Shown here: positions 1 through 64,000 of the stretch, piece after piece
Layout: every line of letters starts with the position of its first letter
Position numbering within the stretch: the stretch's first letter is position 1
NCBI GenBank assembly: GCA_021780225.1
Contig: JAJXZF010000026.1
Coordinates: 62,001-126,000 of the forward strand
Direction: 5' to 3'
Source of the DNA: Deltaproteobacteria bacterium
GTDB lineage: Bacteria > Desulfobacterota > Binatia > Binatales > Binataceae
DNA length: 64,000 nucleotides
The notes under the pieces: generated by a model
What the model was told of the DNA's origin: nothing
Seen by the model: only the letters and a program-made list of their open reading frames with translations
The model's database searches: none
Made by a program: the position numbers and the translations under genes

Positions 1-541
1 AAATGTTGTTGATATCAAGCAGGATCGCGCAGTCGGCCGCGTCGGCCACCGCCGCGACGAATTCCCATTCGGCCATCGATGACGCCGTATAGGTCAGGTA
101 AGACGAAACGTTCTCGATCGCGATTCGCCGTCCCAGGATGTCCTGCGCGGTACGGAGGCGCCCGGCCGTGTACGCGACCGTCTCCTCCGTGAAGGGCATC
201 GGCATCAGGTCATGCAGATTGCGCCCGGCCGCTCCCGTCCAGCATAGATGATCCGAAATCCAGGCCGGCTCGATCCGCCGCGCCAGCTCCGCCAGTTGAC
301 GCAGATAGTCGCGATCGAGCGGATCTGTCGAGCCGATCGAAAGCGACACGCCATGCATCACGACCGGATAATTCGCGCGCACGCGCTCCAGCGTCTTGAG
401 CGCCGGTCCGCCCGCGACCATGAAATTCTCGGAGACGATCTCGAACCAATCCATCCGCGGCCGCCCGCCGGCGACCTCGGCGTAATGCGGCCGGCGCAGA
501 CCGGCGCCGTAGCCTAAAAATGGGAATTCCGCGCGTTCCAT
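1..541 (-). CDS. DUF692 / multinuclear non-heme iron oxidase (MNIO, BufB-like), C-terminus truncated by window edge
   Basis: Manual reverse translation from ATG at 541: MERAEFPFLGYGAGLRRPHYAEV...VMHGVSLSIGSTDPLDRDYL...ISDHLCWTG...RRIAIENVSSYLTYTASSMAEWEF...CAILLDINNI; IENVSSY and LLDINN are DUF692 signatures. Not in the ORF track because it runs off the window. Confidence 0.88.
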   Translation of the reverse strand, partial: MERAEFPFLGYGAGLRRPHYAEVAGGRPRMDWFEIVSENFMVAGGPALKTLERVRANYPVVMHGVSLSIGSTDPLDRDYLRQLAELARRIEPAWISDHLCWTGAAGRNLHDLMPMPFTEETVAYTAGRLRTAQDILGRRIAIENVSSYLTYTASSMAEWEFVAAVADAADCAILLDINNI

Positions 542-622
542 CGCGCCGCCAACTCATCGATTGGCGACGGCCCGGCCATCGCCGCACGAAGCCCGGGCCG
601 TCACCAGACGCGACATTCTGGA

Positions 623-892
623 CTAGTGGACCGGATGGCCGCTCTTGGCGACGCAATCCTTGACGCTCGCCGTGGTAATCCAACCTTTTCCCTTGCAGGA
701 ATTTTGACCTTTGCAACTGTTGCCCGCGCTCTTGCAGGAGCTATGACCCTTGCAACTGTTGCCGCCGATGCATTTCACGCTCGCCGGAACGCCCTGACCG
801 CTTTTGTCGGCCGCTATCGCGGGCTGCGCCGCGAACATCAAACCGACAATTGTCGCCATCGCCGCTCCAGTCGCCACTTTGCAATCCATCAT
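623..892 (-). CDS. Small secreted Cys-rich protein, bufferin-like RiPP precursor
   Basis: Signal peptide (MMDCKVATGAAMATIVGLMFAAQPAIA) followed by CIGGNSCKGHSSCKSAGNSCKGQNSCKGKGW...C repeats; directly upstream of DUF692; RBS-like aagaggaggcag before ATG. Confidence 0.8.
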   Translation of the reverse strand: MMDCKVATGAAMATIVGLMFAAQPAIAADKSGQGVPASVKCIGGNSCKGHSSCKSAGNSCKGQNSCKGKGWITTASVKDCVAKSGHPVH

Positions 893-1126
893 ACTGCCTC
901 CTCTTACGCTTGCTCAACTACGACGGCCGCATGGCCGCCGCTCGTCGAACTTAACCTATCCGCCGGCGCAAATCCAAGCGCGCTTTTCGACTCGGCCACC
1001 GCCCGCATCTTCTCCACTCCAACTGCCATCGCCAGTCGGCCCGACTCGCGTTTCGGACGTGCGGGAACCTTTCTCACTCCATTAGGATTTGTATCGAAGC
1101 GGGTGCTATGTTCGTCTTCCCTGCAT

Positions 1127-1705
1127 ATGACGCGCAAAAGCGGCACGGCGACAGACAGGCGCCTCGCTTTCGAGCGGGAGGCGATGCCTCACCTCGACGC
1201 CGTCTATTCGACGGCGCTGCGTCTGGCGCGCAATCCCGACGACGCCAACGACCTGACTCAGGAGACCATCCTCCGCGCGTACCGGTACTTCGACCAATTC
1301 GCCTCCGGCACCAATTGCCGGGCGTGGATGCTGACGATTCTCTACAATATTTTCCGCAACGCCTGGCGCCGCGGGGAGCGCGAACAACCGGCGGCTACGC
1401 CCGAGGAATTCGACGCCGAAATCGAAGCGCACAGCCGCGCCGCGGACCAGTCGCGAATCAATCCGGAAGCGTTGCTCTTGAACCGCACCGCAGGCCGGCG
1501 GATCGAGTTGGCGCTGAACGCGCTGCCGGCGGAATTCCGCGAAGCGCTGATTCTCGTGGATGTGCAGGAGTTGAATTATCAGGAGGTCGCGACGGTGCTG
1601 AACGCGCCGCTCGGCACCATCAAATCGCGCGTCTCGCGCGGACGGGCGCTGATGCGCAAGGCGCTGTGCAGGCTCGATCAGGCGCGCGGAAAAACGGGTA
1701 CTTGA
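1127..1705 (+). CDS. ECF-type RNA polymerase sigma factor
   Basis: MTRKSGTATDRRLAFEREAMPHLDAVYSTALRLARNPDDANDLTQETILRAYRYFDQF...NYQEVATVLNAPLGTIKSRVSRGRALM: sigma-70 regions 2 and 4. The ORF extension to 626 is probably not coding. Confidence 0.92.
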   Translation: MTRKSGTATDRRLAFEREAMPHLDAVYSTALRLARNPDDANDLTQETILRAYRYFDQFASGTNCRAWMLTILYNIFRNAWRRGEREQPAATPEEFDAEIEAHSRAADQSRINPEALLLNRTAGRRIELALNALPAEFREALILVDVQELNYQEVATVLNAPLGTIKSRVSRGRALMRKALCRLDQARGKTGT

Positions 1706-1803
1706 CAGGATCGAGCCGCCCAAATACTTCGACGAATAGGTATCGCGGGGCGCCATCCGTTGCGGCGCGCGCCGATATCGAGGCCGATAGCGAGTGATAC
1801 GCC

Positions 1804-2751
1804 GTGGATTGCCGTGAGTACATAAGTGAGTATCTTGCGGGGCATGCCGACGGCGAGCTTGCGCCTCTCGCGCGCCGCGCCGCTGACGAGCATGTCGCCG
1901 GATGCCCCATCTGCCGGGCGCAGTTAATCGAAGAGCGCGCGCTCAAGGCGATGGTCCGGCAGGGCGCCGCGATCGTCAAAGCGCCGGCCGATCTGAAATC
2001 GCGCATCCGCGGAGCGCTGGACGAAGCCGATCGCCGCGCCGCGGCGCCGTGGACGGCGCGGCTGATCGAATTTCTCGCGCCAGTGCGCGCGCTCGGGAGC
2101 CGTATCAGCGAACCGCTGGTCTGGGCGCCGGCCAGCCTGGCGGCGGCGATCGCGGCCGCCATCTGGATCGCGCTCGCGGTCCCGCAGCACGATTCGGTCG
2201 CGACGATACCACCGGTTCCGGAATTCGAGCTTGCGATCGATCGCTTCAAGCAGTTCCAGCACGAATTCGTTCCGAACGTTCCGGCGGAAGCCTACGAGAA
2301 CGAAACCGGCGCGGTGTACGCCTGGGTGATCAATCGCGACCCGGTGCATCGCGTGGCCGACGAGGCCGATTCGGACGCGTTCAACGATCTCGCGCGTTCG
2401 TACCGCTCGGCGAATCTGCCCGACGATCTGTTCGATTTCATGCAGGCGGGCTACATGATCGCCGGCGGCCGGGTCGATCGGCTCGCCGACGGCAGGCCGA
2501 TCGCATACACGCTTTACAAAGGCATGGCGGGGCAAATCGTCAGTTTGTGCTTTCACGACCCGACGATGGCGGCCCCGATCGGCGCGGTCAACTGGCTCGG
2601 CCTGCGGTCATTTTACGAATACAAAGGCTACAGCATCTGCCTGTCGTTCTATCCGACAGGGCATTTCATTTCGATATTGATAACGCGGATGCCGGTGATG
2701 CAGTTGATGCGCGACGTCGCGGCCGCCGACCCCTCCGGCATCAGCCGGTAA
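1804..2751 (+). CDS. Putative anti-sigma factor with zinc-finger HC2-like N-terminus and one TM segment
   Basis: MDCREYISEYLAGHADGELAPLARRAADEHVAGCPICRAQL (H-x3-C-x2-C) plus TM APASLAAAIAAAIWIALAV; follows the ECF sigma gene. GTG start. Confidence 0.78.
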   Translation: MDCREYISEYLAGHADGELAPLARRAADEHVAGCPICRAQLIEERALKAMVRQGAAIVKAPADLKSRIRGALDEADRRAAAPWTARLIEFLAPVRALGSRISEPLVWAPASLAAAIAAAIWIALAVPQHDSVATIPPVPEFELAIDRFKQFQHEFVPNVPAEAYENETGAVYAWVINRDPVHRVADEADSDAFNDLARSYRSANLPDDLFDFMQAGYMIAGGRVDRLADGRPIAYTLYKGMAGQIVSLCFHDPTMAAPIGAVNWLGLRSFYEYKGYSICLSFYPTGHFISILITRMPVMQLMRDVAAADPSGISR

Positions 2752-2979
2752 TTCGAACTCACTTCCTCACCGAATAATTCCAATTCGAGTTAGAAATCTC
2801 GAGGCGCCGATTAAACCCTGCGCTTCGACGATAAATCCGGACCGCCCGTAATGGCCTAACTTTCGGCGACCTCACGCGGTTTTCAGGCAATCCGAATCGC
2901 CTTTGAAAGATCGAGTTGCTAGATAAACAACAACCTGTGTAAGATATGCGCAATTTGGCGAAAGGAAGAAAATTAGGCG

Positions 2980-3873
2980 GTGGAAAACATCTCTCGGAAC
3001 GACGTAACGGCGCTAGCGGATTTTTTCGAAAGGAAACTTCCTTTAAATCGTAAAGAAGTCTATTATACGGCGACAGTCCTGCCCGGCATAATCTGCGCTG
3101 ACGGATTCAAGCATTTCGACCGGTTTCTCAAGCTCCTCGGGCTTGAAGGCGTACATATTCAAGCGGAACCTGCAAACGCAACTAACATTCAGTTTTTCAC
3201 CGAATACAATTTCAACAAAACGAAACCTGACGGCGACCAGGAATCACCGAAATTCGACGGCGATTCGCAACAGCCCGATTTGGTCATTTTTTTACAAGAC
3301 TCAAATCCTATTGTGATCGTGATCGAAGGAAAAATGTATGTGGTGCCTACAAAAGCCAATCTGACGAGGCAGATGGAAATGCAGGAGCGAGAGATTGTCG
3401 CTCGAGTCAGGCCGCGTTTCAAAGATCTGAAGATCGTTCACGCCGCACTGGTTCCAGCTAAAGTGAAGAACGAACTCGGATCCTTGGAACCATGCCCTGA
3501 AAAGCACCCGAGACCTATTATTTCGTGGGAACAGATAGTGACAGCGTTTGACGACGTTGAAAGTGCCGAATATTTCAACGGCGTTCTTAAATATGCGCTT
3601 GATAATTTTGAAGATCTGAAAACCGATGCCGAGTTCGGGCTGCACGCCGACGCCAAGCAATCGGGAGTTCACATTGTCAATGCGTATTTGGAGGGAGAGC
3701 GCGAGTATTTGATGATGGGGCGGAAGGATGGTCTCGACGGAGCTTCTATAAATAATGACATCGAGACCCGCGGGTGGTTGACTCAAAAATATGAGGTGAA
3801 AAGGTCTGACGCTGCTCGCAAAAACTGGTTTTCAATTTCGGAGTTCGTGAAAAAAGTCACAAAAGTCTCTTAA
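2980..3873 (+). CDS. Hypothetical protein with PD-(D/E)XK nuclease-like motif
   Basis: QPDLVIFLQDSNPIVIVIEGKMYV matches a D-x(n)-E-x-K core; AT-richer than surroundings; GTG start. Confidence 0.5.
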   Translation: MENISRNDVTALADFFERKLPLNRKEVYYTATVLPGIICADGFKHFDRFLKLLGLEGVHIQAEPANATNIQFFTEYNFNKTKPDGDQESPKFDGDSQQPDLVIFLQDSNPIVIVIEGKMYVVPTKANLTRQMEMQEREIVARVRPRFKDLKIVHAALVPAKVKNELGSLEPCPEKHPRPIISWEQIVTAFDDVESAEYFNGVLKYALDNFEDLKTDAEFGLHADAKQSGVHIVNAYLEGEREYLMMGRKDGLDGASINNDIETRGWLTQKYEVKRSDAARKNWFSISEFVKKVTKVS

Positions 3874-3953
3874 GCCGCGCAATACCCGGGGTTGTTGACG
3901 GTTGGATCTGGATCGAATCTGGTTAAGCCGGTTCGGGTAGCATTCGTCGAATT

Positions 3954-4178
3954 TTATTCGTGACTGTCTCCAATCAGCCCTTCGCTCCATGCCTCCGCTT
4001 CGGCTTCCCGAGCCTTGTCGGCGGCCATCTCGCGATAGGCCTTCTCAAGCTTTCCGCCCGCCGAGCACGTACCCGGAGCGTGGTCGAGACTATCAGACAA
4101 TTTTGGCGACTGATTGTTAGATTCCGGCAAGATCAGCCCGCCGGTCGTCATCGGTTTTAATCTCGATTTACGTTTCAT
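3954..4178 (-). CDS. Orphan antitoxin-like small protein
   Basis: C-terminal LEKAYREMAADKAREAEAEAWSEGLIGDSHE resembles antitoxins of MazF/PemK-type modules; no partner toxin ORF follows. Confidence 0.4.
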   Translation of the reverse strand: MKRKSRLKPMTTGGLILPESNNQSPKLSDSLDHAPGTCSAGGKLEKAYREMAADKAREAEAEAWSEGLIGDSHE

Positions 4179-4252
4179 TTAGAAGCCGTGCGCCCACCGA
4201 TAATTGCGGCTCGCTTACATCTCGACAAACGTAATACCGCGCGCGCCGGACC

Positions 4253-4289
4253 TGGGAATTACCGGCGGGCGGAGGCGTGCTCCACGGCG
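4253..4289. repeat. 37-bp direct repeat, copy of the purF 3' end
   Basis: tgggaattaccggcgggcggaggcgtgctccacggcg, identical to 5327..5363. Confidence 0.95.
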
Positions 4290-4488
4290 ATCGTGGTCAG
4301 CAATGACGCCGCGAATCGCGCAATCAACCGCATTCAGGTCCAACGTGAAGCGGCTTTACCCGGCTGAAGCCAACGTGACCGTGAATGGAGCGCGTTGCAA
4401 AGCGATGGCCGATTAGATCGCCACCGCCAGCAAACTCCGGCTGCGTGAGAGAAATCGTGCTCTCGAAGACAGGTTAATTGCCAGAAAA

Positions 4489-4776
4489 TCATGGATGTGC
4501 TGTGATCGCGATTATGATTTTCTGTTTTCCCGAGCCGTAATACCAAAAGATTCGATATGCGGCCGGAGTCTTATTTTCAGCGTACGCCTCGAAAACCTCT
4601 TCGCCGTTCGGACCTCTCAACGATTCATATTTGTGGGTTTGCAAGCTGTTATGTCGGGCGTCTTTCTCGAGCAAAGCCAACGCCTTCCGTACAGACTTGA
4701 GACGCTTCCACTGACCCTTGTCTCTCTCTAATTCTTCTAAATCCTCATTAGCGCGGGTCGTAAATTTTAAACTCAA
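4489..4776 (-). CDS. RelE/ParE-like type II toxin
   Basis: MSLKFTTRANEDLEELERDKGQWKRLKSVRKALALLEKDARHNSLQTHKYESLRGPNGEEVFEAYAENKTPAAYRIFWYYGSGKQKIIIAITAHP; RelE-superfamily-like ending. Confidence 0.65.
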   Translation of the reverse strand: MSLKFTTRANEDLEELERDKGQWKRLKSVRKALALLEKDARHNSLQTHKYESLRGPNGEEVFEAYAENKTPAAYRIFWYYGSGKQKIIIAITAHP

Positions 4777-4817
4777 CGATCCCTTACCTCTGTCTCTTCC
4801 TCTTCCACCGGATCTCC

Positions 4818-5159
4818 CTATTCGATTTCGTCGTCCGCGTACTTGGCGAAAGAACCTAAATCGTGGACATCGCCCTCAGCCGCCTGGATCAATCCTTCTC
4901 GCACCTTTGACAGCGCCGCCGGATTTCGGAAAAGCCAGACTTCGTGAACCGGAATCGTAAGCGCAGGATCCAAGAGGATTTGTCCGACTGAGTTAACTGA
5001 AATCCTAAATTGAAGATTTTTTGGAGAAACGCCGACGTCACCCAAGCGTTCGCAGATCATTGCGATTGCTTTCGTCAACGACAGCCGATTCCTCTCATCG
5101 ACGCCACTTTCGGCAACCAACTCAAATTCATCAACTATTGGTTTAATATTTCCTGCCAT
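4818..5159 (-). CDS. Putative cognate antitoxin
   Basis: Immediately upstream of the toxin, same strand; C-terminus VREGLIQAAEGDVHDLGSFAKYADDEIE is typical of antitoxin tails. Confidence 0.55.
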   Translation of the reverse strand: MAGNIKPIVDEFELVAESGVDERNRLSLTKAIAMICERLGDVGVSPKNLQFRISVNSVGQILLDPALTIPVHEVWLFRNPAALSKVREGLIQAAEGDVHDLGSFAKYADDEIE

Positions 5160-5326
5160 TGTATTGGGCCTTTTAGTCTGGTCGTTTAGGATTATGGCGC
5201 TTTACATGGTTCTTGGCCTCCCACGATTTCAATTAATCTTAACCTTATTTGGGTAATGCGTCAATATGGGTAAATGGGCAATTTAAAATATGGGCAGTTC
5301 CACAGCATCGCGCCTGCGGCTGAACT

Positions 5327-5363
5327 TGGGAATTACCGGCGGGCGGAGGCGTGCTCCACGGCG
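5327..5363. repeat. 37-bp direct repeat covering the purF stop codon and 3' end
   Basis: Identical to 4253..4289. Confidence 0.95.
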
Positions 5364-6805
5364 TCGAACAGATGAAGCTGCGCGGGATGGGCGTCGCGCG
5401 GAATCTCCACCGGATACTTGCCCGTGAAGCAGGCGTCGCAATAGCCATCGCGCGGCCCTTCGGTGAACGAGTAGAGCCCTTCCCAACTGAGATAGCCGAG
5501 CGAGTCCGCCGTGATGTACTGCCGGATCTGTTCGACCGAATGGCTCGCCGCGAGCAGTTCCTCGCGGGTCGGCGTGTCGATTCCGTAAAAGCAGGAATTG
5601 GTGGTCGGCGGCGCCGCGATCCGCATATGGACTTCGCGCGCGCCCGCCTGCCGGAGCATCGGGATCACCTTGCGCAGCGTGGTGCCGCGCACCAGCGAAT
5701 CCTCGACCAGCACGATACGCTTGCCTTTGAGCAAATCCACGACCGGATTGAATTTGATCTTGACGCCGAAATGGCGGATCGACTGGCGCGGCTCGATAAA
5801 GGTCCGGCCGATATAGTGGCTGCGCACCAGCGCCATCTCGAACGGAATCCCCGCCTCTTCTGCGTAACCGAGCGCGGCGGCGTTGCCGGAATCGGGCACC
5901 GGCACGACGATATCGGCGTCGGCGGGACATTCGCGCGCCAGCGCCCGCCCCTGCATCTTGCGCACCGAATAGACGTTGCGGCCGTACAGCAGGCTGTCGG
6001 GACGCGCGAAATAGACGTACTCGAAAATGCATCGGCGGACGGGCGCCGGCGCGAACGGGAAAATCGACCGGACGCCGTCGTCGGTGATCACGACCATCTC
6101 GCCCGGCGCGATTTCGCGGATATATTCCGCGCGCACCAGGTCGAGCGCGCAGGTCTCGGAGGCGACGATCGTCGCGCCGTTCAACTGGCCGAGCACGAGC
6201 GGACGGAAGCCGTGCGGATCGCGCGCCGCGATCAGGCAGCGTTCGGTCAGCACCACGACCGAATAGGCGCCGCGGATTTGCGCCAGCGCGTCGGCGACGC
6301 GCTCCGGCAGATCGGAGGCATGCGACGACGCGATCAGATGAATCACCAGCTCGCTGTCCGACGACGACTGGAAAATCGAGCCGCTGGCTTCGAGCCGGGC
6401 GCGCAATTCCTGAAAATTGACCAGGTTGCCGTTGTGCGCGAGCGCAAGCCCGCCGTGCGCGTACTCGACCACCAGCGGCTGGCAGTTCTTGAGCGTGGTC
6501 GAGCCGGTGGTGGAATAGCGGTTGTGGCCGATCGCGGCGGTGCCTTCGAGCTGCTCCAGCACCTCGCCGTTGAAGATGTCGGCGACAAGGCCCATCCCGC
6601 GATGCGCGATCAGCGCCTTGCCGTTTGACGAAACGATGCCCGCCGATTCCTGTCCGCGATGCTGCAGCGCGTAGAGGCCGAGATAGACCAGGTTGGCGGC
6701 CTCCGGATGGCCGTACACGCCGAAGACGCCGCACTCTTCGTGAAAGCCGTCGAGTTTGGATTCGGCGGCGGCGAGAACAACTGACAACTCGGGACTGTCA
6801 GTCAT
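5333..6805 (-). CDS. purF: Amidophosphoribosyltransferase
   Basis: [60 protein letters not shown]...; class II GATase Cys and PRPP motif [12 protein letters not shown]. Start placed at 6805. Confidence 0.97.
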
Positions 6806-9026
6806 GGCGGCCAAGCCTCCCGGGCAAAGCCTCTTCATAAAGACGGCGCAGCGTGGCGACGTCTTCATCGAACCAGCGGCCGAGCTTGAGGCGCGCCGCG
6901 GCGGCGACTCGTCCGACCGGGCGAACCTCCAGCGGCGCGAAAATATCACGTATCGCTTTAAGATTTTCCGCGGGCGCGGACACGATCACGCTCGAAGCTC
7001 CTTCGCCGAACCACGCCTCGGCGTCTCCGTCCGTGGCGACCGGTTCGATTTCGGCGCCGAGCCCCCGATCCGAATCGAAACAAGCCTCGGCCAGCGCTAC
7101 CGCCATCCCGCCTTCGCTCACGTCGTGAGCCGATCTTAACAATCGCCGTTGCGCACATTCAACCAGCCCATCAAGCAGCCTGCGTTCGCGGACGAGATCG
7201 ATCGGCGCGAGCGCACCGCCCGCTACTCTGAACAGATCGGCGTACTCGCTGGCGGCGAGCGACGGCGGCGCGGTGCGCACCAGCACAACCAGATCGCCCG
7301 GCAAGCTAAAGCAATGCTTTATGTTTAACGAAACGTCGGCGAACGTGCCGACGACCGCGATGGTCGGGGTCGGCGGAATCGCGCGGCCCTCGGTCTCGTT
7401 GTAGAAGCTGACGTTGCCGCTGATCACCGGAGTGTTGAAGGCGCGGGCGGAGTCGCCCAGCCCGGCGACTCCGCGCACGAACTGCCACATGATTTCAGGC
7501 CGTTCGGGATTGCCGTAGTTGAGGCAATTGGTGATCGCGGCGGGACGCGCGCCCACGCAGGCGACGTTGCGCGCCGCCTCGCATACGGTGGCGATCGCGC
7601 CGAGATAGGGATCGAGCGCGCAGGCGCGCGGATTCGAATCGACCTTGAGCGCGAGTCCGCGGCGGGAGCCTTTGATCCGCAGCACGGCGGCGTCGCCGCC
7701 GGGACCAGCGACGGTATTGCTCAACACGAGCGAATCGTATTGCCGGAAGACCATCCGGCGCGACGCGACGTTGGGACTCGCGATCAACGCGCGCATCGCG
7801 GCGGCCGGTTCGGGCCGCGCCACGGCGGCGGCCGGCCGCGTCTCGATCGGCGCGCGTCCGGGCGGCGCGGCGGGACGGTCGTAAAGCGGCGCGGCGTCGC
7901 TGAGCGCCGCGACCGGAATATCGGCGACGACCCCGCCTCTGAAGCGCGCGCGCCAGCGGCCGTCGCCGGTGATCGCGCCGATCACGACGGCGTGCAAATC
8001 CCATTTTTCGAAAACTGCGGCCAGCTCCGCCTCGCGGCCGTGCTCGGCCACGATCAGCATCCGTTCCTGCGATTCCGAGAGCAATATCTCGTAGGGCGAA
8101 AGGTTCGGCTCGCGCAGCGGCACGCGGTCGAGATCGAGTTCGACGCCGAGTCCGCCGCGCCCCGCCATTTCGCTGGAAGACGAAGTCAGGCCGGCCGCGC
8201 CCATGTCCTGAATCGCGGCGATCGCGCCGGTTTTGATCGCTTCGAGGCAGGCCTCGATCAGGAGCTTTTCGGTGAACGGGTCGCCGACCTGCACGGTCGG
8301 CCGCTTGGCTTCGCTTTCGGCGTCGAACTCGGCTGAGGCGAGCAGGCTCGCGCCGTGGATTCCGTCGCGGCCGGTCGCCGAGCCGACGTAAAGGACGGGA
8401 TTGCCGACGCCGCGCGCGCGTGCGCTCTGCAGGTCCTCGCGCCGCGCGAGGCCCAGCGAGAAAGCGTTGACCAGGATGTTGCCGTTGTAGCCGGGATCGA
8501 ACATGACTTCGCCGGCCACGGTCGGCACGCCCACGCAATTGCCGTAGCCGCCGATGCCGCCGACCACGCCATTGACGAGGTAGCGCGTGCGCGGATGATC
8601 GATCGCGCCAAACTTGAGCGAATCCATGCTCGCGATCGGCCGCGCGCCCATCGTGAAGATGTCGCGCAGGATGCCGCCGACGCCGGTCGCCGCGCCCTGG
8701 TATGGTTCGACGTACGACGGATGGTTGTGGCTTTCGATTTTGAAGACGGCGACCCAGCCGTCGCCGACATCGATCGCGCCGGCGTTTTCGCCGGGACCGA
8801 CGACGACGTTCGCGCCTTCGCGCGGAAGGGTCTTGAGATGTTTGCGGGAGGATTTGTAGGAGCAGTGCTCCGACCACATCACGGAAAAAACGCCGAGTTC
8901 CGTGAAGGTTGGAACGCGGCCGAGGATGCGCTCGATTGCGGCGAATTCGGCGCCGGTCAATCCGTGCGCGCGGGCCGCGGCGAGATCGACTTTGGGCTCT
9001 CCGGGCAACGCCGCCGCCGCGCTCAT
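6798..9026 (-). CDS. purL: Phosphoribosylformylglycinamidine synthase subunit PurL
   Basis: FGAR synthetase motifs: [57 protein letters not shown]. Confidence 0.97.
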
Positions 9027-9712
9027 CGCGCGGCTCCCGCGATCGACTCGAAAATTTTTCTTCCCGCGACGCCGCCGAGCGCCGCTTCAACGGCGTGTTC
9101 CGGATGCGGCATCAGGCCGAACACGTTGAAGCGATCGTTGGCGACGCCGGCGATCGATCGCATCGAGCCGTTCGGGTTGGCGGCGTCGGTCGCCTCGCCG
9201 CGCTCGTCAACGTAGCGCAGCAGGATTTGGCCGCGCTCTTCGAGCTGGCGCAATTCATCCTCGGGCGCGACGTAGCAGCCCTCGCCGTGCTTGATCGGCA
9301 GTCGCAGCGTCTCGCCCCGATGCGCGGCGCGGGTGAACGGGGTGGAGGGGTTTTCGACGCGCAGATCGACGAAGTCGCACACAAACGCGAGCGAGCGGTT
9401 GCGCGTCAGCGCGCCGGGCAACAGATGCGCTTCGCAGAGAATCTGAAAGCCGTTGCAGATGCCCAGCACGAGACCGCCGTCGGCGGCGAAGCGCGCCACC
9501 GATTTCATGATCGGCGAGAAGCGCGCGATCGCGCCGCAGCGCAGATAGTCGCCGTAGCTGAACCCGCCCGGCAACACGACGCATTCGGCGCCGCCGAGCG
9601 ATTCCTCCTTGTGCCAGAGCGGCGCGGCCTCCTGTCCGAGAACGTCGCGCAACGCCCAGAGCGCGTCGCCGTCGTCGAGCGAGCCGGGAAATCTGACCAC
9701 GCCCCATTTCAT
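9023..9712 (-). CDS. purQ: Phosphoribosylformylglycinamidine synthase subunit PurQ
   Basis: [21 protein letters not shown]...[24 protein letters not shown]...GICNGFQIL. Confidence 0.96.
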
Positions 9713-9954
9713 TCGGCGTCAACCTCGAAGCGGAAATCTTCGATATTGGGATTCGCCAGCAGCCGCTCGCAAATCTGGCGGACCGCCGATTCGGCCTCGG
9801 CGCGCGACGGCGCGTCGATCTCGAGCGTGATAAATCGTCCCACGCGAACGTTGCCGATCGCGCCGAAGCCGAGGCTTTTCAACGCGCCTTCCACCGCGCG
9901 TCCCTGCGGGTCGAGGATGCCTTTGCGCGGCGTTACGAATACCTTTGCGCGCAA
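9709..9954 (-). CDS. purS: Phosphoribosylformylglycinamidine synthase subunit PurS
   Basis: (L/M)RAKVFVTPRKGILDPQGRAVEGALKSLGFGAIGNVRVGRFITLEI...; TTG start inferred next to the purC stop; the longer track ORF is out-of-frame purC sequence. Confidence 0.88.
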   Translation of the reverse strand: MRAKVFVTPRKGILDPQGRAVEGALKSLGFGAIGNVRVGRFITLEIDAPSRAEAESAVRQICERLLANPNIEDFRFEVDAE

Positions 9955-9956
9955 GC

Positions 9957-10682
9957 CTAATTCTCCACCCGCCGCAGCATCTCCTGGTAGGCGCCTTCGA
10001 CGTCGCCAAGGTCGCGGCGGAAGCGGTCTTTGTCGAGCTTCTTGCGGGTGGCCTTGTCCCAGAAGCGGCAGGTGTCCGGGCAAATTTCGTCGCCGAGCAG
10101 AATTTCGCCGTGATGGCGACCGAACTCCAGCTTGAAATCGACCAGGATCACCCCGCGCTGATCGAGAAAATCGCTCAGCACGCGATTCACCTTGAGCGCG
10201 CTTTCCCGAATCGCGCGCAATTCCGCCTCGGTCGCCCATCCGAACGCGATCGCATGCTCGGGCAGGATCAGCGGATCGTCAAGCGGATCGGATTTGTAGT
10301 AGAACTCGACGATCGGAAACGGCAGCGTCTCGCCTTCCTCGCGGCCCAGCCGCTTCGCCATCGAACCCGCCGCGATATTGCGCACGACCGTCTCCGCCGG
10401 CACGATTTCGAGCCGCTTGCAGAGCATCTCGCGATCATTGATGCGGCGCACGAAATGGGTTTTCACGCCTTCGCGCTCAAGCAGCGTGAAGAACAATTCC
10501 GACATGCGGTTGTTGATCACGCCCTTGTCTTCGATCGTGCCTTTTTTCTTGGCGTTGAAGGCGGTGGCGTCGTCCTTGAAGTAGGCGATCACCAAATCCG
10601 GGTCGGTAGTCGAATAGAGTTTCTTCGCCTTGCCCTCGTAAAACATTTCGCGCTTTTCTGGAATGTCGTTCACGCTCGTCAC
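9957..10682 (-). CDS. purC: SAICAR synthase
   Basis: [59 protein letters not shown]. Confidence 0.97.
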
Positions 10683-10837
10683 CTTGGTATGGTTAAGTTT
10701 GCGTAATCAGAATTTTACTGCGGAGGCGCGGACGGGAAAACCGGGGCAACCCTCCAATTCCGCCGCGACGCGATCAATATCCACAAAACGGCCGCATCGG
10801 CGCGCTCTGTGCACAAGCGAAACCGCGCCGCCAAAAT

Positions 10838-12256
10838 TCACTTTTTGCCCTCGGGCGCGAATCGTTCGGCCAACTCCCGCGCGAATCCGAGATAATTTTT
10901 CGGCTCGAGCGCCAGCAATTCCGCCCGCGCGGCCGGCGGCAATGCCAGGCCCGCGACAAATTCGCGAATCGCGTCGCGACCCGCCGCGCGCCCCCGCGTC
11001 AACTCTTTGAGCCGCTCGTATGGGCGCTCGAGGCCATGACGGCGCATCACGGTCTGGATGCCTTCCGCCAGCACTTCCCACGCTTTGTCGTTTTCCAAAT
11101 CGGCGGCGATCCGCTCCCGATTGAGCGTGAGCTTGCCAATTCCGCGCTCAAGCGACGCCAGCGCGACCGTCACATGGCCAAACGCCGTCCCAATCGCGCG
11201 CATCGCGGTGCTGTCGCTAAGATCGCGCTGCCATCGCGAGATCGGCAGTTTCGCCGCAAGATGCTGAAACATCGCGATTGCGAGGCCGAGGTTGCCCTCC
11301 GCGTTCTCGAAATCGATCGGATTGATCTTGTGCGGCATCACCGACGAGCCGACTTCGCCGGCGACCGTTTTTTGACCGAAATAACCGAGCGATACGTAAC
11401 CCCAAACGTCCCGGCAAAAGTCGATCAGAATCACGCTGATTCGCGCGACCACGTCATAAAGCTCGGCCAGAAAATCGTGACTTTCGATCTGAGTGGTCAG
11501 CGGATTCCACGTCAAACCGAGCGCTTCCACGAACCGCCGCGAGTGGTCGATCCAATCGACCTCGGGCGCGGCCGCGCGATGCGCGTTGAAATTGCCCACG
11601 GCGCCGTTGGCCTTGCCGAGATATTCCTGGCTTCGCAGACGGCCGATCTGCCGGTTCAGCCGGTATGCGAAAATGGCCAGTTCCTTGCCGACCGTGGTGG
11701 GCGACGCTTCCTGACCGTGCGTCCGCGCGAGCATCGGCACGCCCGCATACGCGCGGGCCATCGCGCCGATTCGCGCGGCGATTTGCTCCAGCGCGGGCAG
11801 CAGATGCTCCGCGACGAACTCTTTGTGCATCAGCGCCCACGCCAGGTTGCTGATATCCTCGGACGTGCAGGCGAAATGAATCAATTCGACCGGCAGGGCC
11901 GGATCGATCGCCGCGAATTTTTCCTTGAGATAATATTCGAGCGCCTTGACGTCGTGGTTCGTTTCGGCTTCGAGCTCCTTGACGCGCGCCGCGTCGCCGG
12001 CCGGAAATTCACGATACAGCGCGCGCAGCCGCTCCGCCGTGGCCGGGGCCAGCGGACGCATCGCGTCGAACGAAGGGTTCGCCGCAAGCCCGACATACCA
12101 TTCGATTTCCGCCCGCAACCGATAGCGAATCAGCGCGTATTCGCTGAAATATTGCGCGAGCGCGCGGGTGCGCGCCCGGTAGCGTCCGTCGATCGGCGTC
12201 ACCGCCATCAGCGCCGCGTGCGCCATGGAATTTTTTTCGTCGCGTTTTTCGCTCAT
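10838..12256 (-). CDS. purB: Adenylosuccinate lyase
   Basis: TPIDGRYRARTRALAQYFSEYALIRYR...GSSVMPHKINPIDFENAEGN signature. Confidence 0.96.
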   Translation of the reverse strand: MSEKRDEKNSMAHAALMAVTPIDGRYRARTRALAQYFSEYALIRYRLRAEIEWYVGLAANPSFDAMRPLAPATAERLRALYREFPAGDAARVKELEAETNHDVKALEYYLKEKFAAIDPALPVELIHFACTSEDISNLAWALMHKEFVAEHLLPALEQIAARIGAMARAYAGVPMLARTHGQEASPTTVGKELAIFAYRLNRQIGRLRSQEYLGKANGAVGNFNAHRAAAPEVDWIDHSRRFVEALGLTWNPLTTQIESHDFLAELYDVVARISVILIDFCRDVWGYVSLGYFGQKTVAGEVGSSVMPHKINPIDFENAEGNLGLAIAMFQHLAAKLPISRWQRDLSDSTAMRAIGTAFGHVTVALASLERGIGKLTLNRERIAADLENDKAWEVLAEGIQTVMRRHGLERPYERLKELTRGRAAGRDAIREFVAGLALPPAARAELLALEPKNYLGFARELAERFAPEGKK

Positions 12257-12271
12257 CTGCCGCTTCGATAT

Positions 12272-12796
12272 TTAGCGTCCCGTATGGCCGAAACCGCCGT
12301 CTCCGCGCCCGCTTCGATCCAGCGCTTCGGCTTCCATAAACTCCGCGCGCGCGACCGGCGCGATCACCAGTTGCGCGATTCGATCGCCCGGCCGAATCGT
12401 CAACGGCGCGTCGCCGAGATTGATTACGATCACCCGGATTTCACCGCGATAGTCCGGGTCGATCGTGCCGGGCGAATTGACCAGCGCCAGCCCTTCGCTC
12501 AAAGCCCGCCCGCTGCGCGGCCGCACCTGCGCCTCGAAACCGGCGGGCAGCTCGATCGCGATTCCGGTGGGAATCGCCGCTCGTTCCAGCGGCCGCAGTT
12601 CGCGCGCCGAATCCAGGTCCGCGGTCAAATCGGCGCCGGCGGCATGTTCGCTGTGGTACTGCGGCAGCGGCCATCGATGGGGCCGCGTGCGAGTCACTTT
12701 CACTCGCGGCGGCGGCGCATTTGCGGCTGTTTTGGAATCCAATCGACAGGCTCCGCGCGGTAAAATCATTCTATCATCAACCGCGCCGCCGATCAT
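12272..12796 (-). CDS. dut: dUTP diphosphatase (true start probably internal)
   Basis: [10 protein letters not shown]...[37 protein letters not shown]...[12 protein letters not shown]...[14 protein letters not shown]. Confidence 0.95.
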
Positions 12797-12851
12797 TCGC
12801 CCAACATTCTCAAATCTGGCGAAGGGCGAGTGAAGGCTTTATAATGCGTTC

Positions 12852-13502
12852 GTGCGCTGGTTGATAGAGAGGCGAGCAATGAAAAGCGGGCAATGGAGGA
12901 TTCTTTCGATGTTAGGGATAAAGCGCGCCATCGTCGGCGGATTGATCGTGACGGCGATCGGGTTTCTCGCGTCCATCGGCGCCGCCGGGGAAGCTGGCGC
13001 GCCGATGGTCATGGCCGGCACGAGGAGAACTCTCACTATCTCGAAACCGGGCAGCTATTACCTGCCGCGCAATCTGGTCAGCGCGCTAACGAGCGCGCCG
13101 GTCGTGCTCGTCACCGTATCGAACGTTGTGCTCGATTTGAACGGTAATTCGATTATTGGGCCGGGCGGTACCGGTGTGAGCGCCGGCATCGAGACGAATC
13201 CTGACGTCAGCAATGTCACCGTCGAAAACGGCACGATCAGTCGCATCGCCGGCGCCGCGCTGAACCTCGGCCCGAATAGCGAGGTTTCCGGCGTGCACAT
13301 CGTGAACAACAACGGCGACGGCGTCGATTGCGCGAGCGGATGCCTGGTTACCGGCAATATTATCGCCAACAACGGCGGAACCGGCCTGGTTTTCCCGGAC
13401 AACTCAAGCGGCTATCAGAACAACGTCCTGAACGGCAATAACGCCGGGATCAGCGGCGGCACGAGCCTCGGACACAATCTGGTGAACGGTTCCCCGGATT
13501 AG
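12852..13502 (+). CDS. Secreted right-handed beta-helix protein
   Basis: N-terminal hydrophobic segment and repeated V-L-N-G-N / V-E-N-G-T-I rungs (VVLDLNGNSIIGPG, VTVENGTISRIAG, NIIANNGGTGL). Confidence 0.65.
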   Translation: MRWLIERRAMKSGQWRILSMLGIKRAIVGGLIVTAIGFLASIGAAGEAGAPMVMAGTRRTLTISKPGSYYLPRNLVSALTSAPVVLVTVSNVVLDLNGNSIIGPGGTGVSAGIETNPDVSNVTVENGTISRIAGAALNLGPNSEVSGVHIVNNNGDGVDCASGCLVTGNIIANNGGTGLVFPDNSSGYQNNVLNGNNAGISGGTSLGHNLVNGSPD

Positions 13503-13522
13503 AGATTCGGCCGCGGCGGCGT

Positions 13523-14785
13523 TCAGTTGAGCGGCGCCCAGACCTGACTGTCGAGTTCGCGTCCCTTCAGATCGCCGAGCAGCACCATGCCCATCCGATC
13601 CGGCCGGAAGCACTGCCCCGCGAGCTCGACCACCTGATCGTTGGTCACGCCTTCGATCTGTCGTGCAACTTCTTCGAGCGATATATCGCGGCGGAAGTAT
13701 ATCTCGTTGCGCGCCAGCCGGTTCATCCGGCTGTCGGTGGACTCCATCCCGAGCAGCATGTTGCCCTTGAGTTGGCTCTTGGCGCGCTCGAGTTCGGCGG
13801 GCTTGAGACCCTCGCGAGCCACCTTGCGAATCTCGCCGAGCGTGACTTCAATCACCTCTTCGATCCATTCGGGACTCGTGCCGGCATAGATTCCGAAATA
13901 GCCGCAATCGACAAACGCCGACAGGAACGAGTAGATCGTGTACACCCGGCCGCGCTTCTCGCGCACTTCCTGAAACAGCCGCGACGACATCCCGCCGCCC
14001 AGCGCGGTGTTCATCACATAAGCGGCGTAACGCAGCGGCGCGGTCTGACTCACGCCGGGGCCGCCGAGACAAAGATGCGCCTGCTCGAGCTCCTTGGGAT
14101 AATTGAGCACGACCTCGCGCTCGCGCGGCGGCGCGATCGGCTCGCCCCGGCCGTCGCCGTCGATACCGCTGAAGAATCGCGCGCAGTCGGCGGCCAGCCT
14201 GTCATGATCGACCGCGCCCGCGGCCGCGATAAAGACGCGCCCGGCGCGATAGCGCGCGGCCATGAAATCGACCAGCAAATCCCGATTGATCGCGTTGACC
14301 GACTCGACCGAGCCGAAAATCGGCAGGGACAGCGGATGGCCTTCCCAGAAATGGAGATTGAACAGGTCGTGGATGAAGTCGTCGGGCGTGTCTTCGGCCT
14401 GCGAAATTTCCTGCAACACGACCTGCCGCTCGCGATCGATCTCGGCGGGGTCGAAAACCGATTCGAGGAACAGGTCCGCCAGCACCTCGGTCGCCATCGC
14501 AAGGTCGTCGCCGAGCACCTTGGCGTAATAGCAGGTGTATTCCTTGCCGGTGAAGGCGTTCAGCACGCCCCCGACCGCATCGAAGGTTTCGGCGATTTGC
14601 GCGGCCGTGCGCTTTTTCGTCCCTTTGAACAGCAGGTGCTCGATGAAATGGGAGACGCCGCTCTCGCCCGGCCCCTCGTAGCGGGAGCCGTTTTCCACCC
14701 AGATGCCGATCGTGGCGGAGACCACTTGCGGCATCGCTTCCGTCATCACCCGCACGCCATTGGGCAATACGCTCTTGCGAACCAT
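13523..14785 (-). CDS. M16 family zinc peptidase
   Basis: SHFIEHLLFKGTKKRTAAQIAE (HxxEH), insulinase-like. Confidence 0.95.
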   Translation of the reverse strand: MVRKSVLPNGVRVMTEAMPQVVSATIGIWVENGSRYEGPGESGVSHFIEHLLFKGTKKRTAAQIAETFDAVGGVLNAFTGKEYTCYYAKVLGDDLAMATEVLADLFLESVFDPAEIDRERQVVLQEISQAEDTPDDFIHDLFNLHFWEGHPLSLPIFGSVESVNAINRDLLVDFMAARYRAGRVFIAAAGAVDHDRLAADCARFFSGIDGDGRGEPIAPPREREVVLNYPKELEQAHLCLGGPGVSQTAPLRYAAYVMNTALGGGMSSRLFQEVREKRGRVYTIYSFLSAFVDCGYFGIYAGTSPEWIEEVIEVTLGEIRKVAREGLKPAELERAKSQLKGNMLLGMESTDSRMNRLARNEIYFRRDISLEEVARQIEGVTNDQVVELAGQCFRPDRMGMVLLGDLKGRELDSQVWAPLN

Positions 14786-14798
14786 CTGCGCGCCGGCC

Positions 14799-16901
14799 TT
14801 ACTCGGCCTTGCCCTGCTGCGCGATTTCCTCCTGGGCCTCGCGCAGAGAAAGCCGGATCTTGCCGCTGCGATCGACGTCGAGCACCTTCACCTTGATACG
14901 GTCGCCTTCGTGGATCACGTCTTCGACCCGGCGCACGCGTTCGTTGGAAAGCTGCGAGATGTGCAGCAATCCGTCGGTGCCGGGCAGAATTTCCACGAAA
15001 GCTCCGAATTCGACGATCTTGCGCACGACGCCGTCGTAAATGCGGCCGACTTCGGGCTCCGCCGTGATCGCCTCGATCGAGCTGATCGCCTTTTCCATCG
15101 CGGCGCTGTCGCTTGAGGCGATCAGCACCGTGCCGTCGTCTTCGATATCGATTTTGCAGCCGGTCTCTTCGACCAGCGCGCGAATCACCTTGCCGCCCGG
15201 CCCGATCACGTCGCGAATCTTGTCGGGCTTGATATGGAGCGTCACGATCCGCGGGGCGAAGGTCGAGACCTCCTTGCGCGGCGCGCCGATCGCTTTCTCC
15301 ATCACGCTCAGCACGAAGAGCCGCGCGTCGCGCGCCTGATGCAGCGCCTGGCGCATCACTTCGCGGGTGACGCCGCCGACCTTGTTGTCCATCTGGATCG
15401 CGGTGACGCCTTCGGACGTGCCGGCGACCTTGAAGTCCATGTCGCCGAGATGGTCTTCATCGCCCAGAATATCGGTCAGCACGCGCACCTGCTCGCCTTC
15501 CTTGACGAGACCCATCGCGATACCCGCGACCGGCGCCAGGATCGGCACGCCCGCGTCCATCAGGGCGAGGCTGCCGCCGCATACGGTCGCCATCGAGGAG
15601 CTGCCGTTCGACTCCAGCACTTCGGAAACCACGCGAATCGTGTAGGGAAAATCCGCTTCGGGCGGCAGCACAGCGACCAGCGCCCGCTCCGCCAGCGCGC
15701 CATGGCCGATTTCACGCCGCGACGGTCCGCGCAGGAACTTCACTTCGCCGGTCGAAAACGGCGGAAAGTTGTAGTGGAGCATGAACTTTTTGTAACGCTC
15801 GCCCAGCAGCGCGTCGATCTTCTGCTCGTCCGACGACGTTCCCAGCGTAACCGTGGCCAGCGCCTGGGTCTCGCCGCGGGTGAAGAGCGCCGAGCCATGA
15901 GTTCGCGGCAGCACCTGCACCTGCGCGCTGAGCGGACGGATCTCGGTCGAGGACCGATCGTCGATACGCTTGTCCTGCTCCAGGATTACGCGGCGCACGC
16001 GATTGCGCAGAACTTTCTCGCACGCCTCTTCGAGTTCGTGCTCGCGATCGGGAAACCGCGCCTTCAGCTCTTCGACGGTCTTGTCCTGAAGCGCGTAAAC
16101 GGCGCTGTTCCGCTCTTTCTTTCCGGCGATCGCCAGCGCCTGCTCCAGTTCCGCCGCCATCCGATCGTGCGCCGCCGCGAGCAGGGTCTCATCGATCTGC
16201 TTGCGGGTGAATTCACGCTTGGGCTTGCCGGCCAGACGGCGCAGTTCGGCCTGAAGCTCGAAAACCGGCCGCATTTCCTCATGCGCGGCGAACAGCGCTT
16301 CGAGGATCGCCTCTTCATCGACGATTTGCGCGCCCCCCTCGAGCATCACGATCGAATCGGGCTTGGCCGCGACCACCAACGCGATATCGCTTTCCTCGAA
16401 CTCGTCGAGCGGCGGATTGACGGCGAGCTTGCCGTCGATCCGGCCCATCCGCACCGCCGCGACCGGCCCTTCATGCGGAATATCCGAAACTTCGAGCGCG
16501 GCCGACGTGGCGATCAGCGCGAGCATGTCGGGATCGTTCTCGCGATCGACCGACAGCACGTTGACGATAATCTGCGTTTCCTTGTCGTAGCCCTTGGGAA
16601 ACAGCGGGCGCATCGAGCGGTCGATCAGCCGGGAGGTGAGAATTTCCTTCTCCGACGGACGGCCTTCGCGCTTGAAAAAGCCGCCGGGGATTTTCCCGGC
16701 GGCGAAAGTTTTTTCCTGGTAATCGACGGTAAGCGGAAGAAAATCTATCTTGTCGCGGCTTTGATACGCCGAAACGACGGTCGCGAGCACCACGGTCTCG
16801 CCGTATTGCGCAAGCACCGCGCCATGCGCCTGACGCGCCAGGCGTCCGGTTTCGAGCGACAAACGTCGTCCGGCAAATTCAATCTCGAGCTTTCTGTACA
16901 T
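14799..16901 (-). CDS. pnp: Polyribonucleotide nucleotidyltransferase
   Basis: [43 protein letters not shown]... with KH and S1 domains at the C-terminus. Confidence 0.97.
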
Positions 16902-17030
16902 CGGATCCTGCTTGAGGGAGAGGGGCTTTGATTTCGCGGTCCGGCCGCGCAACCCTTGGTCGCCTGATTGTCCCGCCACGGAGCTGCCGCCGACGCCGGA
17001 TACGGCGTCGGCAGGCGCTCTCGCTTCGGA

Positions 17031-17300
17031 TTAACGCCGAATTCCGAGCCGGTCGATCAACCCTTTGTAACGGTCGTAATCCCGCGAGTGCAGGTAATCG
17101 AGCAACCGTCGCCGTTTGCCCACCAGACGGAGCAGACCGCGGCGCGAGTGATGGTCCTTCGCGTGGGTCTTCAGATGCTCCGTGAGCTGTTCGATACGCG
17201 CGCTAAACAGCGCAATCTGAACTTCGGACGAGCCAGTGTCGTTGGCTTTCAGGGCGTTGGCGCCGATTATTTCCCGCCTACGGGCGGCCTCGAGAGGCAT
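17031..17300 (-). CDS. rpsO: 30S ribosomal protein S15
   Basis: [55 protein letters not shown]. Confidence 0.98.
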
Positions 17301-17627
17301 CAGGCTTACTTTCTTTCCCTTTTTCCTTGAATTATCCGCGAATCATACCAGAGCGATTTGGTCTGGTAAAGCGGCGCCGGATCGCGGTCCGAGACTCTAC
17401 AAAGCGCAAATTATTCCACGACGCCAAGGCTCGCGCCTTAATTTCGCGAATTGCAAAACATTCGGCGCGATTTCTTGCCGCTCTGGCGCGATACGCAAGC
17501 GCCACGAAATCCCGCAATTCTCCGGCCGGAGTTCAATCGAAGCCGGCACGCAAGCCATTTTTCGCGCCGCCCGCGAGCTTCGCCGCCACTGCGGGAATTT
17601 GGCCGTCAAACCACGCGCGAGCGCCGC

Positions 17628-18512
17628 CTATTCCTCGGCGAAGATGCGTGCGATTACCGCGGTGACGCGCGAGGTCGCCTCCGCGATCGCGACCAGCCGG
17701 CCGTCCGCGACCACTTTGAAATATTTGGCTTGCGGCGGCGCGAGGCAGTCGAGCGCGCGCGAATCGCCATGGCGCAGCCGCTTTTCGGTCGCGGCGTCGG
17801 CGTGCGCCTCGGGCAAATCGTCGAGCGCCGCACGCATCCCGATCAACCCCGCGTCCCGCCCCTGTTCGAGGTCCGCAAGCGCCTGCGCCAGCGGACGCGC
17901 CATCTCGATCGCAAATCGGCCGCTGCGGATCCGCCGCAGCTCCGCCAGATGGGCCGGCACGCCAAGCGCGGCGCCGATATCGCGCGCAAGCGCGCGAACA
18001 TAGGTCCCCGGCGAGCAGACGAGATCGAACCGCAACCGATCGGGCGCGGCGATCGCCAGCGCGAGGCGCGCGACGATGACCTTGCGCGGCGGCGGCGGCG
18101 CGACTTCCCCGCCCCGGCGCGCGAGTTTGTAGAGCGGCACGCCCGCCCGCTTGATCGCGGAATAGACCGGCGGCGTCTGTTCGATTTCACCGTGAAATCT
18201 TGCCGCGATTTCGTCCAGCGCGGCGGGCGGGACCGAGGGAACCGGCGCGCTGCGCGTGACTGCGCCGGTCGGGTCGAGCGTATCGGTCTCGGCGCCGAGC
18301 GCGATCACGCCCGCATAATGCTTTTCTCCTTCGTGCAGAAAAGGCGCGAGCTTGGTCGCCTCGCCGACCAGAATCGGCAACACGCCGGTCGCGAATGGAT
18401 CGAGCGTGCCAAGATGGCCGACGCGCGCCGGCTTGACGCGCGCTTTGACCAGCCGCACCACCTCGGCCGACGAAGCGCCGGCCGGTTTGTCAATGACGAT
18501 AATTCCATTCAT
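17628..18512 (-). CDS. truB: tRNA pseudouridine(55) synthase
   Basis: MNGIIVIDKPAGASSAEVVRLVKA...VGHLGTLDPFATGVLPILVGEATKL. Confidence 0.96.
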   Translation of the reverse strand: MNGIIVIDKPAGASSAEVVRLVKARVKPARVGHLGTLDPFATGVLPILVGEATKLAPFLHEGEKHYAGVIALGAETDTLDPTGAVTRSAPVPSVPPAALDEIAARFHGEIEQTPPVYSAIKRAGVPLYKLARRGGEVAPPPPRKVIVARLALAIAAPDRLRFDLVCSPGTYVRALARDIGAALGVPAHLAELRRIRSGRFAIEMARPLAQALADLEQGRDAGLIGMRAALDDLPEAHADAATEKRLRHGDSRALDCLAPPQAKYFKVVADGRLVAIAEATSRVTAVIARIFAEE

Positions 18513-18599
18513 CGCGAACCGCCAAGAATAGCGGATGGCGGCGCCGGCGGTAAACGCAAGGGCGCGCCGGAGCGAACCTCCCGGCGCGCCCGGCGGAAA

Positions 18600-18956
18600 T
18601 TATTCGCGCGCGCGGGTTTCGCGCAGGAGTTCGTCCACACGCGCGGCGCTTTCCGGCCCCGGGTCGAACTCGAAATCGAAATCGGGCGTGTAGCGCAGAC
18701 CGAGCGCGCGGCCCAGATTGCGGCGGATGAAACCCTCGGCGCTGCGAAACCCCTTGATCGCGTCGGGCGCGTGCGCGCGCCCCCGCAGATGGGAAAACCT
18801 GATGCGGCCATGGCGCAAATCGTCGGCCATCCTGACCGAAGTCAGCGAAACGCCGCGCAGCCGCGGATCGCGCAAATCCCGCAGCAGCATCAGCGAAAGC
18901 TCCCGCAGCACCATCTCCGCGACCCGCTCGGGCCGTCTTCCGTCTCCAGTAGTCAT
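18600..18956 (-). CDS. rbfA: Ribosome-binding factor A
   Basis: RVAEMVLRELSLMLLRDLRDPRLRGVSLTSVRMADDLRHGRIRFS. Confidence 0.93.
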   Translation of the reverse strand: MTTGDGRRPERVAEMVLRELSLMLLRDLRDPRLRGVSLTSVRMADDLRHGRIRFSHLRGRAHAPDAIKGFRSAEGFIRRNLGRALGLRYTPDFDFEFDPGPESAARVDELLRETRARE

Positions 18957-19036
18957 AGCGCGATAATATTACGCCGCCGATCGCCGCCGAAGCGCGGCCC
19001 GGCCGGCCGCCGCTCAAGCATCAACAGCGGCCGCGC

Positions 19037-19324
19037 TCAGTAGTTCAGGATTTCCAACTGCTCGCCGCCCAGCGGCGCGAGACCCAGTTCATCGATAAAA
19101 TTCACCACCTCGCGTAAGGCCGAATCGACGAACGCGCGATCGCTGCCGACCTGACAGATGCCCAGTTCGGCGCGCTGCCAGAGGTCGTGGCCGTCGGACT
19201 CGGCGATCGAGACATTGAACTTGGCGCGGACGCGCGCCTTGATCGCGCGCAAAACCTGCCGTTTTCCCTTGAGCGAATGGTTGTCCGGCAGGAACAGGGT
19301 TAGCCGCATGACGCCAACGACCAT
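19037..19324 (-). CDS. DUF503 family protein
   Basis: MVVGVMRLTLFLPDNHSLKGKRQVLRAIKARVRAKFNVSIAESDGHDLWQRAELGI; between infB and rbfA. Confidence 0.92.
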   Translation of the reverse strand: MVVGVMRLTLFLPDNHSLKGKRQVLRAIKARVRAKFNVSIAESDGHDLWQRAELGICQVGSDRAFVDSALREVVNFIDELGLAPLGGEQLEILNY

Positions 19325-19441
19325 GGTGGTTGTTCCGCCGCTCTCGCCGGGCCGGAATGCGCCGCTTTCGTTCCGCGCCGGCCGGCGCCCGGCCGGCGCT
19401 TCGAGCGTCAAATCCGGACGGCTTCAGGCCCGTCCCTCCGT

Positions 19442-22400
19442 TCAGGTCTGGAGCTGCGCCCCTTGGCCGCGCATCGGTTCGGCTTTCGGCGCTTCAAGCT
19501 TGCGCAGCACGGTTTCGAGCTCGAAGTTTTCGATCGCGTCGCCAGGCTTGACGTCGTTGAAATTCTCAAGCCCGATACCGCATTCGTAGCCGGCCTGCAC
19601 TTCGCGCACGTCGTCCTTGAAGCGGCGCAGCGAGGAAAGCTTGCCTTCCCATACCACGCGCCCGTCGCGCACCAGGCGGGCGCGCGCGTTGCGCAGCACC
19701 TTGCCGTCGAGCACCATCGAACCCGCGATCGTCAGGCCCTGCACGACGAAGGTCTGGCGCACCTCGGCGCGGCCCAGCGCCTTTTCGCGGAAGGTCGGCG
19801 CGAGCAGGCCCTCGAGCGCTTCGCGCATGTCGTTGATCGCCTCGTAAATGATCGTGTAAAGGCGGATTTCGACGCCTTCCTTTTCGGCCAGTTGCGCGGC
19901 TTTCGGCTCCGGCCGCACATTGAAGCCGATAATGATCGCGCGCGACGCCGAAGCCAGGGTCACGTCGGTCTCGGAAATCGCGCCGACCGACTTGTGCAGA
20001 ATTTCGAGCTTGACCTCGTTGGTCGAAAGCCGCGTGAGCGAATCCGCCAGCGCCTCGACCGAACCGTTGACGTCGCCCTTCAGGATGACGCGCAGCTCTT
20101 TGACTTCGCCGGCCGCCAGCCGCTCGCTCAGATCTTCCAGCGAGATGCGGCTGGTTTTCTGCAGCACGCCCTCGCGCAGCTTGGACGCCCTGAATTCCGC
20201 GACCTGACGCGCCTTGGCTTCTTCTTGCACGGCGGTGAACGCCGTGCCCGGTTCCGGCACGCTGGAGAGGCCGAAGATTTCGACCGGCGTCGACGGGCCG
20301 GCCTCGGCAATCCGCTGCCCCAGATGGTTCTGCATCGCGCGCACCCGGCCGTAGGTCGCGCCGCAGACAAAAGCGTCGCCCTGATGGAGCGTGCCTTCCT
20401 GGATGAGGACGGTCGCGACCGGTCCGCGGCCGCGATCGAGCTGCGATTCGACCACCGTGCCCCGCGCCGTGCGGTTCGGGTTCGCTTTCAGATCCATCAC
20501 GTCCGCCTGCAGCAGAATCATTTCGAGCAGGCGCTCGATACCTTCGCGCGTGCGCGCCGAAACCGGAACGATAATCGTGTCGCCGCCGTAGTCTTCGGGA
20601 ATCAGGCCGCGTTCGGTGAGCTGCTGCTTGACCCGATCGACGTTCGCCTCGGGGCGGTCGATCTTGTTGATTGCGACGATAATCGGCACGCCCGCCGCTT
20701 TGGCGTGATTGAGCGCTTCCACCGTCTGCGGCATCACGCCCTCGTCGGCGGCGACCACCAGAATCACGATGTCGGTGACCTTCGCGCCGCGCGCGCGCAT
20801 CGCCGTGAACGCCTCGTGGCCGGGAGTATCGACGAAACTGATTCTGCGCCCGTTGATCTCGACCGTGTAGGCGCCGATATGCTGTGTGATTCCGCCGAAT
20901 TCGCGCTCGGTCACATTGGTATGCCGGATCGCGTCGAGCAGCGAGGTTTTGCCGTGGTCGACGTGGCCCATCACGGTGACCACCGGCGGACGCGGCAGCG
21001 CTTCGCCCTCGACCGTTTCCTCACTCTCTTCGATCGCCGATTCCACGTCGAACGCGACGTTTTCGACGCTGTAGCCGAAATCGCTGGCGACCAGCGTCGC
21101 GGTGTCGACGTCGAGCACCTGGTTGAGCGTGGACATCACGCCCAAATCCATCAGCTTGCGGATAATCTCCGTCGCCTTCACGCCCATCTGGCGGGCCAGA
21201 TCGGCGACGGTCACGCCCTCGGTAACGCGGACCACGCGCTTGGAGGCCTTGGGCGTCGTAATTTCGGTTTTGCGCTGCTCCTTGCCCGGCAGGGCGCGGC
21301 GTTTCTTGGGCACCCTGAGACCGCGCATCTCGCGTTCGGCCGCGATATCCGGGGCGCCCTTTTTGACTACGCGCTTTTTCTTGATCGTGCGCGCGGCGCC
21401 CGGCTTGGCCGAATCCGGCGGCGGCGGTCCGAAGCCCTCCTGCGGCGGCTGCGCAGCGGCGCCGGGGAAACGCGGAGCCGCCGGACGCGGCGGTCCGCCC
21501 GGACGCGCCGGAGCCGCGGCCGGACGCGGGGTGGGCGCGGGTTTGCGCAGATCGATTTTGCCCAGCACCTTGGGACCGCGCTGGCCGTCGTCCAGGCTCG
21601 GCGCCGCGGCATGCACGGCGCCGGTAAGATTGATCGTCCGGCCGGCTTCGGCGCCTGCGGCCGCCGGCTTCTCGGAACGGCGCAAGCGCGGCGCGCCGAC
21701 GCCGGAGGAAAGGGTGGGAATCGAGGTGTTATCGCGCAGCGGTCCGCCCTGCGGCATTCCGCCCGGACGAATCTGTCCGGCCATGGTCGTCGGACCGGAA
21801 ACTCGCGGCGGTCCCTGACGCGGCGGACGCGCTTCGCCGCCGCGGCCCGGCAGCGGTCTGCGTTGCGGCTGCGGCGCGGACGGCGCCGTGGCGGCCTGCG
21901 GCGATGGAACAGCCGCTTCGGGCTCCGGATGCGCGGCCGGGGCGATCGCTTCGGCCATAGGCGCCGCGGAGACGGGTTCGGGAAGGACCGGTTCGGCGGC
22001 GCCATTGTCGTGCGCCGATTCAACCTGTTCGGCGGCCGGCTCCTCCGCAACTTGCGCGACTATAGCCGATACCGGCTGCTCGGGCTCGACCGCCAACTGC
22101 GGCAATTCAGGTTCCTCAACGATCGGCTGCTCGAAAACCGGCGCGACAAACGGTTCTTCTGCCGTCTCGGGCTCGACTTCGAAATGAAAAGGCTCGCTCG
22201 GCGCGACGGACTCGGCGGCTCCCGCCTCGGGCTCGGTATGGCGGCGGCGGACGACGGTCGCGTTCAGGCGCTTTTCGACGGCGCGGCCGGCGCTGGTCTC
22301 GACGATTTTATCGCGCCGCAGAATTTCCGCGCGATGGGCCTGCTCGTCGAGATCGGCGCGAACCCGCTCGGTTTCTTCCTGCGACAGCAGGCTCGATTCC

Positions 22401-22501
22401 GAATGGGCATGCGGCAGGTTCAGACGGGCGCAACTCGCCATCACGTCTTCGAGCGCAACGCCCCATTCATTGGCCAATGTTTTAATCCGCTTCCGCGCCA
22501 T
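19442..22501 (-). CDS. infB: Translation initiation factor IF-2
   Basis: [43 protein letters not shown] and IF-2 C-terminal domains; N-terminal Pro/Ala-rich linker. Confidence 0.98.
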
Positions 22502-22511
22502 CTTATCTATT

Positions 22512-22808
22512 TTATTCCAACTGCGTGCGGCTGACCAGCAACGTTCGTATTGATGCGGTCAGTGCGATTCGCTCCGCGCGGCCGATGCGCCGCCTGAGCG
22601 ACCGGAATTCACGTTCTTTGCCTTTCGCGAACTTCTCAAGACATTCGTCCCGCCGATGCAAATACCCGCCCCGTCCCGGAGCGCGGCGGGCGCCGTCGTC
22701 GATACGCACGCCGCGGCCGTCGCCCACGATGCGCGCCATCGCGTCCTGCGCGTCGCGCCCCATGCAACCAAGGCAGGTGCGCGTCGGCTTATGACTTGAC
22801 AGCGGCAT
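22512..22808 (-). CDS. ylxR: YlxR (DUF448) family protein
   Basis: [20 protein letters not shown]...[19 protein letters not shown]; between nusA and infB. Confidence 0.9.
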
Positions 22809-24186
22809 CCGACGCTTCAACCGCTTCCGCTCCGGCTGCGGCGGCCTCTTCGATCGTTTCATCCTCGGCTTCGGCCCCCGCGGCCGCGCCGGCTGCGCTT
22901 TCGAGCGCCGCCGCTTCGGCGGCCTGCGCCCGTTCCTCTTCAAGGCGGCGCTTGGTCGCGACCCATTCGCGCGCCGCATGAATCAACTGTTTCGCGCGCT
23001 CGGGGCTGATGCCCTCGACCTCGAACGTCTCCTCGTTGGCGTCGGCCAACTGCTCGGCGGTGCGGAATCCCCACTGGAAGAGCAGTTCGGCGTTGATGTC
23101 GCCGATGCCCGGAATGGCGTTGAGCGAGGCGCGCGCGGCGCGGGCCTCTTCCTCCGCTTCCGAGTCGCTGCGCACGTCGAGCTTCCATCCGGAGAGCCGA
23201 TGCGCGAGCCGGACGTTCTGGCCGCGCTTGCCGATCGCCAGCGAAAGCTGATCGTCCGGCACGATCACCTCCATCGCGTGCTCGTCCTCGTCGATGATCA
23301 CCTTCGACACCTTGGCCGGCGCGAGCGCACGGCAGACCAACTCAGCCTGATCGTCGGTCCACGGCACGATATCGATTTTTTCGCCGCGCAACTCCTGCAC
23401 CACCGATTGCACGCGCGTGCCCTTCATCCCAACGCACGCGCCAACCGGATCGACGTCGCTGTCCTTGGAATAGACGGCGACCTTGGCGCGGCCGCCCGGC
23501 TCGCGCGCGGACTGCCGAATCTCTACGATACCCTCGTAAATTTCCGGCACTTCCTGCTCGAACAATTTCATCAGGAACAGGTTCGAGGTGCGCGACAGAA
23601 CGATCGAAAGCCCTTTTTCGGAAAGATCGACGTCGAGAATCAGTGCGCGGATGCGGTCGCCCTGACGGTAACGCTCGTGCGGAATCTGCTCTTTTTCCGG
23701 CAGAATCGCCTCGGTGCGGCCGAGATTGACGATCATGTTCTTGCGCTCGAAGCGCTGTACGATGCCCGAAACGATTTCGCCCTTGCGATCCTTGAACTCG
23801 TTGTAAATCTGTTTGCGCTCGGCGTCGCGGATATGCTGGATGAGGTTCTGCTTGGCGGCCTGCGCGGCGATGCGGCCCATCGTCGCGGTGTCAAGCTTGA
23901 TCAGAATTTCGTCGCCGGACTGGGCTTCGGGATCGTATTTGGAGCGCGCTTCGCCGACCAGCACCTCGGCGGCCGGATTCGTAATCGAATCGACCACGGT
24001 CTTGATTTCGAACAGCTCGATTTCGCCCACGTCGGAGTTGAAGCGCGACTCGATATTGCAGTCGGCGCCGAACGTGCGCCGAGCCGCCGAATGCATCATC
24101 TCCTCGACCGCGTTAATCACGATCGATTTGTCGATTCCCTTTTCCTTGGAAACCGATTCGATAACCCGGTTCAGATCGCCCGCCAT
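22789..24186 (-). CDS. nusA: Transcription termination/antitermination factor NusA
   Basis: SRTSNLFLMKLFEQEVPEIYEGIVEIRQSAREPGGRAKVAVYSKDSDVDPVGACVGMKGTRVQSVVQEL. Confidence 0.97.
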   Translation of the reverse strand: MAGDLNRVIESVSKEKGIDKSIVINAVEEMMHSAARRTFGADCNIESRFNSDVGEIELFEIKTVVDSITNPAAEVLVGEARSKYDPEAQSGDEILIKLDTATMGRIAAQAAKQNLIQHIRDAERKQIYNEFKDRKGEIVSGIVQRFERKNMIVNLGRTEAILPEKEQIPHERYRQGDRIRALILDVDLSEKGLSIVLSRTSNLFLMKLFEQEVPEIYEGIVEIRQSAREPGGRAKVAVYSKDSDVDPVGACVGMKGTRVQSVVQELRGEKIDIVPWTDDQAELVCRALAPAKVSKVIIDEDEHAMEVIVPDDQLSLAIGKRGQNVRLAHRLSGWKLDVRSDSEAEEEARAARASLNAIPGIGDINAELLFQWGFRTAEQLADANEETFEVEGISPERAKQLIHAAREWVATKRRLEEERAQAAEAAALESAAGAAAGAEAEDETIEEAAAAGAEAVEASDAAVKS

Positions 24187-24261
24187 ACCGCCTCCCGCGG
24201 CCGCAATGCGCCCGAGACCGCGAGCGCAGGATCGCGCGCGTCTCGTGCGAGATGCGTCCGT

Positions 24262-24741
24262 TCAGTCGAATTTGTGCTCGTAGTTCGCTCCCCGGATCTC
24301 GCCGTATTCAAATTGTCGCGCGCGGTGAGTCTCCTCGTCCTTGAGTTCGATGCCCGCCGGGCCGATTTCGGTCAGCTCGCCATAGAAAACCTTGCGGCCG
24401 TCGCGCGCCGCGTGCGTGCGCACCTTGATCCGGCGTCCGCGATGCGCCGCGAAATGCTCGACCTTGGTCAGCGGCCGGTTGATGCCCGGCGAGGCCACTT
24501 CGAGCAGGTAGCGGCCCTCGATCGGGTCGTAAACGTCCAGCAGGTCGCCGAGGATCGGACTCAGCTTCTCGAGATCGCTCAACGCGATACCGCCTTCGGG
24601 CCGGTCAACCAGCAGGCGCAGCAGAGAATTGCGCGAGCCCTTGCGGTACTCGACGCTCACGAGCTCGTAGCCCTGTTTCTCTATATGCGGCTCCAGCAAT
24701 TCAACGACCTTTTTCGCCACCGGATTCAGTTGCAGCACCAT
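24262..24741 (-). CDS. rimP: Ribosome maturation factor RimP
   Basis: LEPHIEKQGYELVSVEYRKGSRNSLLRLLVDRPEGGIALSDLEKLSPILGDLLDVYDPIEGRYLLEVASPGINRPL. Confidence 0.93.
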   Translation of the reverse strand: MVLQLNPVAKKVVELLEPHIEKQGYELVSVEYRKGSRNSLLRLLVDRPEGGIALSDLEKLSPILGDLLDVYDPIEGRYLLEVASPGINRPLTKVEHFAAHRGRRIKVRTHAARDGRKVFYGELTEIGPAGIELKDEETHRARQFEYGEIRGANYEHKFD

Positions 24742-25130
24742 CACCGGCCGTTTCCCCAACGGTTCGCCCGCAGGACCGAGTCGAAGAGATGCAATGTTCC
24801 CGGGAACAAGCGGCGAACCAACAAAAAAGTGGGCCTCAGCCCACGCCGGTAATCTAACACCTCTCGCCCGCGCGGACAAGGCGTCGCAGGATTGGGCAAA
24901 TGTCGGTCCGAATTAGTTGCACACCTTTAGGCGATGGCCTAAATTTGGAAGCACAATGGCGCGCCAAGCGAAAGATTTGTGGTCAGCGTTGGCTGATTGC
25001 ATCAACATTTGGCCCACCGAAGAGAGCTGGAAGACAAAGAAAGGCTCCTTGGCGGATGACTGGCGCAGAGTCGGTCAGGACATCTCGCAAGCGCGGAAGA
25101 AAACTCGTCTCCGGCGCGACGATCTCTCTC

Positions 25131-25697
25131 ATGAAAATTCCTCCCGACGAAGCAGAGCCATCATCTCAAGAACCAACCTCGAATCCTCCAATAGCAGCAG
25201 GTGACAACGAAACTACGGATGATCGCAAGCCGATAGACGCTGAAGCGGAGCGTCCGCCCGGTAGAATCATCGCGGTTATTCGGCAGGAAGTTCGCCGAGA
25301 GTTACGGTTTTTCTCAGGCCCCTTGCCGCCTCCTGACGTTCTTCGCGAGTACAACGAAATCGTCCCAGGCAGCGCGGAACGAATCTTACAGATGGCGGAA
25401 AGGGAACAATCTCATCGCCATGGCGCGGAGACTCGCGACGGTGAGGGCGGCTTAACGCTTGCAAAGCGGGGACAACTCGTTGGGGCCGTTCTCGCTTTCA
25501 TGGCTACGACTGGAGGAATGGCGCTGCTAGCGCTGGGAAGAAATATCTCTGGATTTGCTATTATCGCTTCGACCGTCGCTATCTTTGGCGCCGCATTCAT
25601 CTACGACCGATGGCGACCGTCTTCATCAGAGAGGCTCGAACTCTCCACTGAAAAAAGCGCAGAACCCGGTTCTGACCTTCCGACTACTCCCCACTAG
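25131..25697 (+). CDS. DUF2335-like membrane protein
   Basis: FFSGPLPPPDVLREYNEIVPGSAERILQMAEREQSHRH followed by two TM segments; ATG at 25131. Confidence 0.7.
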   Translation: MKIPPDEAEPSSQEPTSNPPIAAGDNETTDDRKPIDAEAERPPGRIIAVIRQEVRRELRFFSGPLPPPDVLREYNEIVPGSAERILQMAEREQSHRHGAETRDGEGGLTLAKRGQLVGAVLAFMATTGGMALLALGRNISGFAIIASTVAIFGAAFIYDRWRPSSSERLELSTEKSAEPGSDLPTTPH

Positions 25698-25762
25698 CCA
25701 TCTGATTCAACATCAAATTAGGGCACTGCCCAGCAGCGCGGACCGTGCGAGTCGCGGCGCTG

Positions 25763-27037
25763 TCAACTATAGCGGAGCCAGCGGAGAATTTCCGAAAGCG
25801 CCGGCTTCTTGCCATACATCAGGATTCCAACCCGATAGACCCGCGACGAAAACGCGACCATCGCGAAAACCGACAGCGCCAGAATCGCGACGCCAAGCCC
25901 CTCCTGCCATCCGGAGGCGCCGCCCGCCGCCACCCGCATGCTCATCACGGTGGGCGTGAACGGCGGAATCATCGAGAGCGTTTCGGCCAGCCGGGAGCCT
26001 GGATGATCGGCAAGATAAAAAACGAAGACGCCGGAGAGCACCAGCGGCAGCGTAATCAGGAAATTCCACTGCTGCGCCTCGTCAACCGAGTTGAAGGCCG
26101 CGCCAACCGCGGCGTAAACCGCGCCGTAGAGCAAAAAGCCGAGAATGAAGAACGCGCAATATAGCCCGACGCTCGCCGCATTGAGCCCATCCGCCGGCAT
26201 CATCGCGTGAAGCGAACTGTGCGTCAGCCAGGCGGCCGGCGCCAGGATCGCCGCGCCCATCGCCGCCCAAATCGCAAGCTGGGTCACAGCGAGCGCGCCG
26301 ATGCCGAGAATCTTGCCCGCCATCAGTTGGCGCGGCGTCGCCGCGCACAGCAGCACCTCCATCACGCGCGACGCCTTGTCGTCGAGCACTGACCGCATCA
26401 CCATCAGGCCGTACGACAGCAGCGTGATTTCGAGCATAAACACCACGGCGATTCCGACGATATATCCCGACGACGATTCAACGCGGCCCGGGGCCGGCGC
26501 GCCAAGCGCGATCGTGTCCAGATCGACTGGCGCAAGGGCGCGGTTGATTTCATCGTTTTCGAGACCGCGGCGCGCCAGCCGCGCGCGCGTGACGGCCCAT
26601 CCGATCGCGCTCTGCAGGTAGTCGCGCTCGAAAAACTCCGCCGCGCCGCGCGAAATGAAATCGACCCGGCCGGTGCGGATCGCGGCGTCGTCGATCCAAA
26701 TCACGCCGTCAATCAGCCCCGCGCGCGCCCGCGCCTCGAGCCGCGCCTTCTCGCCGGCGGTCGTCACCGGATCGATCGTCACCAGATAATGGCCCACGCC
26801 GCCCTTGCCCTCGAGTTGCGCGCGCAGCTCGCCGGCCAGCGCCGGATCCGCGCAGGCGATCGTGAGATGGCGGCGCTCGATTAGATTGGGCGTGGCCAAG
26901 AGCGGCGGAATAATGGTTATCACGATGAAAAATATCGGCGTGATCAGCGTGCTCAGGATGAACGAGAGCGAGCGCGCCCGCTGCACATACTCGCGCCATA
27001 GAATCAGGCCGGTCGCGCGCAAACTCTCAGCCGCCAT
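25763..27037 (-). CDS. ABC-2 type transporter permease (NatB-like)
   Basis: ILWREYVQRARSLSFILSTLITPIFFIVITIIPPLLA and multiple TM; paired with an ATPase gene. Confidence 0.88.
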   Translation of the reverse strand: MAAESLRATGLILWREYVQRARSLSFILSTLITPIFFIVITIIPPLLATPNLIERRHLTIACADPALAGELRAQLEGKGGVGHYLVTIDPVTTAGEKARLEARARAGLIDGVIWIDDAAIRTGRVDFISRGAAEFFERDYLQSAIGWAVTRARLARRGLENDEINRALAPVDLDTIALGAPAPGRVESSSGYIVGIAVVFMLEITLLSYGLMVMRSVLDDKASRVMEVLLCAATPRQLMAGKILGIGALAVTQLAIWAAMGAAILAPAAWLTHSSLHAMMPADGLNAASVGLYCAFFILGFLLYGAVYAAVGAAFNSVDEAQQWNFLITLPLVLSGVFVFYLADHPGSRLAETLSMIPPFTPTVMSMRVAAGGASGWQEGLGVAILALSVFAMVAFSSRVYRVGILMYGKKPALSEILRWLRYS

Positions 27038-27935
27038 CGCCGGCCCCTCCGACCGACGCGATAAAGATCTCCTCCAGCGAGGGTTCGATCGCCTCGAAGC
27101 GCGTGACGCGGCCCGACGCCATCGCGCGTTTGAGCAGATCCTGCGGATCGGTTCCCGGCCTGAGCCGCACTTCGAGATGGCCGTCGCGCCGGACGCAATC
27201 CGCGACCAACGCGCCGTCGGCAAGAAAATTGGCTTCGCCGTCGAACCCCAAAGCCACCCAATTTTCTGAAAAGCGCGCCCGAATTTCGCGCAAACCGCCC
27301 GCCAGCACCGCGCGGCCGCGATCGATCAGGCAGATTGAATCGCACAGCCGTTCCACCTGATCCATCCGATGCGTCGAGAGCAGAATCGTCGCGCCGTCGC
27401 GGCGCAACTCCGCAAGCACGTCGATCAGGACTGACGCGTTCAGCGGATCGAGTCCCGAAAACGGTTCGTCAAGAATCAGCAGGCGCGGGCGATGCATCAC
27501 GGCGGCGATAAATTGCGCCTTTTGCTGCATCCCTTTGGAAAGTTCCTCGACCGGCCGCCGGAACCATTCGTCCAATTCCAGCCTGCCGCACCATCGCAGC
27601 GCGGCTTCGTCCGCATCGCGCCGCGCAAGTCCGTTCAGCCGCGCGAGATATCGCAGATGCTCATCGAGGCGGACTTTGCGATAGAGGCCGCGCTCTTCGG
27701 GAATATAGCCGACCGCGCGCAGATGGCGCCGGGCGAAGGGTTCGCCGAAAAGCCGCACCGCGCCGCGGTCCGGAGCGATGATTCCGACCATCATGCGGAT
27801 CGCCGTCGTCTTGCCGGCGCCGTTGGGGCCGAGCAGGCCGAAGATCGCGCCCTCCCCAATCGCGAGAGAAACCTCATCGACGGCGATATGGCCGTCGTAG
27901 GCTTTGCTCGCGCGATCGAGCTCCAGAATATTCAT
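27027..27935 (-). CDS. ABC transporter ATP-binding protein
   Basis: FGLLGPNGAGKTTAIRMMVG (Walker A), ELSKGMQQKAQFIAA, LLILDEPFSGLDP. Confidence 0.95.
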   Translation of the reverse strand: MNILELDRASKAYDGHIAVDEVSLAIGEGAIFGLLGPNGAGKTTAIRMMVGIIAPDRGAVRLFGEPFARRHLRAVGYIPEERGLYRKVRLDEHLRYLARLNGLARRDADEAALRWCGRLELDEWFRRPVEELSKGMQQKAQFIAAVMHRPRLLILDEPFSGLDPLNASVLIDVLAELRRDGATILLSTHRMDQVERLCDSICLIDRGRAVLAGGLREIRARFSENWVALGFDGEANFLADGALVADCVRRDGHLEVRLRPGTDPQDLLKRAMASGRVTRFEAIEPSLEEIFIASVGGAGDGG

Positions 27936-28015
27936 TGCGGTGATTATAAGCGGATAGCGGCGCGCAGCGCGACGCGGATTTTCGGGGCAAGTCCGTTGCC
28001 GACAAGCTGTGGGAT

Positions 28016-28223
28016 CCAGTGTGGCGTCCCGCAAATAAGTTTGTACTCCGCGTCGATCTTGCGCTCCGCTTGGATGCCCGGATCAAGTCCGGGCATGACC
28101 AGCTCTGTGCGTCATTGCCGGGCCCAGACCCGGCAATCCACCTCTTGTCGCCCCGCAGTGGGCGACCTGCGCGCCGAGCTGATCGGGCATCAGATGGAAG
28201 TTATTTGCGGGACGCCGCACTAG
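28016..28223 (-). repeat. 208-bp MITE-like repeat, copy 1
   Basis: Imperfect TIR (c/t)CAG/CTAGTG(T/C)GGCGTCCCGCAAATAA at both ends and two internal palindromes; matches 39775..39982 and rc of 63107..63314. Confidence 0.92.
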
Positions 28224-29224
28224 CGGAAATGCGGAATGATTTCAGAGGCGCAGGCGGCGATAAAATCCCGCCCCGGCAAATTCGGTTGCAACACCACGTG
28301 ATTCGCCCACGGCGCCGCGGCGAGCAGCCGATCGAGCTGGCCGCGCACTTCCCGCGCGGAACCCATCAGGCAGAACCGCCGTGAAAGGTCGTCGGGAATT
28401 TCCGCGACCGCCGCGGCGGCCAGCTTCATATCCGCCGCATGATGAAAATCCGGGCGGACGGTTTTCAAGATTTCTTCGATCGGCGCGCACGGCCATGCCA
28501 CGCCGAGCAGGCGCCAGAGCCGCGGATTGACTTCGTAATAGCCCGCCGCCATCACCCGTCCGCGCGCCCGCGCCAAATCCGCATCGTCGGCGATCACCGT
28601 ATGAAAATGCAGCGCGACGAACAGCGCCGCCGGATCGCGGCCGGCCTCGCGCGCGCCGGCGCATAACTCGCCGTATGCCCATTTTACCAGCGCCGGATCG
28701 GCGCCGACCCGCATCACCACGCCGTCGGCCTCGCGCCCGGCCATCCGGAGCGTCTTCGGACCGCCGCAGGCGACGATCACCGGCACGGCGCGCGGCTGGT
28801 CGAGCCGCGACGGCGCCGTCCATCCCAGTTCGGCGCCTTCGCCCGCAAGCAAAGTCCGGATTGTGCGGACCGACCGCGTCATCTCGGCGAGCCGCGCCGG
28901 ACGCAGGCCGGCCTGCCATACGGCGGTGTCGCCCTGCGCAATTCCGAGCAAAACCCGGCCCGGCGCGCGCACGTCAACCGCCGCGATACTGGCGGCGATC
29001 ACGCTCGGATGGCGCGTGACGGGATTGACGATCAGCGTGCCGGCCCGCACCCGCCCGGTGGCGGCAAGCGCGGTCGTGAGATTGAGAAAAACGTCGCCGG
29101 CGTGGAGTTGGCTGTCGGGGAACCAGAGCACGCCGAAACCGGCCCGCTCAGCGGCGCGCGCCGAGTCGGCCAAGCGCGCCGGATCGAGAAAGTTGAACCG
29201 GTTCGTTCCGAAAGTGATCGCCAT
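28220..29224 (-). CDS. LLM-class flavin-dependent oxidoreductase
   Basis: MAITFGTNRFNFLDPARLADSARAAERAGFGVLWFPDSQLHAGDVFLNLTTALAATGRVRAGTLIVNPVTRHPSVIAASIAAVD. Confidence 0.92.
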   Translation of the reverse strand: MAITFGTNRFNFLDPARLADSARAAERAGFGVLWFPDSQLHAGDVFLNLTTALAATGRVRAGTLIVNPVTRHPSVIAASIAAVDVRAPGRVLLGIAQGDTAVWQAGLRPARLAEMTRSVRTIRTLLAGEGAELGWTAPSRLDQPRAVPVIVACGGPKTLRMAGREADGVVMRVGADPALVKWAYGELCAGAREAGRDPAALFVALHFHTVIADDADLARARGRVMAAGYYEVNPRLWRLLGVAWPCAPIEEILKTVRPDFHHAADMKLAAAAVAEIPDDLSRRFCLMGSAREVRGQLDRLLAAAPWANHVVLQPNLPGRDFIAACASEIIPHFR

Positions 29225-29260
29225 CGGCGGCCGCGGTCGCGAAGCGCTCGAAGCGCGCGC

Positions 29261-31222
<1,962 letters not shown>

Positions 31223-31227
31223 CGGAA

Positions 31228-32676
31228 TTAAACCCTCCCGCGCGCTTCGCGCTTTTTGAGACTCAGGTAGAGCGACGCGGCGTCGCCGACCTCGCGGCGG
31301 TTCGATTGGATCTCGCGCAACCGGCCCAGCAGGCCGGACTCGGCGCTGGGCAAAAACTCCGCCGCCAGTTCCAGCGCGCGCGCCGCCCAGCGCAACGCGA
31401 CGCGTCCTTCCGGCCCGCCGAAATCGTCGAAGAACCACGCGCAACTGGTGAGCGACGCATGCGCCGCCCGCTGCATCTCGGCCAGCCGCGCGAATCGTTC
31501 GCGGCGATCCTCGCCGGCTATCCGATGGCGCTCGAAATAGGCCTCGTGCACGGCGGGATTCGGATCGATCAGCAGGCGAATCGCGCCCGGCAGCGCCGCC
31601 GCCGGATCGGGCGCGCACTCGGGCGCGAAGCGATCGTAAACGAAATCGGCGTGGTTTTTCACGAGCTCCATCGCCTGCCGGAAGGGCGCGCGCCAATGCT
31701 GGCTGGTATGGCCCTCCAGGCGGCATCCGCATTCCGCGCGCCAGCGCTCGACGCCGTGGGCGCAACTCCATGCCGACGCGCCGCCGATTGCTAAGTCGCC
31801 GCGCGCGCCATGGCTCGCGAGGTAGGCGGCGCAGTTCGTCAGGGTCAGGCCGTCGCGCCGTTCGAGCAAATCGAACGCGCGCGCGAGTTCGGCGGCGCCG
31901 GTCTTCTTGTGATGGCCGAAGGTTTCGCCGTCGGTCGCGATCATCAGCGCGGCGCCGGGCGGAATTCCCTCCGCCGCGCGCGCGATATGATCCGCCAGAC
32001 GCGCGCCGTCCGCCAGCGCGTCGCCGAACGAAACTTCGCGCGACAACTCGCGGTCGAAGCGGAACACCGCCACGCCGCGGCCGCCGTCCCGCCAGATAAA
32101 CGGACCCGCCTCGCGCTCCGCGGCGCCATCGAAGCGGCCCTGCTCCGGCGCCAGAATCGTGTAGGCGATCCGCGCTTCGGCAAGCGCCGCGAGCGTCGGC
32201 TCATCGACGCCGCATTCCGGCAGCCACATCCCTTCCGGGCGCCTTCCGAACCGGTAGGCGAAATCCTCGATTCCCCACGCGATCTGCACGGCTTTGTCGC
32301 GATCGCTGAGCAGCGGCAGAATCGAATGGTTGTAGGCCTGCGCGATCGCCGGCCCATGTCCGCCGTGGCGCGCCGCGCCCGCCTCGTCGCCCCGGCGAAT
32401 CGCGCGCCACGCGGCCCGGCCATGGCGCTCCAGCCACGACGCCAGCGTCGGGCCGAAATTGAAATTGAGCGCTTCGTAGTTGTTGCGGATGCGAACCACC
32501 CGCCCCTCCATCGTATGGGCGTGGGCGTTGGCGTTGTAACACTCGCTCAGAATCCGCTCGTTCCAGTTCGGAAACGGCGCCGCGCCGTGCTCGGGCGCGA
32601 TCAATCCGGTCCACGGACTTTCGCGCGGCGGCTGGTAGAAATGGCCGTGAATTATTATATGCCGCGGTTCGCTCAT
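31228..32676 (-). CDS. Glycoside hydrolase family 57-like protein (DUF3536-like)
   Basis: [19 protein letters not shown]...[20 protein letters not shown]...[13 protein letters not shown]...DGETFGHHK. Confidence 0.85.
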
Positions 32677-32709
32677 CGGGCGCGCGCAGTTGGCTTCAGC
32701 GGACGACGC

Positions 32710-33132
32710 TCAGGCCGCCGCGACCGCGAAGCTGCCCTTGACCGCCGCCTCGCCCTTCTGGTTGACGACCTCAAGCTCGCCCTCGATCAGTTTCTCGCCG
32801 TTTTTCTCGCTCTTGCCGGTCACCTTGCCGCGGCAGGTCAGGGTGTCTCCCGGCCAGACCTGGCGGGCGAAACGCACCTTGAAGCGGCGCACCTGCCCGG
32901 CGCCTGCGAAATCCGTCAGACAGCGCGACAGGCATCCCGCCGTCCACATGCCCTGCGCGAACACCGTGGGGATTCCGGCCGCCTCGACGAAGGTCTGATC
33001 GTAGTGCAGCGGCACGAAGTCGCCCGAGGCGCCCGCATAGCGCACGAAGTCGGGACGCGACACGTTATCGATCGTCACGGTTGGAATCGCGTCGCCGGCC
33101 TTCACGTCGTTGTATTTGATTTTCGCCGCCAT
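32710..33132 (-). CDS. MaoC-like dehydratase / hotdog fold protein
   Basis: RPDFVRYAGASGDFVPLHYDQTFVEAAGIPTVFAQGMWTAGCLSRCLTDF. Confidence 0.88.
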   Translation of the reverse strand: MAAKIKYNDVKAGDAIPTVTIDNVSRPDFVRYAGASGDFVPLHYDQTFVEAAGIPTVFAQGMWTAGCLSRCLTDFAGAGQVRRFKVRFARQVWPGDTLTCRGKVTGKSEKNGEKLIEGELEVVNQKGEAAVKGSFAVAAA

Positions 33133-33210
33133 CGCCGTTTCTTCCTCGCTAATCCGAATCGGGCGCGGGCCGGCTGGTCCGCGCGCAAGTTTAATCGCGC
33201 CGCGAACGCT

Positions 33211-33669
33211 TCAGCCGCCGACCGCCTGGCCGGTCTCGACCAGCGTGCCGCGCGCGTAGGCGACCACCTCGCCCTTTTGATTTTTGTATTCGGTCTCGGT
33301 GACCATGAAGGTCATCTTGCCGCCGCGGCCGCCCGCTTTTTCGTAAACGTCGGCGATCCGCGAGGTTCCGGTCAGCACGTCGCCGACGAAGATCGGCTTG
33401 AGGAACTCGAATTCCTGCTCGCCGTGCAGAATCCGGCGCAAATCGAAGTTGGCGGCCGGCATCGAATCCTCGCCCATCCAGAACGCCGCCACCTGCAGGA
33501 AGGTCGGCGGCACGGGGACGCCGCCGCACTCCTTCTTCGCCAGCTCCGGATTGAAATAGACCGGATTCGGATCGCGGATCGCGCGCGCGAATTCGCGCAC
33601 CTTGCTCCACTCGATCGGCATCGTGAACGGTTTGCCGGTCTTGCCGACAATGCTCTTGTCGATTGGCAT
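33211..33669 (-). CDS. MaoC N-terminal-like (FAS1-type) dehydratase
   Basis: FTMPIEWSKVREFARAIRDPNPVYFNPELAKKECGGVPVPPTFLQVAAF; paired with the MaoC gene. Confidence 0.86.
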   Translation of the reverse strand: MPIDKSIVGKTGKPFTMPIEWSKVREFARAIRDPNPVYFNPELAKKECGGVPVPPTFLQVAAFWMGEDSMPAANFDLRRILHGEQEFEFLKPIFVGDVLTGTSRIADVYEKAGGRGGKMTFMVTETEYKNQKGEVVAYARGTLVETGQAVGG

Positions 33670-33733
33670 CGGATTATTTTCCTCTTTCGCCCGGATATGG
33701 TTCGCGGCCGAACGCTTCGGGTCCGCCGCCGCT

Positions 33734-34864
33734 TCACAAATTGATTCCCTGCGCCACCAGTTCGCGGTTCCAGGTCGCGTCGCCGAAGGTGAATTCCGAG
33801 GATTTCGCGCGCTTGAAATAGAGGTGCAGGTCGTGATCCCAGGTGAAGCCGATTCCGCCGTGCACCTGAATCGCCTCCGCCGTCACCTTGCGATAGGCGT
33901 CGGAGGCCGCCGCTTTGGCCAGCGCCGCCGCCAGCGGCGCCTCCGCAACTTCGTTGCTCACCGCCCACGCTGCGTAGTAGACGGCGGACTTCGCGCTCTC
34001 GACGTCCACCATCATGTTGGCGCACTTGTGCTGAACGGCCTGAAAGCTGCCGATCGGCCGGCCGAACTGCACGCGCATCTTGGCGTATTCGACCGACATT
34101 TCAAGCGCCTTCTGCGCGCCGCCCATCATCTCCGCCGCCAGCATCACCTTGCCGCGATCGATCGTGTCGCGCAGCGTCTTCCAGCCGCCGCCCGCCGCTC
34201 CGAGCGCTTCGTCCGCGCCGGCGCGAACGCCGTTGAGCCGCACCTCGGAGAGTTTGCGGGTTTGATCCATCGTCTTGAGCGGCGCGATTTCGACTCCCGC
34301 CCGGCGCGCATCGATCGCGAACAGCGTCACGCCGTCCTCGCCGGCGCCGCCGGTGCGCGCGGCGACGATCAGGAGGTCCGCCAGATGGGCGTCGTTGACG
34401 AACAGCTTGACGCCGTCGAGCGTGAAGCCGTCGGCGGATTTCTGCGCGGCCGCCTTGATTCCGGCGGCGTCCCAACCGCCCGGCGGCTCCATCCATGCGA
34501 GCGCCGCGATCGTCTCGCCGGCCGCGATCTTCGGCAGTATCGCGCGCTTTTGCGCGTCCGAACCGGCGCGCCGAATCGCCTCCGCGGCCATCGCGGTCCA
34601 GATAAACGGCGACGGCAGCAGCGCCCGCCCCATCTCTTCCATCACCAGCGCGAGATCGACATAGGTCAGACCGGCGCCGCCGAATTCCTCAGGAATCGCA
34701 AGCCCGGTCCATCCCAGCCCGGCCATCTTTTTCCAGACGGCCGGGTCGTAACCGCGCTCATCCTCCATCAGGCGGCGCACCGCCGCCGGCGGACATTCCT
34801 TGTCGAGCAACCCGCGCGCGCTGGCGCGCAACATCTCCTGCTCTTCGCTGAATCCAAAGTCCAC
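33734..34864 (-). CDS. Acyl-CoA dehydrogenase
   Basis: MDFGFSEEQEMLRASARGLLDKECPP...GGIGFTWDHDLHLYFKRAKSSEFTFGD. Confidence 0.94.
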   Translation of the reverse strand: MDFGFSEEQEMLRASARGLLDKECPPAAVRRLMEDERGYDPAVWKKMAGLGWTGLAIPEEFGGAGLTYVDLALVMEEMGRALLPSPFIWTAMAAEAIRRAGSDAQKRAILPKIAAGETIAALAWMEPPGGWDAAGIKAAAQKSADGFTLDGVKLFVNDAHLADLLIVAARTGGAGEDGVTLFAIDARRAGVEIAPLKTMDQTRKLSEVRLNGVRAGADEALGAAGGGWKTLRDTIDRGKVMLAAEMMGGAQKALEMSVEYAKMRVQFGRPIGSFQAVQHKCANMMVDVESAKSAVYYAAWAVSNEVAEAPLAAALAKAAASDAYRKVTAEAIQVHGGIGFTWDHDLHLYFKRAKSSEFTFGDATWNRELVAQGINL

Positions 34865-34981
34865 GACGGATCACCTTTCCCGATAATGCCACAGCCCGCC
34901 GCCATCCTCGATAGCGCGGACAAGCCGCGACAGTTTTCACAGCGCGAAACCGGATACCATGGGCCAGCCCGGCCCGACAAG

Positions 34982-35848
34982 TCACTCCTTGCGATCCTGC
35001 TCCTCAAGTTGCAGCAACTCGAAATCGCGCACGTTGCCGCCGTCGACGATCAGCGTCTCGCCGGTGATGAAGCTGGCGGCGGCGGACGCCAGGAAGATGC
35101 ACGGGTAGGCGATATCCTCGGGCCGACCGAAACGGCCGAGCGCACGCGCCCGCAGCATCGCGTCCTTCACCTTCTCGTTGGGCCAGATGCGTTCCGCGGC
35201 CCCTTCGGTCGTGACCGGACCGGGGGCGATGCAGTTGACGCGGATTCCATGCCGGCCCCATTCGCCGGCGTGCGCCGTCGTCAGCCGGATCACGCCCGCC
35301 TTCGACGCCGAATAGGGCAGCATCGTCGAGGAGCCGTGGACGCCCGCGGTGGACGACAGGTTGATTATTACGCCGGGGCTTTTCTGCGCCAGGAACTGCC
35401 GCGCCGCCGCCTTCGAGCAGAAAAAAACGCCGTCTAGATTGATCGCGACCACCGCCCGCCAGGCGTTGGGCGAAAGCTTGAGGCTGGGCGCCGTGATGCT
35501 CGCGCCGTGGTTGTTGATCATCACGTCGAGCCGCCCGAAATGGCGCGCCGCCGCGGCGATCATCTCGTCGCACTTGGCGGCGTCGCGCACGTCCACGACG
35601 AACATCTCGCAGCGGCCGCCCTCCTTGCGGATACCGTCGCGGACCGGCTCCAGATGCTCGGCGCTGCGGCTGGCGATCAACACCGGCGCGCCGCGCAGCG
35701 CGAATTCGCGGGCGATCGAGATGCCGATGCCGGTGCCGCCGCCGGTGACGATCGTGACCTTGCCCTCGACGCTGAATACGTCTTTCAACTCCGTGAAGCC
35801 TCCCCGAAAGGGTCGCCGCAGCCTTGCGGCGCGGCACGTCTCTTTCAT
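34982..35848 (-). CDS. SDR family oxidoreductase
   Basis: GKVTIVTGGGTGIGISIAREF ... YSASKAGVIRLT. Confidence 0.93.
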   Translation of the reverse strand: MKETCRAARLRRPFRGGFTELKDVFSVEGKVTIVTGGGTGIGISIAREFALRGAPVLIASRSAEHLEPVRDGIRKEGGRCEMFVVDVRDAAKCDEMIAAAARHFGRLDVMINNHGASITAPSLKLSPNAWRAVVAINLDGVFFCSKAAARQFLAQKSPGVIINLSSTAGVHGSSTMLPYSASKAGVIRLTTAHAGEWGRHGIRVNCIAPGPVTTEGAAERIWPNEKVKDAMLRARALGRFGRPEDIAYPCIFLASAAASFITGETLIVDGGNVRDFELLQLEEQDRKE

Positions 35849-36081
35849 GTATCGCACGCCGAGGTTCTCGGCCAAACCCCCGCGCGCGGATCGCTTCGAC
35901 CAGATGCGGCTCTGCCGCGCCCGCCGATGGTTTACCGGGTCAAGCCTGTTCATGACCGGCTCAGCAGGCGCGAATCGATGTCACAATTTGTTGACTTTAT
36001 TGCCATAAAAAACTAAATAACGGCGAATAGAAGTTGAACAATGTCGGATTTTCCGACCAAAACCCAAAAGGGGAGGAAGTC

Positions 36082-36804
36082 ATGAGGAATCGAGTCAGGT
36101 TTGCAACCGTGGCGATGGTCGCGGCGACGTTGATCGCCGGAACGGCCTTCGCCCAATCCGCCGGCAGCTTCGCCGGCGATTTCCTCGGACCGAATGGCGT
36201 CGCGAATATCGTTACGACGCAAGTCTGTTCGGCAACCGATAGCACCTGCCTGTCAACCCAAACGGTTCCCTTGCTGACGGCCACGGTCAAGGTGTCGGGC
36301 GCCAGCAACAAATCCCTGATGTTGATGGGCTCGCTCGAGGACGCGCTCTACACCGACACCTCGAACAGTGGCGGCGGCAGCAAAAGCACGTCGTCCGCGA
36401 CCGGCAGCATCGTGGTGACGCCGGTCGTCACCGGCGGCGGATGCCCCGCCGGCGGATGTCCGGTTTACCCGAGCTCGGTGACTTTCGCGGCGCGGACCCA
36501 GACTCTGACCGCCAATCTCGGAAGTTGTTCTGTGACCGGTGGAACCACCACGCTTACCTGCACCGACACCGACACGATCGATTTGCTGCTGAGCACGATG
36601 TCGGCGAATTCGTTCAACTTCCTGATGCCGAACATGGGTGAAGGCGTTTACACCGTAACCTTCAACGTCGCCATCACCGCGAGCGCGACCTCGGATTCGC
36701 TCAGCGCCGGCGCGACCGCCAAGGCAGGAATCGATGTCGCCAGCCTCGGCGTGCTGACGGTGCAGACGCAGACGCCGTTCAATTCGTTGAATTTCAGCGA
36801 CTGA
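36082..36804 (+). CDS. Secreted hypothetical protein
   Basis: MRNRVRFATVAMVAATLIAGTAFAQ signal peptide with AG-rich RBS (gaggaagtc); GGGCPAGGCPVYP motif. Confidence 0.65.
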   Translation: MRNRVRFATVAMVAATLIAGTAFAQSAGSFAGDFLGPNGVANIVTTQVCSATDSTCLSTQTVPLLTATVKVSGASNKSLMLMGSLEDALYTDTSNSGGGSKSTSSATGSIVVTPVVTGGGCPAGGCPVYPSSVTFAARTQTLTANLGSCSVTGGTTTLTCTDTDTIDLLLSTMSANSFNFLMPNMGEGVYTVTFNVAITASATSDSLSAGATAKAGIDVASLGVLTVQTQTPFNSLNFSD

Positions 36805-36823
36805 CCTTTCTTTTTGTCGAATC

Positions 36824-36854
36824 GGCCGCGCCGTCTGGCAAGGGCGGCGCGGCC
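36824..36854 (+). terminator. Possible hairpin terminator
   Basis: GGCCGCGCC ... GGCGCGGCC 9-bp stem about 20 nt after the stop codon; weak T tract. Confidence 0.35.
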
Positions 36855-36958
36855 GTAATTTCTGCCGCCCATCCGCAAGCACGAATGACAAGCAATTAAT
36901 GGGATGCCGGAGCGCCGAGCGTTGACCGCTCGCGCCGGCGGCGAAATTCCGGATGCGC

Positions 36959-37417
36959 CTAAACGACGCGGGCCGCGGCGGCGCCAACACTGCGCGCGAC
37001 GGCGGCGCGACGGCCGCGCGGTCGCGCCCGGATTTGCATCTCGGATGCGCCCGAGCTTTCGATTCGGCGGCGGCGCTGAACGGCATGCTTCCAGCCAATC
37101 ACGCGCCGCCGCAACAACCCCGCATCGATTCCCAAAGCCTCGCAAACGATGGTGAAACTGAGCGCGTTGGCGCCCGGCGTATCGCGCATGATCCAGCGCT
37201 CCGCGTCCACGTATAAACGCCGGGCCGGGGTCAATCGCGCATGCGCGCCCTTCTGATAAACATTTATCGCATCGGTCAGCAGCGCCAGCATCAGGCGCTG
37301 CTCGCCGGACAGGCGATGGCCGCCCGACACGTCATAGTACTGGCACGGCAGGATTAGATCAGAACTGCCGGAGGCGAAAGCCGGCTCGCTGGATACGGCG
37401 CAAAATCTCGAACTCAT
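36959..37417 (-). CDS. Conserved hypothetical protein (possible HTH-like)
   Basis: LSGEQRLMLALLTDAINVYQKGAHARLTPARRLYVDAERWIMRDTPGANALSFTIVCEALGIDAGLLRRRVIGWK. Confidence 0.6.
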   Translation of the reverse strand: MSSRFCAVSSEPAFASGSSDLILPCQYYDVSGGHRLSGEQRLMLALLTDAINVYQKGAHARLTPARRLYVDAERWIMRDTPGANALSFTIVCEALGIDAGLLRRRVIGWKHAVQRRRRIESSGASEMQIRARPRGRRAAVARSVGAAAARVV

Positions 37418-37628
37418 CGACGATGTCCCCTGCGATCGAAGTCCGTCGCGCATCCGGCGCTCGCCGCTTCCCCCGAAGCGGGAAAATCCAGCGCCTGAGC
37501 GAACGATCAATTCGACCGACGAACATTGAACACCGCCGCTCCGCATTTGGTTCCAGAAATTTCTCTGAAAAAACACGGATCCAAGCGTCGAGAGCGGAGT
37601 CTCCGAAGTAAAGATTAAGCGAATTAAT

Positions 37629-38111
37629 TCAACCGCCGAGCCGTTGTAGCGCGGCCCGCGCTTTATCGACCGATCCCGCGTCGGCTTGCGGACCCGCGGC
37701 CGACGCCGCCAGACGATAGTGGACGACGGCCGAGGCGCGGTCGCCCATCGTTTCGTATATGTTCGCCAGATTAAGCTGCGCCTCGGCGCTTTGCGGACAG
37801 GCGGTCACGGCATCCTGATAGTAACCGACGGCGGCTTTAACCTCGCCCGCGGCCATTCGTTCGCCGCCTTTTCGCGTCGCCTCGTGCATCACCGCCGGAT
37901 CGCACGCGCCTGGTTTGGGTGGGGCCGTACTGTACGCATTCGCGGCGTTACGCGCTTTAAGCGCGGCGACTTCGCGTTGCAGTTCAGCGAGTTGGACACG
38001 CTGCTCGGACAACTCCTGCTTGTTGGCGTCGATCTGGCCTTGCATGCATCCGCCAATGCCGAAGGCCGCAAGCAAAACCAGGACAGCTATAGCGCGCACC
38101 GATCGCAGCAT
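37629..38111 (-). CDS. Lipoprotein with coiled coil and TPR-like C-terminus
   Basis: Lipobox-like GIGGC; coiled coil KQELSEQRVQLAELQREVAALKAR; AEAQLNLANIYETMGDRASAVVHYRLA. Confidence 0.7.
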   Translation of the reverse strand: MLRSVRAIAVLVLLAAFGIGGCMQGQIDANKQELSEQRVQLAELQREVAALKARNAANAYSTAPPKPGACDPAVMHEATRKGGERMAAGEVKAAVGYYQDAVTACPQSAEAQLNLANIYETMGDRASAVVHYRLAASAAGPQADAGSVDKARAALQRLGG

Positions 38112-38223
38112 TCCGATAAGATAATCCGGCGCGCGAAAGCCAAGTCAACCGCGCGGCGTGGCCTTCCACCCAACGCCGGGTTGTCTTCGCCCAGTCGCAA
38201 ACTCACAGGAGCGCCGGCGCATC

Positions 38224-38889
38224 ATGATGAAACCACGGCTTGTTATCGGTCTCGCGTTTGTGGCGATAATTCTGGTCATGAGCGGATCCACGTCAATTAC
38301 AAAAGCCGCGACGGCGGAACCTGCGGAGCTCGCGCCGACCGAGGCGTTGCAGCGGCTGCTTGAAGGCAACGCGCGCTACGTTTCGAACCGGCCGGAGCAT
38401 CCCAATTCCCGGCCATCGGCGGCGCCACAACATCCGATCGCCGTGATTCTTTCATGTTCGGATTCGCGGGCGCCGTCCGAGATCATTTTCGACCAAGGCA
38501 TTGGAGATCTTTTCGTGGTGCGGGTGGCAGGCAACACGTATGACAAAATGCTGCTCGAAACCATCGACTTCGGCGTCGAGAACCTGGGCGCGCGGCTGAT
38601 TCTGGTGGTCGGTCACGACCAATGCGGCGCGGTCGCGGCCGCGGTCAAATCGTATCCCGATCCGCACGCCGGCGAGATGATTAGAAACATTTACCCTGCC
38701 GTAAAAGACGCCAAAGACGCCCATGGCGACCAAGGCTCGGCGGCTATTTCGATCAATGCGATTCTCGTCGCCGCGCGTCTGGCGGCGGAGCCGCAGTTGT
38801 CGCATCTGGTCGCGCACGGCAAACTCAAAATTCTGCCCGCGCGTTACGAGACGGCGACCGGCCGCGTGAAAATTCTCGGCGGCGAATGA
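38224..38889 (+). CDS. Beta-class carbonic anhydrase, probably exported
   Basis: AVILSCSDSRAPSEIIFDQGIGDLFVVRVAGN ... LVVGHDQCGAV, plus N-terminal signal-like segment. Confidence 0.92.
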   Translation: MMKPRLVIGLAFVAIILVMSGSTSITKAATAEPAELAPTEALQRLLEGNARYVSNRPEHPNSRPSAAPQHPIAVILSCSDSRAPSEIIFDQGIGDLFVVRVAGNTYDKMLLETIDFGVENLGARLILVVGHDQCGAVAAAVKSYPDPHAGEMIRNIYPAVKDAKDAHGDQGSAAISINAILVAARLAAEPQLSHLVAHGKLKILPARYETATGRVKILGGE

Positions 38890-38938
38890 TTCTGGCGCGT
38901 TCCGGCGATGTGCAATTTCGATCTGGAGTGATGCGAAG

Positions 38939-39661
38939 ATGGCCAATTCGAGCGGCAAACCAGTTGCGATCGTGACGGGGGTGGGGCCGGGTTTGGGCGC
39001 CGCCCTGGCGCGGCGCTTCGCGCCCGCATACACGCTCGCAATCAACGCGCGCAGCGCCGCCTACTTGAAAGAATTGGGCGACGAATTGCGCGCGGACGGA
39101 GCCACGGTGCTCGAGACGCCCGCCGACCTCGGCGATCGCGCGCAGGCCGAGGCCGCCTTCGCGATGGTCCGGGAGCGGCTCGGCATCCCGGAAGTGCTGC
39201 TCTACAACGCCGGAACCGGGACCTGGGGCAATATCGTCGAGATAACGCCCGAGCAATTTGAGGCGACCTGGCGCGTCAATGCGTATGGCGCATTCCTGGC
39301 AGCCAAGGCCTTCGCCCCGGACATGATCGCACGCGGCCGGGGCGTGATGCTGTTCACGGGCGCGACGGCCGGCGTGAAAGCCGGGCCGCGCTCGGCGGCG
39401 TTCGGACCGGGAAAGTTCGCGATGCGCGGCTTGGCGCAATCTATGGCGCGCGATCTCTCGCCAAAAGGCATTCACGTCGCCTGGATCAACGTGGACGGCG
39501 GCATCGACACGCCGCGCGTGCGCACGCGCTACCCGCAGTTAAATCCCGACGATCTGCTCAAGCCGGAAGCGATCGCCGAGACCTACTGGCACGTCGCCCA
39601 TCAGGATCGCAGCGCTTGGACGATGGAGTTGGAAGTCCGGCCGTTCAAGGAAAAATTCTGA
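38939..39661 (+). CDS. SDR family oxidoreductase
   Basis: KPVAIVTGVGPGLGAALARRF ... VLLYNAGTG. Confidence 0.9.
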   Translation: MANSSGKPVAIVTGVGPGLGAALARRFAPAYTLAINARSAAYLKELGDELRADGATVLETPADLGDRAQAEAAFAMVRERLGIPEVLLYNAGTGTWGNIVEITPEQFEATWRVNAYGAFLAAKAFAPDMIARGRGVMLFTGATAGVKAGPRSAAFGPGKFAMRGLAQSMARDLSPKGIHVAWINVDGGIDTPRVRTRYPQLNPDDLLKPEAIAETYWHVAHQDRSAWTMELEVRPFKEKF

Positions 39662-39774
39662 TTGCTGGCGGCGCCATTTCCAGTGTCCCGAGTCTGAAAT
39701 TCTTTGAAGAAAAAAGCTTATGAATTGTTGATGTTTTGGCCAAAATATATGCTATGGATCTCTAACTCAGGGCA

Positions 39775-39982
39775 CTAGTGGGGCGTCGCCCGAATAAGTT
39801 AGCACTCCGCGTTTAGCTTGCGCTCGGCGTGGATGCCCGGATCAAGTCCGGGCATGACACACTCTATGCGTCGTTGCCGGGCCCAGACCCGGCAATCTAT
39901 CCCTTATCGCCCCACAGTGAGCGGCCAGCGCACCGAGCTGATAAGGCATCAGATGGAAGTTATTTGCGGGACGCCACGCTAG
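39775..39982 (-). repeat. 208-bp MITE-like repeat, copy 2
   Basis: CTAG...CTAG, same length and internal palindromes as copies 1 and 3. Confidence 0.92.
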
Positions 39983-40527
39983 TGTGCGGGATCCCGCACG
40001 ATCACGCCTTGGATGAACGTCGTCTGGCGCCCGTCGACCGTCTTCGCCACCAAGGTGCAGACATAATTTCCCGGAACACTGTAGGTGTGAAAAATGTAAA
40101 GCTCAGGCGGCAACGACGAGACACTGCCGTCGCCGAAGTTCCATGAATAAGTCAGGAAGCCGATCCCTTCCGGGTCGTCGGCCAGAACAAAAAAGCCTAC
40201 TTGCAATGGCGCAGCACCGTATGACGGCGCCGCCAGCATCGATCCCGTAATCGGCTGCCTGATGCGCATCTTCGGGATCGGCGGCGGCATCGACAAATCG
40301 GCCTGGGACGAGCCGTTCACAGGCGGAATCGAAGGTTCGCCGGAGCCGTTCATCGAGCCGTCCTGGGCGAGGGCCGACGCCGTCAACGCCGCGGCCAACA
40401 GCGCCGCGATCGCGGCGGCCGCCAGCGGCCGCATGAGGGCGCGCGCGATCGCGCGGACGCCGCGATCAGAAGCGCCTGGGTTTAAATCGGTTCCGCTGCG
40501 CGAATTAATCAATCTTCCGACCACCAC
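39979..40527 (-). CDS. PKD-domain secreted protein
   Basis: GAAPLQVGFFVLADDPEGIGFLTYSWNFGDGSVSSLPPELYIFHTYSVPGNYVCTLVAKTVDGRQTT. Confidence 0.78.
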   Translation of the reverse strand: MVVGRLINSRSGTDLNPGASDRGVRAIARALMRPLAAAAIAALLAAALTASALAQDGSMNGSGEPSIPPVNGSSQADLSMPPPIPKMRIRQPITGSMLAAPSYGAAPLQVGFFVLADDPEGIGFLTYSWNFGDGSVSSLPPELYIFHTYSVPGNYVCTLVAKTVDGRQTTFIQGVIVRDPAH

Positions 40528-40618
40528 ATTTAGCCTGATTCTGATTTCGATTTTAGCGCAAAATGGCGGTCCGCGCCGACCCCGATCCGCCTCCGCCGCC
40601 CGCCGATTGCGCGACCCG

Positions 40619-41401
40619 CTATTGCATGATCAGGCCGCCGTCCGGATGGAGAATCGAGCCGGTGAAGTAACCGCCCTCTTCGCTCGCCAAAAACAGCGCG
40701 GTATTCGCGACATCGACCGGCTTGCCGATTCGGCGCAACGGCGCATGGCCGATCATCCGGCCGAAATTGGCGCTCTCGCGCAGGTCCTTGGTCATCGGCG
40801 TGTCGATTACGCCGGGGCCGATAGCGTTGCAGTTGATATTGAAGCGGCCCAATTCGAGCGCCATGTTCTTCATCAGCATCCAGACGCCCGCCTTGCTGAC
40901 GGCGTACTCGCCCGAACCCTTGATCGGAACCTTGGCCGCGCCCGACGCGATCGCGATAATTTTGCCGCCTTCGCCCTGCGCGATCATCTGTTTCGCGGCG
41001 GCCTGACAGCACAGAAAACAGCCGTCGAGATTGATCGCCATCAGCCGGCGCCACTCCTCGAACGGAATTTCGTGCAGCAGCTTGTGGACGACCTCGCCCT
41101 CGCCGTAACGCGCGTGCGAGACGCCCGCCGCCGCGAGCAGAATATCGAGCCGGCCAAATTCCGCGACGGTCTTCGCGACCATCGCGTTGACCTGCGCCGG
41201 ATCGCTCACGTCGACCTGAATCGCAACCGCCTTGCGTCCGAGCTTGCGGACCGCAGCGGCGGTTTCTTCGGCCTGCGCGGCTTGACGGTCGGCCACGGCG
41301 ACGTTGGCGCCCTCTTCGGCGAAACGGATCGCGCTGGCGCGGCCGATTCCGCTGGCGGCTCCGGTAATCAGGGCGTTTTTGCCCTCTAATCTAAGACTCA
41401 T
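40619..41401 (-). CDS. SDR family oxidoreductase
   Basis: MSLRLEGKNALITGAASGIGRASAIRFAEEGANVAVADR ... YAVSKAGVWMLMK. Start placed at 41401. Confidence 0.93.
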   Translation of the reverse strand: MSLRLEGKNALITGAASGIGRASAIRFAEEGANVAVADRQAAQAEETAAAVRKLGRKAVAIQVDVSDPAQVNAMVAKTVAEFGRLDILLAAAGVSHARYGEGEVVHKLLHEIPFEEWRRLMAINLDGCFLCCQAAAKQMIAQGEGGKIIAIASGAAKVPIKGSGEYAVSKAGVWMLMKNMALELGRFNINCNAIGPGVIDTPMTKDLRESANFGRMIGHAPLRRIGKPVDVANTALFLASEEGGYFTGSILHPDGGLIMQ

Positions 41402-41743
41402 CGCAAAACCACTCTCCGCATGACCGCGCCCGTCCGCGCGGCGGACGTGGCGCGAAATTATTTCCGCTCCCGTAGTTATCACGCCCGCCACACGTCGTTC
41501 CAGCGGAATAGAAAGAGATCGCGGAAGCTCCATCGATCCAACATGATTCATCTGGGTGCTCAAGATCGATTTTAAAGCAGTGATCGTACGAATTTATTGT
41601 CTAGAGTATGTTCCCACGTAGCATTCCGATGCTAAGCGACAGGAAATATTCGGAATTCATTTCCGCCGCAGGTCCGTAATAATCTTTTTTGGCGCTTGAG
41701 CCAGAAACACTTCATCCCACGTAATTAATTAAAGGAGCCAAGC

Positions 41744-41959
41744 GTGCACATCTTCCAAATACAAATTCACCCAAATCAGCCTGGCGAAGAAGTTGAATAC
41801 GCCAAAAATGGCCTGATCCGAACGCGTGAGATCGGACTCGATTTCAGTGAACCGCGCAGGCGAGTTATAGAAGACTTAGGGCTTGATGGAATACCAATGG
41901 CGATTGTGCCGAACTTGACGACAACGCCCCGCGATTGCTACGCTTCCGCAAGCGGCTGA
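41744..41959 (+). CDS. Small hypothetical protein
   Basis: GTG start 8 nt after a strong aaaggag Shine-Dalgarno; MHIFQIQIHPNQPGEEVEYAKNGLIRTREIGLDFSEPRRRVIEDLGLDGIPMAIVPNL; may be a fragment. Confidence 0.4.
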   Translation: MHIFQIQIHPNQPGEEVEYAKNGLIRTREIGLDFSEPRRRVIEDLGLDGIPMAIVPNLTTTPRDCYASASG

Positions 41960-41984
41960 ATGCCGCGATGCGGAGGCGCGCCGA

Positions 41985-42473
41985 ATGGATCGACAGTGGA
42001 CGGATCATTACGTTTGGCGATGGATCGAGCAGATTGCTCGTCAAATGCAGTCGTTCGGGCGAGGTCAGATCGTGGGCTTGATTTTGGCGGTTCTCATTCT
42101 TCTGTATCAACTTCATTCAGGGTTGATACAGTCTGCCGATTTCAAGAGAGCAGGTTTTGAGACGATCGCCTATCCGTATGTTACGCTCATCATTCTTTAT
42201 TTTCTGTTCGAGGCAATTCGCGCGCCAATCGTCTTAGACCGCGAGCGTCAGAAAGAAATCGAAGAATTAAAGATAGACTGTAAAAAGGCTACGGATAACG
42301 TGCTGGGCGCCGAAGAGGTTCGGGCGCTTACGGAACATACGGCCGCGCTCAAGGCGCAGACGCACGAAATGAAAGCGCAAGCGATGTATCGACGAATGGA
42401 TGAAACGAAGGAATTGGTTCGCGGATGGCTCAAAAGCACGAAATCCAAAGAACCAAATGACGATGATGTTTAA
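41985..42473 (+). CDS. Hypothetical two-TM protein with C-terminal coiled coil
   Basis: TM segments QIVGLILAVLILLYQL and YPYVTLIILYFLFEAI, then charged Lys/Glu-rich helix; AT-richer islet. Confidence 0.55.
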   Translation: MDRQWTDHYVWRWIEQIARQMQSFGRGQIVGLILAVLILLYQLHSGLIQSADFKRAGFETIAYPYVTLIILYFLFEAIRAPIVLDRERQKEIEELKIDCKKATDNVLGAEEVRALTEHTAALKAQTHEMKAQAMYRRMDETKELVRGWLKSTKSKEPNDDDV

Positions 42474-42615
42474 GCAAAAAATAACGCATTTTTTCTGCCG
42501 CCCATGCGCCGATTATCACCTCAAAACGCATCCGCACTATCGCGCGATGAAGCGGCGCAAGGCGAAGCGCGCCCAAGAGAAAGCGGCCAAGGCCGCGCAA
42601 GAGGCTCAGCAATAG
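42457..42615 (+). CDS. Small basic protein
   Basis: MTMMFKQKITHFFCRPCADYHLKTHPHYRAMKRRKAKRAQEKAAKAAQEAQQ; overlaps the stop of the preceding ORF. Confidence 0.35.
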   Translation: MTMMFKQKITHFFCRPCADYHLKTHPHYRAMKRRKAKRAQEKAAKAAQEAQQ

Positions 42616-42697
42616 CGCCGTGCTCGCGGGAATTGCAGGTTCAGTTGGACGGGGCATCTGGTTGAGCGATGCAGAAGCGCTGGCCAGTTCGGGCGCC

Positions 42698-43642
42698 TCA
42701 GCATCCTGCTATCGCCGCGCCGAAGATGTCGGCGTTCTGGCGATTGTCATGCCGGAACGAAAATTCGTTCAGGTACAGCGGCAGGTACTTCTTGCTGACG
42801 TGGTGGTAAGTTCCGATCACGCCGCGTTTCAGCAGCGACCAGAAGTTGTCGATGTTGGCCGTATGCACTTCGCCGCGCACATACTCGCCGGCCGAATGGT
42901 TCACGGCGCCGTGCTTGAAGCCGCTCGCCGTCAGATAGCCGTAACCGGGATGGTCGTCGGTCGCGACCAGATCGACCTTCTCGCTGACCGCCTTGCGCAC
43001 AAAGCCGTTGAGCGTTTTCGCGTCGGCGTGTTCGATCATCCGGCAGACCACGTTGCCCTTGCGGCTGATCGCGCCGATCACCGGGGTCTTGTCGCTGCCC
43101 AAGCCGCGCTTGCCGCTGCGCTTGTTCGCGTGGCGGTTCTTGTCCTTGCCGCCGATGTAGGTCTCATCGACCTCGACGATGCCCATGAGCTTCCGAAAGT
43201 CAGGGTCCGCCATTCCGGCGCGGAGCCGATGGCACATGAACCACGCCGTCCGATAGGAACCGGAGCCGATCATGCAATGGATTTGAAGAGCGCTGATGCC
43301 CTTCTTGCTGGTCAGCATGAGGTAGAGAACCTTGAACCAGACCAACAGCGGATAGTTGGTATTCTCGAAGATCGTTCCGGCGATAACCGAAAAGCGATAG
43401 GCGCTCTTGCCCGCTCCGCATTTCTTGCATTCCCAAGTGAACGGGCGCGCCTTGCCAGCGTAAACCTTGTCGTTGCCGCAACGCGGGCAGCGCACGCCTT
43501 GCGGCCAGCGCTGCGCCGCGAGAAAAGCTTTGCACGCCGTTTCGTCCGGAAACATCCGGTCGAACTCGGCCAACGTCATCTGCCGCGTGATTTTCGGCTC
43601 GCCCGCTGCAACCGTGCTGTCCATAAGGTAAACATAGCGCAT
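42698..43642 (-). CDS. IS1595-type transposase (ISXO2-like, zinc ribbon plus DDE)
   Basis: GVRCPRCGNDKVYAGKARPFTWECKKCGAGKSAYRFSVIAGTIFENTNYPLLVWFKVLYLMLTSKKGISALQIHCMIGSGSYRTAWFMCHRLR...VEVDETYIGGK; no TIR found. Confidence 0.92.
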   Translation of the reverse strand: MRYVYLMDSTVAAGEPKITRQMTLAEFDRMFPDETACKAFLAAQRWPQGVRCPRCGNDKVYAGKARPFTWECKKCGAGKSAYRFSVIAGTIFENTNYPLLVWFKVLYLMLTSKKGISALQIHCMIGSGSYRTAWFMCHRLRAGMADPDFRKLMGIVEVDETYIGGKDKNRHANKRSGKRGLGSDKTPVIGAISRKGNVVCRMIEHADAKTLNGFVRKAVSEKVDLVATDDHPGYGYLTASGFKHGAVNHSAGEYVRGEVHTANIDNFWSLLKRGVIGTYHHVSKKYLPLYLNEFSFRHDNRQNADIFGAAIAGC

Positions 43643-43949
43643 CCATGAACTGTCGTCAAGTCCGGCATAATCGCCATTTAATTTGGTTGTTCGTTTCTCT
43701 TCATCAGTGCGAAGATCAACCGAGGGAAGCCGGTGCGCGCGAGATTGTGAACGGCTGTTCGCGGCAAATCGTATGTATCGACGGCAAACTTCCGGCGGAC
43801 GTGAGCGGATGACAGGCTTGGCGAGCTTCTAACGGTTCCGACGGAGTTTCCTGTATCATCGCGCTTTCGTGAGACGGCGGCGGCAGGCCGCGGATACGAG
43901 GCGTTATCGGTTATCGGCGGCGCGGGAACGGGCGCCGCGGGTTGAGCAT

Positions 43950-45185
43950 ATGAGCGCAATAGCAGTCGAACTCCCATCTGAAATTCGAGCGGCCTGCGAC
44001 GGCCTGACCGCCTTCGCGCGCGCCGAGGTGACGCCGCGGCATGAACAGCATCGCGCGCTGTTGGAGGATCCGCGAAAACTGTATCGCGAGGACGGGCGGT
44101 TTTCCGACGACGCCGTCGCCCTGATTCGCGACGTGCGCCGCGCCGCCGCGCGCGCGGGCTTCTACACGATGTGCGTGCCGGAAGCGCTCGGCGGCGGCGG
44201 CCTCGGCCATCTGGCCTACTACGCCGGATGGGAACATCTGTTCCGCCTGTGCGGCCCGCAGAACTGGCTGATGCTGTACGCGATCAGCCACTGGGCGTTC
44301 GGACCGAGCCGCTTGCTTGAGCGGGTGACCGACGAAGCGCGCAAGCGGATTCTGGAGCCGATGAATGCGGGCGACGCCTCGATGTGCTTCGGCCTCTCGG
44401 AGCCCGGCGCCGGCTCGGACGCGGCGGCGCTCGCGACGCGCGCGGCGCCGCACGGCGACGGATGGAAAATCTCGGGCCGCAAAATCTGGACGACGAATGC
44501 CCCGGTCGCCGATTACTGCATCGTATTCGCAGTCACCAATCCGGCGCTGGCGGCGGCGCGCCGCGGCGGAATCTCGGCCTTTCTCGTCCCGACCAAATCC
44601 CCCGGCTTCGAAGTGCAACGGGTGGTGCGGCTGTTCGGCCATATCGGGGGCGACGAGGCCGAACTGCGGCTCGATGAGGTGTTCGTCGAACCGTGGCAAC
44701 TGGTCGGCGAGCTCGATCGCGGTTTCGAAGCCGCCCTTTACGGCGTCTCGCTCGGACGCATCTACAATTCGGCGCGCGCGGTGGGATATGGCAGATGGGC
44801 GCTGGAGCGTGCGATCGAGTACTCCAAGGTGCGCGAGACGTTCGGACGGCCGATCGCGGACTATCAGGGCGTAACCTTTCCGCTCGCCGAATCGGCGGCG
44901 GAATTGCACGCGGCGCATCTGATGGGCCTCAACGCGGCGGCGCTGCTCGATCAGGGGCAGGCGGCGGTGAAGGAGCTTTCGATGACCAAGGCCTACTCGG
45001 TCCAGGTCGGATTTCGCGCCGTCGATCGCGCGATTCAGACCCACGGCGCAATCGGTTTCACCAACGAGCTTGGACTTTATCACGCATGGCATTCGCTGCG
45101 GATCGTCAACGTCGCCGACGGCACGAATGAGATTTTGAATCGCACGGTGGTGCAGCGCCTGATGAAGGGCGACACCGAGCTTTAG
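43950..45185 (+). CDS. Acyl-CoA dehydrogenase
   Basis: CFGLSEPGAGSDAAALATRAAPHGDGWKISGRKIWTTNAPVADYCIVFAVT ... HGAIGFTNELGLYHAWHSLRIVNVADGTNEI. Confidence 0.94.
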   Translation: MSAIAVELPSEIRAACDGLTAFARAEVTPRHEQHRALLEDPRKLYREDGRFSDDAVALIRDVRRAAARAGFYTMCVPEALGGGGLGHLAYYAGWEHLFRLCGPQNWLMLYAISHWAFGPSRLLERVTDEARKRILEPMNAGDASMCFGLSEPGAGSDAAALATRAAPHGDGWKISGRKIWTTNAPVADYCIVFAVTNPALAAARRGGISAFLVPTKSPGFEVQRVVRLFGHIGGDEAELRLDEVFVEPWQLVGELDRGFEAALYGVSLGRIYNSARAVGYGRWALERAIEYSKVRETFGRPIADYQGVTFPLAESAAELHAAHLMGLNAAALLDQGQAAVKELSMTKAYSVQVGFRAVDRAIQTHGAIGFTNELGLYHAWHSLRIVNVADGTNEILNRTVVQRLMKGDTEL

Positions 45186-45191
45186 CCGCGC

Positions 45192-45797
45192 TCAGGATCC
45201 GGCGGCGTTCGATATTCGATTGTGGCGGATCGACGGCAGGAGCATCGGAGTCTTGCGCGCGTAAGCATCGTAGGCGCGCTCCCGCAATTCGGCGCGCAGG
45301 AATCGCTCCTCGCGCCGCGCCCTGAGATAGAGCGCCAGGGTTAAAATCGCAGCCCCTGGCGACGCCGCGACAGTTCCTTTCTCAAGCGCGGTCGCGAAAG
45401 CGGCGACGAGCAGGCCTGAATAGATCGGATGGCGCACGAGACGATAAGGTCCCGTATCAACGACCTGGTGATTCGCCTTCGCCGCCATCCCCCATGACGA
45501 CCACAAATAGCCCAAGTGGATGCGCGCCCACCACGTAAACGACAATCCGGCGGCCGTCATCGCCGTCAATAGCCACTGCAGAAAATCATCGAGCCGCCAG
45601 AGCCGCTTTTGCGCATAATCACTGTGGTTCGGGACGAGCGCGAACATCAGGACCGCGCCGAGGTATATGAGTCCGCGAAGTAATATCTCGCTGGTCCAGC
45701 CGCCGCGCTTTGCGACGCGGCTCGACCAGAACGTCGCGATGATCCACGAGACCAGCCACGCGAACCACAGCGCTGTCGTTATCCATTCAGGAGACAT
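45192..45797 (-). CDS. Isoprenylcysteine carboxyl methyltransferase family protein
   Basis: QVVDTGPYRLVRHPIYSGLLVAAFATALEKG ... RAELRERAYDAYARKTPMLLP. Confidence 0.88.
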   Translation of the reverse strand: MSPEWITTALWFAWLVSWIIATFWSSRVAKRGGWTSEILLRGLIYLGAVLMFALVPNHSDYAQKRLWRLDDFLQWLLTAMTAAGLSFTWWARIHLGYLWSSWGMAAKANHQVVDTGPYRLVRHPIYSGLLVAAFATALEKGTVAASPGAAILTLALYLRARREERFLRAELRERAYDAYARKTPMLLPSIRHNRISNAAGS

Positions 45798-46252
45798 ACG
45801 GCCGCATCTCGAAACCCGACGCCGGCGAGTCTGTGTTTCTTTTATAAAAGACGGATATGCGAACGATCGAGCGAGGACCTGATCGGTTTCGATCGCTGTC
45901 CGGGAGAATCGCTAAAAAGATCGCGGACGAAGATGCTGGGCGCTTCGAGCTGAAATTCAGCCATATTGGCGTGACGGACAAGCGTGCGCAGTATCAATGG
46001 CTTCCTCCGTTTTCAATCAGTTAAGAGAATGGCTGGTTCTCGCCTATATCGCGAACGCGACTGTATAAGCTCGATTGTATAATTCCGGTCGATGCGATTA
46101 TAAACAGCGGCCGGCGATTTCGCCGATCGGCGGACGACTGACGCAGCGACGATTCCAATGGCGCGCGAACGGGCGAACTTCGCTACGATAGTCCATCGCA
46201 CGAGTCCCCGGAACGGCGCGAATAACGTTATGACGACGGAGGCCGGTTTTCG

Positions 46253-47239
46253 ATGAAACTCGCACTGTACCTGCCAAACTTCAGGGACAAAGTGACGGTG
46301 AGCGAAATCGTGGATCTCGCGCGCCTCGCCGAAGAGCTTGAGTTCGATTCGATCTGGACTCTCGACCGTATCGTGGTTCCGGAGGCGTCCGATCGCGGAG
46401 AGCTGCGCAAACCATTCGGTTTCATGAAGGAGTTCCCGCGCTCGCTGCCGGTCGCCGCGAGAGGCGAGTTCCTGCACGGCTTGCCGCTGATTCCATATTT
46501 GGCGGCGATCACGAAAAAAATCAGAATTGGAGTCAGCGTGATCGACACGCCCTATCGCGCGCCCGGCGTGCTGGCCGCGGAGATCGGCACATGGGACCAT
46601 CTCGCGGGCGGAAGGATCAACGTCGGCGTCGGTACGGGGTGGATGCCGGAGGAGTTCGAAGCGGCAAGCGCCGCGCACATCTACGAAAAACGGAACAAGC
46701 ACGTAATCGAAACGATCGAAATCATGCAGGGCGTCTGGACCAACGACCTCTTCGAGTATCACGGAGAATTCGCGTCATTCCCGAAATGCGGTTTCGGCGT
46801 CAAGCCGGTTCAGAAGCCGCATCCGCCAATTTTCTTCGGCGGGTTGGGCGTGCCGAAAATCGCGGCGAAGCGCGTCGCCAAATATGGATTGGCGGGATGG
46901 ATCGGCATTCAGGACACGCCCGATGAAATCAAACGATGGCGCGCGGCGATCAAGGAGGAGCTGGAAACGATCGGCGGCGAACGCACGATCGACGATCTCG
47001 AAATCGCGAGCATGCTTTTCTTCGATATCACGAGCGAAAAAACCGACCAGACGCCAAATGGAAAGCTGACGCTTTCGATGACGGGTACGCCGCAGCAGCT
47101 AATCGACAATCTTAAGCGCTACAAGGAAGCGGGGTTGACGCTTCCGCTGCTCTGGCCGCCATTCAAGGGCGTTCCGACGGCGAAAACGATCGTCGACCTG
47201 CGGCGCTTGAAGGAGGATATCCTGCCGAAGATCGATTAG
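46253..47239 (+). CDS. LLM-class oxidoreductase (F420/FMN type)
   Basis: MKLALYLPNFRDKVTVSEIVDLARLAEELEFDSIWTLDRIVVPEAS ... GRINVGVGTGWMPEEFEA. Confidence 0.93.
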   Translation: MKLALYLPNFRDKVTVSEIVDLARLAEELEFDSIWTLDRIVVPEASDRGELRKPFGFMKEFPRSLPVAARGEFLHGLPLIPYLAAITKKIRIGVSVIDTPYRAPGVLAAEIGTWDHLAGGRINVGVGTGWMPEEFEAASAAHIYEKRNKHVIETIEIMQGVWTNDLFEYHGEFASFPKCGFGVKPVQKPHPPIFFGGLGVPKIAAKRVAKYGLAGWIGIQDTPDEIKRWRAAIKEELETIGGERTIDDLEIASMLFFDITSEKTDQTPNGKLTLSMTGTPQQLIDNLKRYKEAGLTLPLLWPPFKGVPTAKTIVDLRRLKEDILPKID

Positions 47240-47972
47240 GCGTTTTGCCGCGGTGTTCCGCGTAGCGTCGCCTTAGAGCGCTGACTGGCGCCACGGGCGC
47301 CGGCGCAACCGCGCCGCGCGCGAGGGAATCGAGCCGAAATGGTCCGTATCCGGTGCGGATCAGACGGGTGACGCGCAAGTCGTAACGCGCGAGCAGTCGT
47401 TTGATCTCCCGGTTTTTACCTTCACGGAGCGTTATCGTGAGCCAGCAATTGGCGCCTTGGCGGTGATCGATCGCCGTCTCGGCGGGCCGATAGCGAATGC
47501 CGTCGATCGTCTGAGGCCGGCCGAGATTCGCAATCAGGCTGTCATCAACCCTGCCGTTGACGCGAACACGGTAGGTCCGGGCGAACTCCTGCGCGGGATG
47601 TTCAAGAAAACGCGCAAGTTCGCCGTCGTTGGTGAGCAGCAAAAGACCTTCGGTGTTGATATCGAGCCGCCCGACGGAAATCACTCGCGGCAGATCTTTT
47701 GGAAGATTCGCGAAGACGGTCGGCCGGTCTTCAGGATCGCGGGCGGTCGTAACCAATCCGGCGGGCTTGTGATACAGCCAGAGCCGAGTCCGTTTGGGCG
47801 CGACCGGGCGGCCGTCAACCGCAACCTGATCGTTCGCTCCAACCAAGACCGCCGGATGCGACACGACCGCGCCGTTCAGGACGACGCGGCCGGCTGCGAT
47901 CAGACGCTCGGAGTCGCGGCGCGACGCGACCCCAGCCCGCGCCAGAAACTTCGCCAGTCTCTCCCCTTCCAC
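47163..47972 (-). CDS. Pseudouridine synthase, RsuA/RluB family
   Basis: [44 protein letters not shown] (S4) ... ISVGRLDINTEGLLLLTNDGELARFLEHP ... LREGKNREIKRLLARY. Confidence 0.94.
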   Translation of the reverse strand: MEGERLAKFLARAGVASRRDSERLIAAGRVVLNGAVVSHPAVLVGANDQVAVDGRPVAPKRTRLWLYHKPAGLVTTARDPEDRPTVFANLPKDLPRVISVGRLDINTEGLLLLTNDGELARFLEHPAQEFARTYRVRVNGRVDDSLIANLGRPQTIDGIRYRPAETAIDHRQGANCWLTITLREGKNREIKRLLARYDLRVTRLIRTGYGPFRLDSLARGAVAPAPVAPVSALRRRYAEHRGKTPNRSSAGYPPSSAAGRRSFSPSERP

Positions 47973-48061
47973 AATATCATTATTCTAGCAGAGCGAACTC
48001 GGTCGCCGACTCAAAGTCCCTGATTCTTTAACTCGGGTTTCACATTATTGAGTCCTGCATA

Positions 48062-48550
48062 TCATAGTGACAGTTGTGCTTGACGCCAGAAGGAGCGGAC
48101 GAGTGGCGGACGCCGGCGCATTCGGCGTAGCGCGCAGCGGGCCTGATAACTCAGTTCGCCGAAGTCGCGAGGACAGAAGTTGGGCAGTTCGTGATGCTTC
48201 CAGTAACCCCAGATGTATTCGACAGGATTGAGTTCCGGGGCGTACGCGGGCAGTTGCTCGATTGCGAGCCGGCCGTGCTGCGCGGCGATGAACTCTTTGA
48301 CTACCCGCCCGCGATGCGCCGGCAGTCCGTCCCACACCACCAGCAGCTTGCCCGGCAGATGACGCAACAGATGACCGAGGAAGTCCACCACCTGCGGTCC
48401 GCGGATGGTCCTCGGGTAGAGCCGGAAGCAGAAGCTCCACCAGGCGATGCCGGCCGCCGCCGACAGCACCTTCCAGTTGAAGTGATATTGCAGCACCGGA
48501 GTCTGTCCGCGCGGCGCCCAGGTCCGCACCCGATGCGGGCGTTCGCTCAA
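48062..48550 (-). CDS. IS630 transposase, DDE frame (orfB)
   Basis: SERPHRVRTWAPRGQTPVLQYHFNWK...LVVWDGLPAHRGRVVKEF...EQLPAYAPELNPVEYIWGYWKHHEL. Confidence 0.92.
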   Translation of the reverse strand: MSERPHRVRTWAPRGQTPVLQYHFNWKVLSAAAGIAWWSFCFRLYPRTIRGPQVVDFLGHLLRHLPGKLLVVWDGLPAHRGRVVKEFIAAQHGRLAIEQLPAYAPELNPVEYIWGYWKHHELPNFCPRDFGELSYQARCALRRMRRRPPLVRSFWRQAQLSL

Positions 48551-49110
48551 TCCACTCTCGTCGATGAAGACGATGGTTCGCCCCTCGCGGAGCGCTTTTT
48601 TTTAATCTGGGGCCAGCGGTACTTCTTCCAGTTCCGGATCGCTTGCTCGTCGCGTTCCAGCGCCCGCCCGCTCGGCCGCTGGCAGCTCCAGTCGAGCTTG
48701 CGCAGGATGCGCCAGACGTGGGCCTCGTGGTATCGCACTCCGGTCCGGTACTCGATGAGGTCGCGCACCCGGCTCGCGCTCCACAGTCCGGCGGCAAATC
48801 CAAACGCCTCGGGGCCGCGCATGAGCGCCCGCTCGAGGTCGCGCAACTGAGCCGCGCTGAGCTTGGGTGGTCGCCCGGTGCGCCTGGCCTTGCGCAGTGC
48901 GCGCACCCCGGCTTGTTCCAGCTCGCGCGCCCAGCGGCTGACCGACTGCCGATGCACCCCAACTCGTCGCGCGACCTCGGACCGGCTGAGTCCTGCTCGA
49001 AGTAATCGCGCTGCCTCCATTCGCCGCTCTTCCAGAGCCGCGAAATCCCGCCGCACACCCGCTGGATCGCCCATGCGCCATGCATTAGCAGAAACCAGAA
49101 CGCTTGTCAC
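48547..49110 (-). CDS. IS630 transposase, HTH frame (orfA)
   Basis: RAGLSRSEVARRVGVHRQSVSRWARELEQAGVRALRKARRTGRPPKLSAAQLRDLERAL...GVRYHEAHVWRILRKLDWSCQRP. Confidence 0.9.
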   Translation of the reverse strand: MTSVLVSANAWRMGDPAGVRRDFAALEERRMEAARLLRAGLSRSEVARRVGVHRQSVSRWARELEQAGVRALRKARRTGRPPKLSAAQLRDLERALMRGPEAFGFAAGLWSASRVRDLIEYRTGVRYHEAHVWRILRKLDWSCQRPSGRALERDEQAIRNWKKYRWPQIKKKRSARGEPSSSSTRVD

Positions 49111-49116
49111 TATTTT

Positions 49117-49401
49117 ATGCGAGACTCAATAGTTAAAAAGGCCAAGGATCTCGCATTGAAGAAATGTGGGTATCTTCGATGCGAGATCTGTGAGTTCGAT
49201 TTCAAAGTAACATATGGAAAACTTGGGGATCGTTTTATCGAGTGCCATCATACGATTCCGATCTCGAAACTCAAACCCAAGGAAACAACAAAGCTGAAAG
49301 ATATAGCCCTGTTGTGCTCTAACTGCCATCGCATGGTTCACCGCAGAGACCCATTGCCGAAAAAGAAGGAGCTGAAGACGATTCTCGCGAAAACGCATTA
49401 A
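49117..49401 (+). pseudogene. HNH endonuclease C-terminal domain, probably 5'-truncated remnant
   Basis: CGYLRCEICEFDFKVTYGKLGDRFIECHHTIPISKL...DIALLCSNCHRMVHRRDP; the only start codon lies in the IS630 TIR, and a TGA (48021) lies upstream when the IS is removed. Confidence 0.65.
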
Positions 49402-49634
49402 GTCCATAGCGGTTCCGTCGAGAACTCCTCCTAAAGCGTCTGGGTCAGCTCGAATGAGCGATGCGCCGCGCATCGACGATGATTCCCACCCTTACGCTGG
49501 CGCTCTTGATGGCGAGCGAACTACTTGCCGGGTTGGCGCGGCGGGCGGAGATGTACTATCTGTCAGGCGAAGCGACGGAAAAGCGCCAGCCGCCGACGCG
49601 GCGCGCCGATTCCGCGAACGGGAGCGGTTTCAGG

Positions 49635-50522
49635 ATGGAGCATGCGCAAGCGGCTACCGCGGCGGTGGAGCCGACCAGCCGATACGCCACGATCAACGGG
49701 CTGAGGCTGCATTATCTGGATTGGGGCGGCGATCCGTCGCGCCATACGATCGTTCTTGTGCATGGCGGGACGGCGCATGTGCATTGGTGGGACGCCGTCG
49801 CGCCGCTGCTGTTGCCATACGGGCGCGTCGTCGCCTTCGATTTTCGCGGCCACGGACGCAGCGAATGGCCGCGGCCGGCGGCATACGGACCACAGGCGCA
49901 TATCTCCGACCTGCGCGAATTCATCGCGCTCCATCTGCGGACGCCGGTGGTGCTGGCCGGCCATTCGATGGGCGGCGAACTGTCGCTGCGCATCGTCGTG
50001 CGCCATCCGGAACTGGTCGAGGGCTTCGTCTCGATCGATGCGCCCGCGGGCGGCCCGCCTCTGCTGACGCGCCTGAAATGGCGATGGAAACGGCGCCGGC
50101 AGGGCGGTCCGCGGCCGGATTTCGCCAGCGCCGCCGATTTGATCCGGCGCTTCAGGCTCTCGCCCCCCGGACATAATCTGACCGACGAGCAACTGGCCGA
50201 GCTGGCGCTCAAGGGCGCGGAGGAGCTGCCGAACGGGCGATGGGCGTTCCGGTTCGATCCGGAGGCGCGCGCCTGGCGGCATCGGCGGCGCGACTGGGGC
50301 CGGGTTTCGCTGCGCAAAATCTCCCGGCCGACCCTGATAATTCGCGGGCGGCACAGCGCGCTGATGACGCCGGCGGCGGCGCGCCGGATGCATCGGCGGA
50401 CGCCCGGCGCGCGCTTCGTCGAAATCCACGACGCGCATCATCACGTGCCGCTCGACAATCCGCACGCGACGGCGGCGGCGATCGGGGAATTTATCGAAAC
50501 GCTCGAAAGGACGACGCGGTAG
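49635..50522 (+). CDS. Alpha/beta hydrolase
   Basis: TIVLVHGGTAHVHWWDAVAPLLLPYGRVVAFDFRGHGRSEWP...VVLAGHSMGGELSLRIVV...HHHVPLDNP. Confidence 0.92.
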   Translation: MEHAQAATAAVEPTSRYATINGLRLHYLDWGGDPSRHTIVLVHGGTAHVHWWDAVAPLLLPYGRVVAFDFRGHGRSEWPRPAAYGPQAHISDLREFIALHLRTPVVLAGHSMGGELSLRIVVRHPELVEGFVSIDAPAGGPPLLTRLKWRWKRRRQGGPRPDFASAADLIRRFRLSPPGHNLTDEQLAELALKGAEELPNGRWAFRFDPEARAWRHRRRDWGRVSLRKISRPTLIIRGRHSALMTPAAARRMHRRTPGARFVEIHDAHHHVPLDNPHATAAAIGEFIETLERTTR

Positions 50523-50581
50523 CGGCGCGGCGCTTGCGCTTTATTGCAAGCGCCGTGACGCGCACGGAACGGGAGGCGCGT

Positions 50582-50926
50582 TCAAACGCGCATCAGCCAT
50601 TCGCTCAGATCGACCGTAAGCGCTTCGCCGTCGCTGAGCATCAAGGACTTGGGCGAGCGCCGCAGTTGCACCTTGTTGGGATCGAGATCGCGCGGCAGCA
50701 GGTAAATCAGGTCGCCGGCGAAAAGCGAGACCACGCGAACGCGCTCCTCGCCGTGGCGCTCCGAGCCCGAGATTTCATAGGGACTCAGATGGAACGGGTA
50801 GCCGCGCACGCGGACGGCGACGTCGTCGTATTCCTCAATCACGCCGACGAAGAAGCGGGTGTTGTCGTCTTTGAAGAGCTTGCGATCCACGATGAGCACG
50901 CGATCGCCGTCTTTTAGCGCCGGCAT
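50582..50926 (-). CDS. Hypothetical cytosolic protein
   Basis: MPALKDGDRVLIVDRKLFKDDNTRFFVGVIEEYDDVAVRVRGYPFHLSPYEISGSERHGEERVRVVSLFAGDLIYLLP. Confidence 0.7.
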   Translation of the reverse strand: MPALKDGDRVLIVDRKLFKDDNTRFFVGVIEEYDDVAVRVRGYPFHLSPYEISGSERHGEERVRVVSLFAGDLIYLLPRDLDPNKVQLRRSPKSLMLSDGEALTVDLSEWLMRV

Positions 50927-51012
50927 TAACAACCCTCCCCGGTTCGATACGCGACGCGAGGCCGCAATCGAATTGTACGCATCCGGCAAGGTTAATGCGA
51001 CGCGCCGCGAAG

Positions 51013-52119
51013 TCAGGCCGATTTCGCCGGCGCCGGGCGCGACTCGGGCGCCGCCGCGGCCGGCCGCGCCGGGAAATAGCGCCGCCGGAGCCAGCCGGAG
51101 ACGTCCACCAGCGCGATCATCACCGGAACCTCGATAAGCGGCCCGATTACGGCGGCGAAAGCCTCGCCGCTGCCAATCCCGAACGCCCCGACGGCGACCG
51201 CGATCGCCAGCTCGAAGTTGTTCGAGGCCGCGGTGAACGACAAGGTGCAGCAGCGCGGATAGTCCGCGCCCGCCTGCGCGCCCATCGCGAACGACATCGC
51301 GAACATGATCCCGAAATAGAGCGTGAGCGGAATGGCGACGCGAACTACGTCGAGCGGCAGTTCAACGATCGCGCGCCCGTTGATCGAGAACATCACGACG
51401 ATCGTGAACAGCAACGCGTAAAGCGTAAGCGGCGCGATGCGCGGAATGAATTCCGCGTAATACCAGTCGCGGCCGCGGAGCCGGGTAAGCGCGAGCCAGG
51501 TCGCCAGTCCGGCGGCGAACGGCACGCCCAGATAAAGTCCGACGCTCGCGGCGATCTCGCCGATCGTCACATGCACCGCGGCGCCGGCGATTCCGAGCCA
51601 TCCCGGCACGACCTTGATAAAGAACCATGCGTAGAGCGAATAGAAGAGCACCTGGAAAATCGAGTTGAAGGCGACCAGGCCGGCGCAATAGTCGGGATCG
51701 CCCGCGGCGAGATCGTTCCACACGATCACCATCGCGATACATCGGGCTAGCCCGATCAGGATGAGTCCGACCATGTACTGCGGATGGCCGCGCAGAAACA
51801 TCACGGCCAGGCCGAACATCAGAATCGGGCCGATAATCCAATTCTGGACGAGCGAAAGCGCAAGGATTTTCCAGTCGCGGAAAACGTCGAACAGTTCGTC
51901 GTAACGGACGCGCGCCAGTGGCGGATACATCATCACGATCAGTCCGGCCGCGATCGGAATCGAGGTCGTGCCGACGCTGAGCGAGTCGAACAGCCGATGC
52001 ATCCCCGGAAAGGCGTAGCCGAGACCGACGCCGGCGGCGATCGCGAGAAAAATCCAGAGCGTGAGCAGCCGATCCCGGACCGACAACTTGCGGATTACGT
52101 CCGCGGCTTCATTTTTCAT
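51013..52119 (-). CDS. acr3: ACR3-family arsenite efflux transporter
   Basis: [39 protein letters not shown]...[36 protein letters not shown]. Confidence 0.95.
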
Positions 52120-52176
52120 CGGAAGACTCCAGTCAACCGCGACGCTGATGACGCGCCGACGTCGCCGGCCGCGCCC

Positions 52177-52692
52177 TCATTGCTTTTCTTCGGGCGTGCG
52201 ATGGGCGCCGATCTCGCGCAGCCGCCGTTCGAGCGCCATGCGGTCGAGCGATTCGATCGGCAGATTGACGAAAATCTTGATGCGGTTTTCCAGTTCGGTG
52301 TAAATGCGCAAGAAAAAGCGGCGGCGATGCTCGTCGTCGCCGGCGAACGCCGCCGGGTCGCTGACTCCCCAATGCGCGGTCATCGGCCGCCCCGGCCATA
52401 CCGGACACATCTCGCCGGCGGCGCGATCGCACACAGTGAAGACGAAATCGAGCGGCGGAGCGCCCGGCGCGGCGAATTCGTCCCAGCTTTTGCTGCGCAA
52501 GCCGGAGGTATCGTAATTGAGCTCGGCGAGCACCCGCAGCGTCATCGGATTGACCGCGCCCGCCGGATGGCTGCCGGCGCTGAAGGCGCGAAACCTGCCC
52601 CCGCCCCATCGGTTGAGCGCGCACTCGGCCATCACGCTACGGGCGGAGTTGCCGGTGCAGAGGAAAAGCGCGTTGAAAATGCGGTCGCTCAT
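52177..52692 (-). CDS. arsC: Arsenate reductase (LMW phosphatase type)
   Basis: MSDRIFNALFLCTGNSARSVMAECALNRWGGGRFRAFSAGSHPAGAVNPM. Confidence 0.92.
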   Translation of the reverse strand: MSDRIFNALFLCTGNSARSVMAECALNRWGGGRFRAFSAGSHPAGAVNPMTLRVLAELNYDTSGLRSKSWDEFAAPGAPPLDFVFTVCDRAAGEMCPVWPGRPMTAHWGVSDPAAFAGDDEHRRRFFLRIYTELENRIKIFVNLPIESLDRMALERRLREIGAHRTPEEKQ

Positions 52693-53048
52693 CGGGATTT
52701 CGTCGCGCGCCGGCGCGGCGCTTCCGCGGCCGGAGCGCATCCCGCCGGAGCGCATAGCCCGGCTCTGCCGCCGCAGCAATTGTGCGTAAGATAATCGACC
52801 AGCTCCGCCATCGCGGCGAAGTTGGCGCGGTAGATTATCGATCGGCTCTGGCGGCGCGACGCGACGAGTCCGGCGAAACGAAGCTGGCTCAGATGGAACG
52901 AAAGCGTCGGCGACGGCAGGCCGAGACGCCGGCCGATTTCGCCGGCCGCGATTCCTTCCGGACCAGCCTCGACCAGCAGGCGGAAGATATCGAGCCGCGT
53001 ATCCTGCGCGAGCGCGGCCAGTCCGGCGATTACGGCCGATTTCTTCAT
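52689..53048 (-). CDS. arsR: ArsR-family transcriptional regulator
   Basis: AALAQDTRLDIFRLLVEAGPEGIAAGEIGRRLGLPSPTLSFHLSQLRFAGLVASRRQSRSIIYRANF; ATGA overlap with arsC. Confidence 0.94.
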   Translation of the reverse strand: MKKSAVIAGLAALAQDTRLDIFRLLVEAGPEGIAAGEIGRRLGLPSPTLSFHLSQLRFAGLVASRRQSRSIIYRANFAAMAELVDYLTHNCCGGRAGLCAPAGCAPAAEAPRRRATKSR

Positions 53049-53140
53049 ATTTCGATAATTATAAAACTTTTGTGCGGGGCGCAACCACGGAGGGCGGATT
53101 TTCGACGGACTCCGCCGTCCGCGGCTGACTGAAAAACGTC

Positions 53141-54304
53141 TCAGAGCGAGGCGTAAAGCGCGTCGAGCAGCGCGCGCGGACGCGGATCGACGATGATGTA
53201 CGGACCCATCTTGTTCATCACGTAGCCGAAGCCGATTTTCGCGTCGGGATCGGCGAAGCCGAGCGAACCGCCGGCGCCGGGATGGCCAAACGCGCGCGGG
53301 TTCGGGCCGAACGGATCGTCGGGCTTGGTCAGCATGAAGCCGGTGCTGAAACGGGTCGCGATCAGCAGCACTTCATCCTGGCCGAACGATTCCTCGGTGC
53401 AGGCGCTCTGAATCACGGCGGGCGAAAGCACGCGGACGCCGTCCACTTCGCCGCCGCGCGCCAGCGCGCCATACAGGCGGGCCAGTGCGCGGGCGTTGGT
53501 ATGGCCGTTGGCGGCGGGAATTTCCGCGCCGCGCCAGGCGCGGCCGTTCACGGCGCCAAGCTTCATCGGCGTGGCGGGATTGTTGAAAGCTTTGGCCGTT
53601 ACGGAGTCGGGATGCTCCTGCGAATACTTGAAAAGATTGACGGCGCCCGGCGGAGGCGGCGGCGACGCGAGCATCGTGGCGCAGCGCGCGTCTTCGCTCG
53701 CGGCGAGTCCGATATGGCAATCGATGCCGAGCGGGCCGGCGATTTCGTCGCGGAAATAGGCGCCGACGCTTTTGCCCGCGATGCGGCGAATCACTTCGCC
53801 GACCAGCCATCCGATCGTAATCGCGTGATAACCGTGGCGCGTGCCCGGAGTCCACCACGGCTCATCGGCGGCGAGCGCCACGGCCATCCGGTTCCAGTCG
53901 TAAATCGCGTCGTCGGGAAGCGGCGCGTGGATCGCGGGCAGGCCGGCGCGATGGTTGGTCAACTGGCGGACGGTGATCCGCTCCTTGCCGGCCTGGCCGA
54001 ATTCGGGCCAGTACTTCACGACCGGCGCGTCGAGGTCGAGTTTGCCCTGATCGACCAGCCGATGCGCGCACATTGCGAGCATCCCCTTGGTCGTGGAAAA
54101 GACGTTGACGATCGTGTCGCGGGTCCACGGGCGCGTGCGCTCTTTGTCGGTGTGGCCGGCCCAGATATCGATCATGCCGCGGCCGTCGATCGTCACGGCG
54201 AGCGCGGCGCCGTATTCGTTGCGGGCCGCGAAATTTTCGGCGAAGACGTCCTTGACGCGGGCGAAGCGCGGGTCGCAATGGCCCTCGATCGCGAGACTGC
54301 TCAT
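53141..54304 (-). CDS. Beta-lactamase/serine hydrolase family protein
   Basis: VNVFSTTKGMLAMCAHRLVDQGKLDLDAPVVKYWPEFGQAGKERITVRQLTNHRAGLPAI. Confidence 0.92.
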   Translation of the reverse strand: MSSLAIEGHCDPRFARVKDVFAENFAARNEYGAALAVTIDGRGMIDIWAGHTDKERTRPWTRDTIVNVFSTTKGMLAMCAHRLVDQGKLDLDAPVVKYWPEFGQAGKERITVRQLTNHRAGLPAIHAPLPDDAIYDWNRMAVALAADEPWWTPGTRHGYHAITIGWLVGEVIRRIAGKSVGAYFRDEIAGPLGIDCHIGLAASEDARCATMLASPPPPPGAVNLFKYSQEHPDSVTAKAFNNPATPMKLGAVNGRAWRGAEIPAANGHTNARALARLYGALARGGEVDGVRVLSPAVIQSACTEESFGQDEVLLIATRFSTGFMLTKPDDPFGPNPRAFGHPGAGGSLGFADPDAKIGFGYVMNKMGPYIIVDPRPRALLDALYASL

Positions 54305-54378
54305 GGCTGAACTCCCGGAGCGGATTTGGATGGGGTCATAGCACGCGGCGGCGCTGCGCCGCCATCGCGCAAGGTCTA

Positions 54379-55398
54379 TCAGGCGAGCGCGCCGCCGCAG
54401 CTCGATCCGGCTCCGGCGGTGCAGCCGAAACAATGCGGCCCGGTGGCGATCGGGGCGCCGGCAAGCGCCGAGAAATCTTCGATATCGAAAATGGTCAAAG
54501 CGCACCCGCCAGCGGCTCCGAGCGGCAGCGCGAGCATCTGATTGAAATCGCAATCGTAAAGCCCGCCGTCATATCCGACGCTCACCAGCGTGCGGCACAT
54601 CAGCGCCGCGACCGTCATCGGATTGAAATGATTCACCAGCAGGCCCATGTATTCGGCGGCGCGGCCGAGCCGTTCAAGATCGCGCGCGAAACGGCGAATC
54701 GGCATGTTGGCGAGCGTCAGCAGCCGATCAAAAACCACTCCAAAGCCGCCGCCCAACTCGTCGCGGTAGCGGCGTTCGAGTTCGTCCTGCGCGGGCGGCA
54801 GAAAGGGGCCGACCGGATTGTAAACGAGATCGAGCGGGAAACGGCCCGCGCCAAAGCCGAGCCGGTTGAGGACGCGGAGCGCCGCGATGCTCGCGTCGAA
54901 AACGCCGGCTCCCCGCTGCCGCTCGACGTTCGCGGAGCTGTAGCAGGGCAGCGAGCAGATTAGATGAACGCGGGCGTCGCGATAGAACTCCGGCAGCCAT
55001 TCCATCTCCGGCGCGAACAGCACCGTCAGATTGCAGCGGACAATAACCTCGCGGTCGGCGGCGCGCGCGCCTTCGACGAGGCGGCGGAAGTTCGGATTAA
55101 GCTCGGGGGCGCCGCCGGTGAAATCGATCGTGCGGAGCGCGGGATTGGCGCCGATCAGTTCGATCACGCGCGCCGCGATCGACGCCGCCATGATTTCCTT
55201 GCGGCCCGGGCCCGCATCGACGTGGCAATGATGGCACGCCTGGTTGCAAAGGCGTCCGACGTTGACCTGCAGCGTCGTCGGCGCCGATCGGCGCAGGCGC
55301 GGCAAACCATGGCCTGCGAGGGTTGCGGCGAAATCGGCGCGTCGGTCCGGCGCTTCGGAAGCCGGCAAGGGATTCGCGATGTCGCCGCCGGCCGCCAT
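54379..55398 (-). CDS. arsS: Arsenosugar biosynthesis radical SAM protein ArsS-like
   Basis: LQVNVGRLCNQACHHCHVDAGPGRKEIM...FPLDLVYNPVGPFLPPAQDELERRYRDEL...CDFNQMLALPL...HCFGCTAGAGSSCGG. Confidence 0.92.
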   Translation of the reverse strand: MAAGGDIANPLPASEAPDRRADFAATLAGHGLPRLRRSAPTTLQVNVGRLCNQACHHCHVDAGPGRKEIMAASIAARVIELIGANPALRTIDFTGGAPELNPNFRRLVEGARAADREVIVRCNLTVLFAPEMEWLPEFYRDARVHLICSLPCYSSANVERQRGAGVFDASIAALRVLNRLGFGAGRFPLDLVYNPVGPFLPPAQDELERRYRDELGGGFGVVFDRLLTLANMPIRRFARDLERLGRAAEYMGLLVNHFNPMTVAALMCRTLVSVGYDGGLYDCDFNQMLALPLGAAGGCALTIFDIEDFSALAGAPIATGPHCFGCTAGAGSSCGGALA

Positions 55399-55407
55399 CG
55401 GCGCCGC

Positions 55408-56601
55408 TCAATAACCCTTCGGCAAGCCGAGCAGGCGCTCGGCGATGATGCTGCGCTGAACCTCGGACGTGCCCTCTTCGATCGTATTGCCGCGCGAGCG
55501 AAGCAATCCGTATTGCCAGCGGCCGTCGTCGATCGCGTGCGGCGAGCCTTCGTCGAGCGCGGCGCGCGGCCCGGCGAGCGTCAAGGCGAATTCGTTCATC
55601 CGCTGGTTGAGTTCGCTCCACAGGAGTTTAGAGATCGAACCTTCGGGACCGGGCGTGCCACCGCGGACGAGGCGCGAGAAATTGCGATAGGCGAGGTATT
55701 TCATCGATTCGACATCGACGTAGAACTGCGCGAGCGTCTGGCGCGCGACCGCCGGCGGGACCGGACAGCCGCCGGACGCGATCGCGCGGCGCGCCAGTTC
55801 CACGAGGTCATCGAAGACGTTCCGAAACCGCATCACGGTGGCGAGCGAAAGCGTCGCCCGCTCGTTCATCAGGGTGGTCAGCGCGACGCCCCATCCGCCG
55901 TTCAACGAGCCGAGCAGGTTTTCGCGCGGCACGCGCACGTCGTCGAAGAACATCTGGTTGAACTCGGCCTCGCCGGTCATCTGGCGCAGCGGCGCGACCT
56001 TGACGCCCGGGCTGTGCATGTCGACGAGGATGTAGGAAATGCCACGATGCTTCGGCGCGTCGGCGTCGGTGCGGACCAGCAGCATGCACCAGTCGGCGAT
56101 ATGGCCGAGCGAGGTCCAGACCTTCTGGCCGTTAATGATGAAATGATCGCCGTCGATCACGGCGCGCGTCGCGAGCGCGGCCAGGTCGGAACCGGAGCCG
56201 GGTTCGGAAAATCCCTGGCACCAGATTTCTTCGCACGAAAGAATCTTGGGAATGAAACGTTTTTTCTGCGCTTCCGCGCCGTGTTCGAGGATGGTCGGCG
56301 CGCCCATCGAAAGGCCCAGCTCATTGAGCGGCGCGGGCGCGCGGACCCGCGCCATCTCCTCGTTGAAGATGGCGCTTTCGATCAGCGTCAGCCCCTGTCC
56401 GCCGTACTCCCGCGGCCAGTTGATGCCGAGAAAGCCGGCTTCGTATAGGCGGCGCTGCCAGTCCGTGAGAATCCTGACGGTCCGCTCGTCGATCGCGAGC
56501 GCGAAGCCGCGGTCCTTCAGGTCGCGCGGAACATTGGCTTCGAGCCAGCGCCGCGCCTTGGCGCGAAATTCCGCTTCTTTTGGCGAATCGCTCAGGTCCA
56601 T
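55408..56601 (-). CDS. Acyl-CoA dehydrogenase
   Basis: INWPREYGGQGLTLIESAIFNEEMAR...WCQGFSEPGSGSDLAALATRAVIDGDHFIINGQKVWTSLGHIADW. Confidence 0.94.
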   Translation of the reverse strand: MDLSDSPKEAEFRAKARRWLEANVPRDLKDRGFALAIDERTVRILTDWQRRLYEAGFLGINWPREYGGQGLTLIESAIFNEEMARVRAPAPLNELGLSMGAPTILEHGAEAQKKRFIPKILSCEEIWCQGFSEPGSGSDLAALATRAVIDGDHFIINGQKVWTSLGHIADWCMLLVRTDADAPKHRGISYILVDMHSPGVKVAPLRQMTGEAEFNQMFFDDVRVPRENLLGSLNGGWGVALTTLMNERATLSLATVMRFRNVFDDLVELARRAIASGGCPVPPAVARQTLAQFYVDVESMKYLAYRNFSRLVRGGTPGPEGSISKLLWSELNQRMNEFALTLAGPRAALDEGSPHAIDDGRWQYGLLRSRGNTIEEGTSEVQRSIIAERLLGLPKGY

Positions 56602-56749
56602 CCGGCCTCCGTCGCTCCGTCAGATCGTCCAAGGACATTTCTACCGCATATCGGAGGAACGTTGTAGACGCCGCTTGCGGCGCGGAGAAGCGAATCGCGC
56701 TAGACTCCGGGCATCGTTCAATCGCGCCGATATCGGCGCATGAAAGGAA

Positions 56750-57376
56750 TTGAAAGTGGCGACGCTGGGGTTTCGTGCGGAGGATTTCGCGGTTTTCAAA
56801 ATCGAGGGATTCAGCGAGCGGATGGAGCGGATTTACGATCGCGTGCGTCCCCGGCTGATCCGTCTGGGCGAGGAATTGGCGCCGGAATTGGCCCGCGCGC
56901 AGCATCTGGAGTTCTTCCCGCACGTCGCCAAACATGCGCGCCGCACCGTGAATCCGCCGCCGGAGACCTGGGCGGCGTTTGGACCGTCGCCGCGCGGGTA
57001 CAAACGTTACGGCTATCTCGCGCTGTGCATCTCGGCGGCGGGTCTGCATGCGCGCGCGGTGGTGAAATCGGAGGCGGATCGGCGCGGCGAAATGGCGGCG
57101 CGAATCCGCGATCTCACGCCCCGGCTGGTGAAGGATTTCAAAGGCGCGCGCCTCGCCAGATACGACAAATGGAACTTCGCCGCGCTGCCGGCGGGAGAGC
57201 CCGCATCGGCGGCCGCATTCGGCGCGATGGCCGACGCGCTGGAGAAGAAGACCGGAGGAATCGACGTCGGTTTCGGATGGAATCTGCGTGAAGCGATCCG
57301 GCTGGAGCGCGAGGAAGCGATCGACGCGTTCCGCGAGTTGGAACCGCTGTATCGAATCTTGCGTTCGGTCGTCTGA
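56750..57376 (+). CDS. DUF1054 (YktB-like) protein
   Basis: GFRAEDFAVFKIEGFSERMERIYDRVRPRLIRLGEELAPEL...FFPHVAKHARRTVNPPPETWAAFGPSPRGYKRYGYLALCIS. Confidence 0.8.
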   Translation: MKVATLGFRAEDFAVFKIEGFSERMERIYDRVRPRLIRLGEELAPELARAQHLEFFPHVAKHARRTVNPPPETWAAFGPSPRGYKRYGYLALCISAAGLHARAVVKSEADRRGEMAARIRDLTPRLVKDFKGARLARYDKWNFAALPAGEPASAAAFGAMADALEKKTGGIDVGFGWNLREAIRLEREEAIDAFRELEPLYRILRSVV

Positions 57377-57400
57377 AGATCCGCCGGGCGGAGGACGACG

Positions 57401-58393
57401 ATGAGCCAAATCGCAATCCTTGGAGCGGGCGGCTGGGGCAGCGCCCTGGCCGTGACATTGGCGCGTTCCGGCCGCGACGTGACGCTTGCGATCCGCCGGC
57501 GCGAGCAGCTCGAAGCGATCCGCGCCGCGGCGGAAAATGCGGCCTACCTGCCCGGCGTCGCGATTCCGCCGAATCTGGCTCTTACTGATAATTGGCGCGC
57601 CGGCGTCAAGCCGGCCGCGACGGTAGTGATGGCGGTACCGTCGCGGATGGCGCGCGATGCGTTCGCGTCCGTTGTATCGGCGATCGCGCCCGACGCAACG
57701 ATCGTCAGCGTAACGAAGGGCATTGAGCCTGAATCGCTGATGACGATGACGCGGATGATCGCGGAACTGGCGCCGCCGGCGAGCCGGGTGGCGGCGCTGT
57801 CGGGACCCGGCTTCGCCGCCGAGGTCGCGCGCGGCAAACCGGCGGCGCTGGTGGCGGCCGCCGCGGATCCGGAGGTCGCGCGGCGCGTGCAGCAACTCTT
57901 CGCGACGCCCACGCTGCGAATCTATCGCAGCACCGACGTTATCGGCGTCGAGATGGGCGGCGTAATCAAGAACGTTATCGCAATCGCCGCCGGCATTTGC
58001 GACGGCCTCGATCTGGGATCGAGCGCGCGCGCGGCGCTAATCACGCGCGGACTGGCCGAGATGACGCGCCTTGCCGTCGCCGCCGGCGGACGCGCCGAAA
58101 CCATGGCCGGGCTGGCCGGGCTTGGCGATCTCGTGCTGACCTGCACTGGAGCGCTCTCGCGCAATCGCGCGCTCGGACTGCGGCTTGCCGCGGGCGCGCC
58201 ATGGTCGGCGCCCGGCGATGACGGACAGATCGCGGAAGGCGCCGTGAATGCGCGTGCGGTCCGTGCGCTGGCCGCGCGATATAATGTCGATACTCCGATC
58301 GTCGCCGCGGTCTGCAGGGTGCTCTATGAAGCAGCGCCCGCAACCGCTATGGTCGAAGAATTGCTTAGCCGCGAATTAAAGGCGGAATTCTAA
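57401..58393 (+). CDS. gpsA: Glycerol-3-phosphate dehydrogenase (NAD(P)+)
   Basis: IAILGAGGWGSALAVTLARSGRDVTLAIRR...VTKGIEPESL...LSGPGFAAEVARGKPAALV...GVEMGGVIKNVIAIAAGICDGL. Confidence 0.96.
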   Translation: MSQIAILGAGGWGSALAVTLARSGRDVTLAIRRREQLEAIRAAAENAAYLPGVAIPPNLALTDNWRAGVKPAATVVMAVPSRMARDAFASVVSAIAPDATIVSVTKGIEPESLMTMTRMIAELAPPASRVAALSGPGFAAEVARGKPAALVAAAADPEVARRVQQLFATPTLRIYRSTDVIGVEMGGVIKNVIAIAAGICDGLDLGSSARAALITRGLAEMTRLAVAAGGRAETMAGLAGLGDLVLTCTGALSRNRALGLRLAAGAPWSAPGDDGQIAEGAVNARAVRALAARYNVDTPIVAAVCRVLYEAAPATAMVEELLSRELKAEF

Positions 58394-58415
58394 GAGGAGC
58401 AAGACGAACAGGTTC

Positions 58416-58658
58416 ATGGCGAACAACGGCGGCTGCAAGGCCAACGAATGCGAACGCGAGGTAATCGCGAAGGGATATTGCCGCAAGCATTACCGCTTGT
58501 GGAAAGCGGGCGAGATGCCGAAAGCGCGTTACAAGACGTGCACGGGCGAAAATTGCCGGAAAAAGCGGTTCAAAGGAAGCCTATGCGAAGAGCATTGGAC
58601 CGCCGCACACGGCAAAGCCGCAGCCGCCGAGGCCGCTCCAGCCGCAGCCAGCGCCTGA
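58416..58658 (+). CDS. Small Cys/His-rich (zinc-finger-like) protein
   Basis: CKANECEREVIAKGYCRKHYRLWKAGEMPKARYKTCTGENCRKKRFKGSLCEEHW; two C-x(n)-C-x(n)-C-x2-H-like units. Confidence 0.7.
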   Translation: MANNGGCKANECEREVIAKGYCRKHYRLWKAGEMPKARYKTCTGENCRKKRFKGSLCEEHWTAAHGKAAAAEAAPAAASA

Positions 58659-58785
58659 CGTCGATTTGGCGTCCTCGCGAGCGCGATTAACGCGCGGCGC
58701 GCACCGTGCATCTTCGATAATCCGGCCCGGAATCGAGCGTCGCCGGCGCAATGCGGGCGGCGTTCCAGTTTGACGAGGAATAGCG

Positions 58786-59583
58786 ATGGCGAACATTGTC
58801 GTGTCGGGCGCGGCCGGACGGATGGGCCGGATGATCGTCTCATTGATCGCGCGCGAGCGCGAGCATCGTCTGGCCGGCGCGCTTGAGGCTCCCGGAAACA
58901 CCACGCTGGGCGCTGATGCCGGGGAAGTCGCGGGCGCGGGCGCGCTCGGCGTGAAGATTGTCGCCGACTACAAGACGATCGCACGGCCGGACACGGTCAC
59001 GCTCGATTTTACGAGCGCAAAATCTTCGCTGGAGCATCTTGAGACCGCGGTCGCGAATGGCGCCGCGATCGTGATTGGCTCAACCGGATTCACGCCGGAA
59101 ATGGAAGCGCGTGCGAGAGAGCTTGGACCGCGCACCCGAACCGTAATCGCGCCGAATATGAGCGTGGGCGTTAATGTGCTGATGAAAATCGTCGCGGAAG
59201 TGGCGCGGACGCTCGCCGATTTCGACGCCGAAGTCCTCGAAATTCATCATCGCACCAAGGTTGACGCGCCGAGCGGAACGGCGCTGGCGCTCGGCCGGGC
59301 GATCGCGGATGCGCGCGCGGTCGATTTCGGCGCGAATGCGGTTTACGGACGCGAAGGCATCACCGGCGTGCGTCCCTCCGGCAATATCGCCGTGCTCGCG
59401 ATGCGCGCGGGCGACGCGGTCGGCGACCATACCGTTATTTTCGGCGGACAGGGCGAACGCCTCGAACTGACGCATCGGGCGCAAAGCCGCGAGGCGCTTG
59501 CGCGCGGGGCGATCCGCGCAGCCGCATGGCTTGAGCAACGTCCGAACGGCCTTTATTCGATGCGCGACGTGCTCGGATTGTGA
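58786..59583 (+). CDS. dapB: 4-hydroxy-tetrahydrodipicolinate reductase
   Basis: VVSGAAGRMGRMIVSLIAREREHRLAGALEAPG...EIHHRTKVDAPSGTALALGRAIA. Confidence 0.96.
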   Translation: MANIVVSGAAGRMGRMIVSLIAREREHRLAGALEAPGNTTLGADAGEVAGAGALGVKIVADYKTIARPDTVTLDFTSAKSSLEHLETAVANGAAIVIGSTGFTPEMEARARELGPRTRTVIAPNMSVGVNVLMKIVAEVARTLADFDAEVLEIHHRTKVDAPSGTALALGRAIADARAVDFGANAVYGREGITGVRPSGNIAVLAMRAGDAVGDHTVIFGGQGERLELTHRAQSREALARGAIRAAAWLEQRPNGLYSMRDVLGL

Positions 59584-59826
59584 CGAGACTACGCGCCATC
59601 GCTCGATTATAAATTAGCCGGCGAGCTATGGCCCGGCCCGCTTGCGGCGATCGCGATCGCGCAAAAGACCGAACCAGTTCCGACAATCGGCGATTGGCGA
59701 ATTCGAGCCGCCGGCTCAGTTCGCAGGGACCTGCCGGAATCGACGCCGGGACTCAACTGAAAATAATTTTGACTGTTGGTTCAATTTTTGATTCGTGATT
59801 TGATCTCGCCAGGCCAAGGCTGAACC

Positions 59827-60411
59827 ATGCTATCCGACACGCTTCAGGAAGGGCTGCAAAAGTACGCGATCGGCGAGAAATTGCGCGCGCTCAGGCTCCG
59901 CAAAAAGATGGGCCTCGTCGAATTGGGCCGCCATACGGCTCTGTCGGCCGCGTTGCTCTCGAAAATCGAACGTGGGCGGTTGTTCCCAACTTTGCCGACC
60001 CTGCTCAGAATCGCGATGGTTTTCAACGTCGGCCTGGACTACTTCTTCAGCGAACAGCGGCGGCGCGTGATGGCGGTGACGCGGAAGAAAGAGCGGCTGG
60101 TTTTCGAGGAGAAATTAGACGGCGACGAAACGATCTATCGCTTCGAGTGCCTTGATTTCAAAGCCGAAGAACGCAACCTCAACGCGTTTCTGGCGGAATT
60201 TCCCAAAGGCGCGGCGGACCGCAAATCCGCCCATCAACATGACGGCGTCGAATTTCTTTACGTGCTTGGAGGATCGTTGAATCTAACCGTCGGCGGAGAT
60301 GAGAACCTGCTGCAGCGCGGCGACGCGATATATTTCGACTCGACGATCGCTCATTCCTACGCCGCAATTGGAGCGGCGCAGTGCTCGGCGCTCGTAGTCA
60401 CGATTCCGTAA
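59827..60411 (+). CDS. XRE-family regulator with C-terminal cupin domain
   Basis: IGEKLRALRLRKKMGLVELGRHTALSAALLSKIERGRLFPTLPTLLRIAMVF; HQHDGVEFLYVLGGSLNLTVGGDENLLQRGDAIYFDSTIAHSY. Confidence 0.92.
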   Translation: MLSDTLQEGLQKYAIGEKLRALRLRKKMGLVELGRHTALSAALLSKIERGRLFPTLPTLLRIAMVFNVGLDYFFSEQRRRVMAVTRKKERLVFEEKLDGDETIYRFECLDFKAEERNLNAFLAEFPKGAADRKSAHQHDGVEFLYVLGGSLNLTVGGDENLLQRGDAIYFDSTIAHSYAAIGAAQCSALVVTIP

Positions 60412-60418
60412 AATCATC

Positions 60419-60458
60419 GGGCGGCGCCACAGGCGCGCCGCCCATCGAGAGTTTTTTT
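60419..60458 (+). terminator. Possible Rho-independent terminator
   Basis: GGGCGGCGC-cacaggc-GCGCCGCCC followed by atcgagagTTTTTTT just after the XRE-cupin stop. Confidence 0.45.
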
Positions 60459-60491
60459 CGCGCGGGCGCCGGCGCCGTCGCGCGCGCCATA

Positions 60492-61520
60492 TCATCCGCG
60501 CCGCGGCACGATATGCGGTCGCATCGCGCCCTGCTCGGGTTTCGCGGAACCTTCGTGCTTCAACTCCTCCCAGCGATCGAAAAGCCGCGGCACGACTCGC
60601 GGATGACGATGCTCGTACCAGGCGACGATCACCGCAAGCGCGAGGATATTTCCGCCGATAATGTTCCACCATCCGATATCTTCGATAGCGGTCTGGTCCA
60701 GGAACGTGACAAACCCGGCGAAACACATTTCAAACCATACGAACAGCACCAGCACGCCGAGCGCGATCAGAGGCTCGCGCTCCGATACCGCCATCAGGAC
60801 CGAGGCGGCTATTCCAAACATGATGAACGCGAAGAAATGGAGGGCGGTGTAGCCGAGCACGCTCGCCGCCGTTACCGCATAGCCGCTTGGCTCATGCATC
60901 ACGTCGAGCAGCATCGTTCCGAGCAGCGCCGGCGTGCGAAACGGCTCGCTCGTCGCCAGGTCATAGACAAAGAACCACGCGGCGACAATTGCGCCGCCAA
61001 TAATTCCCGCGATAATGCCCTCGCGAACCACGGTGACCCAGGGACCGAGCAGCCGTTCCGCAAGCGCCGGCTGACGCCAGAAAAAATAGGCCAACATCGC
61101 CGCCGTCGCCATGAAATTTCCGATCAAGCCCTTCCACCAAAGCGTCGCGGCTTGAGCGGCCGGCCCGAACAGCATCAGCACGAAAATAAAGAAAACCTCG
61201 AACGCGCAGGTAAAAATGAATAGCGCGGGAAACAGGTCCGGGTTGCCTTCCGCCGCGGAAAGCATCATCGCGCCGCAGACGCCGATCAGCGCGAAAACCG
61301 CAAAATGCACGACCGCGTATTGCGCGACGAGCGTCCATCCCGCCCCGCCCAGCACTGAAACGCTCGATCCGTGCAGCAGCGCGGCGGCCAGCAATTCGGG
61401 CGTCCGCGATGGTTCGCCATGCGCCGCGTCAAAGACCAAAAACCACAGCGCAATCACCGCCCCACCGATCAGGCCGGCGACGGCTCCATCAACGATCGTC
61501 CGGATCCTACCTGACTTCAT
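60492..61520 (-). CDS. Integral membrane protein with internal tandem duplication
   Basis: Two homologous halves: GAVAGLIGGAVIALWFLVFDAAHGEPSRTPELL and GIIAGIIGGAIVAAWFFVYDLATSEPFRTPALL. Confidence 0.75.
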   Translation of the reverse strand: MKSGRIRTIVDGAVAGLIGGAVIALWFLVFDAAHGEPSRTPELLAAALLHGSSVSVLGGAGWTLVAQYAVVHFAVFALIGVCGAMMLSAAEGNPDLFPALFIFTCAFEVFFIFVLMLFGPAAQAATLWWKGLIGNFMATAAMLAYFFWRQPALAERLLGPWVTVVREGIIAGIIGGAIVAAWFFVYDLATSEPFRTPALLGTMLLDVMHEPSGYAVTAASVLGYTALHFFAFIMFGIAASVLMAVSEREPLIALGVLVLFVWFEMCFAGFVTFLDQTAIEDIGWWNIIGGNILALAVIVAWYEHRHPRVVPRLFDRWEELKHEGSAKPEQGAMRPHIVPRRG

Positions 61521-61790
61521 GGCGACCTCCTTTCATACCCGCGAACAGCCGTCAGGCGCCTCGGCGCGCTCGCTGCGGAGGGTGAAGTCGGTCAATCAGG
61601 TTCTGGCATGAGGAGGTGCGCGCTTGCGGCCGCCTGTGCGGCGGCTATCCTCATCTCTGATCCCTATTAGGCCAATAACGGCGTCACGGCAAGTCGCGGC
61701 CAGCGAGCCGGCGGCTCAACCTTCCGGCGGCTGCCTGGTTTTCTCAAGTTAATGGATAATCCGTTCCGCGGCGGAAGCGGTTGGCGGTGA

Positions 61791-63110
61791 GTGGAAAAGG
61801 AGCTGAATTCGATGGACGACCGCACCGATGGAACAATTGGGAAAACACGAACTGACAGCTATTCGCGCATGAAAATCCGAGCGGCCCGCATCGCGGTGGA
61901 TTATTTCGTAATCGCGACGATTTATCTGATTTGCGGAATGGCGGCGCTGCCGTGGCTGACCTCGCGGATGCTCGACTATTTCTATCAGCCCTCAATCCTG
62001 GCGCTGGTTCATACCTTCACGATCGGATGGATCACCTCCGCGATGATCGGCGTGCTCTACCGCTACGCGCCCGCGCTCGGACACAAACCGCTGCCCCGCC
62101 CGCGCCTGTTGATGCCGCAACTGATCTTATTTTTGATCGGATCGAGCGGCGTAATCAGCCATTTTGCCCTCGGTTCGTGGTCGGGCGTCTGGTCGGCGGC
62201 GCTCGTACTTATCGCTAGCCTAATCCTGTTCGCGATCAACATCGTGCCGTGCGTATGGGCCGGGGTCGGACGCGGCATGGCGCAAACCGGCATCACGTTC
62301 GCGGTCTGTTTCCTGCTGGCCGCCGCGACGATGGGCTTTCTGCTGGCGCTCGACAAGTCGGTCGGAATCATCGGCGGCAGTCTGCTCGACAACCTCGCGG
62401 CTCATGCGAATCTGGCGGCGATCGGATGGATCGCAATCACGGTCTGTGCGCTTTCCTACCGGACGCTGCCCGCGTTCCTTGGCGGCGATGCGATCGATTT
62501 TGACGGCCGGCGATGGCTGGTTTATGCGCTCGGGGCTTCGGCATTCATGCTCGCCGCCGCGCTGCTGTTCCAGCGCGAACCAATCATTATCGTGACGGCG
62601 ATTGCGGCGGCGCTATCGCTTGTCACATTCGTAATTACGATAATCTCGATGATTCCGAGGCGGCGTCCGACGGCGGGCTGGACCTTGCCGCATGTCGCCG
62701 CAGGCATCGGTTGGGCGCTGGCGGCCGTCGCTTCAGGACTAGCATTGATGCTGCTGGGCGGCGACAGCGTTATAGGATCGCACGTCGCCGTCGTGTATGG
62801 AGCGGCCGGCCTGCTCGGATGGTTCGGCAACTTCATAATCGGAATATCGTACCATCTTTTTCCCGGCGCGGTCGTGCACGCCCGATCCACAAATCGCAAA
62901 CCAGCCATGAAACTCGCCGAGATTGAATCGCCAATCGGCCGATCGCTGATTTTTGCGAGCTATAACGCGGGACTTGCCATCTTGTGCGCGAGCGTCCTCG
63001 CCTCCCAACCGTTGCTGGCCACGCTCGGCGCAACCTTGACGGCTTTGGGGGGGGGCGTAGTCTATTCGCTATCGACGCTGCGCGCACTGAGCTTCGCGTA
63101 TAGGCGCTAG
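61791..63110 (+). CDS. Polytopic membrane protein, heme-copper oxidase subunit I / NnrS-like
   Basis: Many TM; LVHTFTIGWITSAMIGVLYRYAPALGH, LAAHANLAAIGWIAITVCALSYRTLPAFLGG, IIGISYHLFPG. Confidence 0.6.
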   Translation: MEKELNSMDDRTDGTIGKTRTDSYSRMKIRAARIAVDYFVIATIYLICGMAALPWLTSRMLDYFYQPSILALVHTFTIGWITSAMIGVLYRYAPALGHKPLPRPRLLMPQLILFLIGSSGVISHFALGSWSGVWSAALVLIASLILFAINIVPCVWAGVGRGMAQTGITFAVCFLLAAATMGFLLALDKSVGIIGGSLLDNLAAHANLAAIGWIAITVCALSYRTLPAFLGGDAIDFDGRRWLVYALGASAFMLAAALLFQREPIIIVTAIAAALSLVTFVITIISMIPRRRPTAGWTLPHVAAGIGWALAAVASGLALMLLGGDSVIGSHVAVVYGAAGLLGWFGNFIIGISYHLFPGAVVHARSTNRKPAMKLAEIESPIGRSLIFASYNAGLAILCASVLASQPLLATLGATLTALGGGVVYSLSTLRALSFAYRR

Positions 63111-63314
63111 TGTGGTGTCCCGCAAATAACTTCCACCTGACGCCTGATCAGCTCGGTGCGCAGGTCGCCCACTGCGGGGCGATAAGGGATGGATTGCCGG
63201 GTCTGGGCCCGGCAATGACGCACAGAGCTGGTCATGCCCGGACTTGATCCGGGCATCCACGCCGAGCGCAAGATCGACGCAGTGTGCAAACTTGTTCAGG
63301 GGACGCCATACTAG
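63107..63314 (+). repeat. 208-bp MITE-like repeat, copy 3 (opposite orientation)
   Basis: ctagtgtggtgtcccgcaaataacttcca...ggggacgccatactag; same length and internal palindromes as copies 1 and 2. Confidence 0.92.
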
Positions 63315-63436
63315 TCGTGCGGCCGGCGATCCGAAGATCGACCGACATTCGCCGGGCAAAATCGATTATCGGTCGAACGTCACGCTCCGGTTTCGCGCCT
63401 CCGGCGCTGCCGCGCGGATATACGGAGCTATTCTAT

Positions 63437-64000
63437 TTATACGGTCGCGCGGCCGTGCGGATGGAGTGGGCGGATCTGCGCGGGTCTGCGATTGATCGCA
63501 GGAATTTCGGTATCTTCACGTTGCGCCCAGCGGAAGAAAATTCCGCTAAAGACGAACATGATATACACGCCCTGACCAACCCACATAACAAGTCCGCCCA
63601 GCACCTGATCGGCGCGCGGCGTAAGTCCCAGCGGATGCGTCCCCATCGTGTAGTACATGTAGAGAACCGAGTCCGCCATCGTAATCGGAGCGGCCACCGC
63701 GGTCATCGGAATCATCAGAAGAAACAGATAGAGAATCTGCAGCGGATAGGACAACCGGGGGAATTCCGGCACCGGACTGACGATCGGCCACCACAACAGC
63801 ACTCCGACCGTCAGCAGGCCCAGCCGTATTCCGCCGAAATACGACTTCACGTGGCACACCCGGTCGCACAGAGCCGGATAATGCAACAGCGCGAAGAACA
63901 TCGAGAAGATTAGAAACGCGACCAGCGGCCGGGTCAGGATGCGAAAAAATGGCTCGACAGCGCGCCGTGTGATAATCGGCCGCAGCATCCAGTCCGGCGT
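63437..64000 (-). CDS. ctaG: Cytochrome c oxidase assembly factor CtaG-like, 5' end beyond window
   Basis: FLIFSMFFALLHYPALCDRVCHVKSYFGGIRLGLLTVGVLLWWPIVSPVPEFPRLSYPLQILYLFLLMIPMTAVAAPITMADSVLYMYY; reading frame continues past the track's Met. Confidence 0.82.
   Translation of the reverse strand, partial: TPDWMLRPIITRRAVEPFFRILTRPLVAFLIFSMFFALLHYPALCDRVCHVKSYFGGIRLGLLTVGVLLWWPIVSPVPEFPRLSYPLQILYLFLLMIPMTAVAAPITMADSVLYMYYTMGTHPLGLTPRADQVLGGLVMWVGQGVYIMFVFSGIFFRWAQREDTEIPAINRRPAQIRPLHPHGRATV

Follow-up and report, generated by a model that had tools for sequence, protein, structure and literature searches.

A Buf2-type bufferin operon in a Binataceae genome and its divergent ECF sigma/anti-sigma gene pair

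We identified a complete bufA2-bufB-bufC operon at the start of the window, by which we mean the whole 64,000-nucleotide stretch of DNA analysed here (starting at G000:C109:62001). The locus is a further example of a large, known family and has a canonical core peptide. Taken together, the data make us highly confident that this is a Buf2 bufferin operon for an exported peptide that would be modified by its enzyme and would chelate copper, probably under the control of an ECF sigma factor and an anti-sigma factor encoded divergently from it. The regulatory context is probably a lineage-specific variant.

Gene content and proposed product of the operon

The bufA2 gene (positions 623 to 892, reverse strand) encodes the Cys-rich precursor of 89 amino acids that the initial annotation had described, and its reading of the locus as a bufferin system with an MNIO enzyme was borne out by matches over the cut-off to NF050166, NF050167 and PF05114. 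In a profile search against NCBIfam, the peptide matched NF050166 (Cu_RiPP_BufA2) with a score of 70.9 bits (cut-off 60) and an E-value of 7.8e-20, and the match is therefore not due to chance. The bufB gene for the MNIO enzyme was located directly downstream, after a gap of 81 bases. Its 5' part covers positions 1 to 541 of the reverse strand, where the frame at 2 to 541 represents the first 180 codons of a 288-amino acid protein, while 326 bases lie past the window edge, with the gene running on to G000:C109:61675. The full-length gene is found at L002:9675-10541 of the source contig (L002 positions equal window positions plus 10000), and the full protein scored 360.1 bits against NF050167 (MNIO_BufB; cut-off 310) and 352.9 bits against PF05114 (cut-off 25), in agreement with the DUF692 assignment made earlier from the partial frame. 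The scores against the ApyH, MbnB and ChrH models were far under their cut-offs.

The bufC gene was located directly downstream of bufB, just outside the window (G000:C109:60833-61678; L002:8833-9678), and overlaps it by 4 bases. It encodes the DUF2063 partner that the initial annotation had proposed to look for (PF09836, 53 bits, cut-off 27.2). With this partner and the DUF692 match both present, the sequence-level grounds that the initial annotation had named for its own refutation do not hold. A DoxX gene, proposed as a further neighbor, was not part of the cluster, and the only PF07681 match in the genome was located on another contig. DoxX is not a universal companion of bufferin clusters. 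Genome-wide, the source genome contained a single BufA2 gene and a single MNIO gene.

In an alignment of 64 MNIOs, residues H63, H98, E143, D176, H207, H222, E249, and D251 were invariant. D251 aligns with the proposed catalytic base of the MNIOs and is directly followed by D252, a column at which 48 of the 64 sequences contained Asp. An Asp that replaces FonB-Phe250, beside the proposed catalytic Asp, has been reported for Cys-Lys MNIOs (Gadgil et al. 2026, PMC13097082).

The precursor starts with a presumed Sec signal peptide of approximately residues 1 to 27, for which Lys5, a run of hydrophobic residues and a cleavage-like site (AIA-AD) were noted by eye, and which contains an extra Cys at residue 4. 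The presumed signal is followed by a core with 6 Cys at residues 41, 47, 53, 60, 66, and 80, of which 4 (C47, C53, C60, and C66) are followed by Lys. An alignment inspected by eye indicated that the core pattern CxGxNSCKGxxxC...CKGxNSCKG recurs in relatives labelled as Acidobacteria, Alpha-, Beta-, and Deltaproteobacteria. A 2021 study of Antarctic soil (PMC8692599) had already described a gene for a six-Cys precursor followed by genes for DUF692 and DUF2063 proteins.

Bufferins contain thiooxazoles formed from Cys and sequester periplasmic copper (PMC12452194). In Buf1, a disulfide links the first and the last Cys, and the central Cys are modified. By analogy with these characterised relatives, we infer that the product of bufA2 would be exported via Sec, and that BufB, a multi-iron oxidase, would act with BufC to oxidise Cys to 5-thiooxazoles before export. 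The residues most likely to be oxidised are the 4 Cys-Lys residues, whereas C41 and C80 would probably be paired in a disulfide as in Buf1. The mature peptide would chelate copper in the periplasm.

The divergent sigma/anti-sigma pair

A gene for an ECF sigma factor (positions 1127 to 1705, forward strand) was located divergently from bufA2; the initial annotation made no mention of this gene or of its anti-sigma partner. The protein matched TIGR02937 with 75.2 bits (cut-off 42.9), and PF04542 and PF08281 were also matched over their cut-offs. The next gene on the same strand (positions 1804 to 2751) encodes an anti-sigma factor with an N-terminal zinc domain (C3, H30, C34, and C37), one presumed transmembrane segment and a C-terminal domain of about 180 amino acids. 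The anti-sigma factor scored 25 bits against PF13490 (zf-HC2; cut-off 22.2), a model matched by all 16 of its homologs, and the 4 zinc-domain residues were invariant in 16 anti-sigma sequences, as was C279 of the C-terminal part. The C/H/C/C pattern fits a zinc anti-sigma domain, and the N-terminal part matched the RsiW structure by sequence (E-value 1.6e-6). The predicted model had a mean pLDDT of 75 and a pTM of 0.51, and a Foldseek search with it yielded weak matches to MucB and RseB (best E-value 0.0027, TM-score 0.22 by query), so that we take the apparent likeness of the C-terminal domain to these proteins as a lead only.

The pair was located divergently from bufA within approximately 1 kb in 18 of the 30 BufA2-carrying genomes of the family; at one further locus (L103), the sigma factor was matched only weakly. 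All but one of the 18 precursors next to the pair contained 6 Cys. In the loci compared from other groups, this sigma gene was not found near the MNIO gene.

The window contained a single copy of GGAACCTTT (positions 1064 to 1072, forward strand), an ECF -35-like site that faces the sigma gene and is common to close relatives. The motif GGAACY faced the sigma gene in 12 of 17 sigma-bufA intergenic regions (1.6 expected) and bufA in 7 of them (1.8 expected), with expectations from 300 first-order Markov resamplings and with the qualification that the 17 sequences are related and so do not represent 17 independent cases. In the source genome, the strict ECF pattern (GGAAC/T, 14 to 19 bases, then CGT, GTT, GTC or TGA) had no match upstream of bufA in either direction, and no clean motif facing bufA emerged when upstream regions from the 5 nearest genomes were aligned. 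Because the only such site in the window is the sigma-facing GGAACCTTT, the case for autoregulation of the sigma factor is stronger here than the case for its direct control of bufA.

From the synteny and the promoter-like sites, we lean towards the view that Buf2 operons in this lineage have an ECF sigma factor of their own, together with a C/H/C/C anti-sigma factor in the membrane. The latter protein, with its presumed periplasmic, weakly RseB/MucB-like C-terminal domain, would sense envelope, thiol or metal stress, and bufferin production would respond to it. The sigma factor, held by the zinc-domain anti-sigma factor at the membrane, would under such stress probably activate both itself and the operon. 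A less probable, though still serious, alternative is that the pair is an unrelated neighbor that does not regulate the bufferin operon. It would fit with the absence of the pair beside BufA2 in 12 of the 30 family genomes, with the failure to find a bufA-facing ECF site in the source genome and with the Buf2 clusters in the available part of the 2025 survey (PMC12452194), which were without sigma genes. However, the divergent layout persists across genera, with anti-sigma identities down to 35%, the pair stays next to bufA in G003 and G004, whose loci have lost bufB and bufC, and the bufA-facing GGAACY motif is enriched over expectation. If the pair does control the operon, its conservation points to a possible switch for Buf2 peptides in this lineage, with the anti-sigma factor as the candidate sensor.

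Class of the core peptide and variants in related genomes

The initial annotation had suggested that the spacing and number of the CKG repeats could define a different core-peptide class. A new class was rejected on the score of the peptide over the BufA2 equivalog cut-off; moreover, the 6 Cys are as in Buf2 and the core is common to relatives of several phyla. As judged from the sequence, the Cys-Lys-Gly repeats follow the pattern already known from Buf2 or the "Cys-Lys captophorin" group. Membership in Buf1 was likewise rejected, as DUF2282 (PF10048) had no match across the source genome. It is highly improbable that the MNIO modifies a non-bufferin CKG-repeat peptide by a different chemistry or to serve a different metal: the CKG units are regularly spaced, the MNIO superfamily spans several chemistries, and gold, mercury or other metals are conceivable given that published MerC fusions suggest that some bufferins act beyond copper, but the enzyme also passes the BufB equivalog cut-off, the ApyH, MbnB, and ChrH scores are far below their cut-offs, and D252 of the enzyme is the signature of the Cys-Lys group.

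Directly downstream of bufC is a gene for a predicted tandem GNAT acetyltransferase of 397 amino acids (L002:7575-8768, reverse strand). The protein was 59% to 94% identical across 16 relatives, in many of which it is encoded near bufA2, and all 16 homologs had at least a weak GNAT match. A sequence search against the PDB gave no match, whereas the predicted fold matched tandem GNAT enzymes (best E-value 3.4e-13). Further downstream on the same strand are genes for an RPE65-type carotenoid oxygenase (L002:6025-7578), which recurs near bufA2 in G003 and G004, and a DUF4149 protein (L002:5501-5968), which matched CopD below the threshold and recurs near bufA2 in these 2 genomes and several others.

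The 2 nearest relatives, G003 and G004, have kept bufA2 (L078:7263-7535, reverse strand, and L079:7085-7435, forward strand), the sigma/anti-sigma genes and the GNAT gene, but have no bufB or bufC in the interval from bufA2 to the GNAT gene. Both genomes encode an MNIO and DUF2063 pair elsewhere (L108 and L109), and these MNIOs group with other paralogs of the family rather than with BufB of the window. Upstream of the second MNIO gene are small open reading frames (L108:7088-7369 and L109:7495-7848, both on the reverse strand) that end in tandem SSCKGH repeats and contain 4 or 5 Cys. They score under or near the edge of BufA2 and possibly represent a divergent precursor. Relatives that contain bufA2 and the regulators in the absence of local bufB and bufC genes raise the question of whether the peptide can act without modification or is a substrate of an enzyme from another locus.

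It was also noted that the BufA2 proteins of L081, L082, L084, L087, L091, L092, L093, L103, L106, L107, and L110 are five-Cys variants, in which a PGPG or AGPG stretch includes the replacement of the fourth Cys, as in TATSPGPGQNSC. Nearly all of these loci were without an adjacent sigma/anti-sigma pair.

Comparison with known systems

The locus resembles the Buf2 clusters (Buf_6/12Cys, BufA2; NF050166/NF050167; Antoine et al. 2025, PMC12452194) in the six-Cys BufA2 precursor, BufB, the DUF2063 partner and the bufABC gene order, but differs from them in that DoxX is not in the cluster. It also differs in the divergent ECF sigma/anti-sigma pair, which is the less ordinary part of the locus; in its available part, the 2025 survey (PMC12452194) places sigma genes in Buf1 but not in Buf2 clusters. 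With the Cys-Lys group of captophorins (Gadgil et al. 2026, PMC13097082), the locus shares several NSCKG-type Cys-Lys motifs, the DUF2063 partner and the Asp after the proposed catalytic Asp, and the core shows no visible difference, a likeness known here at the sequence level. A sigma/anti-sigma pair beside an MNIO/DUF2063 operon is also found in the Buf1 (DUF2282) clusters with a sigma factor and an NrsF anti-sigma factor, as in Caulobacter. However, the precursor examined here is a BufA2 protein in a genome that lacks DUF2282, and the anti-sigma factor has zf-HC2 as its sole Pfam match, whereas that of Buf1 is NrsF.
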